From Acidobacteriota bacterium (lineage in GTDB: Bacteria; Acidobacteriota; Holophagae; Holophagales; Holophagaceae): DNA of 64,000 bases. Below, piece after piece: positions 1 through 64,000 of this stretch; positions within the stretch are counted from its first letter, which is position 1; each line of letters starts with the position of its first letter. The position numbers were made by a program, and so were the translations under genes. The notes under the pieces are model-generated. The model had not been told where the DNA came from, ran no database searches, and saw only the letters and a list, made by a program, of their open reading frames with translations. The stretch covers positions 124,001 through 188,000 of the forward strand of contig JACPYP010000022.1 of NCBI GenBank assembly GCA_016195985.1. Direction: 5' to 3'.

Positions 1-1687
1 GGGGGAAACCCAGCAGATCGGCATCCTTGAACTTGGCGCCGGGGCTCAGACCTTCACGGTCGTCATGCAGCACCTCGAAACCGGCGGCCTCGAGATCCTT
101 CTCCACCTGGCTGGCCACGCCCGAAACCTCGGCGCTGCCGGGATCCAGACAGACCACGTGCACCTGGTAGGGGGCGATGGGCCAGGGCCAGATGATGCCA
201 TCGGCGTCGTAGTTCTGCTCCACGGCCGCCGCCACCGTGCGGGTGATGCCGATGCCGTAGCAGCCCATGACCATGGGGTTCTCCTTGCCCTGTTCGTCGA
301 GGAACGTGCAAGACATGGACTTCGAGTACTTCGTGCCGAGCTTGAAGACCTGCCCCACCTCGATGCCGCGGAAGGCCTGGTAGGTGCCCTTCCCGCAGCG
401 CGTACAGGTGTCGTGTTCCGCGGCCATCCGCAGGTCGGTGAAGGTGCAGCCCGGGAGGTCACGTGCCGGATCCAGGCCGAAGTGGTGGTAATCCGTGCGG
501 TTCGCGCCACAGGTGAGGTTCACCGCGCCCTTGAGGCTGGCATCCACCAGGATCAGCACATCCTTCAGGCCCACGGGGCCCATGAAGCCAGTCTTGGCGC
601 CCGTGAAGCCCTCGGCCTCCTCCAAGGGCATGAGTTCCATCTCCGCGGCCCCGGCGAAGTTCTTCACCTTGACGGGGTTGACCTCGTGATCGCCCCGCAG
701 CACCGCGCCCACCAGCTTGGTGGAGCCGTCCGCGAAGGTGGCCCGGTACAGGAAGAACTTGCTGGTCTGGCTGAGGGGCATGCCGTCGTGCTCGGCATCC
801 TTCATCCCGGCGGCTTGTTCCACCTGGCCCAGCACCCCCGGAGTGCAGAAATGGTCGCGCTTCAGCTCGAAGGCCGCACCACGGTCTCCCGCGGGGTCTC
901 CCGCGGGCAACGCCGGAGCCTCCGTCTTCTCGATGTTGGACGTGTAATCACAGGCATTGCAACTCAGGATGGCATCCTCGCCGCTGCCTGCCAGCACGTG
1001 GAATTCGTGGGTGAAGCTGCCGCCGATGGCGCCGCTGTCCGCTTCCACGGGGCGGAACTTCACGCCCAGCCGGGAGAAGATGCGTTTGTAGGCGTTGAAC
1101 ATGACCCAGTACTCGCGGTCCGCGCATGTGTCATCCGCGTGAAAGGAATAGGCGTCCTTCATGGTGAACTCGCGGCCCCGCATGAGGCCGAAGCGGGGAC
1201 GGCGCTCGTCGCGGAACTTGGTCTGGATCTGGAACAGGTTCATGGGCAGCTGTTTGTAGCTGCGCACGTTCTTGCGAACGATGTCCGTGATCACTTCCTC
1301 GTGAGTGGGGCCCAGGCAGAAGTTGTAGAACTCGCGCTCATCGGGCTTTTCGCCCCGGGCCCGGCGCTCGGCGACTTCGGCCTTGGCCTTGCGGTCGCAG
1401 AAGCGCAGCAGCTCGTCGCCATAGAACTTCCAGCGGCCGCTTTCCTGCCACAGCTCCGCGGGCAGCACCGCGGGCATGGTCAGCTCCTGACAGCCGTCCT
1501 TGGCCAGCTCCTCCCGGACGATCTCCTCGAACTTGCGGATGCTCCGGAAAGCCAGGGGCAGGTAGCTGTAGATGCCTGCGGCCACCTTCTGGATCATGCC
1601 GGCCCGCATCATGAGCTGCTGGCTCACCACATCGGCATCGCGCGGCGTTTCGCGCAGGGTCTGGATCAGGAGCTTCGACTGCTTCAT
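1..1687 (-). CDS. proS: Prolyl-tRNA synthetase, 3' end outside window
   Basis: Charges tRNA-Pro with proline in the cytoplasm (class II aminoacyl-tRNA synthetase). About 562 codons are visible, read leftward from ATG at 1687 (protein starts MKQSKLLIQTLRE). The class II motif 2 region reads FRDERRPRFGLMRGREF and motif 3 reads GCYGIGITRT. Between them lies a long insert containing CNACDYTSN, as in the bacterial type with an editing/insertion domain. The C-terminal anticodon-binding domain has just begun (IIWPWPIAPYQVHVV) when the sequence leaves the window. It follows yqeY on the same strand across a 154-base gap with an inverted repeat. No frameshift is seen in the visible part. Confidence 0.96.
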   Translation of the reverse strand, partial: MKQSKLLIQTLRETPRDADVVSQQLMMRAGMIQKVAAGIYSYLPLAFRSIRKFEEIVREELAKDGCQELTMPAVLPAELWQESGRWKFYGDELLRFCDRKAKAEVAERRARGEKPDEREFYNFCLGPTHEEVITDIVRKNVRSYKQLPMNLFQIQTKFRDERRPRFGLMRGREFTMKDAYSFHADDTCADREYWVMFNAYKRIFSRLGVKFRPVEADSGAIGGSFTHEFHVLAGSGEDAILSCNACDYTSNIEKTEAPALPAGDPAGDRGAAFELKRDHFCTPGVLGQVEQAAGMKDAEHDGMPLSQTSKFFLYRATFADGSTKLVGAVLRGDHEVNPVKVKNFAGAAEMELMPLEEAEGFTGAKTGFMGPVGLKDVLILVDASLKGAVNLTCGANRTDYHHFGLDPARDLPGCTFTDLRMAAEHDTCTRCGKGTYQAFRGIEVGQVFKLGTKYSKSMSCTFLDEQGKENPMVMGCYGIGITRTVAAAVEQNYDADGIIWPWPIAPYQVHVVCLDPGSAEVSGVASQVEKDLEAAGFEVLHDDREGLSPGAKFKDADLLGFP

Positions 1688-1741
1688 GGGGGCCTCGAAC
1701 CTTCAAGTCTAGCCCATGACCCACCGCTCCTGCGGCCTCAG

Positions 1742-1786
1742 ATCCCACGGCCAAGCTTCGCCTGGCCGTGGGCCTGGCCGTGGGAT
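1742..1786. repeat. Inverted repeat with nested tandem copy between yqeY and proS
   Basis: A 12-base arm, ATCCCACGGCCA (1742-1753), is perfectly complementary to TGGCCGTGGGAT (1775-1786). A tandem duplication of CCTGGCCGTGGG (1761-1772 and 1773-1784) gives the left arm two alternative pairing partners. There is no T-run on either strand, so this is not a standard intrinsic terminator. It could attenuate yqeY-to-proS read-through or simply be an intergenic repeat. Confidence 0.7.
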
Positions 1787-1841
1787 GGGGGCCCGGGAGG
1801 ACATCTCGAGCGAAGCGAGCAAGCGGTCCCCCCGGACAGCA

Positions 1842-2291
1842 TCAGCTCAGCAGGCTCTGCACCAGGGCGCTGGCAGCCTTGCCGTCGATGGCGCCGCCAT
1901 GGGCGGCCTGGAGCGCCTTCATGACCAGGCCCATATCCTTCTTGGAGGCCGCCCCGCTCTGGGCGATAGCGGCCTTCACGGCCTCCTCCAGGGCCGGCCC
2001 CTCGATCATCGCCGGGAGATAGGGCCGAAGCAGCTCGATCTCGGCTCGCTCCTGGGCGGCCCGATCCCCTTGGCCCACCTTCTCGAACTGAGCCACGCTG
2101 TCTTCACGGGATTTCACCAGCCGCTTGAAGACGGCGATGGCCTCTGCCTCGGGAAGGACCCCTTGCGGCCCCAGCCCCTTGGCCACGGCCTCGTTCTTGT
2201 AGGCGGCCAGGGCCATGCGCAGCACCTGGGTCCGCGCTGCGTCCCGGGCCAGCATGGCGGTTTTCAGATCGGCCTGCAGACGGTCCAGCAT
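1842..2291 (-). CDS. yqeY: GatB/YqeY domain protein
   Basis: A 149-residue cytoplasmic protein, close to the usual length of stand-alone YqeY proteins. YqeY resembles the tRNA-binding tail of the amidotransferase subunit GatB; its exact role is unsettled. The sequence has the family look: MLDRLQADLKTAML at the start, then LRMALAAYKNEAVAKG, then an AFKRLVKSREDSV helix. The start at 2291 was chosen because GAGGAG lies seven bases upstream and the protein then begins as the family does; an upstream in-frame start would add 18 unlikely residues. It is probably read with proS, which lies downstream on the same strand. Confidence 0.9.
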   Translation of the reverse strand: MLDRLQADLKTAMLARDAARTQVLRMALAAYKNEAVAKGLGPQGVLPEAEAIAVFKRLVKSREDSVAQFEKVGQGDRAAQERAEIELLRPYLPAMIEGPALEEAVKAAIAQSGAASKKDMGLVMKALQAAHGGAIDGKAASALVQSLLS

Positions 2292-2408
2292 GGGCGGCTC
2301 CTCAAGTATCCGTGCCATGTTGACGCGAGCGGGCCGGCCGCTCAATGCCAGAAGTCATGGGAGGATGCGCCTCGGCCGAAAGAGGGTGCAGTCCATCCAT
2401 GGGGCCCC

Positions 2409-2870
2409 ATGAACGTCGCATTCATCAATCCATTCATTGAATCCACTCTCCGCAGCCTGGAGATGATGGCAAGCATTGCCGCCGAGAAGGCCGGTCTCTC
2501 CGTGAAAGAGGACCTCATCACCACCTACGACATCTCGGCCATCATCGGCATTACCGGCGACACTTCGGGTTCGATCATCCTCAGTTTCCCCGTGGGCCTG
2601 GCCTGCAGGATCGCCAGCAACATGCTCATGGAGGAGATCAAGGCCCTGGACAAGAGCGTGGAGGACGCCATCGGCGAGATCGGCAACATCGTGGTGGGCG
2701 ACGCCCGGCGCCTGCTCATCCAGGACGGGTTCAGCCTTTCCATTTCGGTGCCCACGGTGGTGGTCGGCAAGGGGCACAAGATCAGCCGCAGCGGTGACGT
2801 TCCCTGCATCGCCATCCCCTTCAAGACGGAATTCGGCGAATTCGAAGTCAACGTGGGACTGAAGGAGTAG
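2409..2870 (+). CDS. cheX: CheX-like chemotaxis phosphatase
   Basis: A 153-residue protein of the CheC/CheX/FliY group, which dephosphorylates phospho-CheY to end a chemotactic signal. The helix with the catalytic E-x2-N pair is visible as GEIGNIVVG (E90, N93), preceded by the typical alternation of beta strands and a long helix. It stands alone, with no che operon in the window, and points away from yqeY. The start codon lies inside the palindrome CATGGGGCCCCATG and has no obvious ribosome-binding site, so initiation may be weak or structured. CheX-like domains also occur in other phosphorelays, so its true partner is unknown. Confidence 0.82.
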   Translation: MNVAFINPFIESTLRSLEMMASIAAEKAGLSVKEDLITTYDISAIIGITGDTSGSIILSFPVGLACRIASNMLMEEIKALDKSVEDAIGEIGNIVVGDARRLLIQDGFSLSISVPTVVVGKGHKISRSGDVPCIAIPFKTEFGEFEVNVGLKE

Positions 2871-2892
2871 ATTCTCGGTCTTCAGTCGTTAA

Positions 2893-2924
2893 ACAGAACG
2901 GGCGCCCAGAGGCGCCCGTTCTGT
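2893..2924. terminator. Hairpin between convergent cheX and ferredoxin genes
   Basis: A perfect 14-base stem, ACAGAACGGGCGCC at 2893-2906 and its complement at 2911-2924, encloses the loop CAGA. Flanking bases (CTCGGTCTTCAG upstream, CTGAGGACCGAG downstream) can extend the structure at 11 of 12 positions. No clear T-run follows. Its position between two stop codons argues for a bidirectional terminator. Confidence 0.7.
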
Positions 2925-2959
2925 CACTGAGGACCGAGGTCTGAAGACCAACTCCAGAC

Positions 2960-3214
2960 TTAGGCCTTCTCGAACTTGATCACTTCCACGGGGCAACCGG
3001 CGGCGGCGGCCTCGATGCTGGCTTCCAGGTCCGTGCCGTAGCTGCCGGACAGGGGGCTCATCTCGTCGCGGTTTTCGGTGTCCTGGCCGTCCTCGCGCAC
3101 GGAGCCGTTGACGTTGCAGCTGGTGTCGGTGACGTGGAAGACGTCGGGGCACTCGGCTTCGCAAGCGTTGCACACGATGCAGCCTTCTTCGATCCACACT
3201 TTGGTGATGGCCAT
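2960..3214 (-). CDS. Small ferredoxin, [4Fe-4S] type
   Basis: An 84-residue electron carrier. The cluster motif is at the N-terminus: C12-x2-C15-x2-C18-x3-C22-P. Further cysteines are C33 and C74, the latter in a CP motif near the C-terminus as in single-cluster ferredoxins. The middle is acidic, typical of ferredoxins. Start at 3214 was chosen because the strongly family-like MAITKVWIEEGCIVC begins there and GAGGAGACGACC precedes it. It is convergent with cheX and divergent from thiL. Redox partner unknown. Confidence 0.88.
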   Translation of the reverse strand: MAITKVWIEEGCIVCNACEAECPDVFHVTDTSCNVNGSVREDGQDTENRDEMSPLSGSYGTDLEASIEAAAAGCPVEVIKFEKA

Positions 3215-3347
3215 GGTCGTCTCCTCGAGATTCAATGGGGGCCCGTCGCGGGCGGATTCAACCAACCTAGCATCGCCGCAGCCTGGGACCAAGCCTCCCC
3301 TGGCCCATCCCGGCGTGGGAGACTGGACTTGTGACGGAGGTCCAACC

Positions 3348-4265
3348 ATGAGCCTGGCGGAATCGGGAATTCTTGCCCGGATCCGGGAATTGCTGCCTGG
3401 AGGCGAGGGGCTCGTGGACGACTGCGGCGCCCTGCCCTCCGCGCCGCCTGGAGAAACCCTGTTGGTCACCACGGATGTGATGGAATCAGATCAGCATTTC
3501 CGGTTGGATTGGCATCCCCCGGACTTGCTGGCCAGGAAGCTGCTGGCCGTGAACCTGTCCGACCTTGACGCTTCCGGTGCGAAGCCTGTGGGCTACACCC
3601 TCACCCTCGCTCTGGGGCCTGAGATCGACGGCGCCTGGCTGGACCGCTTCCTGCAGGGCCTGGCTGAAGCCTCCCGGGCAGCCGGGGTTCTGGTGCTGGG
3701 CGGGGATACGGTGGGCAGGCCGGCCGGACTGGGGCTGGGCCTCACCGCCTTCGGTTCCGCCAGGCGCTGGTTGCGAAGGGATGGCCTTCGGCCCGGCGAC
3801 CGGATCTTCGTGGACCAGCGCCCCGGCGTCAGCTTGCGGGGGTTCCGGAAACTCCAGGCGGGGCAGCGGTGGGATGCGGATCATCCTGACTCCGACCTGC
3901 TCGCCCATCTGGCGCCAACGCCCAACCTGGGTCTGGGCCGTCGCCTGGCGGCCATTCCGGAAATCCACGCTTGTCTGGATCTTTCCGACGGCCTCAGCCG
4001 CGACCTCCGCAACCTGGCCCTGGCATCGGGCCTGAGCATCGCGGTGGAGACGGACTTGGATGAGGACGCGCTCCGCGGAGGCGAGGACTATGCCCGCTGT
4101 TTCGGGACATCCCTGCCCCAGGATGAACTCGAAAAAACCCTCGGGCTGGCCTTGATCCCCGTGGGCCGTGCCCAGGAACCAGGGGTCGCGCCGCTGCTCG
4201 TCTATGATGGGAACGGGCCGCGCCCTCTGCCGGACCTCGGATTCGACCACTTCGCCCATGACTGA
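3348..4265 (+). CDS. thiL: Thiamine-monophosphate kinase
   Basis: Phosphorylates thiamine monophosphate to thiamine diphosphate with ATP, the last step of cofactor synthesis. The 305-residue protein shows the ThiL/PurM-fold signatures in order: VDDCGAL, TTDVMESDQHF, NLSDLDASGAKP, the GGDT loop, the LDLSDGLSRDL metal/phosphate motif and GGEDYARCF. Start at ATG 3348 with GGAGG seven bases upstream. No TPP riboswitch was recognised in the short leader. Its 3' end carries one half of a 17-base direct repeat shared with the start of the next gene. Confidence 0.93.
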   Translation: MSLAESGILARIRELLPGGEGLVDDCGALPSAPPGETLLVTTDVMESDQHFRLDWHPPDLLARKLLAVNLSDLDASGAKPVGYTLTLALGPEIDGAWLDRFLQGLAEASRAAGVLVLGGDTVGRPAGLGLGLTAFGSARRWLRRDGLRPGDRIFVDQRPGVSLRGFRKLQAGQRWDADHPDSDLLAHLAPTPNLGLGRRLAAIPEIHACLDLSDGLSRDLRNLALASGLSIAVETDLDEDALRGGEDYARCFGTSLPQDELEKTLGLALIPVGRAQEPGVAPLLVYDGNGPRPLPDLGFDHFAHD

Positions 4266-4288
4266 TCCCTCCGCCCATGACTGATCCC
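4253..4288. repeat. Tandem duplication at the thiL / DUF2062 junction
   Basis: CGCCCATGACTGATCCC occurs at 4253-4269 and again at 4272-4288, a 19-base period. The first copy carries the last codons and stop of thiL. The second carries the start of the DUF2062 gene. The ATG inside the first copy is out of frame with the second and opens only an eight-codon frame. It looks like a slippage duplication that separated formerly overlapping genes. Confidence 0.85.
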
Positions 4289-4870
4289 ATTGAACTGCCA
4301 GATCCAGCCCCTGCTGCAGCCCCTGTCTCCAGGGCCACGCCCAAGGGCCTCTGGAACAGCCTCAAGGCCCACATCCTGCACCCGGAGCTCTCGCCCGAAC
4401 AGGTGGCCTGGAGCTTCGCCCTGGGCCTCTCCATCGCGTGGAACCCGCTTCTGGGGCTTCACACCGGCATGGTGTTCCTGTTCTGCATCATCTTCCGCCG
4501 CCTCCACCGCCCCCTCATGATCATGTCCATGCTGGTGAACAACCCCTGGACCATGGTGCCCATCGCCACCGCCAGCACCTGGGTGGGGAACCTGGTGCGG
4601 GGCCGGTTTGGCACCGGGAACATCGCCAAAGTCGATTGGCACGCCATCGGCTGGCGCAGTTTCCTGACCTGGGACGGCTTCGAGGCCACCACCACCCTGC
4701 TGCGCCCCATCCTGAAGTCCTACCTCATCGGCGGAACCCTATGCGCCTTGGCGGCGCTGCCTGTCGGATACTTCTTCATGCTCTGGCTGGCCAACCGCCT
4801 GCGCCGGATTCATTGGCCGCACCCGCTGGAACCGGCCTGCCCACCCCAAGACACCCCACCTGGAGGCTGA
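4277..4870 (+). CDS. DUF2062 inner-membrane protein
   Basis: A 197-residue protein with the DUF2062 pattern: VAWSFALGLSIAWNPLLGLHTGM, a membrane helix rich in I/F, then NNPWTMVPI, and a last hydrophobic segment YLIGGTLCALAALPVGYFFMLWLAN. Two to three membrane segments are expected. The biochemical function of DUF2062 is unknown; the domain is sometimes fused to glycosyltransferases. It sits between thiL and ybaB on the + strand with very short gaps, so it is probably in the same transcript. Confidence 0.85.
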   Translation: MTDPIELPDPAPAAAPVSRATPKGLWNSLKAHILHPELSPEQVAWSFALGLSIAWNPLLGLHTGMVFLFCIIFRRLHRPLMIMSMLVNNPWTMVPIATASTWVGNLVRGRFGTGNIAKVDWHAIGWRSFLTWDGFEATTTLLRPILKSYLIGGTLCALAALPVGYFFMLWLANRLRRIHWPHPLEPACPPQDTPPGG

Positions 4871-4874
4871 CGCC

Positions 4875-5177
4875 ATGGACATGCGCTTTCTGATGAAACA
4901 AGCCCAGCAGATGCAGGCCAAGCTGGCGGAGGCCCAGGCGAATCTGCGCGTCGAAGGCACCGCCGGGGGCGAACTGGTAAAGGTCACCCTCAACGGCTCC
5001 AAAGAGCTGGTGGGGCTTTCCATCGCCAAGGACGCCATGGATCCCGAGGATCCCTCCATGCTGGAGGATCTGCTGCTGGCGGCCTTCCGGGATGCCGCCA
5101 CCAAGACCGACGAGGCCATGAAGAAGCAGATGGGTGGCATGGGCGCCGGCCTCAACCTGCCCGGCCTCGGGCTCTGA
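4875..5177 (+). CDS. ybaB: YbaB/EbfC nucleoid-associated protein
   Basis: A 100-residue DNA-binding protein of the YbaB/EbfC family, dimeric in known members, and commonly placed directly upstream of recR. The N-terminal helix MDMRFLMKQAQQMQAKLAEAQ, the GGELVKVTLNG strand and the DLLLAAFRDA helix are typical, as is the glycine/methionine-rich tail. Here recR follows after a 143-base gap filled by an inverted repeat, instead of the usual tight spacing. The gene begins four bases after the DUF2062 stop. Confidence 0.93.
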   Translation: MDMRFLMKQAQQMQAKLAEAQANLRVEGTAGGELVKVTLNGSKELVGLSIAKDAMDPEDPSMLEDLLLAAFRDAATKTDEAMKKQMGGMGAGLNLPGLGL

Positions 5178-5192
5178 GATCTTCAAATGGAC

Positions 5193-5293
5193 TTCACCCC
5201 GGAGGCACTGAGAACGCGGAGGAAGACGCACGGAGAAGAATGCACTTCTTTTCTCTGTGAAACCCTCTGCGGTCCCCGTGTCTCCATGGTGAA
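5193..5293. repeat. Long imperfect inverted repeat between ybaB and recR
   Basis: The left arm starts TTCACCCCGGAGGCACTGAG and the right arm ends GTGTCTCCATGGTGAA; the arms pair imperfectly over about 30 bases. A second inner pairing involves GCACGGAGAAGAA and TTCTTTTCTCTGTG. It resembles the elements at 48468-48562 and 57868-57905, which share a core of ACGGAG/CACAGAG type. This is a dispersed hairpin repeat, not a coding region. Confidence 0.7.
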
Positions 5294-5320
5294 TCTTGAT
5301 GCCCGTGCGGAGCCTGCGCC

Positions 5321-5920
5321 ATGAAACTGCCGCCACCCCTCGAGGCCGTGGTCGAAAGCCTCCAAAAACTCCCAGGGGTAGGCTCCAAGTCCGCCCAACG
5401 CATGGCCCTGCACCTGCTGAAGGAGGGGCCGGAAGCCATGGCCCACCTGGCCCGCCAACTGCAGCAGGCCGCGGAAAAGGTGGGGTTCTGCCAGATCTGC
5501 GGCGCCTTCACGGACCAGCCCACCTGCCCCATCTGCCTGGATCCCCGCCGGGACCCGGCCAGCCTCGTCATCGTGGCCGAGGCTTCCAACGTGCTCAGCT
5601 TCGAGCGCAGCGGCCATTTCCGGGGACGCTACCACGTGCTGGGGGGCCTCATTTCTCCCCTGCGCGGAGTCGGGCCGGATCAACTGCGCATCCGCGAATT
5701 GCTCAAGCGGCTGGAGGACGGCGCCATCCAGGAGATCATCCTGGCCACCAACCCCACGGTGGATGGCGAGGCCACCGCCAGTTGGCTGGCCCGCATGCTC
5801 GAGCCCATCGGCGTGCGCACCTCGCGCATCGGGCTGGGGCTCCCCATCGGCAGCGACCTCGAATACGCGGATGAACTCACCCTGGATCGCGCCATGGAAG
5901 GACGACGGCAGATCGGATAG
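5321..5920 (+). CDS. recR: Recombination protein RecR
   Basis: RecR acts with RecO/RecF to load RecA at single-strand gaps. The 199-residue protein shows the N-terminal helix-hairpin-helix (LPGVGSKSAQRMALHLL), a four-cysteine zinc finger (C57-x2-C60-x8-C69-x2-C72) and the Toprim domain (VIVAEASNVLSFE, then ATNPTVDGEATASWLARML). It ends GRRQIG-stop. The 73 bases encoding the C-terminus (5844-5916) occur again, identically, at 6015-6087, where the frame would end GRRQIGL-stop against the convergent regulator gene. The present stop therefore appears to have been supplied by an insertion or duplication event. Confidence 0.95.
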   Translation: MKLPPPLEAVVESLQKLPGVGSKSAQRMALHLLKEGPEAMAHLARQLQQAAEKVGFCQICGAFTDQPTCPICLDPRRDPASLVIVAEASNVLSFERSGHFRGRYHVLGGLISPLRGVGPDQLRIRELLKRLEDGAIQEIILATNPTVDGEATASWLARMLEPIGVRTSRIGLGLPIGSDLEYADELTLDRAMEGRRQIG

Positions 5921-6087
5921 CCGATGGGGCCCCTTGGACTACCCCCCGATCGCACAGCGCCCCGCGCTGTGCTCCCGCTCTCCGGCTGCGCCGGTTCGCG
6001 GAGGGGGCCCCGTTCCATCGGCAGCGACCTCGAATACGCGGATGAACTCACCCTGGATCGCGCCATGGAAGGACGACGGCAGATCGG
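5844..6087. repeat. 73-bp direct repeat of the recR 3' end flanking a palindromic spacer
   Basis: Bases 5844-5916 and 6015-6087 are identical. The 98-base spacer (5917-6014) starts with the new recR stop. Inside it, GGGGCCCC palindromes sit near both ends (5926-5933 and 6004-6011). Between these are a perfect 9-base hairpin (GCACAGCGC at 5952-5960 with its complement at 5964-5972, loop CCC) and a smaller CCGG-CTGCG-CCGG hairpin. The second repeat copy has no start codon of its own and is a recR tail fragment. Confidence 0.93.
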
Positions 6088-6090
6088 CCT

Positions 6091-6768
6091 CTAGGGTTGA
6101 ACCGGTGGGATCTCCGCGAACAGGTACCTCCCGAACCATCCCGGGAAGGCTCGCGCCCAGGGCCGCCTGCCCTCGATGAGCAGCCCTGCGGATCGGGCTT
6201 CGGCGATGGAAAGATCACCTCGCCACCACCCGGTCAGCACCTGGAGCGGGGCGCGAACATGCAGGGCTTCGGGAAAACCAGGATTGTCCGAGCACAGCGA
6301 GACTTCGCTCCGGCGCAGGAGCAGGTAGCGGCGAGCTTCGCGCCGCCCAGCCCCAGAGACTTCGATGCGGACCAGGACCGGTTCGGAAGGAAGCGCTTCC
6401 GGCCTCACCCGTCGTTGCATGTCCCATAGGAGCGCCTCCAAGTCGAGTTCTCCACGCGGCAGGCTGCGGGGCAGCCATCGCTGGCCCCAGGTTCCAAGTT
6501 CACGGATGGTTCCAGCCAGCTCCATCCCGGCCGCAGTGAGGCGGTACGAAGGCCCCCTGGCTTCTTCCTCCCGCACAATCACGCCGCCGTCAAGCAGCTC
6601 GCGCAGCCGCGCCGAAAGCATGGTCCGGGAAATCCGGGGGATGCCCCGCTGGAACTCACCGAAACGGCGGCTTCCGCAAAGGAGTTCGCGCACGACGAGC
6701 AGGGTCCAGCGCTCGCCAAGAAGCTCCAGAGCGCGGGCGATCGAACAGAACTGGCCGTAGCTCTTCAT
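6091..6768 (-). CDS. HxlR-type winged-helix transcriptional regulator
   Basis: A 225-residue cytoplasmic regulator. Residues 1-95 form an HxlR/MarR-like winged helix (Cys8 near the start, LLGERWTLLVVRELLCGSRR, then RISRTMLSARLRELLDGGV). Residues beyond about 110 form a C-terminal domain of the kind often fused to HxlR domains and likely to sense a ligand. Start at 6768 was chosen for GAGG six bases upstream and the usual MKSYGQFCSIARALELLGERW opening. Its stop at 6091-6093 overlaps the stop of the displaced recR tail copy (6092-6094). It is divergent from the acetyltransferase at 6869, a possible target. Confidence 0.85.
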   Translation of the reverse strand: MKSYGQFCSIARALELLGERWTLLVVRELLCGSRRFGEFQRGIPRISRTMLSARLRELLDGGVIVREEEARGPSYRLTAAGMELAGTIRELGTWGQRWLPRSLPRGELDLEALLWDMQRRVRPEALPSEPVLVRIEVSGAGRREARRYLLLRRSEVSLCSDNPGFPEALHVRAPLQVLTGWWRGDLSIAEARSAGLLIEGRRPWARAFPGWFGRYLFAEIPPVQP

Positions 6769-6868
6769 GGCATACCTCGATTCCAGGCCAAGACCGGCGC
6801 AGTGCGGATTCCGGACTGCCTCGCTCCCTTTCCAGTGCTTATAGTCAGGCCTGGAGGCCGCTTTGACC

Positions 6869-7402
6869 ATGGACGACGATCCTCGAACCTCTTTTGCCGT
6901 CCGCGACGCGAAGCCCGACGAGTTCGATCGTCTGGGGCAGCTGATGGTGGCCGTCTACACCAGCCTGGACGGCTTTCCCAGTCCGGAGGAGCAACCCAAT
7001 TACTACGACATGCTGGCCCATATCGGCCTGATGGTGAAGAAACCGGGGGCAAGGCTCCTGGTGGCCATTGCCGGGGAAACCCTCCTCGGAGGCATCGTCT
7101 ATTTCGCCGACATGGCCCAGTACGGCTCCGGCGGCACCGCCACCCAGGAGAAGGCGGCCTCGGGCTTCCGGCTATTGGCGGTGTCCCCCGAGGCCCGCGG
7201 CATGGGTGTGGGGAGAACTCTGGCCGAGGCCTGCATCACCCTCGCCAAAGAGAGCCACCACCGGCAGGTGATCATCCACACCACCCGCGCCATGCAGATC
7301 GCCTGGACCATGTATGAGGGCATGGGCTTCCGGCGCTCCGAGGACCTGGATTTCATGCAGGGCGAACTGCCTGTTTTTGGTTTCCGGCTGGATTTGGCCT
7401 AG
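6869..7402 (+). CDS. GNAT-family N-acetyltransferase
   Basis: A 177-residue acyl-CoA-dependent acetyltransferase. The GNAT core is visible: LLVAIAGETLLGGIVYF (strands 3-4), then the acetyl-CoA loop LLAVSPEARGMGVGRTLAEAC (R/Q-x2-G-x-G/A type), then TMYEGMGFRRSEDLDF at the C-terminus. Substrate cannot be read from sequence. ATG 6869 is preferred over TTG 6863 because GGAGG at 6853-6857 is better spaced. It is divergent from the HxlR-type regulator. Confidence 0.85.
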   Translation: MDDDPRTSFAVRDAKPDEFDRLGQLMVAVYTSLDGFPSPEEQPNYYDMLAHIGLMVKKPGARLLVAIAGETLLGGIVYFADMAQYGSGGTATQEKAASGFRLLAVSPEARGMGVGRTLAEACITLAKESHHRQVIIHTTRAMQIAWTMYEGMGFRRSEDLDFMQGELPVFGFRLDLA

Positions 7403-7412
7403 TCTTTCCCGC

Positions 7413-7694
7413 TTAGTAATTAACGCTCACATCGCCCCGGGCCCAGGTCTGGCAGGCCAGCCGCTGGTCGGAATTGGCCTTCAGGGCCAGGAGCACGCGG
7501 GATTCGGCCGCGCCCTTTTCGCTGAGATGCTCGCCCCCTTCCACCACGGTGACGAGGCAGGTGCCGCAGCGGGCGTGGCCACCGCAGCGGTGGGGAAGAG
7601 GCACCTCGGCCTTCGCGCTCGCGGCGAGCAGCGCCGTTTCCCGGTCGCACTCCGCCGTGCCCGGGGTTTTGCCATTGAACCGAACTGTATGCAT
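7413..7694 (-). CDS. [2Fe-2S] plant-type ferredoxin domain protein
   Basis: A 93-residue electron carrier. The cluster cysteines are C37-x5-C43-x2-C46 (CGGHARCGTC) and C81 (RLACQTW), the plant-type/adrenodoxin-like pattern. N-terminal beta strand MHTVRFNGKTPGT fits the beta-grasp fold. It lies downstream of the photolyase gene on the same strand, with a small hairpin in between. Partner reductase not present in the window. Confidence 0.9.
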   Translation of the reverse strand: MHTVRFNGKTPGTAECDRETALLAASAKAEVPLPHRCGGHARCGTCLVTVVEGGEHLSEKGAAESRVLLALKANSDQRLACQTWARGDVSVNY

Positions 7695-7718
7695 GAGTTA
7701 CCCGTAAGTCGTTAAAGC

Positions 7719-7747
7719 AGAGTGGATAGAACCAACAACTCCACTCT
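7719..7747. terminator. Hairpin between photolyase and 2Fe-2S ferredoxin
   Basis: An 8-base stem, AGAGTGGA at 7719-7726 and TCCACTCT at 7740-7747, encloses a 13-base loop, two bases from the photolyase stop codon. There is no T-run, so terminator function on the leftward strand is only possible. Confidence 0.4.
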
Positions 7748-7748
7748 A

Positions 7749-9158
7749 TCAGGCCTTTCCTCGCCGGAGATGCCCTTTCGCCGTGGCCAGGAACCGCGCC
7801 CTGGCCACGGCGTGATCCACCACGGGCACAGGGTAGTCCCACCCGGCCCGCAGGGCCTTGGGCGCCTTCCAGGGCTCGTGGATGAATGCCGTGGGGCAGG
7901 ACGCCAGTTCCGGCACCCAGCGCTTCACGTAGGCTCCCTCAGGATCAAACTTCAGCCCCTGGGCCACGGGGTTGAAGATGCGGAACCAGGGCTGGGCATC
8001 GCAGCCGCAACCGGCGCTCCACTGCCAGCCCGCGTTGTTCTGGGCCCAGTCGCCATCGGTGAGCCACCGCAGGTAGTGGGCTTCGCCCCGCCGATAGTCC
8101 AGCAGCAGGTGTTTGGCCAGGAAGCTGGCGGCCACCATGCGGGCCCGGTTGTGGACGAATCCTTCGGCCAGCAGTTGCCTGGCGGCGGCATCCACCACGG
8201 GATACCCGGTGCGCCCCTCGGTCCAGGCTTGCCAGGCCCGCTCGTCCTCGCGCCAGGGAAAGCCTTCGAATTCCGGGCGAAAGGACTTGCTCAAAAGGTC
8301 CGGCCATTCCCACAGCAGATGGTGGCTGAACTCCCGCCAAAGCAGCTCGTCGTGGTAACGCTGCACGGATTCGCCTGGACCCACCGCCGCAGCGGCCTGC
8401 CACACCGTGCGCACCGAAAGGGTTCCGAATTTCAGATCGGCGCTGAGCCGGGAAGTGCCGGGTCGATCCATGCGATCCCGGTCAGGCTCATAGGCTTTAA
8501 TGGGACCGCCAACAAAGGCCTTCAACCGCGCCTGGGCCGCCCCTTCCCCGCCGGATTGCAGGCCTGGGTTCAACGGCAGGCCCAGCTCCTGCAGGGTAGG
8601 GACAGCGACGGTGGCAGCTTCAATGTCCCCCGGCAATGGAGGAAGGCCTCCCGGAACCGGCCGCGCCGGTCCCGGATCGAGCCTCATCCTGCAGGCCCGG
8701 CTGAAGGGCGTGAACACCCGGAACATGGTCCCCTGCCCATTCCGCACCGACCCGGGCGGCAGCAGGGTTTCACCCTCGAAAAGCCGGAAGGCGATGCCCT
8801 GCCGCGCCAAGCCCTCATCCACGCGGCGATCCCGCTCGCGGCCGAAGGGCTCCACCCAGCGGTGGGCCAGCACCTGATCCGCCCGCCAGTGGGCCGCCAG
8901 GCGCGGAACCACCTCCACACTGCGACCCGGCACCACCAGGAGCCTGGATCCCAGGCGCGCCAGGCTGGCTTCCAGCGCCCCCAGCGATTCCAGGAGGAAC
9001 TGCATCCGATGCGGCAATGCCTGCGCCCGCTCCGGCTGGAAGAACCAGGGATCCAGCACGAACAGCGGGATCACCTCACCCGCGGCGGCCGCCACCGCCA
9101 GCGGTTCGTGATCCGCCACCCGCAGATCCTTTCCCCGGAACCACACGATGCTTCGCAT
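7749..9158 (-). CDS. phrB: Deoxyribodipyrimidine photolyase
   Basis: A 469-residue flavoprotein repairing UV-induced pyrimidine dimers with blue light. The N-terminal Rossmann domain opens MRSIVWFRGKDLRVADHEPL, the class I photolyase/cryptochrome pattern. The C-terminal FAD domain shows LLWREFSHHLLWEWPDL, TGYPVVDAAARQLL, VHNRARMVAASFLAKHLLLDYR and AQNNAGWQWSAGCGCDA. Length and motifs fit CPD photolyase; a cryptochrome-like sensor is less likely because the repair-type motifs are intact. It is divergent from the M1 peptidase gene. Confidence 0.94.
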   Translation of the reverse strand: MRSIVWFRGKDLRVADHEPLAVAAAAGEVIPLFVLDPWFFQPERAQALPHRMQFLLESLGALEASLARLGSRLLVVPGRSVEVVPRLAAHWRADQVLAHRWVEPFGRERDRRVDEGLARQGIAFRLFEGETLLPPGSVRNGQGTMFRVFTPFSRACRMRLDPGPARPVPGGLPPLPGDIEAATVAVPTLQELGLPLNPGLQSGGEGAAQARLKAFVGGPIKAYEPDRDRMDRPGTSRLSADLKFGTLSVRTVWQAAAAVGPGESVQRYHDELLWREFSHHLLWEWPDLLSKSFRPEFEGFPWREDERAWQAWTEGRTGYPVVDAAARQLLAEGFVHNRARMVAASFLAKHLLLDYRRGEAHYLRWLTDGDWAQNNAGWQWSAGCGCDAQPWFRIFNPVAQGLKFDPEGAYVKRWVPELASCPTAFIHEPWKAPKALRAGWDYPVPVVDHAVARARFLATAKGHLRRGKA

Positions 9159-9299
9159 GGGGTGAGACTAGCGGATAGTGCGGTGGGTTCTCGGTCCTCA
9201 AATCTATGGATCGCCGGCTGCCGCCTTCCCAGGAAGACACTTGCCCGGAAACGGCATAAAGTTTACCCTTCCATGCTCTTTGCCGAGGTTTCATATCTC

Positions 9300-11309
9300 A
9301 TGCGCTTCTTCACACTCCTGCTGACTTTGCTCACCGGATGGCTGTCTCTGCATGCAGAGCAGCCTCTGGTTTTCTCCCGAATGGTGAGTCTTCCCCCCAA
9401 ATTAGCCAAATGCTTCCCAGTGCAGGGGTTTCCCATCGCCGTTGGCCGCGGAATCCTGGACATTTCTTCAGGCCAACTGACCGAGTTTAAGAGTGGAGAT
9501 CAACTGCTCGGTTACCACTTCACAGGCCGCGCAAGCTTTACTTACCTTTCCGAAGAGCCGTTGGAAGCGGCCTCGTTCGCGTTCAACATCAGAAACAACA
9601 CGCCACTGCACGCCGAGCCTGTTCCAGGTGGGGGGCTCGTGGTGAAGGATTCGGTCAAAGAAGCACTGCTCTGGGTGGCTGGCCGACCCCTCCCAGCCCT
9701 CCCCGAAGCCAACGGCAGTGGGGACGAAGAAGCCTTTCAGCGACTCCTTAATCTGTTCCATCCAACAAGCAAGACATCAACGCTCAACCCTGCCTGGGCT
9801 TCGGTGCCACAGACCATGGCCTTGGTCGCGGCCAATGATCCTGAGGCCGTCAGTCTGATTGCGGAGATGAGCGGCGGCAAGCAGGACCTCATTTTCAGTC
9901 ATCTCGCCGCTTCCCCCGGTCAAGAAGGCCTATCTGTCAAAACGGTTTCGGGATTAGTCCAGCTGAGTGAACAAACGGTGGGCTGGTCGGCCCGTCAGGT
10001 CCCAACCTACCCCTTCATCCTCTCCCATCTCGACATTGATCTCACCGCCCTTAGTGAGAGATCCGCCAAGTTGAAGGTAATGGAAACCATTACCCCTACC
10101 CGAGATGGACTGACTCTCATCGGACTCGACCTGGTCAACGCGCTCGATTTAGAGCGTCCAGTCCGGCTTAAATCGGTACGGTTCGAGGATGGGACGCCCC
10201 TTCGATTCCACCACGGCGGAGGCCGCCTGCTGGTGGAATTGCCGAAACCCACCCAGGCTTTTCACCCAATGAATCTGGCCTTCGACATTGAAGGCGACCT
10301 GATCTGGGAGGAGCGAAATGCCTCGCGATGGCAATTGGGGCTTTGGCCATGGTTTCCGCAGCCCGAGATGGGGGCGCAGTGTTACACCGTCCATGCCATC
10401 GCACGGGTCCGGCGCCCCCACATTCCCATCATGCCTGGCACTTGGGTCAAACGTGGCGAGGAGGGCGGACTCGCCATCCTGGAGACACGCATCGACCGGC
10501 CGATCCAGTTTTTCGTTGTAGATGCAGGCCGGTTCGATATGCAAGAGATCCAGCAGGGTCCGCGCACGGTGCGAGTCTGGACCTATCACACGGAGACTCG
10601 CAACACCGACCGCCTCGCTCGCCTCTCGCATAAGATCATCGACTACTACGAATCGGTCCTTGGCCCATTCCCCTTCCAGGCCCTGAATATGATTCAGGTT
10701 CAGGACTATGGGTTTGGCCAAGCCCCTCCGGGCACCATGTACATCACTCGGGAGGCATTCAATGTCCTGAGTGATGACATCGCACGCATGGTCGCCCGAG
10801 GAATCAACGACCGCATCGCACACGAGATAGCTCATCAGTGGTGGGGTCATGTGGTAAAGATGGCCACTCCAGAGGATCAGTGGGTCACGGAAGCTTTTGC
10901 AGAATTTTCTTCCGCATTGGCCATGCTTAACTCAAAGGGCAAGGGCCGGACCTACTTCATGGAAAAAGTAAAGGGCTGGGAGCAGGAAGCCAAGGAGGCG
11001 GGGCAGGCCGGCTCCATCGCGGGAGCGAACCGAGTTAGACTCGCCTCTGCGCAGAACCGGGAGTATGGCATCCGAAACCAGTTGCTCTACGACAAAGGCG
11101 CCTACTTCCTCTACGACCTCCAGCAAAAAATCGGAGAAGAATTGTTCTTGAAATTCTTGGCCAACATCCCGGCCAATATCCAGTGGCGGTACGTCTCCGA
11201 ACAAAATTTGCTCGATCTGCTCAAGGCCATCACTGGGAAGGATTTCACCAGCCACTTCGATCGCTACTTGTGGGGTTCTGAGATGCCCGATGGCCGGGCG
11301 GTTCCCTGA
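9300..11309 (+). CDS. Secreted M1-family zinc metallopeptidase
   Basis: A 669-residue protein with a signal peptide (MRFFTLLLTLLTGWLSLHA) exported to the periplasm or beyond. The gluzincin signature is complete: HEIAHQWWGHVV followed after 18 residues by the third zinc ligand in TEAFAEF (HExxH-x18-E), and a later YDKGAYFLYDL typical of the M1 helical domain. The canonical GAMEN exopeptidase motif is not seen at the expected place, so strict aminopeptidase activity is uncertain. An in-frame ATG at 9273 would give a less natural leader. Its codon use is visibly AT-richer than neighbours, a possible sign of transfer. Confidence 0.85.
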   Translation: MRFFTLLLTLLTGWLSLHAEQPLVFSRMVSLPPKLAKCFPVQGFPIAVGRGILDISSGQLTEFKSGDQLLGYHFTGRASFTYLSEEPLEAASFAFNIRNNTPLHAEPVPGGGLVVKDSVKEALLWVAGRPLPALPEANGSGDEEAFQRLLNLFHPTSKTSTLNPAWASVPQTMALVAANDPEAVSLIAEMSGGKQDLIFSHLAASPGQEGLSVKTVSGLVQLSEQTVGWSARQVPTYPFILSHLDIDLTALSERSAKLKVMETITPTRDGLTLIGLDLVNALDLERPVRLKSVRFEDGTPLRFHHGGGRLLVELPKPTQAFHPMNLAFDIEGDLIWEERNASRWQLGLWPWFPQPEMGAQCYTVHAIARVRRPHIPIMPGTWVKRGEEGGLAILETRIDRPIQFFVVDAGRFDMQEIQQGPRTVRVWTYHTETRNTDRLARLSHKIIDYYESVLGPFPFQALNMIQVQDYGFGQAPPGTMYITREAFNVLSDDIARMVARGINDRIAHEIAHQWWGHVVKMATPEDQWVTEAFAEFSSALAMLNSKGKGRTYFMEKVKGWEQEAKEAGQAGSIAGANRVRLASAQNREYGIRNQLLYDKGAYFLYDLQQKIGEELFLKFLANIPANIQWRYVSEQNLLDLLKAITGKDFTSHFDRYLWGSEMPDGRAVP

Positions 11310-11324
11310 TCACATCGAACCAGG

Positions 11325-11831
11325 TTAGGACCCGGCTGCCAAGGCCACCTGCCAAAGGCCGGAAGGATCGGGGTGCATGAGCCATTCGGACACCACGGGG
11401 CGGCGCATCCAGGCGCCCAGGGACAATTCCTGGTCCAGCTGTCCCGGCGACCACCCGGCGTAGCCCAGGAACAGGCGGTAGCGGGCGGTGGGGTCGTTCA
11501 GCAGGGTCTCCAGAAGGTCCTTGCGGTGGCTCACGAAGTGGGTGAGGTCCACCACCGTGTCCTCCTCCTCGGGCAGGCCGCCCTGGGACAGCAGGATGCC
11601 GCGCTGGGGATCCACGGGACCGCCCCGCCAGGCGGTCGCCTCCTCCGAGCCCTGGAAAGCCATGCCGCCCTCCTCGCAGACCTGGGCCAGGGAGAGCGGC
11701 AGGGGCCGGTTCAGGATGAGCCCCAGGGCGCCTTCCTCGTCGTGCTCGACGATGAGCACCACGCTGTGGAGGAAGTTGGGGTCCAGCAACGCGGGACTGG
11801 CCACCAGGAGGCAGGGCGCTTCGTACGACAT
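11325..11831 (-). CDS. yqgE: YqgE/AlgH (UPF0301) family protein
   Basis: A 168-residue protein of the UPF0301 family. Family signatures are [30 protein letters not shown], a [12 protein letters not shown] region and [15 protein letters not shown]. The molecular function is not settled. Start at 11831 chosen because the family begins here; upstream in-frame sequence would overlap the divergent gene. It is convergent with the M1 peptidase and divergent from the membrane protein at 11876. Confidence 0.93.
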
Positions 11832-11875
11832 GATGCCGATGATGATAGCCCAGGCCAGGCAGTAGGCTTGTAGGG

Positions 11876-12604
11876 ATGCGCACACCCCTGCCCTCCCACC
11901 TCGGGGCCCTTCGCGAGGGCCTTTCGCTGCTCCGCCGCCACCCCTGGCAGTTCCTGGGCCTGGCGCTCCTGGCCACGTTCCTCGCCCAACTGGGCCCGGC
12001 CCTGGAACTGGCCGCGGGAGCGGGCCCGAACCCGCTGCTTCAGCCCGTCTTCGGCTTCGTGGGGCTGTTGCCGCTGGAGATGTATTTCATCCCGCGGTTC
12101 CAGGCCCGGCTGGATGCGGAAATGCTGAACACGGCCTCCTGGCGGGAGGCCTTCGATCGCCGCTGGCTTCCCACCTTCCTGGCCCGCATCGGCCTCAGCA
12201 TGGCCATCGGCCTCGGGGTGCTGATGTTCATCATTCCCGGCATCGTGATCATGACGCTGTTCGGCTGGGCCCCCCTGCGCATGCTCCTGCGCGGGGAGGG
12301 ACTCTTGTCCGCCTTGAAATGGAGCCAGGCCGCCATGGCGCGGCATTGGCCCCGGATCGTCCAGGCCGTGCTGGCCATGATGCTGGTGGCCCTGACCTAC
12401 CAAGGCCTGTCCCTTTGGGCCATGGAGCGCCTGGTGCCGTCAGCGGACGCGAACCTGGGCCCTGGTGCGCTGCTGCGGCTGAAGCACCCGGCCTTCTGGG
12501 TGTTCAACTTCACCAGCGGCATGCTGAACCTTTGGCTGAGCTGCGCCCTTCTGGCGCTTTTCCGGCGCCTGGAGGCCCAGGTGGAGGCTCCCCCAGAAGC
12601 GTGA
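11876..12604 (+). CDS. Uncharacterised inner-membrane protein
   Basis: A 242-residue protein not recognised by a specific family. It has several hydrophobic segments: FLGLALLATFLAQLG (about 26-40), VFGFVGLLPLEMYFI, IGLSMAIGLGVLMFIIPGIVIM (about 106-127), VLAMMLVALTYQGLSLW and a final LWLSCALLALF. The glycine/proline-containing helix followed by an amphipathic segment resembles the DUF975/glycerophosphodiesterase-membrane-domain type of integral protein, but this is only resemblance. Its stop lies two bases from the convergent cysteine-synthase-like gene. Confidence 0.7.
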   Translation: MRTPLPSHLGALREGLSLLRRHPWQFLGLALLATFLAQLGPALELAAGAGPNPLLQPVFGFVGLLPLEMYFIPRFQARLDAEMLNTASWREAFDRRWLPTFLARIGLSMAIGLGVLMFIIPGIVIMTLFGWAPLRMLLRGEGLLSALKWSQAAMARHWPRIVQAVLAMMLVALTYQGLSLWAMERLVPSADANLGPGALLRLKHPAFWVFNFTSGMLNLWLSCALLALFRRLEAQVEAPPEA

Positions 12605-12606
12605 TT

Positions 12607-13665
12607 TCAGCAACCGCAAGCGCCGGCATGCTTGCCCTGGATGCAGAGTTCGCACACGCGGATGGAGTGGCCGAGGCCGATGAGTTCGATCTGCGGACTG
12701 AGGAAACCCTCCTTGGCCGGCTCCTCCTTCATCAGGTCGGTGGACAGGTATTTCTTGTTGCTGTCGCTGAAGACCGTCACCACCACCGCGTCGCGGCCCA
12801 GGCGGTCCTGGGCCTGGAGGGCCGCCAGGAAGTTGGCTCCGCTGCTGATGCCTACGCCCAGGCCGCGGCTGGCCAGCTTCTGGGCCATGAGAATGGCATC
12901 GCCGTCATCCACGGAAAGGATGTCGTCGAGCTGGTCCAGTTGCACGATGGCGGGAATGAACTCGTCTGAGATGCCCTGGATCCGGTGCTTCCCCACCTTG
13001 TGGCCCGTGTGGAGGGTCGGCGAGTTGGAAGGCTCCACCGGATGCACCTGGATGGCCGGATTCTGGGCCTTGAGGAAACGGGCCAGGCCCATGACCGTGC
13101 CACCGGTGCCCACTCCGGCCACGAAGGCCTGGGGGCTCAGCCCCTGCGAGCCCAGCTGGGCCCAGACTTCCGGGCCCGTGGTGGTGGCATGGGCCTCCAC
13201 GTTGGCCTCGTTGGCGAATTGGCGGGGGAGGAAGGAACCCGGCGTCCGGGCCGCCCACTCCTCGCTGAGCCGGATGGAGCCCAGGAAGCCGCCCTCCGCC
13301 GCGCTCACCAGGCGCACCTCGGCGCCGAAGGAGCGGATCAGGTCCTTGCGCTCCTGGCTCATCCAATCCGGCATGAAGATGGTCACGGGATGGCCCAAGG
13401 CCCGGCCCAGCGCCGAAAAGGAGATGCCGGTGTTGCCGCTGGTGGCTTCCCCGATGGCGGCTCCGGGCCTGAGCATCCCGCTGGCGTGGGCCCGCCGCAG
13501 GATGTGCAGGGCCATGCGGTCCTTGATGCTGCCGGTGAAGTTGAAATTCTCGGCCTTGGCGTAGATGCGGCGGGGCTCGCCCTTGTAGAGGACATCCAGC
13601 GCCAGCAGGGGCGTGAAGCCCACGAGGCGGTTCAGGGTGCGAAAGGTCGACTGCACATCGGTCAT
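12607..13665 (-). CDS. Cysteine synthase-like PLP enzyme with Cys-rich tail
   Basis: A 352-residue fold-type II PLP enzyme of the cysteine synthase/cystathionine beta-synthase family. The PLP lysine motif [16 protein letters not shown], the substrate loop [15 protein letters not shown] and the phosphate loop [12 protein letters not shown] are intact, with [10 protein letters not shown] near the C-terminus. The tail carries [18 protein letters not shown], four cysteines in a CxxC...CxC arrangement not usual for CysK/CysM, suggesting a metal site or sulfur relay. Start at 13665 has GAGG six bases upstream; an ATG at 13677 is the alternative. It follows mogA and a small ORF on the same strand. 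Confidence 0.88.
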
Positions 13666-13751
13666 TCCGGGCCTCATCAACAGGACTGGTTCAACCATCT
13701 CACGGGCGGCCGCCTCATCCCACCCCCAGGTGGCCAGAACCCGCGCAGCCT

Positions 13752-13967
13752 TTACGTTTCGTCGTCGAAGTAGCCCGGATCCTCCAGTTCCACCAGCTCG
13801 CCGGCTTCCAGACCGATCTTCTGGTCCGCCGTGAGGGCCAGCTCCAGCCACCGGGGGTCCGTGCGGCCGTTCAGGAAATGGGCCGAGGGCTCGGCGGCTT
13901 CAAAATCCTCCCGCCGCCGCCAGAGATGCACCCACCCCACGTGGTTGACCCGCGCCCAAACGTTCAT
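13752..13967 (-). CDS. Small hypothetical protein
   Basis: A 71-residue acidic soluble protein of unknown function. Start at 13967 has GAGGGG six bases upstream, and the gene begins ten bases after the mogA stop on the same strand, so it is likely co-translated with mogA. It opens [19 protein letters not shown] and ends with an acidic [12 protein letters not shown]. No signal peptide, membrane segment or metal motif is seen. Real-gene support comes from spacing, ribosome-binding site and amino-acid composition only. Confidence 0.6.
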
Positions 13968-13977
13968 ATGCGGCCCC

Positions 13978-14463
13978 TCATGTGCAAGGCCCTCCCGCCG
14001 CGCCTTCCTTGCGCAGGACCGCCACCCCATGCACCAGCAGAGGCCAGGCCAGCTGCACCTGCTCCAGGGCGGCGGCGGGCCGGCCCGACAGGTTCAGGAT
14101 CACGGTGCGTCCTGCGATGCCGCAGACGGCCCGGCTGGCGAAAGCCAAGGGATGCCCGCCCTTGGCCCGGATCAGTTCACAGACGCCGGGGGCCTCGCGT
14201 TCGATGACCCGGCGGGAGGCCTCGGGCGTGGTGTCCCGGGATCCGAATCCCGTGCCTCCGCAGGTGAGCACCAGCGGCACCCCCTGGGCCACGGCGCGGC
14301 GGAGATCCGCCTCCAGCAGGCTGGGCTCATCGGGCATCAGCGCCGCGCTCACGGCCTTCACGCCCTGCCCTTCGAGCCAAGTGGTCAGCAGCGGTGTCGA
14401 CTGGTCCAGGTACTCCCCCCGCGAAGCACGATCCGACAAGGTGATAAGGTGCACGTGATCCAT
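13978..14463 (-). CDS. mogA: Molybdopterin adenylyltransferase-like protein (MogA/MoaB)
   Basis: A 161-residue protein that adenylates molybdopterin before molybdate insertion in molybdenum cofactor synthesis. The MoCF-domain signatures are HLITLSDRASRGEYLDQS, LVLTCGGTGFGSRDTTPEA (TGGTG-type loop) and NLSGRPAAALEQV. MogA versus MoaB cannot be fixed from sequence by eye. It lies between purE and a small ORF on the same strand. No other moa/moe gene is in the window. Confidence 0.9.
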   Translation of the reverse strand: MDHVHLITLSDRASRGEYLDQSTPLLTTWLEGQGVKAVSAALMPDEPSLLEADLRRAVAQGVPLVLTCGGTGFGSRDTTPEASRRVIEREAPGVCELIRAKGGHPLAFASRAVCGIAGRTVILNLSGRPAAALEQVQLAWPLLVHGVAVLRKEGAAGGPCT

Positions 14464-14504
14464 CGATCGGGCTCCAAGAAACGTCCGCCGCCGGGAAGGA
14501 CGGA

Positions 14505-15002
14505 TCAGGGCAGGACCAGATCGTCATCCGCCAAAGCCTTTTCGGTCTGGGCCTGCCGGTAGCTCAAGTACCGTTCGCGGATGCCGGCATCGCCCAGGGC
14601 CAGGATCGAGGTGGCCAGCAGGGCCGCATTGATGGCCCCGGCCTTGCCGATGGCCAGGGTCCCCACCGGGATGCCCGAGGGCATCTGCACCGTGGACAGG
14701 AGCGCGTCCATGCCCTCGGTGGCCCAGCCCTTCATGGGCACGCCCAGCACCGGCAGATGGGTCTTGCTAGCGCAGACGCCGGCCAGGTGGGCCGCGCCGC
14801 CAGCGGCCGCGATGATGACCTTCATGCCGCGCCCTTCGGCGCCCTTGCAGAATTCGACCACCTTTTCGGGAGTGCGATGGGCGCTGGCTGCGTGGGCCTC
14901 GAAGGGAATCCCCAGGGCTTTCAGGGTCAGAGCGGTGTGCTGCATGGTCTCCCAGTCGTTCTTGGAGCCCATCAGGATGCCCACCAGGGGATTGGTCGTC
15001 AT
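14505..15002 (-). CDS. purE: N5-carboxyaminoimidazole ribonucleotide mutase
   Basis: Converts N5-CAIR to CAIR in purine synthesis (class I PurE). The 165-residue protein has all key loops: [15 protein letters not shown], the catalytic [10 protein letters not shown] histidine loop, [17 protein letters not shown] and [17 protein letters not shown]. No purK is adjacent. It heads the purE-mogA-small ORF-cysteine-synthase-like leftward group; the spacing to mogA is 41 bases. Confidence 0.96.
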
Positions 15003-15071
15003 GAATGCCTCAGCGAAAGGTGGGGCCGTGATGGCCGATCAGGGAAGGGCCATTCTAGCTGAGCAGGCCCC

Positions 15072-15497
15072 TCAGCGCCTCGCCCAGGTGAGGGCCCAAA
15101 GCACGCCCAGCAGTGTCAGGGCATCCCGCTCGTCGGGGTCCATGCGCTCATTGCGGCGCGCGAGATCTTCGGGACCGGGTCCGCGCACGACCACGCGGTG
15201 GGTATCCCGCGAAGGATCCTCCAGCAGCACCCAATCCGGCGCGGTGCGGCCCACCACGGCGGCGCCGATGGGCACGGGTCCGGCCTTCCACCGGGTTTCC
15301 AAGGGCTCCCAAAGGCCGGCGTTCATCACCCGCCAGGGCCCCGCCGGGGGGGCCTCCGCCAGGTTGAGCACGGCATCCCGGTCCAGAAACCGCACGATGA
15401 GCTGGGCCCGCGGCGGCGGGGTGGGCTCCGGGTTCCGGCATCCTGCCGCGAGCAACAGCGACAACACGATCCAAGGAGCCACCACGAGGCATCGCAT
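15072..15497 (-). CDS. Predicted lipoprotein of unknown function
   Basis: A 141-residue protein with a lipoprotein signal: MRCLVVAPWIVLSLLLAAGC, where LAAGC is the lipobox. After the lipidated Cys comes a proline-rich linker (RNPEPTPPPRAQ) and a small beta-rich domain. The start at 15497 has GGGAGG just upstream and gives a compact leader; an in-frame start at 15512 would add five residues. It lies 18 bases after the amidase stop on the same strand, so a cell-envelope role is plausible. No family recognised. Confidence 0.75.
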   Translation of the reverse strand: MRCLVVAPWIVLSLLLAAGCRNPEPTPPPRAQLIVRFLDRDAVLNLAEAPPAGPWRVMNAGLWEPLETRWKAGPVPIGAAVVGRTAPDWVLLEDPSRDTHRVVVRGPGPEDLARRNERMDPDERDALTLLGVLWALTWARR

Positions 15498-15515
15498 GGT
15501 CCCTCCCGGCACAGC

Positions 15516-17198
15516 CTATTTCCGATAATACGCCCGGATGGCATTCACCACCGCGGCCGCGTAGCGTTCGCGGAAATCCGGGTCGCGCAAGCTGGCGGCA
15601 TCCTCTTCGTTGGTGAGGTTGGCCACTTCGACGAGGGCCTTGGTGGCACCAGTGCTGTAGCGGATGACTGCGGGCACCCACTTGCCTCCGCCCCGGTAGA
15701 TGACGTTGCGGATGGGCCGGTTGGCATGGACGGGGATGCGCTCCTTCTGCAGGGCCTTCAGAAGGGCTTCGGAAAACTGGCGGCTGCGGGCCTCGCCCTG
15801 GAGCTTCTCTCGGCTGCTGAAGGCCACGCGGGCCGAACGCCTGGCCTCGGCCACCCGCCCCACCCTCGCCAGACCCATGGCGTGGGCGCTGGGCACCAGG
15901 GCCGCGCTGGGCACGTAAACCATGGAGCCCCGGGCCGAAGGGTGCAGGCTGTCCGCGTGGAAGCTCAGGAAGAGCGTCTTCTGGGCGTCGCCCTTGGCCT
16001 GGCGGAAAGCCGCGAACCAATCGTTGGCCAGCACCCAGCGGAGGTTGACGCTGAGCGCCGTCGGGCTTTCACCATCCACGGCGAAGGGCGGCGTGGTAAG
16101 GATGTCCGCGGCCCGGCTGGGGGTGGCGATGGACTCGCGGCTCTTGAACCCGAGGGCCGGATAGCGGATGGTGCTGCTCACCTGCGCCTCGGTTTCCTGT
16201 TCGAGCAGGCGGCGCACGCGCATGGCGATGTCGTAGACGAAATCCGATTCCCAGATGCCGTTGGCGCGGGCGCCGGGATCCACGCCGCCATGGCCCGCGT
16301 CGAGGATGACCCGCACGCCCTTGAGCTTGGGGCCCGCCTCCACCCGCACGATGCGGCGCACTTCGGCGCGCACCTCGCGCTCCTCCGCCAGCTGCGAGCT
16401 GCCCTCGGGCTGGAAGGGGTCCGCCAGATACTCGAGGGGGATCTTGATGAGCTGGCCCGGCTGGATGCCGCGCACATCGGTGATGCCGCTGCGTTTCGCT
16501 ATGCGTTCCGCCAGCTCGTTCACGCCCTTGGGATCCACCCGGTCGGTGTAGCGGATGACCACGCTGGAGTACAGAGCCTCGCCCTTCCGCAGGCGGTAGG
16601 CAGCGAACTTGCCCTGGGCGTCGCCGTCGAAGGACAGCAGTCCCCGGTAGGCGGACACCCTTGATTCGTCGTCGAGTTCATCTTCGGGCCGCGTGCGGTC
16701 GGGGCCGCGCCCTGGACCGCCGAGATCCGCGGAGAGCAGGTTCCGGGGGATGCGCCAGACATCGCCTTCCCGCAGCTTGTCAGGAAAATCCGGGTTCTCC
16801 GCCATGAGGCGGTCATAGTTCTGGCCGTGCCCGGTGAACAGCGCCGCCAGGGTCCACACCGATTCAATCTCGGCGTGGCGCACGCGGTGCCGGACTTCCT
16901 CCGGCCGCCACTGGTCGTCAGGGAAGAACGCGGCCAGGGCCCAGCGCTTGCCGTCCGGCGTCAGGTTCTCGAAGGGCACCCAGCCGCCGCCATCGGCGCC
17001 CCTGGCCAGGAAGGCCCTGGGCAGGGCCTTGCCTTCCACGCTCAGCCCTTTCTTGAACTGCAGGCGCAGGAAGATCGTGCGGCCTTCCGGCGTGCGGGCC
17101 TGGACCATGGCCGGCGCCGGATCCTGCGCCACTGGCGCGGCCACGAGCGCAGGAAGCCAAAGGCCCCAGACCGGCAACACGAGGCTCAGGCCTCCCAA
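15516..17198 (-). CDS. N-acetylmuramoyl-L-alanine amidase, LysM-like repeats
   Basis: A 560-residue exported cell-wall hydrolase that cleaves the peptide stem from muramic acid. A hydrophobic leader opens the protein (MGGLSLVLPVWGLWLPALVAA). Two LysM-like stretches follow (YDRLMAENPDFPDKLREGD and ELAERIAKRSGITDVRGIQ). The Amidase_3 domain occupies roughly residues 300-560, with zinc ligands in ILDAGHGGVDPGA, WESDFVYDIA and LSFHADSLHP and the catalytic Glu in LVEVANLTNEED. It overlaps the upstream RdgC-like C-terminal gene by 13 bases, indicating coupled translation. Confidence 0.92.
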   Translation of the reverse strand: MGGLSLVLPVWGLWLPALVAAPVAQDPAPAMVQARTPEGRTIFLRLQFKKGLSVEGKALPRAFLARGADGGGWVPFENLTPDGKRWALAAFFPDDQWRPEEVRHRVRHAEIESVWTLAALFTGHGQNYDRLMAENPDFPDKLREGDVWRIPRNLLSADLGGPGRGPDRTRPEDELDDESRVSAYRGLLSFDGDAQGKFAAYRLRKGEALYSSVVIRYTDRVDPKGVNELAERIAKRSGITDVRGIQPGQLIKIPLEYLADPFQPEGSSQLAEEREVRAEVRRIVRVEAGPKLKGVRVILDAGHGGVDPGARANGIWESDFVYDIAMRVRRLLEQETEAQVSSTIRYPALGFKSRESIATPSRAADILTTPPFAVDGESPTALSVNLRWVLANDWFAAFRQAKGDAQKTLFLSFHADSLHPSARGSMVYVPSAALVPSAHAMGLARVGRVAEARRSARVAFSSREKLQGEARSRQFSEALLKALQKERIPVHANRPIRNVIYRGGGKWVPAVIRYSTGATKALVEVANLTNEEDAASLRDPDFRERYAAAVVNAIRAYYRK

Positions 17199-17734
17199 GG
17201 CGCCTCGCCGTTGGCGAGCGCTTCCCCGGAGCGGGCCACGCGAACCCAGCCGCGCATGGATTCCAGCATGGCATCGGGATCCTCGGCCCGGGCGCGAAGG
17301 AAGACCTTGAGCCGGCGCTCCAGATGCCCGGCGCCCTCTTCCAGCAGGAAGATGCGGTCATGCAGGCGCTCGTGAGGCGCCTTGCCGGTGCTGGGCGGCA
17401 GCTTGAGGGTGCCCATGTCCAGGGTGGCGGCATTGAGGGTGAACACCCACTCCAGATCGCCGGAAAGGATGCGCAGCTTCATTTTGGAGGGCCGCATGCC
17501 GCGGCTGAGGGACTCGAAGGCCTCGCGGCTTTCGGCCGGATTGCCTTTGCGGAGGGAGATCTCCTTCACTTCGCCCCGCTCGGACGTGAGCTGGATGGCA
17601 TCGTCCACGAAGCAGCCGGAGCCATCGCCCTCTTCGCCGCTGGCGCCCCCTTCGGTCATGCTGCGCATCCAAAGCCACAGCAGGAATTCCTCGCCGAGGA
17701 AACGGCCTTGTTCCATGAGTTCGAGAGGCTTCAC
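17186..17734 (-). CDS. Probable C-terminal half of an RdgC-like protein
   Basis: A 182-residue protein starting at GTG 17734, one base after the stop of the RdgC N-terminal-like gene, with GAGGAGG six bases upstream. It opens MKPLELMEQGRFLGEEFLLW and continues with KMKLRILSGDLEWVFTLNAATL. These segments resemble, from memory, the C-terminal region of the longer RdgC-like proteins of delta-type bacteria, in which both halves are one chain. Here the halves are in different reading frames and both carry good initiation signals. If the resemblance is wrong, this is a hypothetical protein in a cell-wall/DNA operon. Confidence 0.6.
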   Translation of the reverse strand: MKPLELMEQGRFLGEEFLLWLWMRSMTEGGASGEEGDGSGCFVDDAIQLTSERGEVKEISLRKGNPAESREAFESLSRGMRPSKMKLRILSGDLEWVFTLNAATLDMGTLKLPPSTGKAPHERLHDRIFLLEEGAGHLERRLKVFLRARAEDPDAMLESMRGWVRVARSGEALANGEAPWEA

Positions 17735-17735
17735 C

Positions 17736-18347
17736 TCAGGCCTCCTCAAGTTCGAGATCGAGCGGGTCCAATGCCATCAAGGCTTCCACAGAGAGATCGG
17801 GGCATAGCCGGCCCGAGAGCACCAGCGGCGCCAGCGGGTGGATCTCGCAACCGAACGACTTGATGAAGAGCGAGGTCAGGGCGCCCTGGGTCTTGCTGGA
17901 GGACGCCGTGGTCCACAGAATGCCGTTCTTGAGATCCCAGGCCACCTCCACCACCTTGGGCGCAGGCAGCACCTTGCGCAGCAGTTCGACCTTCACTTCG
18001 TCCGCCAGCGAGATGCGCGCCTCCTTCCCCACGAAGGCCAGGTCCTTCTCCTTCTGCAGGGTCTGCAGGCGGAGGTCCACATGGGCTTTCAACAGGGCCG
18101 CCGGCACCCGCCGGGTATCGATGCGCAGGGCGAAGACCGCGAAGCGTTCCTGGCTGACCCAGTCCGCGTCCGGCGGCGTGATGAGCGGGTTCCGCCAATC
18201 GCACCAGCCCATGCGCTCTTCTTCGAGCCCGTCCTGGAAGGGCCTGAACTGGTCCTGTTCGAGGCCCGCCTGAAGGTCCTTCTCGTCGGGCACCGGGCCC
18301 AACACCAGAAAGCGTTTAAGGGAAACACTTCCCTGCAGCATGCTCAT
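17736..18347 (-). CDS. rdgC: RdgC-like recombination-associated protein, N-terminal part
   Basis: A 203-residue protein resembling the first two thirds of RdgC, a ring-shaped DNA-binding protein that restrains RecA. Recognisable features are the opening SVSLKRFLVLGPVPDEKDLQ, WCDWRNPL, RFAVFALRIDTRRVPAALL and KEKDLAFVGKEARISLADEV. E. coli RdgC is about 300 residues; this gene is short and the next gene may supply the rest. Its ATG at 18347 overlaps the PP2C stop as ATGA, showing coupled translation. Confidence 0.72.
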   Translation of the reverse strand: MSMLQGSVSLKRFLVLGPVPDEKDLQAGLEQDQFRPFQDGLEEERMGWCDWRNPLITPPDADWVSQERFAVFALRIDTRRVPAALLKAHVDLRLQTLQKEKDLAFVGKEARISLADEVKVELLRKVLPAPKVVEVAWDLKNGILWTTASSSKTQGALTSLFIKSFGCEIHPLAPLVLSGRLCPDLSVEALMALDPLDLELEEA

Positions 18348-19333
18348 GAGGCGCCGCCTCCAATCAAACGAAGAAAACGATCCCACAATCCGCGCCCGCG
18401 GGAGGTGGGATCGGGATGGTACAAATCAAGCCCTTCATCCGGCGCCGGCAGCGGCAGGCTGGGATCATTGAGGGCGAGAATCACGGCCGTGATGTTATCC
18501 CTGCCGCCCTGGACGAGGGCTTCGTCCACCAGCATTTCCAGGCTGCGCCGCGGGCTGAGAACCTGGCCCATGACCTCCTCGATGCGGTCGTCGTGCACTT
18601 CCCCGTGGAGGCCGTCGGAGCAGCAAAGCAGGCGGTCCCCCCTGCGGAGCACCAGGCGGGTCAGCACCACGCGCAGAGGCTGCGGAGATCCCAGGGCCTG
18701 GGTGATCATGTTGCGCTGGGGATGGATGCGGGCCTGCTCCCGGGTGAGCGCCCCCTGCGCCACCAGATCGTTCACCAGGGTTTGATCTTCCGTGATCTGA
18801 TGCAGCCGGCCCTGCCGGAACAGGTAGGCCCGGGAATCGCCCACCTGCGCCACGTACACCGCCCCCTTCCAGATCACCGCCGCAGTGAGGGTGGAACCCA
18901 TGCCCCGGGCGGTTCGGTCGTCATCCGAGTAGCGCAGCACCGCGTCACTGGCCTGCTCCACGGCGGTTTTCAACGCCTTGAGGAGCTCGGTCTCCATCAC
19001 CTTGTCGGGGGCCAGCCTGCCCCAGTGGCCGAACAGAAACAGCGATACCGCCGCCAGGCCTTCATGGCTGGCCACCTCGCCAGCCGCGGCGCCGCCCATG
19101 CCATCTGCCACCGCCACCAGGAGCCCCGGCTCGCCCACCTTCAAGGGCCGGGCCTGCCCATTGATGATGGGCTCTTCGCCATCCAGCGCGCTCAGCAGGT
19201 AGGCATCTTCGTTGTTCTTCCGGATCTTGCCCGGATGAGTGATGGCGGCGTAATCGATGAGCATGAGGCGTGATGGCCCGGACGCATTGGGCTGGGTTGA
19301 GGTGATGGACTGTCGGCCCTTTCCGTTCATCAT
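18344..19333 (-). CDS. PP2C-family Ser/Thr protein phosphatase
   Basis: A 329-residue Mg/Mn-dependent phosphatase of the Stp/PrpC type. Motifs in order: THPGKIRKNNEDAYLL, VAVADGMGGAAAGEVAS, GMGSTLTAAVIWKG, AQVGDSRAYLFRQGRLHQIT, LLCCSDGLHGEV and GGRDNITAVIL. The metal-binding Asp residues of DGMGG, SDGL and RDN are all present. A C-terminal tail of about 40 residues ends in a basic/hydrophobic stretch. The start may be at 19333 or 19330 (paired ATG) or at an internal Met near 19264; none has a strong ribosome-binding site. It heads the rdgC/amidase operon; no Ser/Thr kinase gene is in the window. Confidence 0.93.
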   Translation of the reverse strand: MMNGKGRQSITSTQPNASGPSRLMLIDYAAITHPGKIRKNNEDAYLLSALDGEEPIINGQARPLKVGEPGLLVAVADGMGGAAAGEVASHEGLAAVSLFLFGHWGRLAPDKVMETELLKALKTAVEQASDAVLRYSDDDRTARGMGSTLTAAVIWKGAVYVAQVGDSRAYLFRQGRLHQITEDQTLVNDLVAQGALTREQARIHPQRNMITQALGSPQPLRVVLTRLVLRRGDRLLCCSDGLHGEVHDDRIEEVMGQVLSPRRSLEMLVDEALVQGGRDNITAVILALNDPSLPLPAPDEGLDLYHPDPTSRGRGLWDRFLRLIGGGAS

Positions 19334-19419
19334 AGCGGGTGGAGGCTCGAAACAATGCCCGAAGGACCCATGGAATCAGATCTTGCCAACGGGGCCATTC
19401 GCGGCTTGGGAGGGTGCGC

Positions 19420-20286
19420 GTGACCGGCCCCTTGGCCATCCTGGGCCCGGGAACCCTCGGGCTTTCCACGGCCCGATGGGCCGCCGAATGCGGCATTGAA
19501 ACCAGGCTGCTCGGAAGGGACCGGGCCCACGCAGAGGCAGGCCTGAAGCGGATCCATACCGACTGGAACAGGGCTGTGGAGCGGGGGCGGATGTCTTCCG
19601 CAGAGCGGGGCATGGCGGCCGGCCGGTTGTCCGCCGAAGGGTTCGGCCCGGCGGCCCTGCAGGGGGCCTCGGCCTTCCTGGAAGCGCTCCCCGAGGCCAT
19701 CGAGATCAAACATCCCGCCCTGGCCGCCGCAAGCGAATGGGGAGCAGCCAGCTTGTTGGTTCTAACAGGCACCTCGGCCATCTCCATCTCGGAATTGGCC
19801 CTGCGATCGAAGCTGAGCGGCCGGTTGGTGGGCTTCCATCTCTTCGTGCCCGTGCCCCGCATGGCCGTGGTTGAAATGGCCGTGGCGCCCGGCACGCTGC
19901 CCGGATGGGTGGAACAGGCCGGGGATCTGGGCAAGGCCCTGAAGAAACGCGTGGTCCAGGTCCGCGATCAGCCGGGATTCGCCGCGGCCAGGATGGCCCT
20001 TGCCCAGGGCCTGGAAGCCATGCGCCTCCTGGAGGCCGGCATCGCCTCCGCCGAGGATCTGGACGCCCTCATGACCCTGGGCTACGGCCATCCCGTGGGG
20101 CCCCTGGAATTGTCGGACCGGGTGGGCCTGGACCTGCGGCTGCGCATCGCCGAAGGGCTCGCCGCCGCTGGCGAGGCACGTTTCCAGCCGCCTTCGGCCC
20201 TCAGAGCCTTGGTTGACGCGGGCCACACGGGAATAAGAGCCCAGCAGGGGTTCCACCATTGGCAGGAAGGCAGGCGGACATCATGA
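19420..20286 (+). CDS. 3-hydroxyacyl-CoA dehydrogenase family protein
   Basis: A 288-residue NAD-dependent enzyme that oxidises 3-hydroxyacyl-CoA, as 3-hydroxybutyryl-CoA dehydrogenases do. The N-terminal Rossmann loop reads LAILGPGTLGLSTARWAA. Other family segments are TGTSAISISELA, GRLVGFHLFVPVPRMAVVEM (containing the catalytic His in GFH) and LMTLGYGHPVGPLELSDRVG. The start is GTG 19420 with GGGAGG six bases upstream. The nucleotide loop is GxGxLG rather than GxGxMG, a mild variant. It overlaps the next mini-gene as ATGA. Confidence 0.85.
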   Translation: MTGPLAILGPGTLGLSTARWAAECGIETRLLGRDRAHAEAGLKRIHTDWNRAVERGRMSSAERGMAAGRLSAEGFGPAALQGASAFLEALPEAIEIKHPALAAASEWGAASLLVLTGTSAISISELALRSKLSGRLVGFHLFVPVPRMAVVEMAVAPGTLPGWVEQAGDLGKALKKRVVQVRDQPGFAAARMALAQGLEAMRLLEAGIASAEDLDALMTLGYGHPVGPLELSDRVGLDLRLRIAEGLAAAGEARFQPPSALRALVDAGHTGIRAQQGFHHWQEGRRTS

Positions 20287-20432
20287 CCCTGACCGTGGTT
20301 CTGGCCATCCTGGCCGCGCTCATCGTGATCTATGTCGCATATCACCTCGGCAAGGTGCTGCTGCGGGTCTTCGTCGGCCTGGCCGCGCTGGCTCTGATAA
20401 GCTGGGGGCTCTGGAAATTCTTCCACCTCTGA
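20283..20432 (+). CDS. 49-residue membrane mini-protein
   Basis: A small open frame starting at ATG 20283, overlapping the dehydrogenase stop as ATGA. The protein is almost entirely hydrophobic: MTLTVVLAILAALIVIYVAY, a short polar turn (HLGKVLLR) and a second helix VFVGLAALALISWGLWKFF. Two membrane passes are predicted. No family recognised. Translational coupling and clean composition support a real gene. Confidence 0.6.
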   Translation: MTLTVVLAILAALIVIYVAYHLGKVLLRVFVGLAALALISWGLWKFFHL

Positions 20433-20457
20433 ATCCCAGCCTTCCCAAGGAGCAAGC

Positions 20458-20658
20458 ATGGCAGCCATCTCCTGCACCCACTGCGGCGCCGATCTGACCG
20501 CCCCCCAGAGCGTGCGCATTGCCGAGTACCGCTTCGGTCGCCTGGAGAAGACCGACGAGGATCCCGGTTTCAAATACCACTTCGAGCAGGCGGACAACTT
20601 CACCATCCTCTGCAACAGCTGCAAGCGCCTCGTGAGGACCCTCCCCATCGCGAAATAG
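20458..20658 (+). CDS. 66-residue zinc-ribbon-like protein
   Basis: A small soluble protein with two Cys pairs, SCTHCG near the N-terminus and LCNSCK near the C-terminus, suggesting one bound zinc. The middle is polar (RIAEYRFGRLEKTDEDPGF). AAGGAG lies seven bases upstream of the ATG. It is followed directly by a strong hairpin. Function unknown; probably regulatory or structural. Confidence 0.65.
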   Translation: MAAISCTHCGADLTAPQSVRIAEYRFGRLEKTDEDPGFKYHFEQADNFTILCNSCKRLVRTLPIAK

Positions 20659-20679
20659 CGCCTTCCCGCTTTCACCATT

Positions 20680-20707
20680 GAAAACGGCCCCTTGCGGGGC
20701 CGTTTTC
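20680..20707. terminator. Bidirectional terminator between zinc-ribbon gene and pilQ
   Basis: A perfect 12-base stem, GAAAACGGCCCC and GGGGCCGTTTTC, encloses the loop TTGC. The stem base supplies A-rich and T-rich sides, so it can end transcription of the + strand gene and of the leftward pil operon, whose last stop codon is at 20724. Confidence 0.85.
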
Positions 20708-20723
20708 GTGGCTGGCATCCAGG

Positions 20724-22760
20724 CTATTGGCGAAGGATGCGGGGGGTGATGAAGATCAGGAGCTCGACGTTTTTGTCCTGCTTCAAGTTGTTCCGGAACA
20801 GGAAACCGATCAGGGGAATCTTCGACAGGAAGGGAACGCCCGTCGAGCCGGCGGAAGTGCTGGTGATGTAGACACCGCCCAGAACAGCCGTGCCTCCGTC
20901 CCGCACCAGAACCTGCGTCTCGATGTTCTTCCGGAGGATGGTGGGGGTTCCGTTCACCGTGCGGGTGAAATCCGCTTCGGCTTTCTCCACCTTCAAATCC
21001 ATGATGATCGTGCCTTCGTTGGTGATCTGAGGCGTGACATCAAGCTGCAGGTTCGCGTCGATGAAGGCCACCGTGATCGCACCGCCGGCCGCGCCGCCCT
21101 GCTGGGTCGGATACGGGATTTTTTCACCGCTGAGGATGGTGGCCTTCTTGTTGTTCTGGGTCACGACCTTCGGCGACGATACGATCTTGAGGGTGCCCTC
21201 ACTTTCCATGGCCTGCAGGACCGCATTGATGCTGAAACGGTCGCTGAGGAAAGACAGCCACAGCTCACCGGCCGGAGCGGTGATGGAGGTGGATCCCTCC
21301 TTGCCCGGCGTAAAGGCGGCCCAAGCTCTATTCTTGGAGCCGGGGTCATTGATGTTCACGCCGTTCCAGAAAGGCGAGCTACCAGCCACCCAGGGTGTGC
21401 CGGCACTGCTGGTCGAGCTCCCGCTGGTGATCGCCACGGATCCATTGTTCGAAGTGGGCCACTTGACCCCGAACTGACGCTGCCAGTCTTTGTTGGCTTC
21501 CACCACCCGGGCCTCGATCTGCACCTGCTGGATCTGAACATCCAGGGTGTCGATCAAATCGGAGACCACCGAGACGTGCCGGGGCAGGTCCGTGATGATC
21601 AGGGTGTTGGTGCGGTCATCCAGGATCACCGAGCCACGCTTGGAGAGCATGTCCTTGAGGATCTTCTGAACCTCTCCGACCTTGGCGTAGGACAGTGGGC
21701 GGGTGATGGTCTGGAGGTCGCCGGCCAAGGCCTTGGTCTCGTCCAGCTTCTTCCGCTCTTCTTCTTCCTTTTGCAGCTTTTCGATCTTGGCGACGCGAAG
21801 CACGCCGTTATGGATCTCTTTCCCGAGACCGGCATTCTTCAAGGTGACATCCAACACCTGATCCCAGGGGGTCTCGGTAAAACGATAGCCATAGCTCCCC
21901 TGGACATCAGGGTCGAGGACCAGGTTCAACTTGCCGGTGTCCGCGATGATCTGAAGGAATTCACGAATGTCCGTGTTGGCCAAGGCGATCGTGATCTTCG
22001 ATCCGGAATACTTGGGGGCAGTATCACCCAGCGTCCGGCCGACTGCATGGGCCGTGGCCGCCGTGGGGGAGTTCGGCTTGGCAGCCTCCGGAACCTGAAT
22101 CGCCTCTGGCGTCGCCGCCGTCAGAACAGTCGAGCCGATCAGCTGGGGAAGCGCCTGGAAGGGGCTGGTGGCCGCCGGGAGCGGCGCCAAGGATTGGGCC
22201 GTGGCCACAGTCTCCGCCTTCCGCAGTGGCGCCGGCTGAGGGGCCATGGCGGCTTGTTCCATCCTTGGAGGATTCAGCGCGGCCGGGGCCTGGAACGTCC
22301 CTTCAAACCGGGCCTGGACGCGACCCTCCCCAGGGGTCAAAAGCAACTGGACACCCTCGAGGTTCGTGCGCACCGCCACCTGAGTGCCGGAAGCCACCTC
22401 AAGCACGAGCCGGGTGATGGGTTTCGGCTCCGTGGCGAATTGGGCCAAACGGGCCTTTTGAATCAGCGGATGGACCAGAAGCGCCAGGTCTTTGCGCGTC
22501 ACCAGCACCCCGCGATCAACTCCGGGGAGGTCCAAGACCACCCGATGGGGATTGGAAAGCACCTGGACGCCCGGTTGGGACATCAATCCCGGCACCCGGA
22601 GGAAAAGCTTGGCCCCGGCGCCGTCAATCTCCAGGGAAGTTGATAAAAGGGTGGCCCTGGCGGCCCCTTCCATCACGGGCGAAGCATGGAGGGATCCCGT
22701 GTGGATCCCCGCCAGGACCACGCCCCCTGCCACCAGCAAGGAACTCAGGCGAGCATTCAT
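20724..22760 (-). CDS. pilQ: Type IV pilus secretin PilQ
   Basis: A 678-residue outer-membrane secretin through which the pilus emerges. It has a leader (SSLLVAGGVVLAGIHTGSLHA), an AMIN-type domain (about 35-110), a Pro/Ala-rich linker, an STN/N0 domain (ANTDIREFLQIIADTGKLN), an N1/NolW domain (LDDRTNTLIITDLPRHV) and the C-terminal secretin beta domain (VQIEARVVEANKDWQRQFG, later EKIPYPTQQGG and VLGGVYITS). A Ser/Thr/Gly-rich insert near ITSGSSTSSAGTPW is of the kind common in PilQ. It is the last gene of pilMNOPQ and overlaps pilP by four bases. Confidence 0.95.
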   Translation of the reverse strand: MNARLSSLLVAGGVVLAGIHTGSLHASPVMEGAARATLLSTSLEIDGAGAKLFLRVPGLMSQPGVQVLSNPHRVVLDLPGVDRGVLVTRKDLALLVHPLIQKARLAQFATEPKPITRLVLEVASGTQVAVRTNLEGVQLLLTPGEGRVQARFEGTFQAPAALNPPRMEQAAMAPQPAPLRKAETVATAQSLAPLPAATSPFQALPQLIGSTVLTAATPEAIQVPEAAKPNSPTAATAHAVGRTLGDTAPKYSGSKITIALANTDIREFLQIIADTGKLNLVLDPDVQGSYGYRFTETPWDQVLDVTLKNAGLGKEIHNGVLRVAKIEKLQKEEEERKKLDETKALAGDLQTITRPLSYAKVGEVQKILKDMLSKRGSVILDDRTNTLIITDLPRHVSVVSDLIDTLDVQIQQVQIEARVVEANKDWQRQFGVKWPTSNNGSVAITSGSSTSSAGTPWVAGSSPFWNGVNINDPGSKNRAWAAFTPGKEGSTSITAPAGELWLSFLSDRFSINAVLQAMESEGTLKIVSSPKVVTQNNKKATILSGEKIPYPTQQGGAAGGAITVAFIDANLQLDVTPQITNEGTIIMDLKVEKAEADFTRTVNGTPTILRKNIETQVLVRDGGTAVLGGVYITSTSAGSTGVPFLSKIPLIGFLFRNNLKQDKNVELLIFITPRILRQ

Positions 22761-23212
22761 CGTTTACCCTCCTCACGCTTGAACGATTTCTTGATAGTTC
22801 GGAATACAGAACGGTTGGTGGTATTGACATCCCACTGATGGAAAATCACTTCTTTATCGGTAATAGCGGCGATCTCCCCGTCCTTGAAGCGATGGCCCAC
22901 GGGCAGCCAACGGGCATTGCCACGGCTGTCCGTAACGACAGCGAAATTCTTGCCATCCTTCTTGATCATGCCTTTGACGCCGATGTCATCCAGAAGATCC
23001 AGGGCATCCGCTGGGCGCTCATCCCTGGGCGCGGAGAAAGGATCCCGCTGGATGGTGGGCCGGTAGGGCACCGCCTTGATGGCGGCGACATCCTCAATCG
23101 CGGTTCCGGGGGCGGGAGCGGCCGCCGGAGGCGCTTGCGCGGCCTTGGGCGGGGCCTGAGCCAGCAGCGCGGCGCCTGCGGCAAGGATGATCGGAGAGAT
23201 TCTTCGCAGCAT
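22757..23212 (-). CDS. pilP: Type IV pilus assembly protein PilP
   Basis: A 151-residue pilus lipoprotein-like factor linking the PilNO inner-membrane complex to the secretin. It has a leader (ISPIILAAGAALLAQ) without a lipobox Cys, a Pro/Ala linker and the PilP beta domain: YRPTIQRDPFSAP, LLDDIGVKGMIKKDGKNFAVV and WLPVGHRFKDGEIAAI. Lack of the lipidation Cys is a difference from the enterobacterial/pseudomonad form. The gene lies between pilO and pilQ and overlaps pilQ as ATGA. Confidence 0.93.
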   Translation of the reverse strand: MLRRISPIILAAGAALLAQAPPKAAQAPPAAAPAPGTAIEDVAAIKAVPYRPTIQRDPFSAPRDERPADALDLLDDIGVKGMIKKDGKNFAVVTDSRGNARWLPVGHRFKDGEIAAITDKEVIFHQWDVNTTNRSVFRTIKKSFKREEGKR

Positions 23213-23221
23213 GGCAGTCCC

Positions 23222-23830
23222 TCAGTCCTCTTTGCTGCCGGCCTTCGGGGCGGGGGCGGCGGGTTTCTTCGCGGCCTCCACCGGGGGAGGCTCAGGGTTG
23301 TATACGAACGCGCTGATAATGCACTTCACGGTCGCGGGATAGACGCTGCGGCTGTCGGTCTTCCGGCTGAACTCGATATTGGAGACGTTGATGATCTTCT
23401 CGTAGCCGGAAATGAGCGACGTGAACTGGCCGAAAGAGTGGTAGCCCACCCGGAACTCGAACTCCACGGGCTTTTCGGTGTAGTAGGCGTCTTTCCGTTC
23501 GGGCTTCAGCGAAAAAGAAACCTGGTCGATGCCCGCATCATCAGCAATTTTCTTGATGCGGTAGGGAATTTCACCGTAGTCCGCATCCGTAGGCATGATC
23601 TTGATCAGTTCCTCGATGCGCTTGTCCTGCTTGGCCACCTCTTCGCGCAGCTTCTCGTAGCTGGCCTTCAGCAGCTTGCCCTTATCCACGTCGGCTTGGA
23701 GGACCTTGACATCCGCGTTGACGGCTTCAAGATCGGACCGCTTGCCGCCCAGCAGGAAATAAACCAAACCCGCCAGGACAATGCCGACCAGGGCACCCAC
23801 GCCAATCTGTTTCTGAAGTTGGGGATTCAT
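23222..23830 (-). CDS. pilO: Type IV pilus assembly protein PilO
   Basis: A 202-residue bitopic inner-membrane protein that dimerises with PilN. It has one N-terminal membrane helix (GALVGIVLAGLVYFLLGG), a coiled coil (about 30-80) and a ferredoxin-like periplasmic domain (VSFSLKPER ... FRVGYHSFGQFTSLISGYEKI). The tail is Pro/Ala/Lys-rich. The start lies nine bases after the pilN stop. Confidence 0.93.
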   Translation of the reverse strand: MNPQLQKQIGVGALVGIVLAGLVYFLLGGKRSDLEAVNADVKVLQADVDKGKLLKASYEKLREEVAKQDKRIEELIKIMPTDADYGEIPYRIKKIADDAGIDQVSFSLKPERKDAYYTEKPVEFEFRVGYHSFGQFTSLISGYEKIINVSNIEFSRKTDSRSVYPATVKCIISAFVYNPEPPPVEAAKKPAAPAPKAGSKED

Positions 23831-23839
23831 AGCCTACCC

Positions 23840-24439
23840 TCAGACGGCGTTCTGGAGTTCAAAGGAGATGGTGAATTCGAAGGATCCACTGGTCCCGCGC
23901 TTGGCGCCGGGATAGTTGATCTTCTTGAACCACCGGGTGCGGGACTGGAGGTTCCCGTAGAGCGAGTTGATGGACTCAAAGTTCCTGCCCTCGCCCTCGA
24001 TGGTGATGGCCATGCCCTTCTGGGAGACCTTCTTGAACCAGACATCGTCAGGCAGGCTGTTCGCCAGTTCCTCGAGCAGATGCACAGGCAAAGCCTGCTG
24101 GCGCTTGAGGGTGGTCATCACCTCTTCCTTCTTTTGCAGCGCGTCCTTCTTTTCGCGGAACTTCTTTTCCAGGGCGATATAGGGTTCGTACTGCTTCTTG
24201 TCCCGCTCCAGATCGGCCTTTTTCTTCTCCGCCTTGGCGAATTCGCCATTCAACCAGAGATAGTAGACGCCACCCAGGGCCGTGAAGAGCAGCCCCACCA
24301 CCACGCCCGCGATGGGCAGGCTGGCCCGGCTGCCGCCCTCGCCTGTGTAGACCTGGACTGGCTCCGAGGCGGACTTGTCGCCGCCCTTTTTCCCCCCGGC
24401 CTGGGCCAGGGCATCACCGAGCAGGTTGATCTTGATCAT
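23840..24439 (-). CDS. pilN: Type IV pilus assembly protein PilN
   Basis: A 199-residue inner-membrane protein. The N-terminal MIKINLLGDALAQ is the conserved cytoplasmic peptide that docks into PilM. A membrane helix (LPIAGVVVGLLFTALGGVYYL, about 43-63) is followed by a charged coiled coil and a periplasmic ferredoxin-like domain with DVWFKKVSQKGMAITIEGEG. The insertion of a Gly/Lys-rich spacer before the helix is mildly unusual. It overlaps the pilM stop as ATGA. Confidence 0.94.
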   Translation of the reverse strand: MIKINLLGDALAQAGGKKGGDKSASEPVQVYTGEGGSRASLPIAGVVVGLLFTALGGVYYLWLNGEFAKAEKKKADLERDKKQYEPYIALEKKFREKKDALQKKEEVMTTLKRQQALPVHLLEELANSLPDDVWFKKVSQKGMAITIEGEGRNFESINSLYGNLQSRTRWFKKINYPGAKRGTSGSFEFTISFELQNAV

Positions 24440-25518
24440 CGGTCCCCCACTTGGCGCAAGGCCAGTCCGACTACAACCGCAGCGCCGCCACCGATCTCGC
24501 GGACAGTGACGGGGTCCTCGGTGCGGCCATCCACTTCGATGAGCTGGAAGGGATTGAAGCGGTCGACGGAAACCCGCAGACGGTCGCCGAGCACATCCAG
24601 CAGGCCGTGGATCATGGAACCCCCACCGCAGACCAGCACGCGGTCAAGACGGTCCACCTTGAAGCTGCTCTTGAAGAAATCCAGAGTCCGGGTCAGTTCA
24701 TCGGCGAAAGCATCGGAAACCGCATTGATAGAGGGCTGAATTTCCTCAGGCTCCCGGCCCTCGGCCGCCTTGTTCCGCTTTAATGACTCGGCGGCATCCC
24801 TGGAGAGGCCCCAGTCTTCCACCAGCTTTTCGGAATAGCGGCCGCTGCCCCAGGCCATGTCCCGCCAGAACACCGATTTCCCACCGACCATCATGGTGAG
24901 GTTGGTGAAGGTCGCCCCCATGTTGACCAGGGCCACCACTTCATCCCGGCTTCCGCCGGCCGAGTTGACCTCGTAGGCGTTCTGGACCGCGAACACGTCC
25001 ACGTCCACCACCTTGGGACTGCAACCCGCCTGGGCGACACAGCTGACATAGGCCTCCAGCTTGTCCTTGCGGCAGGCCACGAGCACCACATCCATATTAC
25101 CTTCGCCGGCCCTCTCCTCGATCAGGTAATAGTCCAAGGCGTACGAGTCCAACCCCTGGCCGGCCGGGAAGAAACTTTCGGCTTCCCATCGCACCGACTC
25201 AGCCAATTCCGCCTGGCTCATGAGGGGGAATGTCACTTTTTTGACCATCACCTGCTGACCGGACAAGGAGATGGCCACTTCCTTGGCTTTGATTTTCTGT
25301 TCTGAGAGAACCTGCCGGATAGCCGATGCTACGGCGTTGCTATCCATGATGTCGCCATCCACGATGGCATCCGAAGGCAGGCCCACTTGCCCCAATTTTT
25401 GGAGCCGGTAGCGGACGTTGCTCCCCTTGCCCATCAGCTGGAGTTCGCAGACTTTGACCGAGCTGGAGCCGATGTCCAAGCCGACAAGACTTTTGGTTTT
25501 GCTTCCGAAAAGACCCAC
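24436..25518 (-). CDS. pilM: Type IV pilus assembly protein PilM
   Basis: A 360-residue actin-like cytoplasmic ATP-binding protein of the alignment complex. The phosphate-1 loop reads SLVGLDIGSSSVKVCEL, followed later by VALVNMGATFTNLTMM and VLVCGGGSMIHGLLDVLG. GTG 25518 was chosen as start because GAGG is six bases upstream and the product then begins MGLFGSKTKSLVGLD, as PilM proteins do. It is the first gene of pilMNOPQ, with a candidate promoter 35-60 bases upstream. Confidence 0.94.
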   Translation of the reverse strand: MGLFGSKTKSLVGLDIGSSSVKVCELQLMGKGSNVRYRLQKLGQVGLPSDAIVDGDIMDSNAVASAIRQVLSEQKIKAKEVAISLSGQQVMVKKVTFPLMSQAELAESVRWEAESFFPAGQGLDSYALDYYLIEERAGEGNMDVVLVACRKDKLEAYVSCVAQAGCSPKVVDVDVFAVQNAYEVNSAGGSRDEVVALVNMGATFTNLTMMVGGKSVFWRDMAWGSGRYSEKLVEDWGLSRDAAESLKRNKAAEGREPEEIQPSINAVSDAFADELTRTLDFFKSSFKVDRLDRVLVCGGGSMIHGLLDVLGDRLRVSVDRFNPFQLIEVDGRTEDPVTVREIGGGAAVVVGLALRQVGDR

Positions 25519-25552
25519 CGGACGCCTCACTTGGAGAATTTAGGTAATGGAA

Positions 25553-25580
25553 AGAGTATCGCGGGATTGAATTAGGTCAA
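25553..25580 (-). promoter_or_regulatory. Candidate sigma-70-type promoter of pilMNOPQ
   Basis: On the leftward strand TTGACC (25575-25580) and TACTCT (25553-25558) are separated by 16 bases, resembling -35 and -10 boxes. It sits in the 79-base gap between the PP2C stop and pilM in an AT-richer stretch. The -10 match is weak. Confidence 0.3.
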
Positions 25581-25597
25581 GGTTTACTGTGCTTGCG

Positions 25598-26365
25598 TCA
25601 GGCTTCTTCCGAATCCCATCCCACCAGGACAGCGGTGATATTGTCCTCACCACCGTGTTCCCTGGCCTTGGAAATCAATGATTCGACTGCCTGTTGGATA
25701 TCGGCGGACTGCGTAACGATATCCCAGATCTGTTTATCGCCGATCATTCCTGACAGGCCATCGGAGCATAGCAAGAGTCGCTCCGATTTGGAGAGCTCCA
25801 GGGTCTGGATCTCCACATCCAGGTCCCCCCCGTTGCCCAGGGCCTGGGTGATGACGTTCCGAAAGGGGTGTACGCGGGCCTCAGAGGGCGTCAGGATGCC
25901 GTTGGCCACCTGTTCCGCCACCCAGCTATGGTCCCGGGTGACTTGCCGGATACCCTCTGAATCCAAAAGATAGGCTCTGCTGTCGCCCACATGGGCCAAG
26001 GTGAGCCGTTGGCCATGGAACAGCCCGGCCACCACGGTGGATCCCATCGTTTCCCGTTCGGGGTTCTGCCGGATGTCGTCGGCGATGGCCTGGTCCGAGA
26101 GAAGCAGGGCCACCTTCAGGCGGTTCCCGTCATAGGTGAGAGCAGGATCATATTCCACGGGCCAAGTGCGATCCTTCTCCACGGTCTCGGCCACGAAGCG
26201 GGCCACGGTATCCACCACAATCTGGCTGGCGATTTCACCCGCGGCATGGCCGCCCAGCCCATCCGCCACCACGAACAACCCCAAGGCTGGATCCACCAGG
26301 AAGCTGTCTTCATTCTGTTTGCGGACACAGCCCACATCCGATATGCCCGCAGCGTGGATGTCCAT
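25598..26365 (-). CDS. PP2C-family protein phosphatase, second copy
   Basis: A 255-residue Stp/PrpC-type phosphatase. Motifs are SDVGCVRKQNEDSFLV, FVVADGLGGHAAGEIAS, MGSTVVAGLFHG, AHVGDSRAYLLDSEGIRQVT, LLLCSDGLSGMIGD and GGEDNITAVLVGW. All metal-binding Asp residues are present. The start is ATG 26365, two bases after the stop of the J-domain gene, so the two are translationally coupled. It is closer to the minimal PP2C core than the copy at 18344-19333 and lacks the C-terminal tail. Confidence 0.94.
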   Translation of the reverse strand: MDIHAAGISDVGCVRKQNEDSFLVDPALGLFVVADGLGGHAAGEIASQIVVDTVARFVAETVEKDRTWPVEYDPALTYDGNRLKVALLLSDQAIADDIRQNPERETMGSTVVAGLFHGQRLTLAHVGDSRAYLLDSEGIRQVTRDHSWVAEQVANGILTPSEARVHPFRNVITQALGNGGDLDVEIQTLELSKSERLLLCSDGLSGMIGDKQIWDIVTQSADIQQAVESLISKAREHGGEDNITAVLVGWDSEEA

Positions 26366-26367
26366 GA

Positions 26368-27081
26368 TCAGCCCTTTCCCGTCAATCGGCCCCACAGGTC
26401 CTTAAGTTGATCCAGGAGTCCCGGAGGCGGAGCGGGGAGCTTGCCCTTCTGGCCCGCCGCAGCCTGGTTTTTCGTGCCCTTTGGCGCGGAAGCCCGCAGT
26501 TTGGGGTGGTTGGGAGAAATCTCCCGGGCCGCCTGCAGGTGCCGTTGCGACCGGGCCGCCATGCCCAGCGTCTGGAAGTGAAGGGCCAGGCGGATGTGGC
26601 TTTCCACATCCCGGGGAGCCAGCCTCACCGCCGTTTCGAGCGCCTTCACCACGGCCCGGAGGTCGCTGCCCTCCTTCTCCAGGATGGAGGCGAGAAGGGA
26701 ATGGTACTGGGGTTTTTCTCCATCCATCCGGATGGCGTAATGAATGAGGGCCCGGGCCTGGTCATTGTGGCCTTCTTCAAAGGCTGCCTTGGCCATGGCG
26801 GCCCAATCCTCGGGCGTCCGTTCCTGGGGGGATTCCACCTCGGAGGGGGAGACGGCGCCCGGCTGGGGTTTGGGCAGTTGTTGCTGGAGCGTCAACCGCT
26901 TCCCGGGATCCTTCAGAATGCTGAAGGCTTCCGCCAGTTCGCGAAACCGGTTTTCCGCCTCGGCCTTTTCCGCGCCAGTGTACCGGTCGGGATGCCACCG
27001 CTTCGCAAGCCGGTGGTAGGCGGCTTTGATGTCTTCCGGTGAAGCGTCCGGTGAAATTTCCAGCACAGTGAATGGGTTCAT
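26368..27081 (-). CDS. J-domain protein with TPR-like region
   Basis: A 237-residue cytoplasmic protein. Residues 1-65 form a DnaJ domain (MNPFTVLEISPDASPEDIKA with the HPD triad at residues 30-32) that would stimulate a DnaK ATPase. Residues about 90-185 form two to three helical repeats of TPR type (DWAAMAKAAFEEGHNDQARA, ALETAVRLAPRDVESHIRLA). The tail is Lys/Pro/Ala-rich with LLDQLKDLWGRLTGKG. The Gly/Phe and zinc-finger regions of DnaJ are absent, so it is a specialised co-chaperone. It is coupled to the PP2C gene just upstream of the pil operon. Confidence 0.85.
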   Translation of the reverse strand: MNPFTVLEISPDASPEDIKAAYHRLAKRWHPDRYTGAEKAEAENRFRELAEAFSILKDPGKRLTLQQQLPKPQPGAVSPSEVESPQERTPEDWAAMAKAAFEEGHNDQARALIHYAIRMDGEKPQYHSLLASILEKEGSDLRAVVKALETAVRLAPRDVESHIRLALHFQTLGMAARSQRHLQAAREISPNHPKLRASAPKGTKNQAAAGQKGKLPAPPPGLLDQLKDLWGRLTGKG

Positions 27082-27293
27082 GGCATTCCAGAGAAGGCCC
27101 GTGACCAGCGCATCGAAGCAGGATGGAAGGACAGGGCTTGAGCATCAGGATGGTAGCCTATTTCCATCCTGAACGCAGGTCCCGAGCTTCAGATTGGGGT
27201 CAGAGCCCCAGGGGATCCCGCTCGATTCCCACCGATCCGGGCTGGCTGTGACCTCGCCTCGATGGCAAAGTAGAAGGCTCTGGAGGCGCAAGC

Positions 27294-28769
27294 ATGGCAG
27301 TGGGCATGGCGGTGGATTGGCGCGAAGGGCTTGATGCCGGCGACCTGTCCTCCGAAGCCCTGGTTCAGCAGTCCCTGGGCCGCATCGCCCGGGAGGACGC
27401 CCGTCTGAACGCCGTCCTCGCCAGTGACGAACCCCTTAGCCTCGCCTTGGCCCGCAAGTCCGACGCCCGCCTCCGCGCTGGAGAGAGGTCTCCGGTGCTG
27501 GGTCTGCCCTTCATCCTGAAAGACAACCTGAATTGGTCGGACCTGCAAGTATCCTGTGGCTCGCGCATCATGGAGGGCTACCGGGCCCCCTACGACGCCA
27601 CCGTGGTCGCGCGGCTGCTGGCCGCGGGCGCGGTTCCCGTGGCCAAGGCCAACCTGGATGAGTACGCCATGGGCTCCAGCGGCGAATACAGCGCCTTCGG
27701 AGCGGCTCGGAACCCTTGGGACACCGCCCGGGTGCCCGGGGGCAGCAGCAGCGGTTCCGTGGTATCCGTCGCCGCCGGCTACGCGCCTCTGGCCCTGGGA
27801 AGCGACACAGGCGGGTCCGTGCGGCTGCCGGCCAGCTTCTGCAACGTCACGGCTCTCCGGCCCACCTATGGCGTGCTGAGCCGGTACGGACTGAGCGCCA
27901 TGGCCTCGAGCCTCGATCAAGTGGGCCCCATCGCCCGGTGCGCCGCAGACATTGGCCTGGCCCTTCAAGTGATGGCCGGGCGGGACCCCATGGACAGCAC
28001 CTCGATCGACCTTCCGCGCCGCGAAGCCCTCCACGGCCTGCGGCCTCGGGAACTCAAGGGACTCCGCATCGGGCTACCCAAAGAGTACTTCGCCGAGGGG
28101 CTGGATTCCGGCGTGCGAAGCACCCTCGAAGCGGCCCTGCGCGCCTTTTCCGACCGGGGCGCCGAGCTTCGGGAGGTCAGCCTTCCCCACACCCGGTATG
28201 CCATCGACACCTACTACCTGCTTTGCACCAGCGAGGTGTCCAGCAACCTCAGCCGCTTCGACGGCGTCCGCTTCGGCCACCGGACCGAAGCCTCCCGCCT
28301 GGCCGACATGATGGCCGAAACCCGCGACCAGGGGCTGGGACCCGAGGTCAAGCGGCGCATCCTCCTTGGAGCCTTCTGCCTTTCCAAGGGCTACTACGAC
28401 GCCTTCTACATGAAGGCCATGAAAGCCCGCACCCTCATCACCCAGGACTTTGAAAAAGCTTTTGAATCCGTCGACGTCCTGGCCACTCCCGTGAGCCCTG
28501 GGACAGCCTTCCCCTTTGGCGCGAAGACCGACGATCCCATGGCCATGTACCTGGCCGATGCCTACACCGTCACCGCTCCCCTGGCGGGCCTTCCATGCCT
28601 ATCCATGCCGGCGGGATTCACCAACGCGCTGCCCGTCGGCATCCAACTCATCGGGCCCAGCCTTACCGACGTCGCGCTGTTGGAGACGGCGCACGCCTTC
28701 CAGTCCATCACCCACCACCACCGCGAAACGCCACCCCCATTCCGCACAGGAGCGAATCATGGCCTTTGA
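27294..28769 (+). CDS. gatA: Glutamyl/aspartyl-tRNA amidotransferase subunit A
   Basis: A 491-residue amidase-signature enzyme that releases ammonia from glutamine for Gln-tRNA/Asn-tRNA synthesis. The Ser-cisSer-Lys triad regions are visible: LPFILKDNLNW (Lys), PGGSSSGSVVSVAAG (cis-Ser) and LGSDTGGSVRLPASFCNV (nucleophile). TYGVLSRYGLSAMASSLDQV is typical of GatA rather than of other amidases. gatC and gatB are not adjacent. Start ATG 27294 has GGAGG seven bases upstream. It overlaps the acyltransferase gene by 11 bases. Confidence 0.93.
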   Translation: MAVGMAVDWREGLDAGDLSSEALVQQSLGRIAREDARLNAVLASDEPLSLALARKSDARLRAGERSPVLGLPFILKDNLNWSDLQVSCGSRIMEGYRAPYDATVVARLLAAGAVPVAKANLDEYAMGSSGEYSAFGAARNPWDTARVPGGSSSGSVVSVAAGYAPLALGSDTGGSVRLPASFCNVTALRPTYGVLSRYGLSAMASSLDQVGPIARCAADIGLALQVMAGRDPMDSTSIDLPRREALHGLRPRELKGLRIGLPKEYFAEGLDSGVRSTLEAALRAFSDRGAELREVSLPHTRYAIDTYYLLCTSEVSSNLSRFDGVRFGHRTEASRLADMMAETRDQGLGPEVKRRILLGAFCLSKGYYDAFYMKAMKARTLITQDFEKAFESVDVLATPVSPGTAFPFGAKTDDPMAMYLADAYTVTAPLAGLPCLSMPAGFTNALPVGIQLIGPSLTDVALLETAHAFQSITHHHRETPPPFRTGANHGL

Positions 28770-30090
28770 CGTCGTCATGCCCCAGATGGGCGAGAGCATT
28801 GCCGAGGCCACCGTGCTGAAGTGGCACAAGCAGGTGGGCGACGTGATCGCCAAGGACGATACCCTCTACGAGATCAGCACCGACAAGGTGGACGCGGAGA
28901 TCCCCGCCCCCGCCGCCGGAACCCTGCTGGAAATCCTCGTGGATGTGAACGTCACCGTGCCCGTGGGCACCGTGGTGGCGCGCATCGGCGATGCCTCCGA
29001 GAAGCCCGCCGGCGCGAGCGCCCCGGCTGCCGCCCCGGCCGTTCCAGCCTCGGCCGCCTCGATCCCGGCCCCGGCCCGCGCGGCCGAAGAAGATGACAAC
29101 AGCCTGGAAAGCCGCCTCCGGACCAAGAGCAGCCCCCTGGTGCGCGAGATGGCCAAGCAGCACGGAGTGGACCTCGCGCGGATCCAGGGCACAGGCCAGG
29201 CTGGCCGTGTCACCAAGGAGGATCTCGAAGCCTACCTCGCCAAGGGCCCAGCTCCAGCCGCGCCTGCCGCGAACATCGCCCCCGCCCTTCCCGCCGTGCA
29301 CGACCCCTCGGCGCCGACCATGGGCCTCACGCCCGCCCTGTCCGTGCCCCCGGCCCCCGCGGTCCCCGCCTTCGGCGCCGGCGAGCGGGTGAAAGTCGAA
29401 CCCATGACCCGCATGCGCAAGATCATCGCAGACGGCATGGTGGCCAGCCGCCGCACCTCGGCCCATGTCTACACGGTCTTCGAGATCGACATGACCCACG
29501 TTGCCCAGCTGCGCAACAAGCACAAGAAGGCCTTCGAAGCCCAGTTCGGCACCAAGCTCAGCTTCATGCCCTTCGTCATGATGGCCGCCTGCAAGGCCCT
29601 GCGCGCCTATCCCGTGGCCAACGCCTCAGTGGACGGCGACAACATCGTCTACAAGCAGGACATCAACCTGGGCATCGCCGTGAGCCTGGACTGGGGCCTC
29701 ATCGTGCCCGTGGTGAAGAACGCCGACATGATGAACCTGGGCGGCCTGGCCCGCAGCCTGAATGATCTGGCCGAGCGCGCCCGCACCAAGCAGCTCAAGC
29801 CCGACGAAGTCAGCGGCGGCACCTTCACCATCACCAACCCCGGCGTCTACGGCGATACCTTCGGCCTGCCCATCATCAACCAGCCCCAGGTGGCCATCCA
29901 GGGCGTGGGCGCCATCGTGAAGCGCCCCGTGGTCATCACCGGCCCCGACGGAACGGATTTCATCGCCATCCGCCAGATGATGTTCAGCAGCCTCGGCTTC
30001 GACCACCGCATCATCGACGGCGCCACCGGCGACCTCTTCATGGCCTTCGTCAAGAAGGAGCTGGAGAATTCGACCTTCGGGCTGGAGTAG
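28759..30090 (+). CDS. sucB: Dihydrolipoamide acyltransferase (E2) of a 2-oxoacid dehydrogenase
   Basis: A 443-residue core subunit that moves an acyl group from lipoyl-lysine to CoA. One lipoyl domain (1-77) carries the lipoylation site K43 in STDKVDAEIPAP. Ala/Pro-rich linkers follow, then an E3-binding domain (about 118-155, SSPLVREMAKQHGVDLARIQ) and the catalytic domain ending SLGFDHRIIDGATGDLF with the active-site His and Asp. Whether the substrate is succinyl, acetyl or a branched chain is undecided; E1 and E3 genes are not in the window. Its last codons are repeated 113 bases downstream. Confidence 0.9.
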   Translation: MAFDVVMPQMGESIAEATVLKWHKQVGDVIAKDDTLYEISTDKVDAEIPAPAAGTLLEILVDVNVTVPVGTVVARIGDASEKPAGASAPAAAPAVPASAASIPAPARAAEEDDNSLESRLRTKSSPLVREMAKQHGVDLARIQGTGQAGRVTKEDLEAYLAKGPAPAAPAANIAPALPAVHDPSAPTMGLTPALSVPPAPAVPAFGAGERVKVEPMTRMRKIIADGMVASRRTSAHVYTVFEIDMTHVAQLRNKHKKAFEAQFGTKLSFMPFVMMAACKALRAYPVANASVDGDNIVYKQDINLGIAVSLDWGLIVPVVKNADMMNLGGLARSLNDLAERARTKQLKPDEVSGGTFTITNPGVYGDTFGLPIINQPQVAIQGVGAIVKRPVVITGPDGTDFIAIRQMMFSSLGFDHRIIDGATGDLFMAFVKKELENSTFGLE

Positions 30091-30203
30091 TCTGCAACGA
30101 ATCTCCGGCGCGATCGAAGGAGAGGTCTCGCGTATCGCCCCTGTTTTTGGGGGGCGATACCGAGAAGAAGGAGCTGGAGAATTCGACCTTCGGGCTCGAA
30201 TAA
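30052..30203. repeat. Direct repeat of the acyltransferase 3' end flanking a hairpin spacer
   Basis: Bases 30052-30083 recur exactly at 30165-30196; both encode KKELENSTFG plus Leu. The copies then differ synonymously: CTG GAG TAG at the gene end, CTC GAA TAA at the downstream copy. The spacer carries a hairpin with arms GTATCGCCCC (30132-30141) and GGGGCGATAC (30151-30160), extended by TCTCG/CGAGA with a one-base bulge. The downstream copy lies directly before the gene's intrinsic terminator, as the original end would. Confidence 0.92.
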
Positions 30204-30218
30204 CCCATCCCGGACCGG

Positions 30219-30249
30219 AAACCGGCGGCCCTTGGCCGCCGGTTTTTTT
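30219..30249 (+). terminator. Intrinsic terminator of the gatA-acyltransferase transcript
   Basis: A GC-rich stem of nine to twelve bases, CCGGCGGCC and GGCCGCCGG with flanking A/T pairs, has the loop CTT and a run of seven T (30243-30249). The stop codon of convergent dnaB lies in the T-run. Confidence 0.92.
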
Positions 30250-31621
30250 ATCCGTTGTACGAGGTTTCCCGCACCAGCTCTCGGTACATGGCGAATTCGC
30301 CCTGGAAGTGGAGCTGGATGATGGCGGTGGGGCCGTTGCGGTGCTTCGCCACGATGAGCTCGGCGGAAGGATCGGGCTCCTCCGTGGCCGAGGGCATCAT
30401 CTTCCGGTGGATGAAGGCCACCATGTCCGCATCCTGCTCGATGGCGCCGGAATCCCGGAGATCGCTGAGCTGGGGGCGCCCGCCCGTGCGGTGCTCCACT
30501 TCGCGGTTCAGCTGCGACAGCACCACCACGGGAATGCCGAAATCCTTGGCCATGATCTTGAGGGCGCGGCTGATTTCGCCGATGCGCACCGCCTCGTTCT
30601 GCTTGGCGCCGCGGCTGCCTTCGGGGCTGCTGAGCAGCTGCAGGTAGTCAATGATGACAAAATCGATCTTCCGGTTGCTCTGGCTGCCCTGCTTCACGAT
30701 CATATTCCGGATCTGGGGCACGGTGATGGAGGCCAGGTCGCAGATGAACAAAGGCAGGTGCGTCATCTCGTCCCGGGTTTTCAGGACATGGTCCAAACGT
30801 CCCGTGGCGCGGCCGGACTGCAGGTCCTTCATGTTCGTCTGGCTCTTGGCGGAGAGCAGGCGCATGAAGACCTCCTCGTGGCTCATTTCCAGACTGAAAA
30901 AGGCCCCGCAGTGGCCCGGCTGGCCGTTCCGCTCCTCGGCGGCCCTGAGGATCCAGTTCAAAGCCAAAGCCGTTTTGCCGATGCCCGGGCGGGCAGCCAG
31001 CACGATGAGGTTGCCTGGCTGGAATCCCTGGGTCAGCTCATCGAAGCGGCTGAAGCCCACGCGGATGCCCGGGGAGAGACGGCCCTCCATGCGGTCCGCG
31101 AGCCGCTCCATCGCGTCGTCGGCCACCGCCTGGATGGACAGCAGCCCCTTGGCCTTGGCATCCCCTTGCGCCAGATGGAAGAGGCTCTGGGCGGTCTGAT
31201 CCACCAGGGTCTCCGGCGCCTCGTCCTCTTCCGCGGCCTGCCGGACCAGTTGGGCGCCGAGGTGCACGAGCCTGCGCAGCTTGGCCTTGCGGCGGATGAC
31301 GTCGGCCAGCACCTGGGGCCGCTCCACATCCTCGCCGGCGAGCAGTTCCACCAGGCCCGGATAGCCGCCCACCTTGTTGAGACTGTCGTCCTGGTCGAGC
31401 GCATCCTTCAGGGTGAGGGAGTTGACTTCGACCTGGGCCTCGATGAGCGTCTTCAGGGCGCGGAAAACCGCCCGGTGGGCCGGGTGGACGAAATCCTCCT
31501 CGGACAAGGAGAAGACCGCCTCGCTGGCGATGAAGCCAGCGCCCGGCGCACAGCAGGTGGCCAGAAACGACCGTTCTGCGTCGATATCCTCCGGAAGCCT
31601 TTCCGGAAGCCAGTCCGCCAT
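30248..31621 (-). CDS. dnaB: Replicative DNA helicase DnaB
   Basis: A 457-residue hexameric 5'-3' helicase of the replication fork. The N-terminal collar domain begins DIDAERSFLATCCAPGAG. The RecA-like motor has Walker A AARPGIGKTALALNW, the H1a-type loop ending SLEMSHEEVFMRLL, Walker B FVIIDYLQLLSSPEG and VVLSQLNREVEHRTGGRPQ with an arginine-finger region DLRDSGAIEQDADMV. No intein is present. ATG 31621 is preferred over GTG 31627 because GGGAG is better spaced. Confidence 0.96.
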   Translation of the reverse strand: MADWLPERLPEDIDAERSFLATCCAPGAGFIASEAVFSLSEEDFVHPAHRAVFRALKTLIEAQVEVNSLTLKDALDQDDSLNKVGGYPGLVELLAGEDVERPQVLADVIRRKAKLRRLVHLGAQLVRQAAEEDEAPETLVDQTAQSLFHLAQGDAKAKGLLSIQAVADDAMERLADRMEGRLSPGIRVGFSRFDELTQGFQPGNLIVLAARPGIGKTALALNWILRAAEERNGQPGHCGAFFSLEMSHEEVFMRLLSAKSQTNMKDLQSGRATGRLDHVLKTRDEMTHLPLFICDLASITVPQIRNMIVKQGSQSNRKIDFVIIDYLQLLSSPEGSRGAKQNEAVRIGEISRALKIMAKDFGIPVVVLSQLNREVEHRTGGRPQLSDLRDSGAIEQDADMVAFIHRKMMPSATEEPDPSAELIVAKHRNGPTAIIQLHFQGEFAMYRELVRETSYNG

Positions 31622-31637
31622 CGCCACTCCCGCCGAA

Positions 31638-34600
31638 TCAGAGTCCCGGAGGAGTGTAGCCTCCGCCGGTCACGTCCACAAAGATGGGATTGGTGATGGC
31701 GATGGGATAGATCCCCTTCATGATCTTGTTCCAGGGCGTCCCGTTGTTGCTTCCCGGCGTGCCCGCTTGATAGGGCCCGGTCTGGGTGCGCGGCACGCCG
31801 GCCTCCACCACCAGCCAGGCATCCTTCCCGGAGGGCATGGGGATGTCCACCGAGGCGGAACGAAGGCGGTTATCCGCGGCCGAAACCTTGAAGCTGGCCA
31901 GGGGCACCGCGATCGGGGTGCCGCCATTGACCACCACCCGCACCTCATCCACGGGCACCCAGTCCGGCGCGTAAAGAGAGATGTTGAGGGTGACCGTCGC
32001 GGCGGGTCCCGCCACCAGCCCGCCAGGACCGACACCGTTGACCGACACATCCAGGAGCGGTCCGGTGGAAGCCACCGCGGCGCCGGTCTGCAGGGCCGTC
32101 AGCACGGGGCCGAGCGAGCTCTGGTCCAGCGCGGCACTGCCCACCTTCAGGTAGGTGCGTGCCAAGCCCACAGGCGTGTCCAGGCTGAACCGGGCCGAGG
32201 ACAGGCCCAGCCCTTTGGTGAAGGCCGTCGGAGTCTGCTGATTGAGGAGCGCGAACCAATCGGAGCGGACGGTCGAGAACTCCGTGTACCAGGCCGTCGG
32301 ATCGGCAGGATCGCAACCTTCGGCCCGCAGCAGTTCAAGGGCGTCGAAATCGCCGACGTGCTTTCCTAGGGAGGCAGGACCGGTCTGGGTCCACCAGCTG
32401 TTCACGCCCGTGCCGATCGCCACCTTGGGATCGAAACCCCGGACCGTGAACAGGCCCTGGGGACCGCGGGGCCGGTGAATGACCGTGTAGGCGCCTTCGG
32501 CCTGGGTGATGAATTCGGCCAGATTCCAGCCCTTGGAAGGCCGGGCGCCGCCATGGCGATCCGTGGTGGGCGCGGGCGTGAAGAGGGCCGTGGCGAATCC
32601 ATCTCCCAGGGAGGCGCTGCGAGCGCCCACCACGAAGGGATCTGAACCGAGGGGCACCCTCTGGGCATCGGTCACCACGGGCGTGTCGATTTCGGCGCGG
32701 AACTCGTCGCGGAGGGCCTTGGGGTCCGTCAACACGTCCTCTTCGGTCCGGGCCACCACTTGCACGCCTTCGGCCAGGGCCGAACTCAGCATCTCGCCGG
32801 GGTTGAGCCCTCCGGTAGTCGCCTGGGTGGGACCAGGCATATCGAAGGAGGTCCATCCGGCAGGCAGAGTTGGCGTGAAGACCACGAAGGGATGGGAGGT
32901 GTTCAGCTGGGTGTCCGAGGCATTCACCGGCAGGGAATCCAGGTGGGACATGGGCCCGCGGGTGGCGAACGCCACATAGTCGCCGGGCGGGAAGTACATC
33001 ACCGTCGTCGCGGCGCTCGGCCCGAAGGCGGTGCCGAAAACCTGGTTTCCAGCGGTGTACTGGTAGGCTCCAAGATTCTGCCCCACGAAATACTTGGCCT
33101 TGAGGATTTCGCTATAGATGCTCGACATCTGCCGGACGCGCTGCATGGACGGATCGGGATTCCCGACACCCTGGAAGGTGAAGCGCAGGGGATTCATCCC
33201 GCCGACTTCGAGGGTCCCGGCCTGCCGGGCCGAAAAGGCATGGGCCGTCTGCTTGCTCCGGACCACGTTCCCTGCGGCATCCAGCACGTCCCCCCGCTCG
33301 GGGCTCAAGGATTCGAGCACCTGCCAGAGCTGGGTCTTGGAGGGCGTGATGGGGGTGGGCAAGTAGGGACGGGTGGAGTCCAGGTTGTTGGTGCCCAGGT
33401 AGAGGAAGGGACTCTGTTCCACTCCGTTCCGCGCCGAAAGCCGGTAACGCTGGGTCAGTCCAGTGGAACCATTGGGAATCGCGGGAAGGAGCAGGCCCAT
33501 CGCGATGTTGGAAGGAGAAATATCCACCGGTTCACGCCACTCCACCCGCTCGAGTCGCCAATTCGCCGCGTTGGTCAGGTTGGCGGGATTCTCCGGGTCG
33601 GTTCCCTGAAAGGTGTAGCGCTCGAACCGGAACTCGGTCTGCCGCGCGCCATTGCGGGTGGCCGTGCCGAACGAGCTGTAGGCCAGGTAGCCCACGTCCT
33701 TGTTCCCCAAGCTGGCCTTCGCTTGGGTCATCTCGTTCATGACCGTGGTGGCCTGGGCCGGCACCAGCGCGGAGTAGCTCGCCCCGCCCACAACGTAGAG
33801 GCGCCGGCGGTACTGGAGCGATTGGCCATTCGGAAGGCTGTCTGCTGCGGGGCTTCCGACCACCAGGCGGGCGGGGAAAAGGGGGCGGTTTTCCGTCAGG
33901 GCATGCTGGGGATCCGAAGCCACGAGCAGCGAATCCACGTCCAGAGGCATGATTCCCAGGGAAGCGTGGGAATCGAAGGTGCTGCCGGCGGATTCCGCGC
34001 CCATGAGGCCCACCATCGGGGCCACCACGCTGCTGGTCAAAGGCGCCGCGAAATCCGAGCCGGGGATCTCGACGCCCCAGGTGTTGATGGGGGCTCCGGA
34101 AAAATCAGAAATCGCAGGCACATTGAAGCGGAAGCCCCCGCCGTGCTGAGAGAGGTGATCCCCCAGGTTTCGCAGCGGAAGCGTGGCGCCGCTTCCATTC
34201 GTCAGCGTCGTTTCCAGCGTGAAGAACAGTTCGCCCTTGTTGAGGATGATCCGGTGCTGCACAGAGACGCCATTCACGCGGCCCGAACCATCGGTGCCGG
34301 CGCCCAGCTTCCCCTTGGGATCCAGCAGGTAGCCCTGCATGTCGAGGCGGACGGAGTTGTTGCCCGTGGTCGGCACGTACCGGTCGAACACCAGCGGCAG
34401 GTCCGGATCCTGGTTCGCCACGGGGCCGAGCCGCTCCAACAGGTCCGTCGGCATGGACACCCGGTGGAAGCTCTGGTCGAGCGAGATGGACCCCACATCC
34501 AGGATGCCCCCGCCCGATGGGGCGCCGAACTGCCCTTCGCGGTCGCCGAAGGCTGCGCCATCCACCGCCAGCTGCACGGAATCGTTACCCAGAAAAAAGT

Positions 34601-34844
34601 CCCCGGGACCCGATGTCGCCTTGAGGCCGGCGATCCGGTCGCCACCTGAGGGCGGGATTTCCTCCACGGCCACCGAGGGCCTTGAGATGCCCGTGGCCCG
34701 GAAACAGCCGGTGCTTCCAGCCGCCAGGACCAAGGTGAGGGGCATCAGCAGCCTCAAATGGCCTGACAGGGCACCCCGGAAAGGGGAGGCTGCGGAATAG
34801 GGGCTCATGTTCATCAACGGGGCTCGCAAAAATCGGAGGTCCAT
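31638..34844 (-). CDS. Large predicted lipoprotein, degenerate CehA/McbA-like region
   Basis: A protein of up to 1068 residues, the largest in the window. The hydrophobic segment LLMPLTLVLAAGSTGC ends in a lipobox-like AGSTGC, predicting an exported lipoprotein. Several starts are possible (34844, 34814, 34808 or 34745). Most of the chain is beta-rich and Gly/Ser/Thr/Pro-rich, with no repeats recognised. A C-terminal stretch (DFDALELLRAEG, SDWFALLNQQTPTAF, VGLARTYLKVGSAAL) resembles the PHP-type CehA/McbA metallohydrolases, but the His-rich metal motifs of that family are not seen. Function unknown; likely cell-surface. Confidence 0.7.
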   Translation of the reverse strand: MDLRFLRAPLMNMSPYSAASPFRGALSGHLRLLMPLTLVLAAGSTGCFRATGISRPSVAVEEIPPSGGDRIAGLKATSGPGDFFLGNDSVQLAVDGAAFGDREGQFGAPSGGGILDVGSISLDQSFHRVSMPTDLLERLGPVANQDPDLPLVFDRYVPTTGNNSVRLDMQGYLLDPKGKLGAGTDGSGRVNGVSVQHRIILNKGELFFTLETTLTNGSGATLPLRNLGDHLSQHGGGFRFNVPAISDFSGAPINTWGVEIPGSDFAAPLTSSVVAPMVGLMGAESAGSTFDSHASLGIMPLDVDSLLVASDPQHALTENRPLFPARLVVGSPAADSLPNGQSLQYRRRLYVVGGASYSALVPAQATTVMNEMTQAKASLGNKDVGYLAYSSFGTATRNGARQTEFRFERYTFQGTDPENPANLTNAANWRLERVEWREPVDISPSNIAMGLLLPAIPNGSTGLTQRYRLSARNGVEQSPFLYLGTNNLDSTRPYLPTPITPSKTQLWQVLESLSPERGDVLDAAGNVVRSKQTAHAFSARQAGTLEVGGMNPLRFTFQGVGNPDPSMQRVRQMSSIYSEILKAKYFVGQNLGAYQYTAGNQVFGTAFGPSAATTVMYFPPGDYVAFATRGPMSHLDSLPVNASDTQLNTSHPFVVFTPTLPAGWTSFDMPGPTQATTGGLNPGEMLSSALAEGVQVVARTEEDVLTDPKALRDEFRAEIDTPVVTDAQRVPLGSDPFVVGARSASLGDGFATALFTPAPTTDRHGGARPSKGWNLAEFITQAEGAYTVIHRPRGPQGLFTVRGFDPKVAIGTGVNSWWTQTGPASLGKHVGDFDALELLRAEGCDPADPTAWYTEFSTVRSDWFALLNQQTPTAFTKGLGLSSARFSLDTPVGLARTYLKVGSAALDQSSLGPVLTALQTGAAVASTGPLLDVSVNGVGPGGLVAGPAATVTLNISLYAPDWVPVDEVRVVVNGGTPIAVPLASFKVSAADNRLRSASVDIPMPSGKDAWLVVEAGVPRTQTGPYQAGTPGSNNGTPWNKIMKGIYPIAITNPIFVDVTGGGYTPPGL

Positions 34845-34880
34845 GGGGCTGGGCGGACGAAAGGTCTATGCTAACTCACG

Positions 34881-35564
34881 ATGCCGATCTCCGCCTTCCT
34901 TCATCGCTGCTGGCAACGCCGGTGGCCTCTGATCCTGGTCCCAACGCTGGTCTTCCTGGGAGATTTGCTCTGGACCCTGGGAAGGTTCCCCGCCATGCAC
35001 CATCAGCAGACCTATCCCGCCGACGGCCTTCCGGTGGTAGGGGGTCCCGTACTCGTGTTGGGGGCAGGCGTCTACGGAGATGGCGAGCCCACCTCCATCC
35101 TGGAGGGGCGCCTGCGAACAGCCCTGGAACTTTACCGGACCGGCAAAATCCGCTGGTTCCTGGTCTCGGGGGACAACCGCCACGCCACCTACAACGAACC
35201 CCAGGCCATGCGGCGCTGGCTGGTCAAACAAGGGGTCCCGCCCACCCACATCGTCAGCGACTACGCGGGGAATCGCACCTGGGACAGCCTCCGGCGGGCC
35301 CAGGCCGTCTTCGGGCAGAGGCAGGTGGTGATCGTGACCTCGGATTTCCACTTGCCGCGGGCCCTCTACCTGGCGGATTCCATGGGTCTCATGGCCTGGG
35401 GCGTGCCGGCGCGCACGGACGACCGCCCCTGGGCGGCCCGGTTCCGGTTCTGGGGCCGCGAATACGTGGCCCGGCACCTGGCTCTCTGGGACGCCTGGTT
35501 CCCGCCCAATGCCCGGCTGGGTCCCCGGGAACCCACGCCCGACGACTGGGATCCCGCCCCATGA
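34881..35564 (+). CDS. DUF218 / SanA-YdcF family protein
   Basis: A 227-residue inner-membrane-anchored protein. An N-terminal membrane helix (PLILVPTLVFLGDLLW) is followed by the DUF218 fold: VLVLGAGVYGDGEPTSILEG, WFLVSGDNRHATYNEPQAM, VPPTHIVSDYAGNRTWDSL and VVIVTSDFHLPRALYLAD. The pattern is closest to SanA, linked to envelope integrity in enterobacteria. Its stop overlaps the start of the thiolase gene as ATGA. Confidence 0.88.
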   Translation: MPISAFLHRCWQRRWPLILVPTLVFLGDLLWTLGRFPAMHHQQTYPADGLPVVGGPVLVLGAGVYGDGEPTSILEGRLRTALELYRTGKIRWFLVSGDNRHATYNEPQAMRRWLVKQGVPPTHIVSDYAGNRTWDSLRRAQAVFGQRQVVIVTSDFHLPRALYLADSMGLMAWGVPARTDDRPWAARFRFWGREYVARHLALWDAWFPPNARLGPREPTPDDWDPAP

Positions 35565-36700
35565 GAGAGGCACACGACTGCGTCATCCTCGCCGCCAGGC
35601 GGCTGCCCCAGGGCCGCTACGGCGGAAGCCTGGCCGGACTAGGCGCCGTGGGCCTGGGTCTGGCCGTGGTGGAAGACCTGGCCGGGAACCCCGCTCTGCC
35701 CCGTCCTTCGAGCCTCCTATGGGGCATGGCCCGCAGCCATACCCAGGGCATGAACCCGGCGCGCACCCTCGCCCTGAAAGCGGGCCTGCCCCAGGACACC
35801 ACAGCCTTCACCCTCAACATGGCCTGCGGCTCCAGCCTCCAAGCCCTCATCCTCGCCTGCCAGCGCCTGCCCCAGTCGGATACCCCCATCCTCGCGGGCG
35901 GCAGCGAAGCCATGTCGGACACGCCCCACCTGGTGCCTGGGCTGCGCTGGGGGTTCCGCATGGGCCACCGCCAGGCGCCGGACGTGATGCATCAGGACGG
36001 CCTCCGCTGCCCCGTCACCGGCCTGCTCATGGGCGAGACCATCGAGGCCCTGGTGCGGAAGCGCGGCATCACGCGCGCCGAAGCCGATGCCTGGGCCGTC
36101 GAAAGCCACCGCCGGGCCGCCCTTGGCGATTTCAGCTCGGAGCTGGCGCCTCACCCCAAACTCGATCATGACGAGTCGGTGCGGCCCGGCGTTTCCGCGA
36201 GCGCCCTCGCCCGCCTGGCCCCCGTCTTCGATCCCCAGGGCCAGATCACGGCCGGCAACGCCTCCGCCCTGTCCGACGGCGCCGCGGCCCTGCTGCTGGC
36301 CCGCCGGAACCAGGCCGAGGGCGCCAAGCCGCTCGCCCGGATCCTGGGCTGGAGCGAAGTGGGGGTGGACCCCATGGACATGGGCGAGGCACCCGCCTTC
36401 GCCGTGAAGCGCCTGCTTTCGGACCGAGGCCTGGCCGTGGCGGACATCGACCTCTGGGAGATCAACGAGGCCTTTTCGGCCCAGCTGCTCGTCTGCCAGC
36501 GCCAGCTGGACCTCCCCCCGGAGCGGTTGAACGCGGCCGGCGGAGGCGTGGCCCTGGGCCATCCCATCGGGGCCTCCGGCGCCCGCATCGTCTGCACCCT
36601 GGTCCATCAACTGAGGCGCCGCGGCGGCGGCCTCGGCGTGGCCGCCATCGGCATCGGCGGCGGCCTGGGCCTGGCGGTTCTGATCGAAACAGAAGGCTAG
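35561..36700 (+). CDS. Thiolase-family protein, second catalytic Cys replaced
   Basis: A 379-residue acetyl-CoA acetyltransferase-like protein. The acyl-accepting cysteine is C89 in FTLNMACGSSLQAL, the EINEAFSAQLLV motif is present and the catalytic His is H334 in GGGVALGHPIGASGA. The C-terminal box that normally reads CxGGG is IGIGGGLGLAV here: the proton-transfer Cys is Gly364. The enzyme may be a specialised degradative form, act differently or be inactive. It is coupled to the DUF218 gene and convergent with the acyl-CoA synthetase fusion. Confidence 0.85.
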   Translation: MREAHDCVILAARRLPQGRYGGSLAGLGAVGLGLAVVEDLAGNPALPRPSSLLWGMARSHTQGMNPARTLALKAGLPQDTTAFTLNMACGSSLQALILACQRLPQSDTPILAGGSEAMSDTPHLVPGLRWGFRMGHRQAPDVMHQDGLRCPVTGLLMGETIEALVRKRGITRAEADAWAVESHRRAALGDFSSELAPHPKLDHDESVRPGVSASALARLAPVFDPQGQITAGNASALSDGAAALLLARRNQAEGAKPLARILGWSEVGVDPMDMGEAPAFAVKRLLSDRGLAVADIDLWEINEAFSAQLLVCQRQLDLPPERLNAAGGGVALGHPIGASGARIVCTLVHQLRRRGGGLGVAAIGIGGGLGLAVLIETEG

Positions 36701-36704
36701 AAGA

Positions 36705-39335
36705 CTAGACCGCCGCCTCCGCCAACAGGGCCTTCAGGGCCCGGTAGTCGGTCTTGCCCGTGCCCAGGGTGGGGATCTGGTCGATCTGTCGCACCATGCG
36801 GATGTTGTGCAGCGAAGAGAGCCCCGCCGCGCGGATGACTGCGTTGGCTTCGTCCCGGGCGATGCCCGCCACGGAAAAAAGGATCAGGTCCGGGTTCAGA
36901 TCCTCCGGGGAGGATTCCACCGCCAGCAGGGGCTCGGTCTCCTCATCGTTCTGGAAGCGCCGGGACAGGGCCTCCTCGATCGCAGGCAGGGATACCATCT
37001 CACCGCCCAGCTTGACGAAGCGCTTGAGGCGCCCCGAAAACACCAGCGCGCCGCGGTCCTGGTAGACAAGGTCTCCCGTGCGGTACCACTGGCGCCCCTC
37101 GAAGGTTTCAAAGGGGGATTCCACATTCTGGTTCAGGTAGCCGGAGAACACACTGGGGCCCCGCACCAGCAGCATGCCTGGCTGCCCGGGCTCGACGCGG
37201 CGCCCGGTTTCCAGATCCACCAGCGCCCACTCCACGGACAGCAGGGGCTTGCCGATGGTCCCGGTGCGGGGATCGTCCTCCCGGTTCACGGACACCACCG
37301 GCGAGCATTCGGTGATGCCGTAGCCCTCCAGCACCGTGGTTTTCGGCCATCGCCGGGCCAGGGTGGCGTAGACCTGCTCGGGGCACTTCTCCGCCCCGGA
37401 CACCACGATCCTCAGGGATTCCAGGTGGCGGTCCTCGGCGGTCCGGAGAATGCCCCCCAGGAAGGTGGGCGTGCCCACCAGCAGGGTGGCGTGGTAGGCC
37501 TCGATGATGCGGGCCAGCATGCGGCCTTCGGTCGGGTTGGGATGGTAGACCACCCGCAACCCCAACAGCAGGGGCAGGATGGTCGTGGTGGTGAGGCCGA
37601 AGGCGTGGAAGGGCGGCAGGCAGCCCATCACCCGTTCGTCTTCCCGGAAGTTCAGGGCCTGGGCGGCATCCCGGATGTTGGCCAGGATGTTCCCGTGGGT
37701 AAGGGGCACGGCCTTGGGGTGGCTTTCGCTGCCGCTGGTGAACAGCACCGCGGCCACTTCGGGGGGCTTCGCCTCGAGCAGAGAGGCCCAGTTGAAGCGG
37801 GCCCGGAAGGCCGCTGCCAGTTTGGTGGGCAGGCTGATCTTTTTCCCGGCTTCATCCAGCAGCAGCAGGCGGTCCTTCACGGCGGAAAGATCCACCCCTT
37901 GGGCATCCAGCCGGTTGATGAGGGTGGACACGCTGACGACATGCTTGACCCCCACCAGATCCAGCCCGTAGGCCATGCTGCGGGATCCCGCCGTCCAGTT
38001 GACCAGTACAGGCGTCTTCCCGGCGAAGAGCAGGGCCAGGTAGAGGATGCTGGCGCCGCCGGAGGCAGGCAGCATCAAGCCCACGTGGCTCCCTTCCAGG
38101 GCCTCGAAGATGGGCTTCAGCACCAGGACGGCCGTGAGCACGTCGCGGTAGGTCTTCACGCCGCCCATCTGGTCTGCCAGCACCACCCGGCGGGGATCCC
38201 GCTTGGCCTGCTTGAGGAAGACTTCAGGAATGGTGTCCCCATGGGGCATGTCGATGGGCAGGTCCGTGCGGGAGTGGAACCAGGCGTGGGGCACGGCCTT
38301 CAGTTCGCCCTGGCGAAGGGACACGGCGGCCCCCGTGGCTGCCAGCTGCACGTCCGCCACGGTCTGGATCGAGGCGGGATCGCTGCAGACGTAGCCGTAG
38401 GCCCGCTGGATCCAGACCTCCAGTTCCCGGTGGTCGAGGACATCCAAGCCCAGGTCGCCCACGAGGGACTGGCCTTCCTGGATGTCCGTCCGGCCCGTCA
38501 GGGTCTGCAAATGCTTCCTCACGGCCTCCCGCACCTGGGGGGGCACGTTGCGCGGATTCCCCTCGATCTTGGGCCTCGGCGGCTCGGGCAGGGTCCGCGG
38601 CGCGTGATCTTTCCAGACCAGGTAGGGCACGAAAGTCCTGGGAGTGGCATCCCGGTTCAGGACTGCCTCGATGGCCTGGTTCACGGCCGCGCGACCCGCC
38701 GCCAACGGCAGGTTTTCGATTTCCTCGAAGACGAGGTGGACTTCCCGGCGGGGCATGAAGAACAGGGCATTGGCCCAGAGATGCCCCAGGCTCTTGACCA
38801 GCTCCAGCCCCAGGGCGGGCCGCTTTCCCGAGGCCGCGCTGAACCGGCTCCCCCATAGCCCAGACAGCCGGACCACCACCACCCGGGTGCCGGGGGCCTG
38901 CTTCAGGATCGCCTCCACCACACTGTTGTCGGCGAGATCCTCGGTCTTCTGGCGGGCCAGACGCCCGCCGGGGAAGAGCAGCAGGTTCCGCCCCTGGGTG
39001 AGGGCCCTGGCCAGGGCCATCAACTCGGCGTTGAGCATCTCCCGGCAGGCGGCCCCGTGCTGGCTGGGGTCCGGCAGGGCCCGGGCCCCCAGGAGCCGGG
39101 CCAGCCAGCGCATGGGGGCGGGGGCCGCGTGGTCCCGGCCGGCCACCAGGGTGGGGGCGAAGCGCGGGTGCAGTTCGGAAATCAGGAGAAAGGGATCCAC
39201 CAGGGAGGGATGGGTGGCCAGGAACAGGATCCCGCCCTGCCCCTTGCCTGCGGGAGGCAATCCGCCCTCCCGGTGGATGCGGTACCGCAGCCGCAACAGC
39301 GGCCGACCCAGCGTTCGAATCAAGGTAGCAATCAT
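36705..39335 (-). CDS. Fused acyltransferase / ACP-like / acyl-CoA or acyl-ACP synthetase
   Basis: An 876-residue Aas-like fusion probably acting at the inner membrane on (lyso)phospholipids and fatty acids. The N-terminal PlsC-type acyltransferase has H42-x4-D47 (ATHPSLVDPFLL) and LLLFPGGRLARQ. A carrier-protein-like domain sits at about 265-335. The AMP-forming synthetase covers about 360-870 with VLFTSGSESHPKAVPLTHGN and later YGITECSPVVS, WYRTGDL and GRLKRFVKLGGEMV. In the carrier-like domain the phosphopantetheine Ser is replaced: LGLDVLDHREL instead of LGLDSLD. Start at 39335 is the first family-like Met; its ribosome-binding site is weak. Confidence 0.88.
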   Translation of the reverse strand: MIATLIRTLGRPLLRLRYRIHREGGLPPAGKGQGGILFLATHPSLVDPFLLISELHPRFAPTLVAGRDHAAPAPMRWLARLLGARALPDPSQHGAACREMLNAELMALARALTQGRNLLLFPGGRLARQKTEDLADNSVVEAILKQAPGTRVVVVRLSGLWGSRFSAASGKRPALGLELVKSLGHLWANALFFMPRREVHLVFEEIENLPLAAGRAAVNQAIEAVLNRDATPRTFVPYLVWKDHAPRTLPEPPRPKIEGNPRNVPPQVREAVRKHLQTLTGRTDIQEGQSLVGDLGLDVLDHRELEVWIQRAYGYVCSDPASIQTVADVQLAATGAAVSLRQGELKAVPHAWFHSRTDLPIDMPHGDTIPEVFLKQAKRDPRRVVLADQMGGVKTYRDVLTAVLVLKPIFEALEGSHVGLMLPASGGASILYLALLFAGKTPVLVNWTAGSRSMAYGLDLVGVKHVVSVSTLINRLDAQGVDLSAVKDRLLLLDEAGKKISLPTKLAAAFRARFNWASLLEAKPPEVAAVLFTSGSESHPKAVPLTHGNILANIRDAAQALNFREDERVMGCLPPFHAFGLTTTTILPLLLGLRVVYHPNPTEGRMLARIIEAYHATLLVGTPTFLGGILRTAEDRHLESLRIVVSGAEKCPEQVYATLARRWPKTTVLEGYGITECSPVVSVNREDDPRTGTIGKPLLSVEWALVDLETGRRVEPGQPGMLLVRGPSVFSGYLNQNVESPFETFEGRQWYRTGDLVYQDRGALVFSGRLKRFVKLGGEMVSLPAIEEALSRRFQNDEETEPLLAVESSPEDLNPDLILFSVAGIARDEANAVIRAAGLSSLHNIRMVRQIDQIPTLGTGKTDYRALKALLAEAAV

Positions 39336-39487
39336 CGGGGTCCAGAACCTGCCAGCCAGTGAGGGCTCATCGCCAAGCCAAGTAGGAATTCGGGATTGTA
39401 GCGGGAAACTTTTCCAAGCCCTAAACCGCGCCAGCCCCGATGCGAAGTATAGTGAGGTAACCTGCCAGGGTTCCATTCGAGGGATTC

Positions 39488-40215
<728 letters not shown>

Positions 40216-40219
<4 letters not shown>

Positions 40220-40255
40220 TTCTGATTCCGGGTCGCTGACCTCAGATAGAATCAG
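40216..40255. repeat. Small hairpin before the carbonic anhydrase start
   Basis: CTGATTCT (40216-40223) pairs with AGAATCAG (40248-40255). The hairpin spans the ABC ATPase stop and ends just before the GGG-type ribosome-binding site of the next gene. It could tune translation or be a weak terminator without T-run. Confidence 0.45.
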
Positions 40256-40258
40256 GGC

Positions 40259-40927
40259 ATGCAGAAACTCGTCCAAGGCATCCACCACTTCCAGACGCAG
40301 ATTTTCAGCTCCCACAAGGATCTCTTCGAAAGGCTGGACAAGGACCAGACGCCGGAGACGCTGTTCATCACCTGCTCGGACTCGCGCATCAGCCCGAACC
40401 TGATCACGCAGACGCAGCCGGGCGAACTGTTCATTCTCCGCAACGTGGGCAACCTCATCCCGCCTTATGACGGCATGGGCGGCATGGCCGCGGGCATCGA
40501 GTTCGCCGTCTCCAGCCTCCAGGTGAAGGACATCATCATCTGCGGCCATTCCAACTGCGGGGCCATGAAGGCCCTGCTGGAGCCCGAGCAGCTCAACGAG
40601 ATGCCCGCCACCAAAGCCTGGCTCTCCCACGCCCGCTCCACGGAGCGGATCATGTGGGAAAGCTACGGCCACCTGAAGGGACATGAACTGCTCCACGCCA
40701 CCGTGGAGGAGAACGTTCTCGTGCAGCTGGACCACCTGCGCAGCCATCCGGCCGTGGCCAAGGCCGTGGCCAACGGCATGCTGCACCTGCACGCCTGGGT
40801 CTACAAGATCGAAACTGGGGAAGTCTTCGCCTTCGATCCGGCCAGAGGCCAGTACACCTCCGTCACGGGCACGGACGGCCTCGCCCCCCTGACGGAGCAG
40901 CACCGCGCCACGGATCTCTCCATTTAA
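40259..40927 (+). CDS. can: Beta-carbonic anhydrase
   Basis: A 222-residue zinc enzyme interconverting CO2 and bicarbonate in the cytoplasm. Zinc ligands and the Asp-Arg dyad are in FITCSDSRISP, and the second ligand set is in IICGHSNCGAMKAL. The LFILRNVGNLIPPYD loop is typical of the family. Length matches bacterial enzymes. Its stop overlaps the stop of convergent era by four bases. Confidence 0.95.
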   Translation: MQKLVQGIHHFQTQIFSSHKDLFERLDKDQTPETLFITCSDSRISPNLITQTQPGELFILRNVGNLIPPYDGMGGMAAGIEFAVSSLQVKDIIICGHSNCGAMKALLEPEQLNEMPATKAWLSHARSTERIMWESYGHLKGHELLHATVEENVLVQLDHLRSHPAVAKAVANGMLHLHAWVYKIETGEVFAFDPARGQYTSVTGTDGLAPLTEQHRATDLSI

Positions 40928-41841
40928 ATCGAGAGGCGGTCCAGGCGTTCGGGCCGGTCCCGCCAGCCCTCATCCACCTTCACGAAGAGTTCCAGGCGCA
41001 CCGGGCGCTGCAGCAGCTTGCGCAGCTCCCGCTGGGCGCTCTGGCGGATGTCCTTGATCATCTCCCCCCCGCTGCCGAGGATGATCTTCCGATGGCCATC
41101 GCGGTCCACGAGGATCTGCGCCGCGACAAACACGCCTTCGGGGCCGAGGTCCCCCGGGTAGTCCTCGTGGCCCGGCTCCAGCCACTGCTCGATGAGCACG
41201 GCCACGCCGTGGGGCACTTCTTCGCGGGTCTTGCGCAGCACCTTCTCGCGAATGAACTCCGCGGCCAGGGAGCGCTCCGTCTGATCGGTGAAGGTTTCCT
41301 CGCCGTGCAGCCAGCCCGGCAGGACCGCGTCCCGCTCCAGGATGGTCCATAGCGGGTCCAGGTTCAGCCCCATCTTGGCGCCGATGGGAACGATCTCCCG
41401 GAAGGGGAGCAGGTCCTTGTAGGTGGCGACCTTCTCGAGGAGGCGCCCCTTGGACAGCAGGTCGATCTTGTTCAGCAGCAGGTAGGTGGGGCGCCCCAGC
41501 TTGCGCAGGCGCTTGGCCAGGGCGTGTTCGCCCGTACCCAGATAGTCGTCGGCGTCCACCACCCACAGGAGCAGGTCCGCCTCTTCCAGCGCCTGCTCCA
41601 CATGGGCCATCATGCGCTCGTTGAGAGCGTGCTTGGGCAGGTGGATGCCCGGCGTGTCCAGGAAAGCCAGCTGCACGTCGCCCCGGTCCACCACGCCGAG
41701 AACCCTCGTTCGAGTGGTCTGGGGAACCTGGCTGGTGGCCGCCAGCTTCTGCCCCAGCAGGGCGTTCAGCAGCGTGGATTTCCCGGCGTTGGGCAGGCCG
41801 ATGATGGCGAGGGTGGCGTGGCGGCGCGTGGACTCAGCCAC
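40924..41841 (-). CDS. era: GTPase Era
   Basis: A 305-residue essential GTPase that assists 30S ribosome maturation. G1 is IIGLPNAGKSTLLN, G2 lies in SQVPQTTRTRVLG, G3 is FLDTPGIHLP, and G4 is LLLNKIDLLS. The C-terminal KH domain contains ILVDRDGHRKIILGSGGEMI, a near-perfect Era signature. It overlaps lpxA by eight bases and is the last gene of fabZ-lpxA-era. Confidence 0.96.
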   Translation of the reverse strand: MAESTRRHATLAIIGLPNAGKSTLLNALLGQKLAATSQVPQTTRTRVLGVVDRGDVQLAFLDTPGIHLPKHALNERMMAHVEQALEEADLLLWVVDADDYLGTGEHALAKRLRKLGRPTYLLLNKIDLLSKGRLLEKVATYKDLLPFREIVPIGAKMGLNLDPLWTILERDAVLPGWLHGEETFTDQTERSLAAEFIREKVLRKTREEVPHGVAVLIEQWLEPGHEDYPGDLGPEGVFVAAQILVDRDGHRKIILGSGGEMIKDIRQSAQRELRKLLQRPVRLELFVKVDEGWRDRPERLDRLSI

Positions 41842-42625
41842 GATGCACGCCCCGCTTGGCTTCCCGGATGAACGTCAGGAGGTAGGCCACCTCGGCGATC
41901 TGGCCCAGTTCTTTCTCCACCTGGGCCATGGCCTCGTCGCGCAACAACCCGGCGTGGAAGAGCAGGCGGTGGGCTTTCTTCAGCCCCTCGATCACCTCAA
42001 GGGAGAATCCCTTCCGTTGCAGGCCGATGTTGTTCACGCCGTAGCTCTTGGTGTCGCGGGCGCCGACCGTCTTCATGAAGGGCAGCACGTCCTGGGTGGC
42101 CACCGTGAACCCGCCCATGAAGGCGTGATCGCCCACCCGGCAGAACTGGTGGACGGCGGAGAAGGCTCCGATGTTGCAGCCGTCGCCCACTTCCACATGA
42201 CCCGCCAGGGTGGCCGAGTTGGCGAAGATGTTCTTGCTGCCCACATGGCAGTCATGGGCGACGTGGGAACCCGTCATCATGAAGTTGTCGTCGGCCACGG
42301 TGGTCAGCCCGCCGCCGCCTTCGGTGCCCCGGTGCAGGGTGCAGCCTTCACGGATCACGTTGCGGTGGCCCACCTGCAGGCGCGTGGGCGCCCCCTTGAA
42401 CTTGAGGTCCTGGGGCCCCATGCCCAGCGTGGCGTGCGGATAGATGTCGTTGTCCTCGCCCAGCTCCGTGTGGGGGCCGATGACCACGTGGCTCCGCAGC
42501 AGCGTGCGGGCCCCGATGACGGCATTGCCTTCGATGACGCAGAAGGGTCCCACTACCACGCCTTCGCCCAGGCGGGCTTCCGGGCTGACCACGCTGCTCG
42601 GATGAATCTGCGCGCCCATGGTCAT
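41834..42625 (-). CDS. lpxA: UDP-N-acetylglucosamine O-acyltransferase
   Basis: A 263-residue trimeric enzyme that adds the first acyl chain in lipid A synthesis. The left-handed beta-helix hexapeptide repeats run from IHPSSVVSPEARLGEGVVVG, with the catalytic His region in SHVAHDCHVGSKNIFANSAT and a helical C-terminus (NNIGLQRKGFSLEVIEGLKK). Shows that the organism makes lipid A. lpxD and lpxB are not in the window. It overlaps fabZ by four bases (ATGA). Confidence 0.96.
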   Translation of the reverse strand: MTMGAQIHPSSVVSPEARLGEGVVVGPFCVIEGNAVIGARTLLRSHVVIGPHTELGEDNDIYPHATLGMGPQDLKFKGAPTRLQVGHRNVIREGCTLHRGTEGGGGLTTVADDNFMMTGSHVAHDCHVGSKNIFANSATLAGHVEVGDGCNIGAFSAVHQFCRVGDHAFMGGFTVATQDVLPFMKTVGARDTKSYGVNNIGLQRKGFSLEVIEGLKKAHRLLFHAGLLRDEAMAQVEKELGQIAEVAYLLTFIREAKRGVHRG

Positions 42626-43086
42626 TCCCCTTCCGCCAGGTCCATCAGCATGGACATGAATTCCGCCTCGGCGACCTTCTGGCCGCCCACGAAGGCCTCG
42701 CCCCGCATTTTGCAGATGCGGCCCTTGAACTGGATCACCTTCACTTCCATGACCAGCTGATCACCCGGAAGCACCGGTTTCCTGAACTTCACGCCGTCGA
42801 TGCCCATGAAGTAGATGACCTTCCGGGCCCGGTCCTCGTACTCCTGCATGAGGAGGCAGCCACCGGTCTGGGCCATGGCCTCCACGATGTAGACGCCGGG
42901 GAAGACCGGCCGGCTGGGGAAGTGTCCCTGGAAGATCTCTTCGTTGAAGCTGATGTTCTTCAGGCCCCGGATCCATTCCTTGCGCTCATAATCGAGGATC
43001 CGGTCCACCAACAGGATGGGGTAGCGGTGCGGCAGCAGGTCCATGATCCCCTGCAGGTCGATGGTGCGTGGCTCGCGTTCAGACAT
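42622..43086 (-). CDS. fabZ: 3-hydroxyacyl-[ACP] dehydratase FabZ
   Basis: A 154-residue hot-dog enzyme of fatty acid synthesis. Catalytic His is in NEEIFQGHFPSRPVFPGVYI and catalytic Glu in VEAMAQTGG; the opening LLPHRYPILLVDRILDYE is typical. ATG 43086 is preferred to GTG 43092 for spacing from GGAG. It leads fabZ-lpxA-era, an arrangement that ties fatty acid and lipid A synthesis together. Confidence 0.96.
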   Translation of the reverse strand: MSEREPRTIDLQGIMDLLPHRYPILLVDRILDYERKEWIRGLKNISFNEEIFQGHFPSRPVFPGVYIVEAMAQTGGCLLMQEYEDRARKVIYFMGIDGVKFRKPVLPGDQLVMEVKVIQFKGRICKMRGEAFVGGQKVAEAEFMSMLMDLAEGE

Positions 43087-43159
43087 GGGCACTCCAATCC
43101 TCTAGCCTAACCCGTCCAGCTTCCATCCTCCACCCTCGGGCCCCAAGCCAGCTCCCCGG

Positions 43160-44905
43160 TCAGGTCCTGGGCACGGTCCGCTCGAAAATCCTGGCCTCGA
43201 TGAACAGGTCCAGCAGGGGCCGGTCGATGGCCCCGTCCCGGGCCTCCTCCTCCAGGATGGACAGGCTGCGGTCCAGGGGCACGGCGCCCTTGTAGGGACG
43301 GTCCCGGGCCGTGAGGGCGTCGAACACATCGGCGATGGCCATGGCCCGGCTCTGCACCGGGATCTCCTGGGCCCCCAGGCGGCGGGGGTACCCCTTCCCG
43401 CTCAGGCGCTCGTGGTGGGCATAGGCGATCTCGGGCACCCCGGCCAGGTCCCGGGTCCAGGGAATGCGCTCCAGGAACCGGAAGGTGTGGGTGACGTGGC
43501 TTTCGATCTCGAGGCGCTCGGCCTCGGAGAGGCTGCCCTTGCGGATCCGCAGCCGGGCCATGTCCTCGGGTGCCACGAGCCCCCGCCGCTCTCCGGACCA
43601 ATGGGTGAAGGTCAGCTCCTCCACGAGCCCCAGGCCTTCGGCCACGCCCTGGGCCATCACCGTGGGTTCGTTGCTCTGGCGGATGAGCTGCATGAGGCGT
43701 TCGGTTTCGGCCTGCCGGTCCACGAGGATTTGGTCCCAGCGGGCCCGGTCGAAGGACTCCCCGCCTTTCCAGGCCTGGGACAGCTCTTCGAGGGCCCGTT
43801 CCAGCTCCCGCTGCCGAAGACGCTGAAGGATGATTTCCAGCTGGCTGGGCTCCAGTTTCTTGGCCTTCACCAGCACCTGCTCCCGCACGCCCACCTTGCC
43901 GAAATCGTGCAGCAGGCTGGCGTAGCGGATCTCGCGCAGCTGCCTGTCCGTAAAGAGCAGATCACCGTAGGCGCCGTTGGGCGTGGCGTTGACAGCCTCG
44001 GCCAGGCCCACGGTCAGGTCGGCCACCCGGCCCGAGTGGCCGCTGGTGACGGGATCGCGCGCCTCGATGGCCGTCACGGAGGCCGCCACGAAGCCCTCGA
44101 AGAGCAGCTCGATCTCCCCGCGCAGCTGGGCGTTCCGCACGGCCACGGCCGCCTGCCCTGCCAGGCTCTGGGCCAGGCGCTCATCCTCGGCGGAGAAAGT
44201 CCCGATGCCCCCGGCATCCTCCTCCATCCGGTTGAGGAGCTGCAGGATGCCCAGCACCTCGCCCTCGGTATCCTGCATGGGCACCACCAGCACCGAGGTG
44301 GTGCGGTAACCCGCCTGCCGGTCGAAGCTGTCGTTGAAAGTGAACGGCGAATCCTCCGGGATCCGGTAGACATCCTCGATGTTCAGGCACTGGCCCGTGA
44401 GGGCCGCGAACCCCGCCAGGGTCCGCAGGGACACGGGCATGGTCACGCGGTGGAAGGGCAGCTTCACCTTGGCGTTCTGGGTGTGGGCGAACAGCATCTC
44501 CCGCCTGGGGGCCTCGCCGCTCAGCAGGTAGATGGAGCCCGCCTCGGCCTGGAGCAGTTCCCGCGCCTGGGTGAGGATGAGATCCATGAGGCGGTCGAGG
44601 TTCTGTTCCGAGGCCAGGGCCCGGCCCACCTCGTGGAGCCGCTCCATGGAACGGCGGTCCTTGAACCGCTCCCATCCGGCCCTCACCAGGGCCAGGGCGG
44701 CCTCCGCCCCCGTCCAGACGGAGCAGGAAGCGAAGTGTCCCTCCCCCTCCAGCCCCACCACCACGTCCGCAGGCGCGGCATCCTGGAACGCTAGGGCGCG
44801 CTGCATCTCCCCGGCCACCTGGGCTTGGAGGGTGTTACGGTGCTCTGGGGGGATGGCGACAGTGAATCGCAAGAGGGAAGCGGGCTCCAGGAATCCGAAC
44901 GTCAA
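43160..44905 (-). CDS. GAF plus HD-GYP domain protein
   Basis: A protein of up to 581 residues with a GAF domain (about 95-260; LDRLMDLILTQARELLQAEA ... LGILQLLNRMEE) and an HD-GYP domain, a class that degrades cyclic di-GMP. Metal motif LLHDFGKVGVREQ is at about 330 and HHERLSGKGYPRR at about 498, with AMAIADVFDALTA after it. The Asp of the usual HHExxDGxGYP is Ser. About 110 extra residues separate the HD and HHE motifs. The listed start is TTG 44905, which overlaps divergent rlmD; an internal TTG near 44872 or GTG near 44818 may be the real one. Confidence 0.85.
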   Translation of the reverse strand: MTFGFLEPASLLRFTVAIPPEHRNTLQAQVAGEMQRALAFQDAAPADVVVGLEGEGHFASCSVWTGAEAALALVRAGWERFKDRRSMERLHEVGRALASEQNLDRLMDLILTQARELLQAEAGSIYLLSGEAPRREMLFAHTQNAKVKLPFHRVTMPVSLRTLAGFAALTGQCLNIEDVYRIPEDSPFTFNDSFDRQAGYRTTSVLVVPMQDTEGEVLGILQLLNRMEEDAGGIGTFSAEDERLAQSLAGQAAVAVRNAQLRGEIELLFEGFVAASVTAIEARDPVTSGHSGRVADLTVGLAEAVNATPNGAYGDLLFTDRQLREIRYASLLHDFGKVGVREQVLVKAKKLEPSQLEIILQRLRQRELERALEELSQAWKGGESFDRARWDQILVDRQAETERLMQLIRQSNEPTVMAQGVAEGLGLVEELTFTHWSGERRGLVAPEDMARLRIRKGSLSEAERLEIESHVTHTFRFLERIPWTRDLAGVPEIAYAHHERLSGKGYPRRLGAQEIPVQSRAMAIADVFDALTARDRPYKGAVPLDRSLSILEEEARDGAIDRPLLDLFIEARIFERTVPRT

Positions 44906-46133
44906 GGCAAGGCCAGCTTATCGGAATTCCCCCGCGCAGACGGAAAGCTGGAAGGGAGTCGTCGAAAGGCTTGCCTGGGGCGGCAAGGGCGTGGGCCGCT
45001 CCGAGGATGGCCGCCTCCTGCTGCTGGAGGCGCCCCTCGCCCTGTTTCCTGGTGAAGTCGTGGAAGCCACCGTCATCTGGAAAGCCCGCCATGGCGAGGG
45101 CCGGGTGTCGCGCTGGGTCACCCGGGATGCCAAACGGGGACAGTCCGCCTGCCCTGTGGCCGGGACCTGCGGCGGCTGCGACCTTTGGGAAGCGGGCCGC
45201 CACACCGCGGCCCTCAAGCATCAGATGGTCAGTGATCTGCTCAGGCGCCAACTGGGCGAAGAGGTGCCCTGGACCTGGCATCCTGCGCCGGAAACGGCCC
45301 GCCGCCATCGCATCCAGTTGCATTGGGACGGCGCGGCCCTGGGCTTTTTCCGCCGCCACAGCCACGCCCTGGTGCCGGTCACCGGATGCCCCGCGGCGGC
45401 GGACCCCCTGTCCGCGGCCATCCCACGCCTCCAGGCCGCCCTCGAGGGCCAGGTTCTGCCGGGCCGGTCCGGGCGCTGGGAACTGTCCACAGGGACCCCG
45501 GCCGACCTGGTCTGGGCCACCGATGAGCGCGGGCGCACCTGGATGCTGGAGCCCGACGGCTGGCACCGCAGCGAGGAACCCATCCGCCACTGCCTGGGAG
45601 GGGCCACGCTCTGCCACGAACCCGGCGCCTTCTTCCAGGTGAGCCCGCCCTGGGCGGCCGAGGCCTTCGGCGGCCTGCTGGACACCTGGGATGTGAAGGG
45701 CGCCACCCTCTTCGACCTCTATGGGGGCGTGGGCCTCTTCTCGGCCCTGCTGGGAGGACGCTTCCAGCACCGCATCCTCGTGGAATCCGGGGAGGCCGCC
45801 GTGGCCTGGGCCCGCCGGAACCTGGAAGCCGCCGGGCTGAAGGCGGAATGCCTGGTGGCCGACGTGGCCGCCTGGGTGCCCGAGCAACTGGGCCAGGCGG
45901 CGGACGTCATCCTCCTGGATCCGCCCCGGGCCGGGCTGGAACCCGCCCTCTGCGACCGCCTCCTCAGCGCCGGGGCGGGCACCCTGGTGCTGGTGGGCTG
46001 TGATGGCGCCGCCTTCTGCCGGGACTTGAAACGCCTGACCCCGGCCTGGTCTCTGAATCAGTTGGCGGTCCTTGACCTCTTCCCCCTCACCACCCACGTG
46101 GAATGCGTGGCCCTGCTGACCAGGCGCTCATGA
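44853..46133 (+). CDS. rlmD: TrmA/RlmD-family rRNA (uracil-5)-methyltransferase
   Basis: A 426-residue SAM-dependent RNA methyltransferase. It has a TRAM domain (WKGVVERLAWGGKGVGRSED), a 4Fe-4S motif (CPVAGTCGGCDLW), SAM motif I TLFDLYGGVGLFSALLG and motif IV VILLDPPRAGLEP. The nucleophilic Cys is in LVLVGCDGAAFCRDL, where YVSCNP is more usual, and the C-terminal motif is DLFPLTTHVECVALL. ATG 44853 or GTG 44862 are the only upstream starts. 23S U1939 versus U747 specificity is not resolved. Coupled to speD by ATGA overlap. Confidence 0.9.
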   Translation: MATVNRKREAGSRNPNVKARPAYRNSPAQTESWKGVVERLAWGGKGVGRSEDGRLLLLEAPLALFPGEVVEATVIWKARHGEGRVSRWVTRDAKRGQSACPVAGTCGGCDLWEAGRHTAALKHQMVSDLLRRQLGEEVPWTWHPAPETARRHRIQLHWDGAALGFFRRHSHALVPVTGCPAAADPLSAAIPRLQAALEGQVLPGRSGRWELSTGTPADLVWATDERGRTWMLEPDGWHRSEEPIRHCLGGATLCHEPGAFFQVSPPWAAEAFGGLLDTWDVKGATLFDLYGGVGLFSALLGGRFQHRILVESGEAAVAWARRNLEAAGLKAECLVADVAAWVPEQLGQAADVILLDPPRAGLEPALCDRLLSAGAGTLVLVGCDGAAFCRDLKRLTPAWSLNQLAVLDLFPLTTHVECVALLTRRS

Positions 46134-46489
46134 CCGCCCTGGGACGCCACCTGCTGGCGGAGTTCACCGGCTGCGACGCCACGGCTCTGGCAGATCTCGG
46201 CCTCGTCACCGGCGCCATGCTGCGGGCCGCCGAGGCCTCCGGCGCCACCGTGGTGACCCACAGCTTCCACCACTTCAGCCCCTACGGCGTCAGCGGCGCC
46301 GTGATCATCGCCGAAAGCCACCTGGCCATCCACACCTGGCCCGAACACCGCTTCGCGGCGGTGGATTTCTTCACCTGCGGCGAGGTGGACATGGAGCGCG
46401 GCCTCGCCGTGCTGAAGCACGCCCTGGGCGCCGAAGGGGAAACCCGCCTGGCCCTGGAGCGGGGCCCCTTGAGACCCATCACGGCCTGA
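46130..46489 (+). CDS. speD: S-adenosylmethionine decarboxylase proenzyme
   Basis: A 119-residue prokaryotic class SpeD, which self-cleaves to form a pyruvoyl enzyme providing aminopropyl groups for spermidine. The cleavage-site motif is in AESHLAIHTWPEHRFAAVD, with Ser as the pyruvoyl precursor, and the catalytic Cys is in VDFFTCGEVD. Start at 46130 gives an ATGA overlap with rlmD. It is convergent with the first MGMT-like gene, the two overlapping by 11 bases. speE is not in the window. Confidence 0.93.
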   Translation: MTALGRHLLAEFTGCDATALADLGLVTGAMLRAAEASGATVVTHSFHHFSPYGVSGAVIIAESHLAIHTWPEHRFAAVDFFTCGEVDMERGLAVLKHALGAEGETRLALERGPLRPITA

Positions 46490-46982
46490 GGGCGCCCTCC
46501 AGCCGCAGCAACTGCTCCTTCCGGGCCAGCCCGCCGGCATAGCCCGTGAGCATGCCGTTGGCGCCGATCACCCGGTGACAGGGCACCAGGATGGACACCG
46601 GGTTGGCGCCGTTGGCGCGGCCCACGGCGCGGCTCAGGTTGCGGTCGCCCAAGTCCACGGCCAACTGCCCATACCAGCGGGTCTCACCGAAAGGGATGCG
46701 CTGCAGGGCCTCCCAGACCCGCTGCTCGAAGGGGCTGCCGTGAAGGCGGAAGGGCACGTCGAAGGCCTTCCGCCGTCCCGCCGCGTAGGCTTCCAGCTGC
46801 TCCTTCAGGCGCGCCACCGCCCGCGCGCCAGGCCCTGCCACCGGCCCCAGGCGAGCCACCTTGGCCATCAGCGAGTCCCTGAATTCGTGATCGGCGAAGC
46901 CCAGGTAGATGACCGCCTCTTCGGCATCGAAGGCCGCCTGGATGGGCCCCAGGGAGGTGTCGAAGGTGTGGATGCCGTTCAT
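46479..46982 (-). CDS. ogt: Methylated-DNA-[protein]-cysteine methyltransferase
   Basis: A 167-residue suicide repair protein removing alkyl groups from O6-alkylguanine. The acceptor Cys is in SILVPCHRVIGANG; the helix-turn-helix with RVWEALQRIPFGETRWYGQLA and RAVGRANGANP is complete. Its ATG overlaps the stop of the Ada-AlkA fusion (ATGA), so the two repair activities are co-expressed. Confidence 0.95.
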   Translation of the reverse strand: MNGIHTFDTSLGPIQAAFDAEEAVIYLGFADHEFRDSLMAKVARLGPVAGPGARAVARLKEQLEAYAAGRRKAFDVPFRLHGSPFEQRVWEALQRIPFGETRWYGQLAVDLGDRNLSRAVGRANGANPVSILVPCHRVIGANGMLTGYAGGLARKEQLLRLEGALRP

Positions 46983-48394
46983 GCGGGGGTCCCTTTCAGG
47001 CTGGCCCAGAGGTGGAAGGTGGCCAAGCTGCGGTGGGGCGCGAAGGCCGTCATCAAGCGCTGGGTTTCTTCGGCGCCGGGACGGGTTTCCAGGCGGAACC
47101 AGCGCTGCAAGGCGAGCGTGAGCCCCGCGTCGCCCACGGGCACGCAGTCCCGGAAGCCCAGGCCCCGCATCAGCACGTACTGGGCGGTCCAGGGGCCGCA
47201 GCCCCGCAGGGACTGCAGGGCCCTGGCGGCCCCGGTGGCCGTGGCGAGGTCCTCCAGGCGCAGGCGACCGCTGGCGGCCTCGCTCGCGGCATGGAGCAGG
47301 TACTCGGCCTTGCGCTTGGAGAAGCGCAGGGCCTGGAGGTCCTCCACCTTCAGGACCGCCAGGCGGCGGGCATCGGGATGGGCGATGAGATCTTTCCCCG
47401 CTGGGACTCCCGCCAGGCGGATGAGGTCCCGGCGCAGGGCGTAGGCGAAGGAAAGGTTCACCTGCTGGCCCAGGATGGCCCATACCAGCGCCTCGAAGGG
47501 ATCCAGCGTGAACAGCACCCGCAACCCCTCGCGCCCATGCGCCAACCTGGGATGGGCAGCCTCGAAGCCCGAAGGGTCCCCCGTCCAGCCCAGCAGCCGC
47601 AGGGCGGCCCCGTGAGCCTTGGCCATGGCTGTCGCACCGGAGGACCCGACCAGGCTCACCTCCACCCCGGTTTCGCCGAAGGCGAGGCTGAGCACCGAGG
47701 GGCGGCCATCGAAAAGAAAGGCTTTGCGAAGCGTCCGGCCATCCACCCGCTCGGAAACGCTCAGGGGATCCCGTCCGTGGAAGGCCAGCACATCCCTCAC
47801 CCTGAGGCCTTCGGGCATGGGCAGTGCGAACCGATCCGCGCCGAGCATGGACCGATAGGCTCCCGGGCTCAGGCCCGTCTGGCGGCGGAAGGCCTCGTGG
47901 AACCCCGAGGCGCTTTCATAGCCGCATCGGAAAGCCAGGTCCGACAGATCCGTCCCCCCCGCCGCCAAGAGGACGCAGGCCTTCTGGATGCGCACCCTCT
48001 GGAGGAAGGCCGCGGGCTGGAGGTGGACATGGTCGCGGAACAAGTCCTTCAGCTTGGTGGCGCCCACGCCCGTGCTTTCGGCCAGGGCCTCCACCTCGGG
48101 AAAGGCCGCCGGATCCTCTGCCGCCTGAGCCAGCGTGGTTTCAAGCCGCATCAGACCCGCATCCTCACCCCGGTAGAAAGCATCCGGCCTGCATCGCTTG
48201 CAGGGCCTGAGCCCCGCCGCCAGGGCCGCCGCCTCATCCTCGAAGAAGCGGACATTGACGGCCAGGGGTTTCCTCGCTGTGCAGGAAGGCAGGCAGTAGA
48301 TCCCCGTGGTGAGGACCCCTGTCAGAACCCGGCCGTTGAAGGTCGCGTCCTTCGCCAGAATCCGTTCGTAGAGGTGCTCATCCGACCAGCGCAT
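46979..48394 (-). CDS. Ada N-terminal/AraC HTH/AlkA glycosylase fusion
   Basis: A 471-residue repair protein. Residues 1-75 form an Ada-type zinc methylphosphotriester domain with the four Cys in GIYCLPSCTARKP and RPCKRCRPD. Residues about 85-185 form an AraC-type helix-turn-helix (LSDLAFRCGYESASGFHEAF). Residues about 190-470 form an AlkA DNA glycosylase with AlkA_N-like strands, the HhH motif ALQSLRGCGPWTAQYVLMRG and the catalytic Asp region CVPVGDAGL. It can sense methylated phosphate, activate genes and excise alkylated bases. Likely controls this repair block itself. Confidence 0.93.
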   Translation of the reverse strand: MRWSDEHLYERILAKDATFNGRVLTGVLTTGIYCLPSCTARKPLAVNVRFFEDEAAALAAGLRPCKRCRPDAFYRGEDAGLMRLETTLAQAAEDPAAFPEVEALAESTGVGATKLKDLFRDHVHLQPAAFLQRVRIQKACVLLAAGGTDLSDLAFRCGYESASGFHEAFRRQTGLSPGAYRSMLGADRFALPMPEGLRVRDVLAFHGRDPLSVSERVDGRTLRKAFLFDGRPSVLSLAFGETGVEVSLVGSSGATAMAKAHGAALRLLGWTGDPSGFEAAHPRLAHGREGLRVLFTLDPFEALVWAILGQQVNLSFAYALRRDLIRLAGVPAGKDLIAHPDARRLAVLKVEDLQALRFSKRKAEYLLHAASEAASGRLRLEDLATATGAARALQSLRGCGPWTAQYVLMRGLGFRDCVPVGDAGLTLALQRWFRLETRPGAEETQRLMTAFAPHRSLATFHLWASLKGTPA

Positions 48395-48467
48395 GCCCCC
48401 ATGCTAGGAGCCTGCGGGAGGGATGTCCTCCGAAGGGCGCCGCTGGAATTTTGGCGCTCGGAAAAGA

Positions 48468-48562
48468 CTGGAACACGAAGGACACGGAGAAAACCCTGAG
48501 GGGTGGAATGGGCGAAAGGCGTTGAAGGATCAAGCCCTTCCCCGTGACCCTCTGTGTTCCAG
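48468..48562. repeat. Inverted repeat upstream of the Ada-AlkA gene
   Basis: The left arm CTGGAACACGAAGGACACGG and right arm CCGTGACCCTCTGTGTTCCAG pair over about 20 bases with a few mismatches. The centre (about 55 bases) has no clear pairing. The arms belong to the same type as 5193-5293 and 57868-57905. It lies in the 180-base gap between the Ada-AlkA gene and the second MGMT-like gene. Confidence 0.65.
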
Positions 48563-48574
48563 CTTTTGAAGCTC

Positions 48575-49099
48575 TTACTCCCATTCCAGCGGAAGCCGCG
48601 GCTGAGGGGGCGCCTTGGGGAGCACGCCTTCCAGGCGGAGCAGGAACTCCTTCATGTCCAAACCGCCGCCGTAACCCACCAGGGAGCCGTCCGAACCGAT
48701 GACGCGATGGCAGGGGATGAGGATGGAGATGGGATTGGCCCCGTTGGCCCGGGCCGCGGCACGGATGCAGTGCTCGTCGCCCAGCCGCCGCGCCAGTTCC
48801 AGGTAAGAGATGGCCTGGCCGTAGGGAATCTTCTGGAGTTCCTTCCAGACCCGGCGCTGGAACTCCGTGCCTTCAGCCTCGAAGGGGATGTTGAAGTTCC
48901 TCAGATTCCCCGAGAAATAGGCCTCCAGCTGACGCTTCAGGAAGGGCAGGCTCCTGGGGACGGGGCCCGCAGCGAGGGGAGGCCTGGCCCCATGGAACCG
49001 GATGAGCTGGACCAGTTTCCCTTCAAGATTGAATTCGGCGCCCAGGTCCCCGGTGGGCGACTCGATCAGATGAAAGACTCCAGGCATGCCCATCAGCAT
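48575..49099 (-). CDS. Methylated-DNA-[protein]-cysteine methyltransferase, second copy
   Basis: A 174-residue MGMT-fold protein with the intact acceptor motif SILIPCHRVIGSDGSLVGYG and RVWKELQKIPYGQAISYLEL. It is clearly diverged from the copy at 46479-46982 (different N-terminal domain and a C-terminal Pro-rich tail), so it is not a recent duplicate. ATG 49099 has GAGG seven bases upstream. It follows the Ser-variant paralogue on the same strand with a 45-base gap. Confidence 0.94.
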   Translation of the reverse strand: MLMGMPGVFHLIESPTGDLGAEFNLEGKLVQLIRFHGARPPLAAGPVPRSLPFLKRQLEAYFSGNLRNFNIPFEAEGTEFQRRVWKELQKIPYGQAISYLELARRLGDEHCIRAAARANGANPISILIPCHRVIGSDGSLVGYGGGLDMKEFLLRLEGVLPKAPPQPRLPLEWE

Positions 49100-49144
49100 G
49101 TCAGAACCTCAGGGTTTTTGCGTGGGCGCCTCAGAAGCATCCAT

Positions 49145-49609
49145 TCATGGTTTCCGCCACCCCAGGCCAGATTCCAGATCCCGGAGGGCCCTGGGCAGGG
49201 GGCCGTCCCCCGGCAGGATCACCCGGTGGGAAGGGATCAGCAGGGTGATGGGATTGGCCGCGCAGGCCATGACGATCAAGTCCTCGTCCAGGCCCAGCCA
49301 GGCCGCCAGGTCAGCGGGCCGGCGAGTCTGGCCATAGGGGATGGCCCGCATGGCCTCCCACACCAACAGCTCATGGGGCCTTCCCCGGGGATCCAGGGGC
49401 ACGGTGAAGGTGCGCAGGGTGCCATGGAGGTAGGCCTCCACCTGCTTGTCCAGGAAACGTTTGGCCTCCCGCTGCTCCCGAGGCGGCAGGGGGCTGGTCT
49501 GGCGCGGGTCGAAGGCCGCCAGCACCAGTTCCGACAGCCTGCCCCGGCCGTCGAAGGCGGCGCGCATGAGTCCCATGGGGGTGTTCAGCTCGTAGTGCCA
49601 GAGGAGCAT
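49145..49609 (-). CDS. MGMT-fold alkyltransferase-like protein, Cys to Ser
   Basis: A 154-residue homologue of O6-alkylguanine methyltransferases in which the acceptor motif is TLLIPSHRVILPGD: the reactive Cys is Ser (codon TCC). Alkyltransferase-like proteins with a replaced Cys bind alkylated DNA and recruit nucleotide excision repair in other organisms. The helix-turn-helix segment LLVWEAMRAIPYGQTRRPADL and the N-terminal domain are preserved, and the asparagine-like hinge is NPITLL. Start at 49609 begins the domain; upstream in-frame codons belong to the neighbouring repeat element. Confidence 0.85.
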   Translation of the reverse strand: MLLWHYELNTPMGLMRAAFDGRGRLSELVLAAFDPRQTSPLPPREQREAKRFLDKQVEAYLHGTLRTFTVPLDPRGRPHELLVWEAMRAIPYGQTRRPADLAAWLGLDEDLIVMACAANPITLLIPSHRVILPGDGPLPRALRDLESGLGWRKP

Positions 49610-49635
49610 GAGGGAATCATCGCATGGACTCGCCC

Positions 49636-49907
49636 AGGGCCTGTTTTCAAAGTGGATGCGAGCCGCGACGCCGTCCAGCCGCGCGCATGGCGAGGCGGAG
49701 GCCGAAGGGCGATGCGGGACATCGTTCGAGGCCGCCAACGCAGCCAGGGGTGCGGCTGGGCGACGTCCCGGAGGGCAAAGGGCGGCGCCCAGCGCGATGC
49801 TGCGTCAAGCTCCTCGTCGATAGTCCCGCTATCGCCTTCGTCGCTTTCCTGGCCTCGCTTGGGCGGCGCCCTTTGCGCGGCCACATCCCACTTTGAAAAC
49901 AGGCCCT
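49636..49907. mobile_element. 272-bp element with 20-bp terminal inverted repeats (MITE-like)
   Basis: AGGGCCTGTTTTCAAAGTGG (49636-49655) and its exact complement (49888-49907) bound the element. A second nested inverted pair sits inside (GCAAAGGGCGGCGCCCA and TGGGCGGCGCCCTTTGC, one mismatch), as does a small GATAG-CGGGA-CTATC hairpin. No complete credible gene is inside, and no convincing target-site duplication is seen. It fills nearly all of the 309-base gap between the Ser-variant MGMT gene and mqnA, ending only 11 bases before the mqnA start codon. Confidence 0.75.
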
Positions 49908-49918
49908 AGACTGGTGTC

Positions 49919-50728
49919 ATGGCCGCCTCACCCTTCCGCCTGTCCATCATCGACTACCTGAACGCCGCCCCCCTGAACCATGGCTTCAAGCACGGGCTGG
50001 GTTGGGAGCATTTCCACCTGAAGTTCCACTACCCGTCCGCCTGCGCCGACCGCCTGCGGGACGGGGAGGTGGATGCGGGCATCGTCAGCTCCATCGAGTA
50101 TCTGCGGATCCCGGACCTCCGCATTGTGCCGGGGCTCTGCATCGCCTCGCCCAAGAGGGTCCGCAGCGTGGTCATCCTGTCCAAGGTGCCGCCCGAACAG
50201 ATCCGCAGCCTGGCCCTGGACACCTCCAGCCGCACCAGTGTCGTGCTGGCCCAGCTGCTGCTGCGGGAGCGCTACGGCGTCACCCCCGCCGTGCAGGACA
50301 TGGGCCCGGACCTGGGCGCCATGCTGGCCGGCAATGATGCGGCCCTGATGATCGGCGACGCGGCCATGCGGGCTCCCAAGCAGGGGCTGTTCGTGCTGGA
50401 TCTGGCCGAGGAATGGCACAGCTGGACAGGCCTGCCCTTCGTGTTCGCCCTCTGGCTGGTGCGCCAGGATGCCCCGGACCTGCCCGTTCCCGGCGGGGTG
50501 GCGCCTTTCTTCCACAAGAGCCTCGAAATCGGCCTGACCCAACTGCCGGTCATCGTGGAGGAGGCCCGGCGCACCATCGGCTGGACCAAGATCGAGCTGC
50601 AGGAATACCTCACCGAGAACATCAGCTATACCTTCGGCGAGGCCGAGCGGGAGAGCCTGGCGCTGTTCTTCGAGAAGGCCGTGCGGCATGGATTTGCGCC
50701 TGAAGAGAAGCCCCTGCGGTTTCTGTGA
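49919..50728 (+). CDS. mqnA: Chorismate dehydratase MqnA
   Basis: A 269-residue enzyme converting chorismate to 3-[(1-carboxyvinyl)oxy]benzoate, first step of the futalosine menaquinone pathway. It has the periplasmic-binding-protein-like fold: RLSIIDYLNAAPLNHGFKHG, RDGEVDAGIVSSIEYLR, IRSLALDTSSRTSVVLAQLLL and ALMIGDAAM. No other mqn gene is nearby. The start codon follows the inverted-repeat element by 11 bases, so the element's edge supplies the leader; no good ribosome-binding site is seen. Confidence 0.93.
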   Translation: MAASPFRLSIIDYLNAAPLNHGFKHGLGWEHFHLKFHYPSACADRLRDGEVDAGIVSSIEYLRIPDLRIVPGLCIASPKRVRSVVILSKVPPEQIRSLALDTSSRTSVVLAQLLLRERYGVTPAVQDMGPDLGAMLAGNDAALMIGDAAMRAPKQGLFVLDLAEEWHSWTGLPFVFALWLVRQDAPDLPVPGGVAPFFHKSLEIGLTQLPVIVEEARRTIGWTKIELQEYLTENISYTFGEAERESLALFFEKAVRHGFAPEEKPLRFL

Positions 50729-50779
50729 CCTTTTTAACACCCCCACCTCTGACACCCTGAACCCTCACCAGGACGGCCC

Positions 50780-52090
50780 ATGACTGACCTCTCACCCCTC
50801 TTCCACGTCCACGCCGCCGAACGCCAGCGCACCACGGCCGAAGCCATGGCCAAGACCGGCTTCGACGCCCTGGTGATCTCCAGCGGCAAGGTCTACACCC
50901 ACTTCGCCGACGACCAGGATGCCCCCTTCCGGCCCACGCCCCATTTCGCCCATTGGTGCCCCCTCGCGGGTCCTCACCATGTGCTGGTGGTGCGCCCCGG
51001 CCAGCGTCCGCGGCTGATCCGCTACGCCCCCGAGGATTTCTGGTATGAACAGGCACCCCTGGGCCAGCCTTTTTGGGCCCCGGAATTCGACATTGAAGAG
51101 GTGGGCACGGTCGAAGAGGTCTGGAAGCGTCTGGGCTCCCTCAAGAAGGCCGCCTACATCGGCAATGAAACCGACCGCGCCGAGGCCGCTGGCCTCGAGG
51201 TGAACCCGGCCCTGCTGACCGCCCGACTGGACTGGAACCGCACCACCAAATCCGCCTACGAAGTTCATTGCATCGAAGCGGCCACGGTCATCGCCGCCCG
51301 GGGCCACGAGGCGGCCCGGGCCGCCTTCCTGGCCGGAGGCAGCGAGCTGGACATCCATCACGCCTACATCCAGGCCGCGGGCATCGTGGATCACGAGATG
51401 CCCTACGGCAGCATCGTGGCCCTCAACGAGAAGGGCGCCATCCTGCACTACGAAGGGAAACGCGCCATCAAGCGCGGCAACGTGCTCCTCATCGACGCCG
51501 GCGCCCAGGTGCGCGGCTATGCCTCCGACATCACCCGCACGGTGGCGGCGCCCCACTGCGACAACCGTTTCGCGGCGTTGATCAAGGGCATGGAGACCAT
51601 CGAATTGAAACTCTGCGGCCTGGTGAAGCCAGGAATGCCCTATGGCGAACTCCACCATCAGGGGCACCTGCTCATCGCCGGGCTGCTGCAGGAGAGCGGC
51701 ATCCTGGAAGTCGCCCCCGAGGAGGCCGTCGAAAAGGGGTTCACCCGCCCCTTCTTCCCCCATGGTCTGGGCCATCATCTGGGCATCCAGGTGCACGACG
51801 TCGCCGGCCGGCAGGGGTCGCCGGAGGGCGCTCCGGCGCCTCCGCCGCCCCAGCATCCGACCCTGCGCACCACCCGTGACATCGATGTGAACCAGGTGTT
51901 CACCGTGGAACCAGGCCTCTACTTCATCCCCATGCTGCTTCGTCCTTTCCGCGAAAACGAACACAAAGCGGCATTCAACTGGACCCTCATCGATGAATTG
52001 ACCCCTTGCGGCGGCATCCGCATTGAGGACAATCTGCTGGTGACTTCCACCGGACATCGCAACCTTACCCGGCCGCACCTGCCTCAGTGA
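50780..52090 (+). CDS. pepQ: M24-family Xaa-Pro dipeptidase
   Basis: A 436-residue metallopeptidase of the PepQ/prolidase type, releasing proline or other C-terminal residues from dipeptides in the cytoplasm. Metal ligands are in LLIDAGAQVRGYASDITRTV (two Asp), PHGLGHHLGIQVHD (His), TVEPGLYFIP (Glu) and GGIRIEDNLLVT (Glu). A short Gly/Pro-rich insertion (SPEGAPAPPPPQ) precedes the Glu ligand. With the DPP-IV-like peptidase and POT transporter it indicates peptide use. Confidence 0.93.
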   Translation: MTDLSPLFHVHAAERQRTTAEAMAKTGFDALVISSGKVYTHFADDQDAPFRPTPHFAHWCPLAGPHHVLVVRPGQRPRLIRYAPEDFWYEQAPLGQPFWAPEFDIEEVGTVEEVWKRLGSLKKAAYIGNETDRAEAAGLEVNPALLTARLDWNRTTKSAYEVHCIEAATVIAARGHEAARAAFLAGGSELDIHHAYIQAAGIVDHEMPYGSIVALNEKGAILHYEGKRAIKRGNVLLIDAGAQVRGYASDITRTVAAPHCDNRFAALIKGMETIELKLCGLVKPGMPYGELHHQGHLLIAGLLQESGILEVAPEEAVEKGFTRPFFPHGLGHHLGIQVHDVAGRQGSPEGAPAPPPPQHPTLRTTRDIDVNQVFTVEPGLYFIPMLLRPFRENEHKAAFNWTLIDELTPCGGIRIEDNLLVTSTGHRNLTRPHLPQ

Positions 52091-52141
52091 GCCTCGTGCG
52101 CCCAAAGCCCCCAGCAACCGCACCACTTCCAAGGAGCAAAC

Positions 52142-52459
52142 ATGTCTGAGGCTTTCGATCCCAAACGCGAGCACCGCATCACTCGCAAGGAGGCTGCTGA
52201 GCTTGTCCAGGCCCATCATTCCAAGTCCAAGGCAGGGGAGCACCGCTCCTCCACCTTCAACCGCAGCGCCTTTGAGCACCTCCTGGCCCAGCCCGGCGCC
52301 GCCGGCATCCGGGTCTACCGGGCCCAGCACGCGGATGGATCGCCCACGATGGTGATGGTGGCCGTGGATGCCAGCGGTGTGGACATGGATGCGGAAGAGG
52401 CGATTTTCGTCCAGAACTCCCATGATTGCCCCCCCATCTGTGGCGGCTCCCGGCTCTAA
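52142..52459 (+). CDS. Hypothetical 105-residue protein
   Basis: A soluble protein, preceded by AAGGAG seven bases upstream, between pepQ and the membrane sensor gene on the same strand. It opens with a charged helix (REHRITRKEAAELVQAHHSK), has a central beta region (GIRVYRAQHADGSPTMVMVA) and ends NSHDCPPICGGSRL with two Cys that could bind metal. No family recognised. Confidence 0.7.
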   Translation: MSEAFDPKREHRITRKEAAELVQAHHSKSKAGEHRSSTFNRSAFEHLLAQPGAAGIRVYRAQHADGSPTMVMVAVDASGVDMDAEEAIFVQNSHDCPPICGGSRL

Positions 52460-52474
52460 CCCCCCGCGGCACCT

Positions 52475-53149
52475 GTGACAGCTAAAGCCGTCTGCCTCTG
52501 GATCATTTTCTATCTGGCTGATCCATCCATCTTCGCGCCCATGCTGGCCTTCGCCTGGTCCCGTTTCAGGTCCGGCTACCAGAAGCCGCCTTGGATGCGG
52601 ACCTTCCTTTGGATCCAGGCCTTCGATCTGGTGCAAGGCGCCATCGCGATCGCCATGGCCTATCTTGGCCGCAACAATCAATGGTTGCGGCACCTGACGG
52701 GCCCGGTCGTTTTTGCAGGCATGCTTTGGACCCTGTTCCTGCTGGCCCCGGATTCACGGGGCCGGCGTGGAGTGTACGGCGCCTGCCTCGCGGCGGGACT
52801 CGTGGCCGCGCTTGCCGGCGCCCAACTCGACGGCATGAGGTGGCGCAACTCGATCTTCACGTCGACCATGAGCGTCGTGTACCTGGGCCTGGTCACCTGG
52901 GAACTGAGAACCCTCATGCAGACCAGCGAAGATGTCGAACTGACGAGCCTTCCCACGTTCTGGATGCTCGCGGCGCTGCTGGTGTACAGTACGGGCAGCC
53001 TGATCTTCAACGCCAGCTCCAACTACTTTCTCCGCACGCTCCCGGCCAGCCTGCTGCTGATTCCATGGGCGGTCGTCGGGATCATCCACGCCCTGCAAGA
53101 AATCATGTTCGCCAAGGTCTTCCTTTGTCCGAAGCCCACCTCGTCCTAA
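52475..53149 (+). CDS. Multi-pass membrane protein, likely sensor partner of the kinase
   Basis: A 224-residue protein with six to seven hydrophobic segments (VCLWIIFYLADPSIFAPML, FDLVQGAIAIAMAYL, GPVVFAGMLWTLFLLA, CLAAGLVAALAG, TSTMSVVYLGLVTW, FWMLAALLVYSTGSLIF, LLLIPWAVVGIIHAL). It starts at GTG 52475. The histidine kinase gene begins inside its last 25 bases in another frame, so the two are coupled. It probably supplies the membrane sensing part to a kinase that has only one short membrane helix. No family recognised by eye. Confidence 0.75.
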   Translation: MTAKAVCLWIIFYLADPSIFAPMLAFAWSRFRSGYQKPPWMRTFLWIQAFDLVQGAIAIAMAYLGRNNQWLRHLTGPVVFAGMLWTLFLLAPDSRGRRGVYGACLAAGLVAALAGAQLDGMRWRNSIFTSTMSVVYLGLVTWELRTLMQTSEDVELTSLPTFWMLAALLVYSTGSLIFNASSNYFLRTLPASLLLIPWAVVGIIHALQEIMFAKVFLCPKPTSS

Positions 53150-53964
53150 TCTTCGTGCTGGCCACTCTTGGCGGGGTGATGATGGCTTGGGTCACGCTCT
53201 TCAGCGTGGTCACAGCCAAGTCCCGCATCATCCGCGAACAGAAACGGGCCATCGAGGCTGAGCAAAGGCTCCGCAAGGCCCAGGAATCCTTCATGGACAA
53301 CGCGCACCATGAACTGCGGACGCCCCTGCAGATCCTGGCGAGCCACCTGCAGCTGCTGCAGGACATGGATCCAAGGCCGGAGCAGGAGCAGATCCTCGGG
53401 CTGGCCCAGACCACAGCCACGCACCTCGGCCGCCTGGTGCAGGGCCTCCTTGATTTGTCGAGCCTGGCCCACGGCACCCTGCCCACGCGCATGACCCTGA
53501 GCGACCTGGGCCCCCACCTTGCCAGACTGGCCCGCACCGCCGAATCCTGGGCCGGCGCCAAGGGGCTCGACTTCCGGTCGGACCTTCCGGCCCTACCCCG
53601 GCCCCTTTACTGCGATGCGACCCGCCTGTGCCAGTCCCTGGAGTCTCTCCTGGACAACGCCGTCGGGTTCACCGACCGGGGCACGATTTCCTTCACCATG
53701 ACCACCCGGCCGGAGGGCGCCAACTGGCACCTTCGTTTCGAAATCGAGGATCAGGGCCCGGGCCTGCCGCCGGATTGGGAGCGCCTCCTTCACCCATTCG
53801 AGCAGGAGGAGAAAGGATTCCGGCGGCAGCGGGGCGGCCTGGGCATTGGCCTGCCGCTGGCCGCCGGAATCATCGACCTGTTGGGCGGGCACATGGGGCT
53901 GGAGCGGCTCCCTCTGGGCACCAGGGCCTGGGTGGAGATCCTGCTCGAAGAAGGCGCACTCTAA
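53125..53964 (+). CDS. Sensor histidine kinase with single membrane helix
   Basis: A 279-residue histidine kinase. One membrane helix is near the N-terminus ([20 protein letters not shown]), followed by a coiled coil and the H box [15 protein letters not shown] with phospho-acceptor H62. The ATP-binding domain has N box [15 protein letters not shown]1 EDQGPGLP and G2 [12 protein letters not shown]. Start TTG 53125 keeps the helix; an internal ATG at the end of it is possible. No response regulator gene is adjacent. It is convergent with the chemoreceptor gene (four-base overlap). Confidence 0.9.
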
Positions 53965-55553
53965 AGTTTGAAACTGCCTGCCAAGGCACGCAGCCCCTCA
54001 GCCACGTGGGCCAAGTCCTCGGAGGTTCTGGCGATTTCCTGGACGGTGGCAGCCAGCTCATGGGTGGCCGTGGCGTTCTGGACCAGGCCCTTGCTGGTCT
54101 GATCCATCATCCGCGTGACTTCGGCGCTGGTACCCGCCTGTCCCTGGGCGAAGGTGCCGATCTGGGAGACCCGGCTGGCCAGTTGCTGGATGCGCTCTCG
54201 GATGGCCTCGAGGCTTTGCATCGTGCCCTGCACGCTTGCGACCCCTCCCTCGACGGCATCCTGCGCCCGCTGAATGAACGCTTCGATCTCCTTGGCTGAG
54301 GTGCGGCTGCGCTCAGCCAGCTTCCGCACCTCCTCGGCCACCACGGCGAAACCCTTGCCCATGGACCCGGCCTTGGCCGCCTCGATGGCGGCATTGAGGC
54401 TCAGCAGGTTCGTCTGACGGGCGATCTCCTGGATGACCCGCACGGCCTGGACGATCTGAGCCGTGGCGCCCTGGATCTCGCCCATGCCGTCCACGGCCGC
54501 CCGGCCCGCCTCCGCGCTCCGCACGGTCTCGGCTACGGCGGCCTGGCCTTCTTGGCCGCCTTCCTGGCTGTGCTGAACCACGAGGCTTGATTCCCGGGAG
54601 AGCCCAGCCATGGCCTGCGCCACCCGTTCTCCGGCCTGCTTCAAGTCCTCGCTGACGCGGGCGATCTCATCCACCGCCCGCGTCATTTCCTCCGCGCTGG
54701 CGGCCAATTCGGTGCTTCCGGAGGCCACGCGCCCGGCGAAGCCGGACACCTCCAGGATGCGGTTCCGCAACCCAGCGTTGTAGAGGTTGAAGGCCCGGGC
54801 TGCATCGCCGATCTCATCCTCGCTGTCGATGCGGATCTCCCGCGTAAGATCGCTGTTCTGCAAGCCGTCCACCAGATCGGCCAAGGGGCGGACCATGCGC
54901 CGTGCGCTGCTGCGGACCACGAAAAACAGCAGGCCCGACAGAAACAGCAGTCCACCCAGGATGGACCAGGTGTACAGCCGGACCTGGGCCTGCAGATCAT
55001 CGATGTAGACACCGGTACCGATGTTCCAACCCCACGGCTCGTAACGTTTCACGTAGTTCAATTTGGGAAACACGCCTTCCACGCCTGGCTTTCCGAACCA
55101 GAGTTTGAGGTAGCCGCCCTCCGGCTGCCCGCCCAAACGGTTCAACTCCATGTAGATGCGGGTGCCTTGCTTATCCGTGAAGTCATCGACCTTCTTGCCC
55201 TCCATCTCCGGGCGGATGGGCACCGTGACGATGCGGGGTTCCGGCGTGAACACATAGAAGTAGTTGCCTCCGGCGTACCGGGTGGACTGGATGACGGCCA
55301 GGGCCCTTTTCTGGGCCTCTTCCCGGGTGATGGTGCCCGCCACAACCTGGGCTTCCTGTGACGCGAGAAGCCCCAAAACCGTGTCCGTCAGGTTCCGGAT
55401 CTCGTCCTTGCGGGCCCTGAGAAAACCATCCTCCACCGCCGGAACCAGAACCAGCCAGGACACCAGAAACACGATGCCAAGGGGTCCGAGTCCGACCACC
55501 AGGATTTTCCCGGCCAGAGATCGTGGGGTCCATCGTTTCAGCCACGTCGGCAT
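53961..55553 (-). CDS. Methyl-accepting chemotaxis protein with Cache sensor
   Basis: A 530-residue chemoreceptor. A membrane helix ([20 protein letters not shown]) precedes a periplasmic Cache-type domain ([20 protein letters not shown] ... [14 protein letters not shown]), then a second helix ([18 protein letters not shown]), a HAMP domain ([13 protein letters not shown]) and the long cytoplasmic coiled coil with the conserved hairpin [23 protein letters not shown] 55553 has GAGG five bases upstream. No CheA or CheW gene is near, but cheX is in the window. Confidence 0.95.
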
Positions 55554-55679
55554 AAGCCCTCGCCACAAACAGTTAAGTTGTTCCATCCATCGGAACGGAA
55601 ACCCGATGTCTCAATTTCCAGACATCCATGCGAAACGCCTCGCCTTGCGATATATATAGAAGCATTCTCTGGGAGACCC

Positions 55680-57842
55680 ATGTCCATCCGCGCCAGCCTG
55701 GCCCTTCTCCTCCTCGTCTCCGGCCTCCTCGGCCAAGGGGGTGAACGGCTCACCCTGGAGGCACTCGCCCATCCCACCCTCAAGAAGACCTATGCGGGCA
55801 TGCCCACCACCCGCTTGGAGTGGCTGCCGGATGGAGCCTTGCTGCAGACGAAGCGGGACAAGGACCAGGTGGCCCTCCTGCGGGTGGATCCCCGTTCCTG
55901 GGAAGCCAAGCCCCTGTTGGAAGCGGCCCCGCTCCAGGCGGCCCTGGTGGCCGCTGGGGCCAATGACGCCGATGCGAAGGCGGCTCTCGGCCGGGGCGCC
56001 TTCACGTGGAATGAAAGTCGCAACGCCTTCCTGCTGGAGGTGAAGGATCAGCTTTTTGTCGTGGATGTGAAGGCCGCCAGCGCCAAGCGTCTGGCCGGAG
56101 GCAAGCCGGATGAGCCCAGCCTCAGCCCCGATGGCGCCCAGGTGGCCTACCTGCGGGGAAATGACCTCTACTGCGTGGAAGTGGCCACCGGACGGGAAAC
56201 CCGGCTCACCTCAGGCGGCAACGAGACCGTGTTCAACGGCCGCCTGGACTGGGTGTATCAGGAGGAAGTCTATGGCCGCGGCAGTTTCAAAGCCTTCTGG
56301 TGGTCGCCGGATTCCAAGCACTTGGCCTACCTGAGCCTCGACGAAACCAAGGTGCCGGTCTTCACCCTCATGGATGACCGCTTCCAGCCTCAACAGGCCC
56401 ACAGGGCCCGCTATCCCAAGGCGGGGGATCCGAACCCCATCGCCCGGCTGGGCGTGGTGGACCTCGCGGGGCACACCACCTGGATGGCCGAACCCTACCC
56501 GGGAAAGGAGACGCTCATCGTCCAGGTGGGATGGGATCCCTCCGGCCACCTTCTCGCGGCCCACCAGGACCGGGTACAGTCCTGGCTGGACCTGCGCCGC
56601 TACGAGGGTCCTTCATCCGCGGTGCTGGTCCGCGAGGAGAGCAAAGCCTGGCAGGAGCGGCTGCCCCTGCCCCACTTCCTGCCCGACGGGAGCTTCCTCT
56701 GGGAATCCCAGCGCACGGGCTTCCACCATGTCTACCACTACAGCCGGACCGGCCAGCTCTTGGCCCCGGTCACGGCGGGAAACTGGGACGTGCGCCGCAT
56801 CCACGGCGTGGATCCCAAAACCCAGCAGCTCTACTTTGAAGCCACCGAGCGCAGCCCCATCGGTCTGGATGCCTACCGCATCGACCTCAGCGGTAAGGGT
56901 CTTGCCCGCCTCACGGAGAAACCCGGCACCCACAGGGTCCGTTTCAACCCTGCCTTTACCGCTTTCCTGGACACCTGGAGCGACGCCCTGACCCCGGCCC
57001 AGCAGAGCCTTCACGATGCCTCCGGCAAAAGCCTGCGGCTCATCGACGCCAACCCCAGCGAGAAGCTCAAGGAACTGGCCCTGGGCAAGGTCAGCTTCCA
57101 GCAGGTGAAGACCCGCGACGGCTTCCCCATGGAAACCATGCTGGTGCTGCCCACCTCCTTCGATCCTTCAAAGAAATACCCCGTGTTCCAGTACCTCTAC
57201 AGTGGCCCCGGCGCGGCTTCCGTGCGCAACGCCTTCGGCCGGGACATGCTCTGGTTCCAGTTCCTCGCCCAGCAGGGCATCGCCGTGTGGGTCTGCGATA
57301 ACCGCAGCGCCTCCGCCAAGGGCGCCGCCAGCGCCTTCGGAGTGCACCGCAATCTCGGCGCCCAGGAACTGCAGGATCAGCTGGATGGCCATGCCTGGCT
57401 GAAGGCCCAGGGCTGGGCCGACATGGACCGCCTCTGCCTCGATGGCTGGAGCTACGGCGGCTTCATGGTCACCTACGCCCTCACCCACAGCAAAGCCTGG
57501 AAGCTGGGCATCGCCGGGGCGCCCGTCACCGACTGGAGCCTCTACGACAGCATCTACACCGAGCGCTACATGGGCCTCCCCAGCGAAAACAAGGCCGGCT
57601 ACGCCTCCAGCTCTGTGCAGAAGGCCGCCAAGGATCTCTCCGGCAAGCTGCTGCTCTTCCACGGCACCCTGGATGACAACGTGCACCCCCAGAACAGCGT
57701 CATGCTCATCGATGCCCTGCAGAAAGCCGGGCGCCAGCTCCAGTTCGTCCTGCTTCCCGGCGCCGAACATGGGCCCCGGACCCCCGAGCAGATCTGGGCG
57801 GTCAACCAGACCAAGTGGGAGTTCCTCTCGAAGAACCTGTAA
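55680..57842 (+). CDS. Exported DPP-IV-like S9 peptidase
   Basis: A 720-residue prolyl-specific serine peptidase with a signal peptide (MSIRASLALLLLVSGLLGQG). Residues about 40-480 form the beta-propeller (WSPDSKHLAYLSLDETKVPV and others). The alpha/beta hydrolase has the nucleophile Ser in LDGWSYGGFMVTYAL, Asp in HGTLDDNVHPQNS and His in LLPGAEHGPRTPEQ. The propeller region NGRLDWVYQEEVYGRGS contains the double-Glu pair that binds the substrate N-terminus, favouring true dipeptidyl peptidase activity. GGGAG precedes the ATG; an AT-rich TATATATA lies 30 bases upstream. Confidence 0.93.
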   Translation: MSIRASLALLLLVSGLLGQGGERLTLEALAHPTLKKTYAGMPTTRLEWLPDGALLQTKRDKDQVALLRVDPRSWEAKPLLEAAPLQAALVAAGANDADAKAALGRGAFTWNESRNAFLLEVKDQLFVVDVKAASAKRLAGGKPDEPSLSPDGAQVAYLRGNDLYCVEVATGRETRLTSGGNETVFNGRLDWVYQEEVYGRGSFKAFWWSPDSKHLAYLSLDETKVPVFTLMDDRFQPQQAHRARYPKAGDPNPIARLGVVDLAGHTTWMAEPYPGKETLIVQVGWDPSGHLLAAHQDRVQSWLDLRRYEGPSSAVLVREESKAWQERLPLPHFLPDGSFLWESQRTGFHHVYHYSRTGQLLAPVTAGNWDVRRIHGVDPKTQQLYFEATERSPIGLDAYRIDLSGKGLARLTEKPGTHRVRFNPAFTAFLDTWSDALTPAQQSLHDASGKSLRLIDANPSEKLKELALGKVSFQQVKTRDGFPMETMLVLPTSFDPSKKYPVFQYLYSGPGAASVRNAFGRDMLWFQFLAQQGIAVWVCDNRSASAKGAASAFGVHRNLGAQELQDQLDGHAWLKAQGWADMDRLCLDGWSYGGFMVTYALTHSKAWKLGIAGAPVTDWSLYDSIYTERYMGLPSENKAGYASSSVQKAAKDLSGKLLLFHGTLDDNVHPQNSVMLIDALQKAGRQLQFVLLPGAEHGPRTPEQIWAVNQTKWEFLSKNL

Positions 57843-57867
57843 TACCGTTTCGCATCCAGTCGCCAAG

Positions 57868-57905
57868 GATCCACCACGGAGGCACAGAGGTCTCCGTGGT
57901 GGATC
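57868..57905. terminator. Perfect hairpin after the DPP-IV-like peptidase gene
   Basis: A 14-base perfect stem, GATCCACCACGGAG (57868-57881) and CTCCGTGGTGGATC (57892-57905), has a 10-base loop containing CACAGAGG. It lies 26 bases after the stop, between convergent genes, and is probably a terminator although no T-run follows. Its CCACGGAG/CACAGAGG wording matches the repeats at 5193 and 48468. Confidence 0.7.
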
Positions 57906-57971
57906 TCGATCGCCGATGCCGACTTGGCATAAAGCTCAGCCGCCCCTCGATCGGAAATCAGGGTACGGGAG

Positions 57972-59249
57972 TCAAGCAGCCGTCTGTTCGTCACTGCCCG
58001 CAGGCAGCAGGCGGTCATACGCCCACAGCAGCGCCGCCGTGAGCAGGCCCACGCCGATGATGGTCCACAGCATGCCGGTGGGCCGGTGCCGCACCTCGCC
58101 GAAATGGTGCATCAGCTTCCCGCCGAACCAGCCGCCGATGAGCGAACCGAGGCCGATCGGAAGGAACGCGAACCCCATGTACGTGCCTTGCTGGCCCGCC
58201 GGAGCCAACCGGGAAATGTACTCGTAGTACCGTGGGGACTGCACGATCTCGCCGAGCGCCACACAGACGAGCGTGAGGATCACCCCCGTCACGGTCGGCT
58301 TGAAGATGAGCACGATCCAGGCCAGCGACGAGATCAGGGTCCCCAGCGTGACCGCCTTCATCGAGGCGATCTTCTGCGTGGCGAGGTTGAGCAGGACCGT
58401 CAGCGAAATCACCACGAGAGGGCCGGTCATCAGCAGCAGTTCCGTATCCGCTTTCGGGTCGATGTACTTCACCACGTAGAGGGGGAGCGTGATGAACTCC
58501 TGCCAGTAGACCACCCAGTAGCCCGTGAAGATGATCAGGAAGAGCATGAACCTGGGATTGGAGATCACGGTGAGGAAGTTCTTCCCGGTTTCCAGCAGCG
58601 AAGGAGGAGGCGCATCCCCCTCCTTCCTCGGCTCCTTGAAGAGCAGAAGCACCGCGAAGAACATGGCGAAGACGCTGACCGCCGCCACGCGGAAGACGTT
58701 CTCCACACTCATGTGGTGGTGGACATAGGAGGCGACGAAAGGGCCGGCGGCGCCGCCGATGTTCACCAGTGTGTAGTAGATGGAATAGCCGATGGTCCGC
58801 ACATTTTCCTTGGAGGCCCGGGCGGTCGTTCCCACCACCGCGGGCTTCACCAGGGCGACGCCGAGGGCGGGCAGCATCAGCAGGAACACCACCAGGCCCC
58901 CCAGAGGCAGGGCCCCCCGCACGGGGACCATCCAGGAAGCCCCCAGCGATCCCAGCAGGAAATACGAACTGCTGAGGATCAGGTAGGCCAGGGAAAGGGC
59001 CCGGCGGAAGCCCAGGCGGTCCGCCACCGCGCCCCCGAAGGCGGCCATGAACCACACAAGGCCGCCGAAAACACCGGTCAGGCTGCTGGCGTCCTGCACC
59101 GGGAACCCGAGGGATTCATTCAGGTAGCGGGCCAGCGAGGCGAAAGCCGCGTAGTACGAGAGCCGCTCGAACAACTCGCTGATGTTGGCGATCCAGAAAG
59201 GCCGCTCAAATCCATGGCGGATGTCATGCAAACGCTGAGCGAAGCCCAA
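57972..59249 (-). CDS. POT-family proton-dependent peptide transporter
   Basis: A 425-residue inner-membrane carrier with about 12 helices. The N-terminal FWIANISELFERLSYYAAFA matches the POT signature ExxERFxYY, and a later QSPRYYEYISRLAPAGQQGT fits the second half. The TTG start at 59249 is supported by GGAGG four to five bases upstream. It is convergent with the S9 peptidase gene and would import released di- and tripeptides. A general MFS drug or sugar exporter is less likely because of the ExxER motif. Confidence 0.88.
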   Translation of the reverse strand: MGFAQRLHDIRHGFERPFWIANISELFERLSYYAAFASLARYLNESLGFPVQDASSLTGVFGGLVWFMAAFGGAVADRLGFRRALSLAYLILSSSYFLLGSLGASWMVPVRGALPLGGLVVFLLMLPALGVALVKPAVVGTTARASKENVRTIGYSIYYTLVNIGGAAGPFVASYVHHHMSVENVFRVAAVSVFAMFFAVLLLFKEPRKEGDAPPPSLLETGKNFLTVISNPRFMLFLIIFTGYWVVYWQEFITLPLYVVKYIDPKADTELLLMTGPLVVISLTVLLNLATQKIASMKAVTLGTLISSLAWIVLIFKPTVTGVILTLVCVALGEIVQSPRYYEYISRLAPAGQQGTYMGFAFLPIGLGSLIGGWFGGKLMHHFGEVRHRPTGMLWTIIGVGLLTAALLWAYDRLLPAGSDEQTAA

Positions 59250-59376
59250 GGTGCCTCCGGAAAGGGAATGCCTATCGATCTTCCCGGGCTTTCACCGTGG
59301 TGGTCAACCCGGAATGGTCCGGCTCAAGCCAGCCACCAGGCCCCTCGGACCCGGCCGCTGGCGCACAAGCTGGAGG

Positions 59377-59799
59377 CTATTTGGCGGCCCGGGCGAATTC
59401 CACCACGGCCCTGAGCATGTCCCCCACGGACATGATGCCCACCAGCTCGCCCTGGGCATCCACCACGCAGAGGCCGTAGAGCTTGTGGTCCAGGATCTCC
59501 TGGGCCGCGGTGGCCAGGTCGGTTTCCGGCGTCACACGCCTCGGGGCCGGGTTCATCACGTCCTTCACGGGCGTCTTGGAAAGCAGGTAATGGACCTCCC
59601 ACGTATCCAGCGACGTGGCCTTGCCCGGTGTGTAGTCCTTGATCATCCGTTCCGTGATCAGACCCGTGAACGCGCCCTTGGCCATGACCGGCAGGCGGCG
59701 GATGCCTTTCTCCTTCATGAGGTGGATGGCCTCGATGATGGAGGCATCCTGATCGATGGTGATGGGATTCTTGGTCATCCACTGCTGGACGGTAGCCAT
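59377..59799 (-). CDS. CBS-pair domain protein next to the liv operon
   Basis: A 140-residue cytoplasmic protein consisting of two CBS motifs (VQQWMTKNPITIDQDASIIE and VKDVMNPAPRRVTPETDLAT), a module that usually binds adenine nucleotides. It begins 26 bases after the livF stop on the same strand, with GAGGAG before its ATG, so it is probably the last gene of the liv transcript. It may tune transport by energy state; this role is inferred from position only. Confidence 0.88.
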   Translation of the reverse strand: MATVQQWMTKNPITIDQDASIIEAIHLMKEKGIRRLPVMAKGAFTGLITERMIKDYTPGKATSLDTWEVHYLLSKTPVKDVMNPAPRRVTPETDLATAAQEILDHKLYGLCVVDAQGELVGIMSVGDMLRAVVEFARAAK

Positions 59800-59824
59800 C
59801 GGTGCTCCTCACATGGTGCCGGGC

Positions 59825-60529
59825 TTACATGCCTAGGAAGGCTTTCTTGACGTGATCGTTGTTGAGCAGTTCGTCCCCCTTGCCCGTGAGCACGACCCGC
59901 CCGGTTTCCATCACGTAGGCCCGGTGCGAAACACGAAGGGATTGGTAGACATTCTGCTCCACCAGAAGGATGGTAACGCCCTGCCGGTTAATGCCGATGA
60001 TGATGTCGAAAATGTTTTTGACCAGCAAGGGGGAGAGGCCCAGCGAAGGCTCGTCCAGAAGCAAGACCTTGGGATTGGCCATGAGGCCCCGGGCGATGGC
60101 CAGCATCTGCTGCTCCCCTCCGGACATGGTGCCCCCCAGCTGCCGCTCCCTTTCCCTGAGCCGGGGAAACAGCTCGAACACCCAGTCGATGTTCTTCTGC
60201 CGGTCCGCCCGGGTGGCCTTCACGTAGGATCCCATGCGGAGGTTCTCCATCACCGTCATCTCCGGAAAGATGCGGCGGCCTTCGGGCACCTGCACCAACC
60301 CCGCCTCCACCACCTGGTGGGGCTGCATCCGGGTGAGGTCCCTGCCCTGGAAGCTGAGGCTGCCCGAGGCCGGCTTCACCAGACCGGAGATGTTCTTGAG
60401 CGTGGTCGACTTTCCGGCGCCGTTGGCGCCCACCACCGTGACGATTTCCCCCTCGTTCACTTCCAGATCCACGTCCCAGAGCACCTTGAGGTCGCCGTAG
60501 GCGAAGTTGAGCTTCTCCACCCTAAGCAT
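59825..60529 (-). CDS. livF: Branched-chain amino acid ABC transporter ATPase LivF
   Basis: A 234-residue ATPase, smaller of the two in the HAAT class. Walker A VGANGAGKSTTLKNI, signature TMSGGEQQMLAIARGLM, Walker B KVLLLDEPSLGLSP and switch His-equivalent region ILLVEQNVYQSLRVSHRAYV are visible. ATG 60529 overlaps the livG stop by eight bases; a GTG nine bases earlier is possible. Confidence 0.95.
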   Translation of the reverse strand: MLRVEKLNFAYGDLKVLWDVDLEVNEGEIVTVVGANGAGKSTTLKNISGLVKPASGSLSFQGRDLTRMQPHQVVEAGLVQVPEGRRIFPEMTVMENLRMGSYVKATRADRQKNIDWVFELFPRLRERERQLGGTMSGGEQQMLAIARGLMANPKVLLLDEPSLGLSPLLVKNIFDIIIGINRQGVTILLVEQNVYQSLRVSHRAYVMETGRVVLTGKGDELLNNDHVKKAFLGM

Positions 60530-61241
60530 GGCTCTCACCCAGGTAGGCGCTGATCACTTCGGGGTTGCTGACGACTTCCTGGGGCGGTCCCTCCATGAGT
60601 TTTTCGCCCGAGGTCAGCACCACGATGCGATCGGAGATGCGCATGATGGCCTTCATATCGTGCTCGATGACCATCTGGGTGAGCCCCCGGGCCTTGATGT
60701 CGAGGATGAGCTGGATGATCTCCTCGCTCTCCGCGGGGTTCAGGCCGCCCATCACCTCATCAAGCAGCAGGAGCTTGGGCTGTGTGGCCAGGGCCCGGGC
60801 CACCTCCAGCTTCTTCCGCTCCCCAATGGGCAATCCTCCGGCCAGGAAGCCCGCCCGGTGTTCCAGTCGCACCACCTTCAGCTGCTCCATGGCAAGGGCG
60901 CGGGCCGTCTTCAGCGAGGAAGTGCGGGCCAGGGCCCCCACCATGACGTTGTCCACCACGGAAAGCTTGGGCAGGGGCCTCACTTTCTGCCAGGTTCGGA
61001 CCATGCCCAGCATGCAGACCTTGTCGGGCTCGAGGCCGTTCATGCGCTGGCCGTCGAAAAGGATGTCCCCCCTGGAAGGCGGGTAGTAGCCCGTGATGCA
61101 GTTGAAGAGGGTGGTCTTTCCGGCCCCGTTGGGTCCGATGAGCCCCATGATGGCGCCCTGCTCCACCGAAAAGGACACATCGGAATTGGCAGCCAGGCCG
61201 CCGAAGAACTTGCTGATCTTGTGGATCTCCAGGATGGCCAT
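60522..61241 (-). CDS. livG: Branched-chain amino acid ABC transporter ATPase LivG
   Basis: A 239-residue ATPase. Walker A IGPNGAGKTTLFNCI, Walker B KLLLLDEVMGGLNPAE and VIEHDMKAIMRISDR are typical. The usual signature LSxGQ region reads LPIGERKKLEVARALAT, the form LSYGxQRxLEIARAL of LivG but with IG-E in place of YG-Q, a mild variation. It overlaps livM by one base (TGATG) and livF by eight. Confidence 0.95.
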   Translation of the reverse strand: MAILEIHKISKFFGGLAANSDVSFSVEQGAIMGLIGPNGAGKTTLFNCITGYYPPSRGDILFDGQRMNGLEPDKVCMLGMVRTWQKVRPLPKLSVVDNVMVGALARTSSLKTARALAMEQLKVVRLEHRAGFLAGGLPIGERKKLEVARALATQPKLLLLDEVMGGLNPAESEEIIQLILDIKARGLTQMVIEHDMKAIMRISDRIVVLTSGEKLMEGPPQEVVSNPEVISAYLGESHA

Positions 61242-62290
61242 CAGACCGCCTCTCGCTGGCGGCGCGAGGCCAGCTTCCGGAAGAAGCCCATGAGCCCGTC
61301 CGGCATGAAGAGGATCACCAGCACCACCAGCACGCCATAGAGCAGCACATGGGCGTGCGAAAGGTTCTCCTTCAGGAACAGGCCCGTCCGGGAATCCGCA
61401 TTCACCACGCCAGCCTTCACCAGGGCCTCAGTGATCAGGTTGCTCCTCAGGGCTTCAGACAGCGGCACCAGCACCAGCGAGCCCAACACCGGGCCCCAAA
61501 GGGTGCCCATGCCTCCGATGATGCAGATGAGCATGATCTGGACGGAGACATCCAGGCCCAGGACCGTGGGAGGATCCACGAACCCCACGTAGACGCCGTA
61601 GAAGCTCCCCGCCAGGGAGGTGAGCGCCGCGGACAGGACCAGGGCGATGTTCTTGTAGCGCGAAATGGGGATGCCCAAGGAGTGGGCGGCATCCTGGTCT
61701 TCCCGGATGGCCTGCAGGAAATACCCCAGCTTGGAATGCTGAACCCCATAGGTGATGGTGATGGTGGCCAGGGCCAGCGCCAGGCCGGCGTGGTAGAAGG
61801 GGACCTTGGTCGAGAAATCCGTGATCACGGTGGCGCCGATCTTGAAAGGCGGCAGGTCCGTGGCCAGGATGCCCTCAGCCCCGTTGGTGAGGCCGGTCAG
61901 GTTGATGGCGGAAAGGCGTAGGATCTCCGCCACCGCGATGGAAGCCAGCACGAAATAAGGGCCCCTCAGCCGGAAGCAGATGCTGCCGATGGCCAGGGCC
62001 ACCACGGCCACCATCCCCACGCCGGCCCAGGCGCCAAGCCAGGGGGCGACCTGCTGGGCGTGCATGAGCATCATGGTGGTGTAGGCGCCCACGCCGAAAT
62101 AGGCCGCATGGCCCACGGAGTGCTGCCCCGCGTAACCGCCCAGGATGTTCCAGCTCTGCCCTTGGGAGATGCTCATGAAGAGCAGGATCATCATGTGCAG
62201 CGCATAGGGACTGTCCACGAACCTGGGAAGGGCGAAGAGGGCGCCCAGGACCAGGATTCCGGCGACGGGCTTGAGGACGGGATTGGCCAT
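61241..62290 (-). CDS. livM: Branched-chain amino acid ABC transporter permease LivM
   Basis: A 349-residue inner-membrane permease with about nine helices. Family motifs: WNILGGYAGQHSVGHAAYFG (LxGYxGxxSxGHAAFfG), RGPYFVLASIAVAEILRLSA, AIREDQDAAHSLGIPISRYK (cytoplasmic EAA-like loop) and GGMGTLWGPVLGSLVLVPLS. ATG 62290 has GAGGTG about seven bases upstream. Confidence 0.95.
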   Translation of the reverse strand: MANPVLKPVAGILVLGALFALPRFVDSPYALHMMILLFMSISQGQSWNILGGYAGQHSVGHAAYFGVGAYTTMMLMHAQQVAPWLGAWAGVGMVAVVALAIGSICFRLRGPYFVLASIAVAEILRLSAINLTGLTNGAEGILATDLPPFKIGATVITDFSTKVPFYHAGLALALATITITYGVQHSKLGYFLQAIREDQDAAHSLGIPISRYKNIALVLSAALTSLAGSFYGVYVGFVDPPTVLGLDVSVQIMLICIIGGMGTLWGPVLGSLVLVPLSEALRSNLITEALVKAGVVNADSRTGLFLKENLSHAHVLLYGVLVVLVILFMPDGLMGFFRKLASRRQREAV

Positions 62291-62300
62291 GGCGCCCACC

Positions 62301-63170
62301 TCAGGTGCGGGACTTGCCCATCAGGCCTGAAGGCCTGAAGAGAAGCACTAGGAGGAAGAGGACGAAGACCACCACATCCTTCCAGCCGGAGGAGATGTAG
62401 ACGGCACTGAGGGATTCGGTGATGCCGATGAGGATGCCGCCCAGGGTGGCCCCCACCACGCTTCCCATTCCGCCCAGCACCGTGATGACGAAGGCTTTCA
62501 AGGTGAAGCCGCCGCCCACCTGGGGAAAGATGTAGTAGGTCGGCGAGATCAGCGCCCCGGCCGTGCCGGCCAGGGCGGACCCCAGGCCGAAGGCGAGAAT
62601 GGACATGCGCTTCACGTTGATGCCCATGAGCTGGGCGGCTTCGCGGTCCTGAGCCGTGGCCCGGATCGCCTGGCCCGTGTCCGTCTTGAGCAGGAACCAA
62701 TAGAGCGCCGCGGTGACCGCCGCCGTGATGGCGAAGGAGATGAGCAGCGGTGTGGACACCGTCACGCCTCCGCCCACCTGGAGCGTGGAGGAGGAGTAGG
62801 AGGTGGTGAGGATCTTGTAGTCGGAAGTGAAGATGAGCATCGCGGTGTTGCTCATGACCAGCCCCAGGCCGATGGTCAGCAGGATCTGGTTCTGGGCCAC
62901 CGCATGAAGCACCCGGTTGATGAACACTTTCTGGAGGAAGCCCCCGAACAGGAACATCAGCGGGAAGGTGATCAGCACCGATACGAAGGGATCGATGTGC
63001 AGCCAGGTGAAGAGGACGTAGGTGAGGTACATCCCCACCATGAGAATGTCTCCATGGCCGAAGTTGATGATCCGCATGACGCCGAAGATCAGCGTCAATC
63101 CGATGCCGATGAGCGCGTACACCCCGCCGATCAGGATGCCGCTGAGGAAGGATTGCATGAAGACGGCCAT
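62301..63170 (-). CDS. livH: Branched-chain amino acid ABC transporter permease LivH
   Basis: A 289-residue inner-membrane permease. Motifs: GGVYALIGIGLTLIFGVMRI, INFGHGDILMVGMYL, IRATAQDREAAQLMGINVKR (cytoplasmic loop) and VLGGMGSVVGATLGGILIGI. It pairs with LivM in the HAAT-type importer. It begins 105 bases after the livK stop; that gap holds a hairpin that may lower expression of membrane components relative to the binding protein. Confidence 0.95.
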   Translation of the reverse strand: MAVFMQSFLSGILIGGVYALIGIGLTLIFGVMRIINFGHGDILMVGMYLTYVLFTWLHIDPFVSVLITFPLMFLFGGFLQKVFINRVLHAVAQNQILLTIGLGLVMSNTAMLIFTSDYKILTTSYSSSTLQVGGGVTVSTPLLISFAITAAVTAALYWFLLKTDTGQAIRATAQDREAAQLMGINVKRMSILAFGLGSALAGTAGALISPTYYIFPQVGGGFTLKAFVITVLGGMGSVVGATLGGILIGITESLSAVYISSGWKDVVVFVLFLLVLLFRPSGLMGKSRT

Positions 63171-63236
63171 GGGAGCGCGACCTTTGGGGATGAAGCGCCA
63201 GCTCGGCTCAGCCGGCCTGGTGCGCGGGGATCCAAA

Positions 63237-63258
63237 GGTTCGCGCGCAGCGCGGAACC
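63237..63258 (-). terminator. Hairpin between livK and livH
   Basis: GGTTCCGCGC and GCGCGAACC pair in a short stem of about nine bases with one bulge. No T-run follows. It could act as a partial terminator or RNA-stabilising structure after livK. The sequence just beyond it (GCGGAACCCCCGGACGGCATCA) matches 19 of 22 positions downstream of yqeY at 1823-1844. Confidence 0.45.
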
Positions 63259-63275
63259 CCCGGACGGCATCAACC

Positions 63276-64000
63276 TCACTTCCACTTGGGGAAGGGGAAC
63301 ACCGGCTTCTTCGTGGCGAACGGCGCGGGCAGGATCGTTTCATAGTTTCCCGCGATGATCTGCTGCACCAGCATGGTGTGGTTGTTCTGGTTGTTGAATC
63401 CGTCGTAGTCGGCGAATTGCACCTCGCCCATGATGCCGTTCCACTTGCCGCTCTTGAGTCCGTCGCGGGTCTTGGCGCGGTCCCCGCCTGCGTTTCTCGC
63501 GGTCTCCGCCATGATCACCATGGAGGCGTAGGCGCAGGCCGCGTGGTACGTGGGCTCCTTGCCGAACTTGGCTTTGTAGCGGGCGCCGAAATCCTTGGCG
63601 CCGGGCCAGTTCACATCATCGGTCCACTGGGTGCAGGAGATGACGCCCTCGGAGATGGCCTTCTCCCGGGCAAACTCGGTCGTGGTGAACCCGGCTCCTG
63701 CGCCGAGGAAAGCCTGGGGCTGGAGCCCCACCTCCTTGGATTGCCTCATGAGCAGGATGGCATCGGCCACGTAGGACACCATGAAGACCAGGTCCGGATT
63801 CTTCGACTTGATCTGGGCCAGGCTGGAGCGGTAGTCCGCCGATCCCTTGGGATAGGCCACGTCGCCCAGCACCTGGAGGCCCTTCCTGGCCGCATAGTCC
63901 TTGGCCGTCTTCGACGTGGAGGTGCCGAAGTCGGTGTTCTCGTAAACAAACGCGATGCTTTTCGGCTTCCCCAGCGACAGGGCCGCATCGATGAGACTGG
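63276..64000 (-). CDS. livK: Branched-chain amino acid binding protein, 5' end outside window
   Basis: About 241 codons of a periplasmic substrate-binding protein (Peripla_BP_6/LivJK type); the signal peptide and first lobe lie beyond the right edge. Visible family segments: KSIAFVYENTDFGTSTSKTA, SLAQIKSKNPDLVFMVSYVA, YKAKFGKEPTYHAACAYASM and LKSGKWNGIMGEVQFADYDG. It would deliver substrate to LivHM. Ligand could be a branched-chain amino acid, another amino acid, an amide or an aromatic compound. Confidence 0.93.
   Translation of the reverse strand, partial: SLIDAALSLGKPKSIAFVYENTDFGTSTSKTAKDYAARKGLQVLGDVAYPKGSADYRSSLAQIKSKNPDLVFMVSYVADAILLMRQSKEVGLQPQAFLGAGAGFTTTEFAREKAISEGVISCTQWTDDVNWPGAKDFGARYKAKFGKEPTYHAACAYASMVIMAETARNAGGDRAKTRDGLKSGKWNGIMGEVQFADYDGFNNQNNHTMLVQQIIAGNYETILPAPFATKKPVFPFPKWK

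What the first reader, a model, noticed from the sequence alone, without database searches (positions are those of the whole stretch)
5844..6094. recR 3' end duplicated around a palindromic 98-bp spacer
A 73-base stretch encoding the RecR C-terminus is perfectly repeated 171 bases downstream. The first copy ends with a new stop (GGA TAG). The second copy continues to GGC CTC TAG, and its stop overlaps the stop of the convergent regulator, as an original gene end would. The spacer is bounded by GGGGCCCC palindromes and holds two hairpins. This is what remains, or would remain, if an element targeting a gene 3' end integrated and restored the frame, like attL/attR of islands, with nearly all cargo missing. 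Simple tandem duplication is an alternative.
Basis: partly seen in the sequence, partly recalled or inferred. Interest (0 to 1): 0.72.

Follow-up and report, generated by a model that had tools for sequence, protein, structure and literature searches.

The report
Tiny hairpin elements duplicating gene ends
The repeat around the end of recR is one copy of an undescribed family of tiny, protein-free, hairpin-forming DNA elements that sit a few dozen bases inside the ends of conserved genes in Geothrix-group bacteria, nearly always with a second copy of the gene end that keeps the gene intact, much as homing elements do in fungal mitochondria.

Summary
The 73-bp repeat is exact. The spacer is not unique: its 81-nt core is a dispersed double-hairpin family. 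All 47 genomes searched of the window's genus (Geothrix) carry it, 1-39 copies each, as do three sister genera. Of 92 copies tested, 83 lie between direct repeats that run from an insertion point inside a gene to about the gene's end (recR, miaB start, pepP-like, sodB, ABC and kinase C-termini, tRNA 3' halves); 1 of 363 random positions does. Just before the core most families carry a short inverted copy of the target junction. The core has strong compensatory base changes; wobble bias places the structured strand on the minus strand. The recR site is empty in 36 of 43 genomes, filled in six, scarred in one. Presence is scattered, core relationships do not follow host relationships at recR and miaB, and the two gene-end copies differ mainly at third codon positions, so the displaced copy was coding until recently. 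Best reading: a homing-like mobile mini-element that brings or duplicates a gene end. The machinery is unknown: RAYT, reverse transcriptase, TnpB and IS110 are missing from most element-bearing genomes. Old insertions with frequent precise loss remain the main rival.

The parts
5321..5920 (+). recR, intact, using the first copy of its 3' end
   Evidence: ORF; RecR Pfam domains incl. RecR_C at residues 173-196
5836..5851 (+). target junction u|x (GGGGCTCC|CCATCGGC); insertion point between 5843 and 5844
   Evidence: start of the direct repeat; 77 nt from the gene end in all recR copies where the frame was called
5844..5916 (+). X_A: first copy of the recR 3' end, in use
5920..5933 (+). inverted copy of the target junction (GCCGATGGGGCCCC), directly before the core
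   Evidence: pairs with 5836-5851 in the predicted fold
5934..6014 (-). element core; P1 5943-5947/6003-6007, P2 5952-5960/5964-5972, P3 outer stem 5973-5978/5998-6002; structured strand inferred to be minus
   Evidence: covariance model 98.8 bits; covariation; A.C over G.T bias
6015..6087 (+). X_B: second copy of the recR 3' end, abutting the core; probably the displaced native end
6088..6094 (+). old gene end (CCTCTAG) after X_B, overlapping the stop of the convergent HxlR gene

Best explanation
A protein-free, homing-like mini-element. Unit: gene-end copy (X_A), short link, inverted copy of the target junction, about 80-nt structured core. It sits at one fixed point (u|x) 30-100 bp inside a conserved gene, so that u-X_A-stop replaces the old end, which is displaced downstream as X_B. 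Shown: the anatomy, its recurrence at many genes, empty and scarred sites, structural constraint on one strand, decoupling of core and host history at recR and miaB, coding-type divergence of X_B. Inferred: the unit invades empty alleles (recombination with filled donor DNA, perhaps after recognition of u|x by pairing with the inverted copy), spreads between related strains, and is lost by recombination between X_A and X_B, giving an invasion-loss cycle. Not known: the enzyme, whether RNA or single-stranded DNA is the active form, and whether the inverted copy is a guide or only a by-product.
For: 83 of 92 copies have flanking repeats of about 32-160 bp, control 1/363; the repeat starts at the core's end and usually stops within a few nt of the start or stop codon, with the same junction-to-end distance within a family (77, 71, 65, 59, 34 nt). 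Target-complementary segment abuts the core: own-locus score median 16 against 11 for other loci, 99th percentile 18. Core: 96 cells with changes on both sides against 22.6 in shuffles. recR filled in 6, scarred in 1 (G002), empty in 36 of 43 scorable genomes; 7 gains or 19 losses needed. Core distance against species distance: Mantel r 0.01 (miaB) and 0.06 (recR), flank 0.42 and 0.40; sister species G018/G006 have miaB flanks 95.5% but cores 85% identical. A/B differences by codon position 28/23/112, like orthologues and unlike a decaying relic (p 4e-8). Identity falls from about 98% next to the insertion point to about 87-90% at the gene end.
Against: No enzyme found. The core is itself under structural constraint, so its similarity between species is not proof of transfer, and families 3 and 4 track the species tree better. 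X_A and X_B of one genome are usually sisters, so a clearly foreign X_A was not shown; at miaB the nearest empty allele matches X_A more often than X_B (20 against 12). G002/G044 show descent within a clade. Within-family guide-target covariation could not be tested because targets barely vary. In family 6 the core lies the other way round relative to the target, which weakens a fixed guide-scaffold reading.
Confidence: 0.55

Rival explanations
1. Old insertions, inherited vertically since the genus ancestor, lost often and precisely by recombination between X_A and X_B, and homogenised by recombination between the copies and with empty alleles in the population; no active homing.
For: G002 scar and filled G044 in one clade; miaB filled throughout G053/G048/G019; tandem arrays with near-identical units show that X copies recombine; families 3 and 4 cores correlate with the species tree.
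Against: Needs 19 (recR) and 16 (miaB) losses against 7 and 11 gains; core unrelated to host distance at recR and miaB; X_B diverges as coding DNA, not as a relic.
Confidence: 0.3
2. A functional RNA (3' UTR structure, antisense RNA, or spliced intron-like unit) kept for the host gene, with X_B also used.
For: Strong covariation and a strand bias; X_B under coding-type constraint.
Against: Orientation to the host gene varies (recR sense, miaB antisense, ABC family reversed); absent from most orthologous genes in close relatives; no Rfam match; splicing would not need X_A.
Confidence: 0.1
3. Simple local tandem duplication of the recR end with an unrelated spacer.
For: Exact 73-bp direct repeat.
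Against: The same core with the same anatomy at about 24 unrelated target families in 47 genomes.
Confidence: 0.02

Closest known systems
Mobile ORF (mORF) insertions with carboxy-terminal replacement in fungal mitochondria (Allomyces atp6; Glomus atp6, atp9, cox2, nad3; PMC3630166)
   Same: Insertion inside a conserved gene near its end, carried gene end fused to the host gene, native end displaced downstream, differences largely synonymous, scattered distribution
   Different: Those carry a homing endonuclease ORF and are organellar; here there is no ORF, the insert is about 170 bp, it is bacterial, has a structured core and a target-complementary segment, and also uses gene starts and tRNAs
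REP/REPIN repeats with RAYT (TnpA-REP) transposases
   Same: Short, dispersed, hairpin-forming, non-coding, possibly mobilised in trans
   Different: Y1 transposase absent from 42 of 47 genomes; fewer copies; long gene-end repeats; located inside gene ends rather than between genes
Genomic islands and integrative elements in tRNA or gene 3' ends
   Same: Restore the target gene with a carried copy of its end; tRNA 3' halves among the targets
   Different: No integrase, no cargo, no shared att core; one core family serves many unrelated targets
Group I/II introns, IS110 bridge RNAs and TnpB omega RNAs
   Same: RNA-like structure next to a segment complementary to the insertion site
   Different: No Rfam match; reverse transcriptase, IS110 and TnpB missing from most element-bearing genomes; guide function not shown
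Double-hairpin and repetitive hairpin-forming elements of fungal and sponge mitochondria (PMC2800124)
   Same: Tiny, presumably mobile hairpins, scattered distribution
   Different: Those of Allomyces are described as lacking flanking duplications; here duplication of the gene end is the hallmark

Membership tests
REP/RAYT | Y1 (HUH) transposase of the IS200/IS605 type in the genome | tested here: not met
   PF01797 in 5 of 47 genomes, absent from the window's genome
Genomic island | Integrase and cargo between the repeats | tested here: not met
   98-bp spacer without integrase; no long version in 44 recR loci
Genomic island | Insertion at a gene end that restores the gene | tested here: met
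mORF-type homing element | Homing endonuclease ORF in the insert | tested here: not met
   inserts too short for an endonuclease gene
mORF-type homing element | Gene end copy fused to the host gene, second end displaced downstream, differences mostly synonymous | tested here: met
   that the first copy is foreign was not shown
Group II intron or retroelement | Reverse transcriptase present with the elements | tested here: not met
   PF00078 in 15 of 47 genomes, absent from element-rich G018, G005, G047
Known structured RNA family | Match to an Rfam model at gathering score | tested here: not met
   0 matches in 8 loci
RNA-guided element (TnpB, IscB, IS110) | Effector protein in element-bearing genomes | tested here: not met
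   TnpB 6/47, IS110 6/47 though two copies in the window's genome; IscB 0/47 but no control genome rang either, so that part is uninformative
RNA-guided element (TnpB, IscB, IS110) | Guide changes together with its target | tested here: inconclusive
   targets nearly invariant within families; own 8.44 against swapped 8.61 of 12

The most novel reading that the evidence does not exclude
A protein-free nucleic-acid element whose target-complementary segment programs insertion at one site in a conserved gene and which supplies a replacement gene end: guided, gene-preserving homing in bacteria, mobilised in trans by an unidentified host factor.
Probability: 0.25. Interest if true: 0.93.

Novelty: new variant of a known kind. 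Interest (0 to 1): 0.76.

Why it matters
Roughly 690 copies in 47 genomes of one bacterial genus lie at the ends of conserved genes, housekeeping genes such as recR, miaB, sodB and tRNAs among them, and I found no description of them in Rfam or in the held open literature. If they home, they would be a bacterial, protein-free counterpart of the mitochondrial gene-end-replacing elements, and the inverted copy of the target would be a lead to a new way of choosing insertion sites. If they do not home, they are still a clear natural system for gene-end turnover, precise excision and concerted evolution. They also mislead annotation and break assemblies: several contigs end inside arrays.

Tried and rejected
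(1) Unique spacer or plain tandem duplication: rejected. (2) REP/RAYT: rejected. (3) Reverse transcriptase, TnpB, IS110 as general machinery: rejected; the IscB search was uninformative because no control rang. (4) Rfam family: none. (5) Phage origin: no match in viral contigs to the exact pattern. (6) X_B as an old decaying relic: rejected by codon positions. (7) Target-site duplication of random length: unlikely, because repeat length is fixed per target family and mostly ends at the gene end. (8) Foreign X_A with native X_B, tested by the nearest empty allele: not clear. (9) Guide-target covariation within families: not testable. (10) Folding of the whole repeat as RNA: not more stable than shuffles (z 0.05), so support comes from covariation, not energy. 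(12) Literature searches found the mitochondrial analogues but no bacterial precedent.

Full report
What was checked. The 73-bp repeat at 5844-5916 and 6015-6087 is exact, with the stops, the palindromes and the two hairpins as described. The first copy completes a normal 199-residue RecR; the repeated segment is almost exactly Pfam's RecR_C. In the window the core model finds this copy at 98.8 bits and one chance-level hit at 30447-30518.

The spacer is a family. A search of the window's own genome with the spacer gave three further copies by BLAST; two of them, in an ABC ATPase gene and a sensor kinase gene, are again enclosed by a repeat of the gene's 3' end. Across the genus, BLAST found the core in 44 of 47 genomes. 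A covariance model built from 42 cores found it in 47 of 47, 1-39 copies each, about 690 in all by my sum of the table, 15 in the window's genome. An exact-pattern scan of named genomes returned Geothrix and other Holophagaceae or Acidobacteria records plus a few isolated hits elsewhere that look like chance; viral contigs gave none. In the phylum sample the model also matched three sister genera and three genomes of another family. Copies in the sister genera (G152 tRNA, G169, G208) and one of the distant ones (G163) again show flanking repeats, although one of the four G169 copies read does not; the two other distant ones (G064, G092) do not.

Anatomy. Of 92 copies examined, 83 have a direct repeat scoring at least 50 on both sides; at random positions in the same loci 1 of 363 does. 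The layout is u | X_A - link - inverted copy of the u|x junction - core | X_B - downstream. The core's right end abuts X_B to within a base or a few; the left link varies. Twenty-four target families were separated, including recR, the start of miaB, an Xaa-Pro aminopeptidase-like C-terminus, sodB, a RidA-like gene, an ABC ATPase, a histidine kinase and tRNA 3' halves; gene names other than recR are read from the translated ends and are not family-tested here. In the families where the frame is clear, the insertion point is about 30-100 bp inside the gene and X_A ends within a few bases of the stop or start codon. Tandem arrays of the unit occur.

The inverted junction copy. Directly before the core lies a segment of about 8-19 nt complementary to the start of X and the last bases before it. 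Scored against its own junction the median is 16; against junctions of other families 11, with the 99th percentile at 18. In miaB two mismatches shared by the family would be G.U pairs as RNA. Within families the targets hardly vary, so covariation could not be tested. In the ABC family the core is reversed relative to the target.

Structure. Three helices are supported: 96.4% of cells paired, 96 cells changed on both sides against 22.6 in shuffles, and far above slid versions. Departures are A.C rather than G.T (22 against 6 cells; 15 against 4 in the P2 stem after removing duplicates), which become G.U on the other strand, so the structured molecule is probably the minus strand, as RNA or as single-stranded DNA.

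Empty sites and history. Of 43 scorable recR loci, six are filled, one (G002) keeps the link and inverted copy but has lost the core and most of X_B, and 36 are empty. On a tree from recR and neighbouring genes the filled ones are scattered, mostly with empty sisters; recR needs 7 gains or 19 losses, miaB 11 or 16. Cores at one target are 89% identical across species, cores at different targets 69%. At recR and miaB core distance does not follow species distance while flank distance does; the sister species G018 and G006 share 95.5% of the miaB flank but only 85% of the core. Families 3 and 4 behave more vertically. Caution: cores were first gathered by similarity to the recR core, and structural constraint also slows them.

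The two gene ends. Within genomes X_A and X_B usually cluster together. Their differences are mostly synonymous (82 against 31 codons) and fall at codon positions 28/23/112, the spectrum of orthologues (19/17/64% between species against 17/14/69% here) and not of a decaying relic (p 4e-8 against a 1:1:1.7 expectation that I set). Differences rise from about 2% next to the insertion point to 10-13% at the gene end, as expected from co-conversion near an insertion point or from exchange with empty alleles.

Reading. These facts fit a unit that enters an intact gene at a fixed point, carries or duplicates its end and displaces the native end, with precise loss by recombination between the two ends: the logic of the mitochondrial mORF insertions described for Allomyces and Glomus (PMC3630166), but without any protein gene. 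I give this 0.55. Ancient insertions with frequent precise loss and recombination with empty alleles get 0.3; a host-serving RNA or spliced unit 0.1. No enzyme was identified: Y1 transposase, reverse transcriptase, TnpB and IS110 are each missing from most element-bearing genomes. Whether the inverted junction copy is a guide is open. Novelty is placed at 'new variant of a known kind' because small interspersed hairpin elements and gene-end-replacing homing elements are both known kinds; the combination, in bacteria and without a protein, was not found in Rfam or in the held literature.

Noticed in passing
L219 (G041), L222 (G015), L225 (G001), start of miaB: A different, apparently unrelated hairpin element occupies the miaB start, flanked by a 16-bp repeat GGATGTGGAACTTCAT; shared by distant species.
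   Followed up: no
L004 (G000:C5:24616-24662): A core lies within or next to tRNA-like sequence near a tRNA cluster without a flanking repeat, possibly a split or decayed tRNA gene.
   Followed up: no
window 5180-5300, and the same gap in G020: Intergenic stretch rich in CGGAGGCAC/CGCGGAGG-type words between ybaB and recR, resembling another dispersed repeat.
   Followed up: no
window 6091-7402: An HxlR-type regulator and a GNAT acetyltransferase sit between recR and the ferredoxin-like sequence that directly follows recR in most relatives.
   Followed up: partly
L262 (G163:C136:3006-3082): A full element with a 47-bp start-codon-end duplication in a genome of another family of the phylum; horizontal transfer or contamination possible.
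   Followed up: partly
L105, L106, L108, L112, L120: Several draft contigs end inside or close to arrays of the element, so copy numbers in draft genomes are probably underestimates.
   Followed up: no
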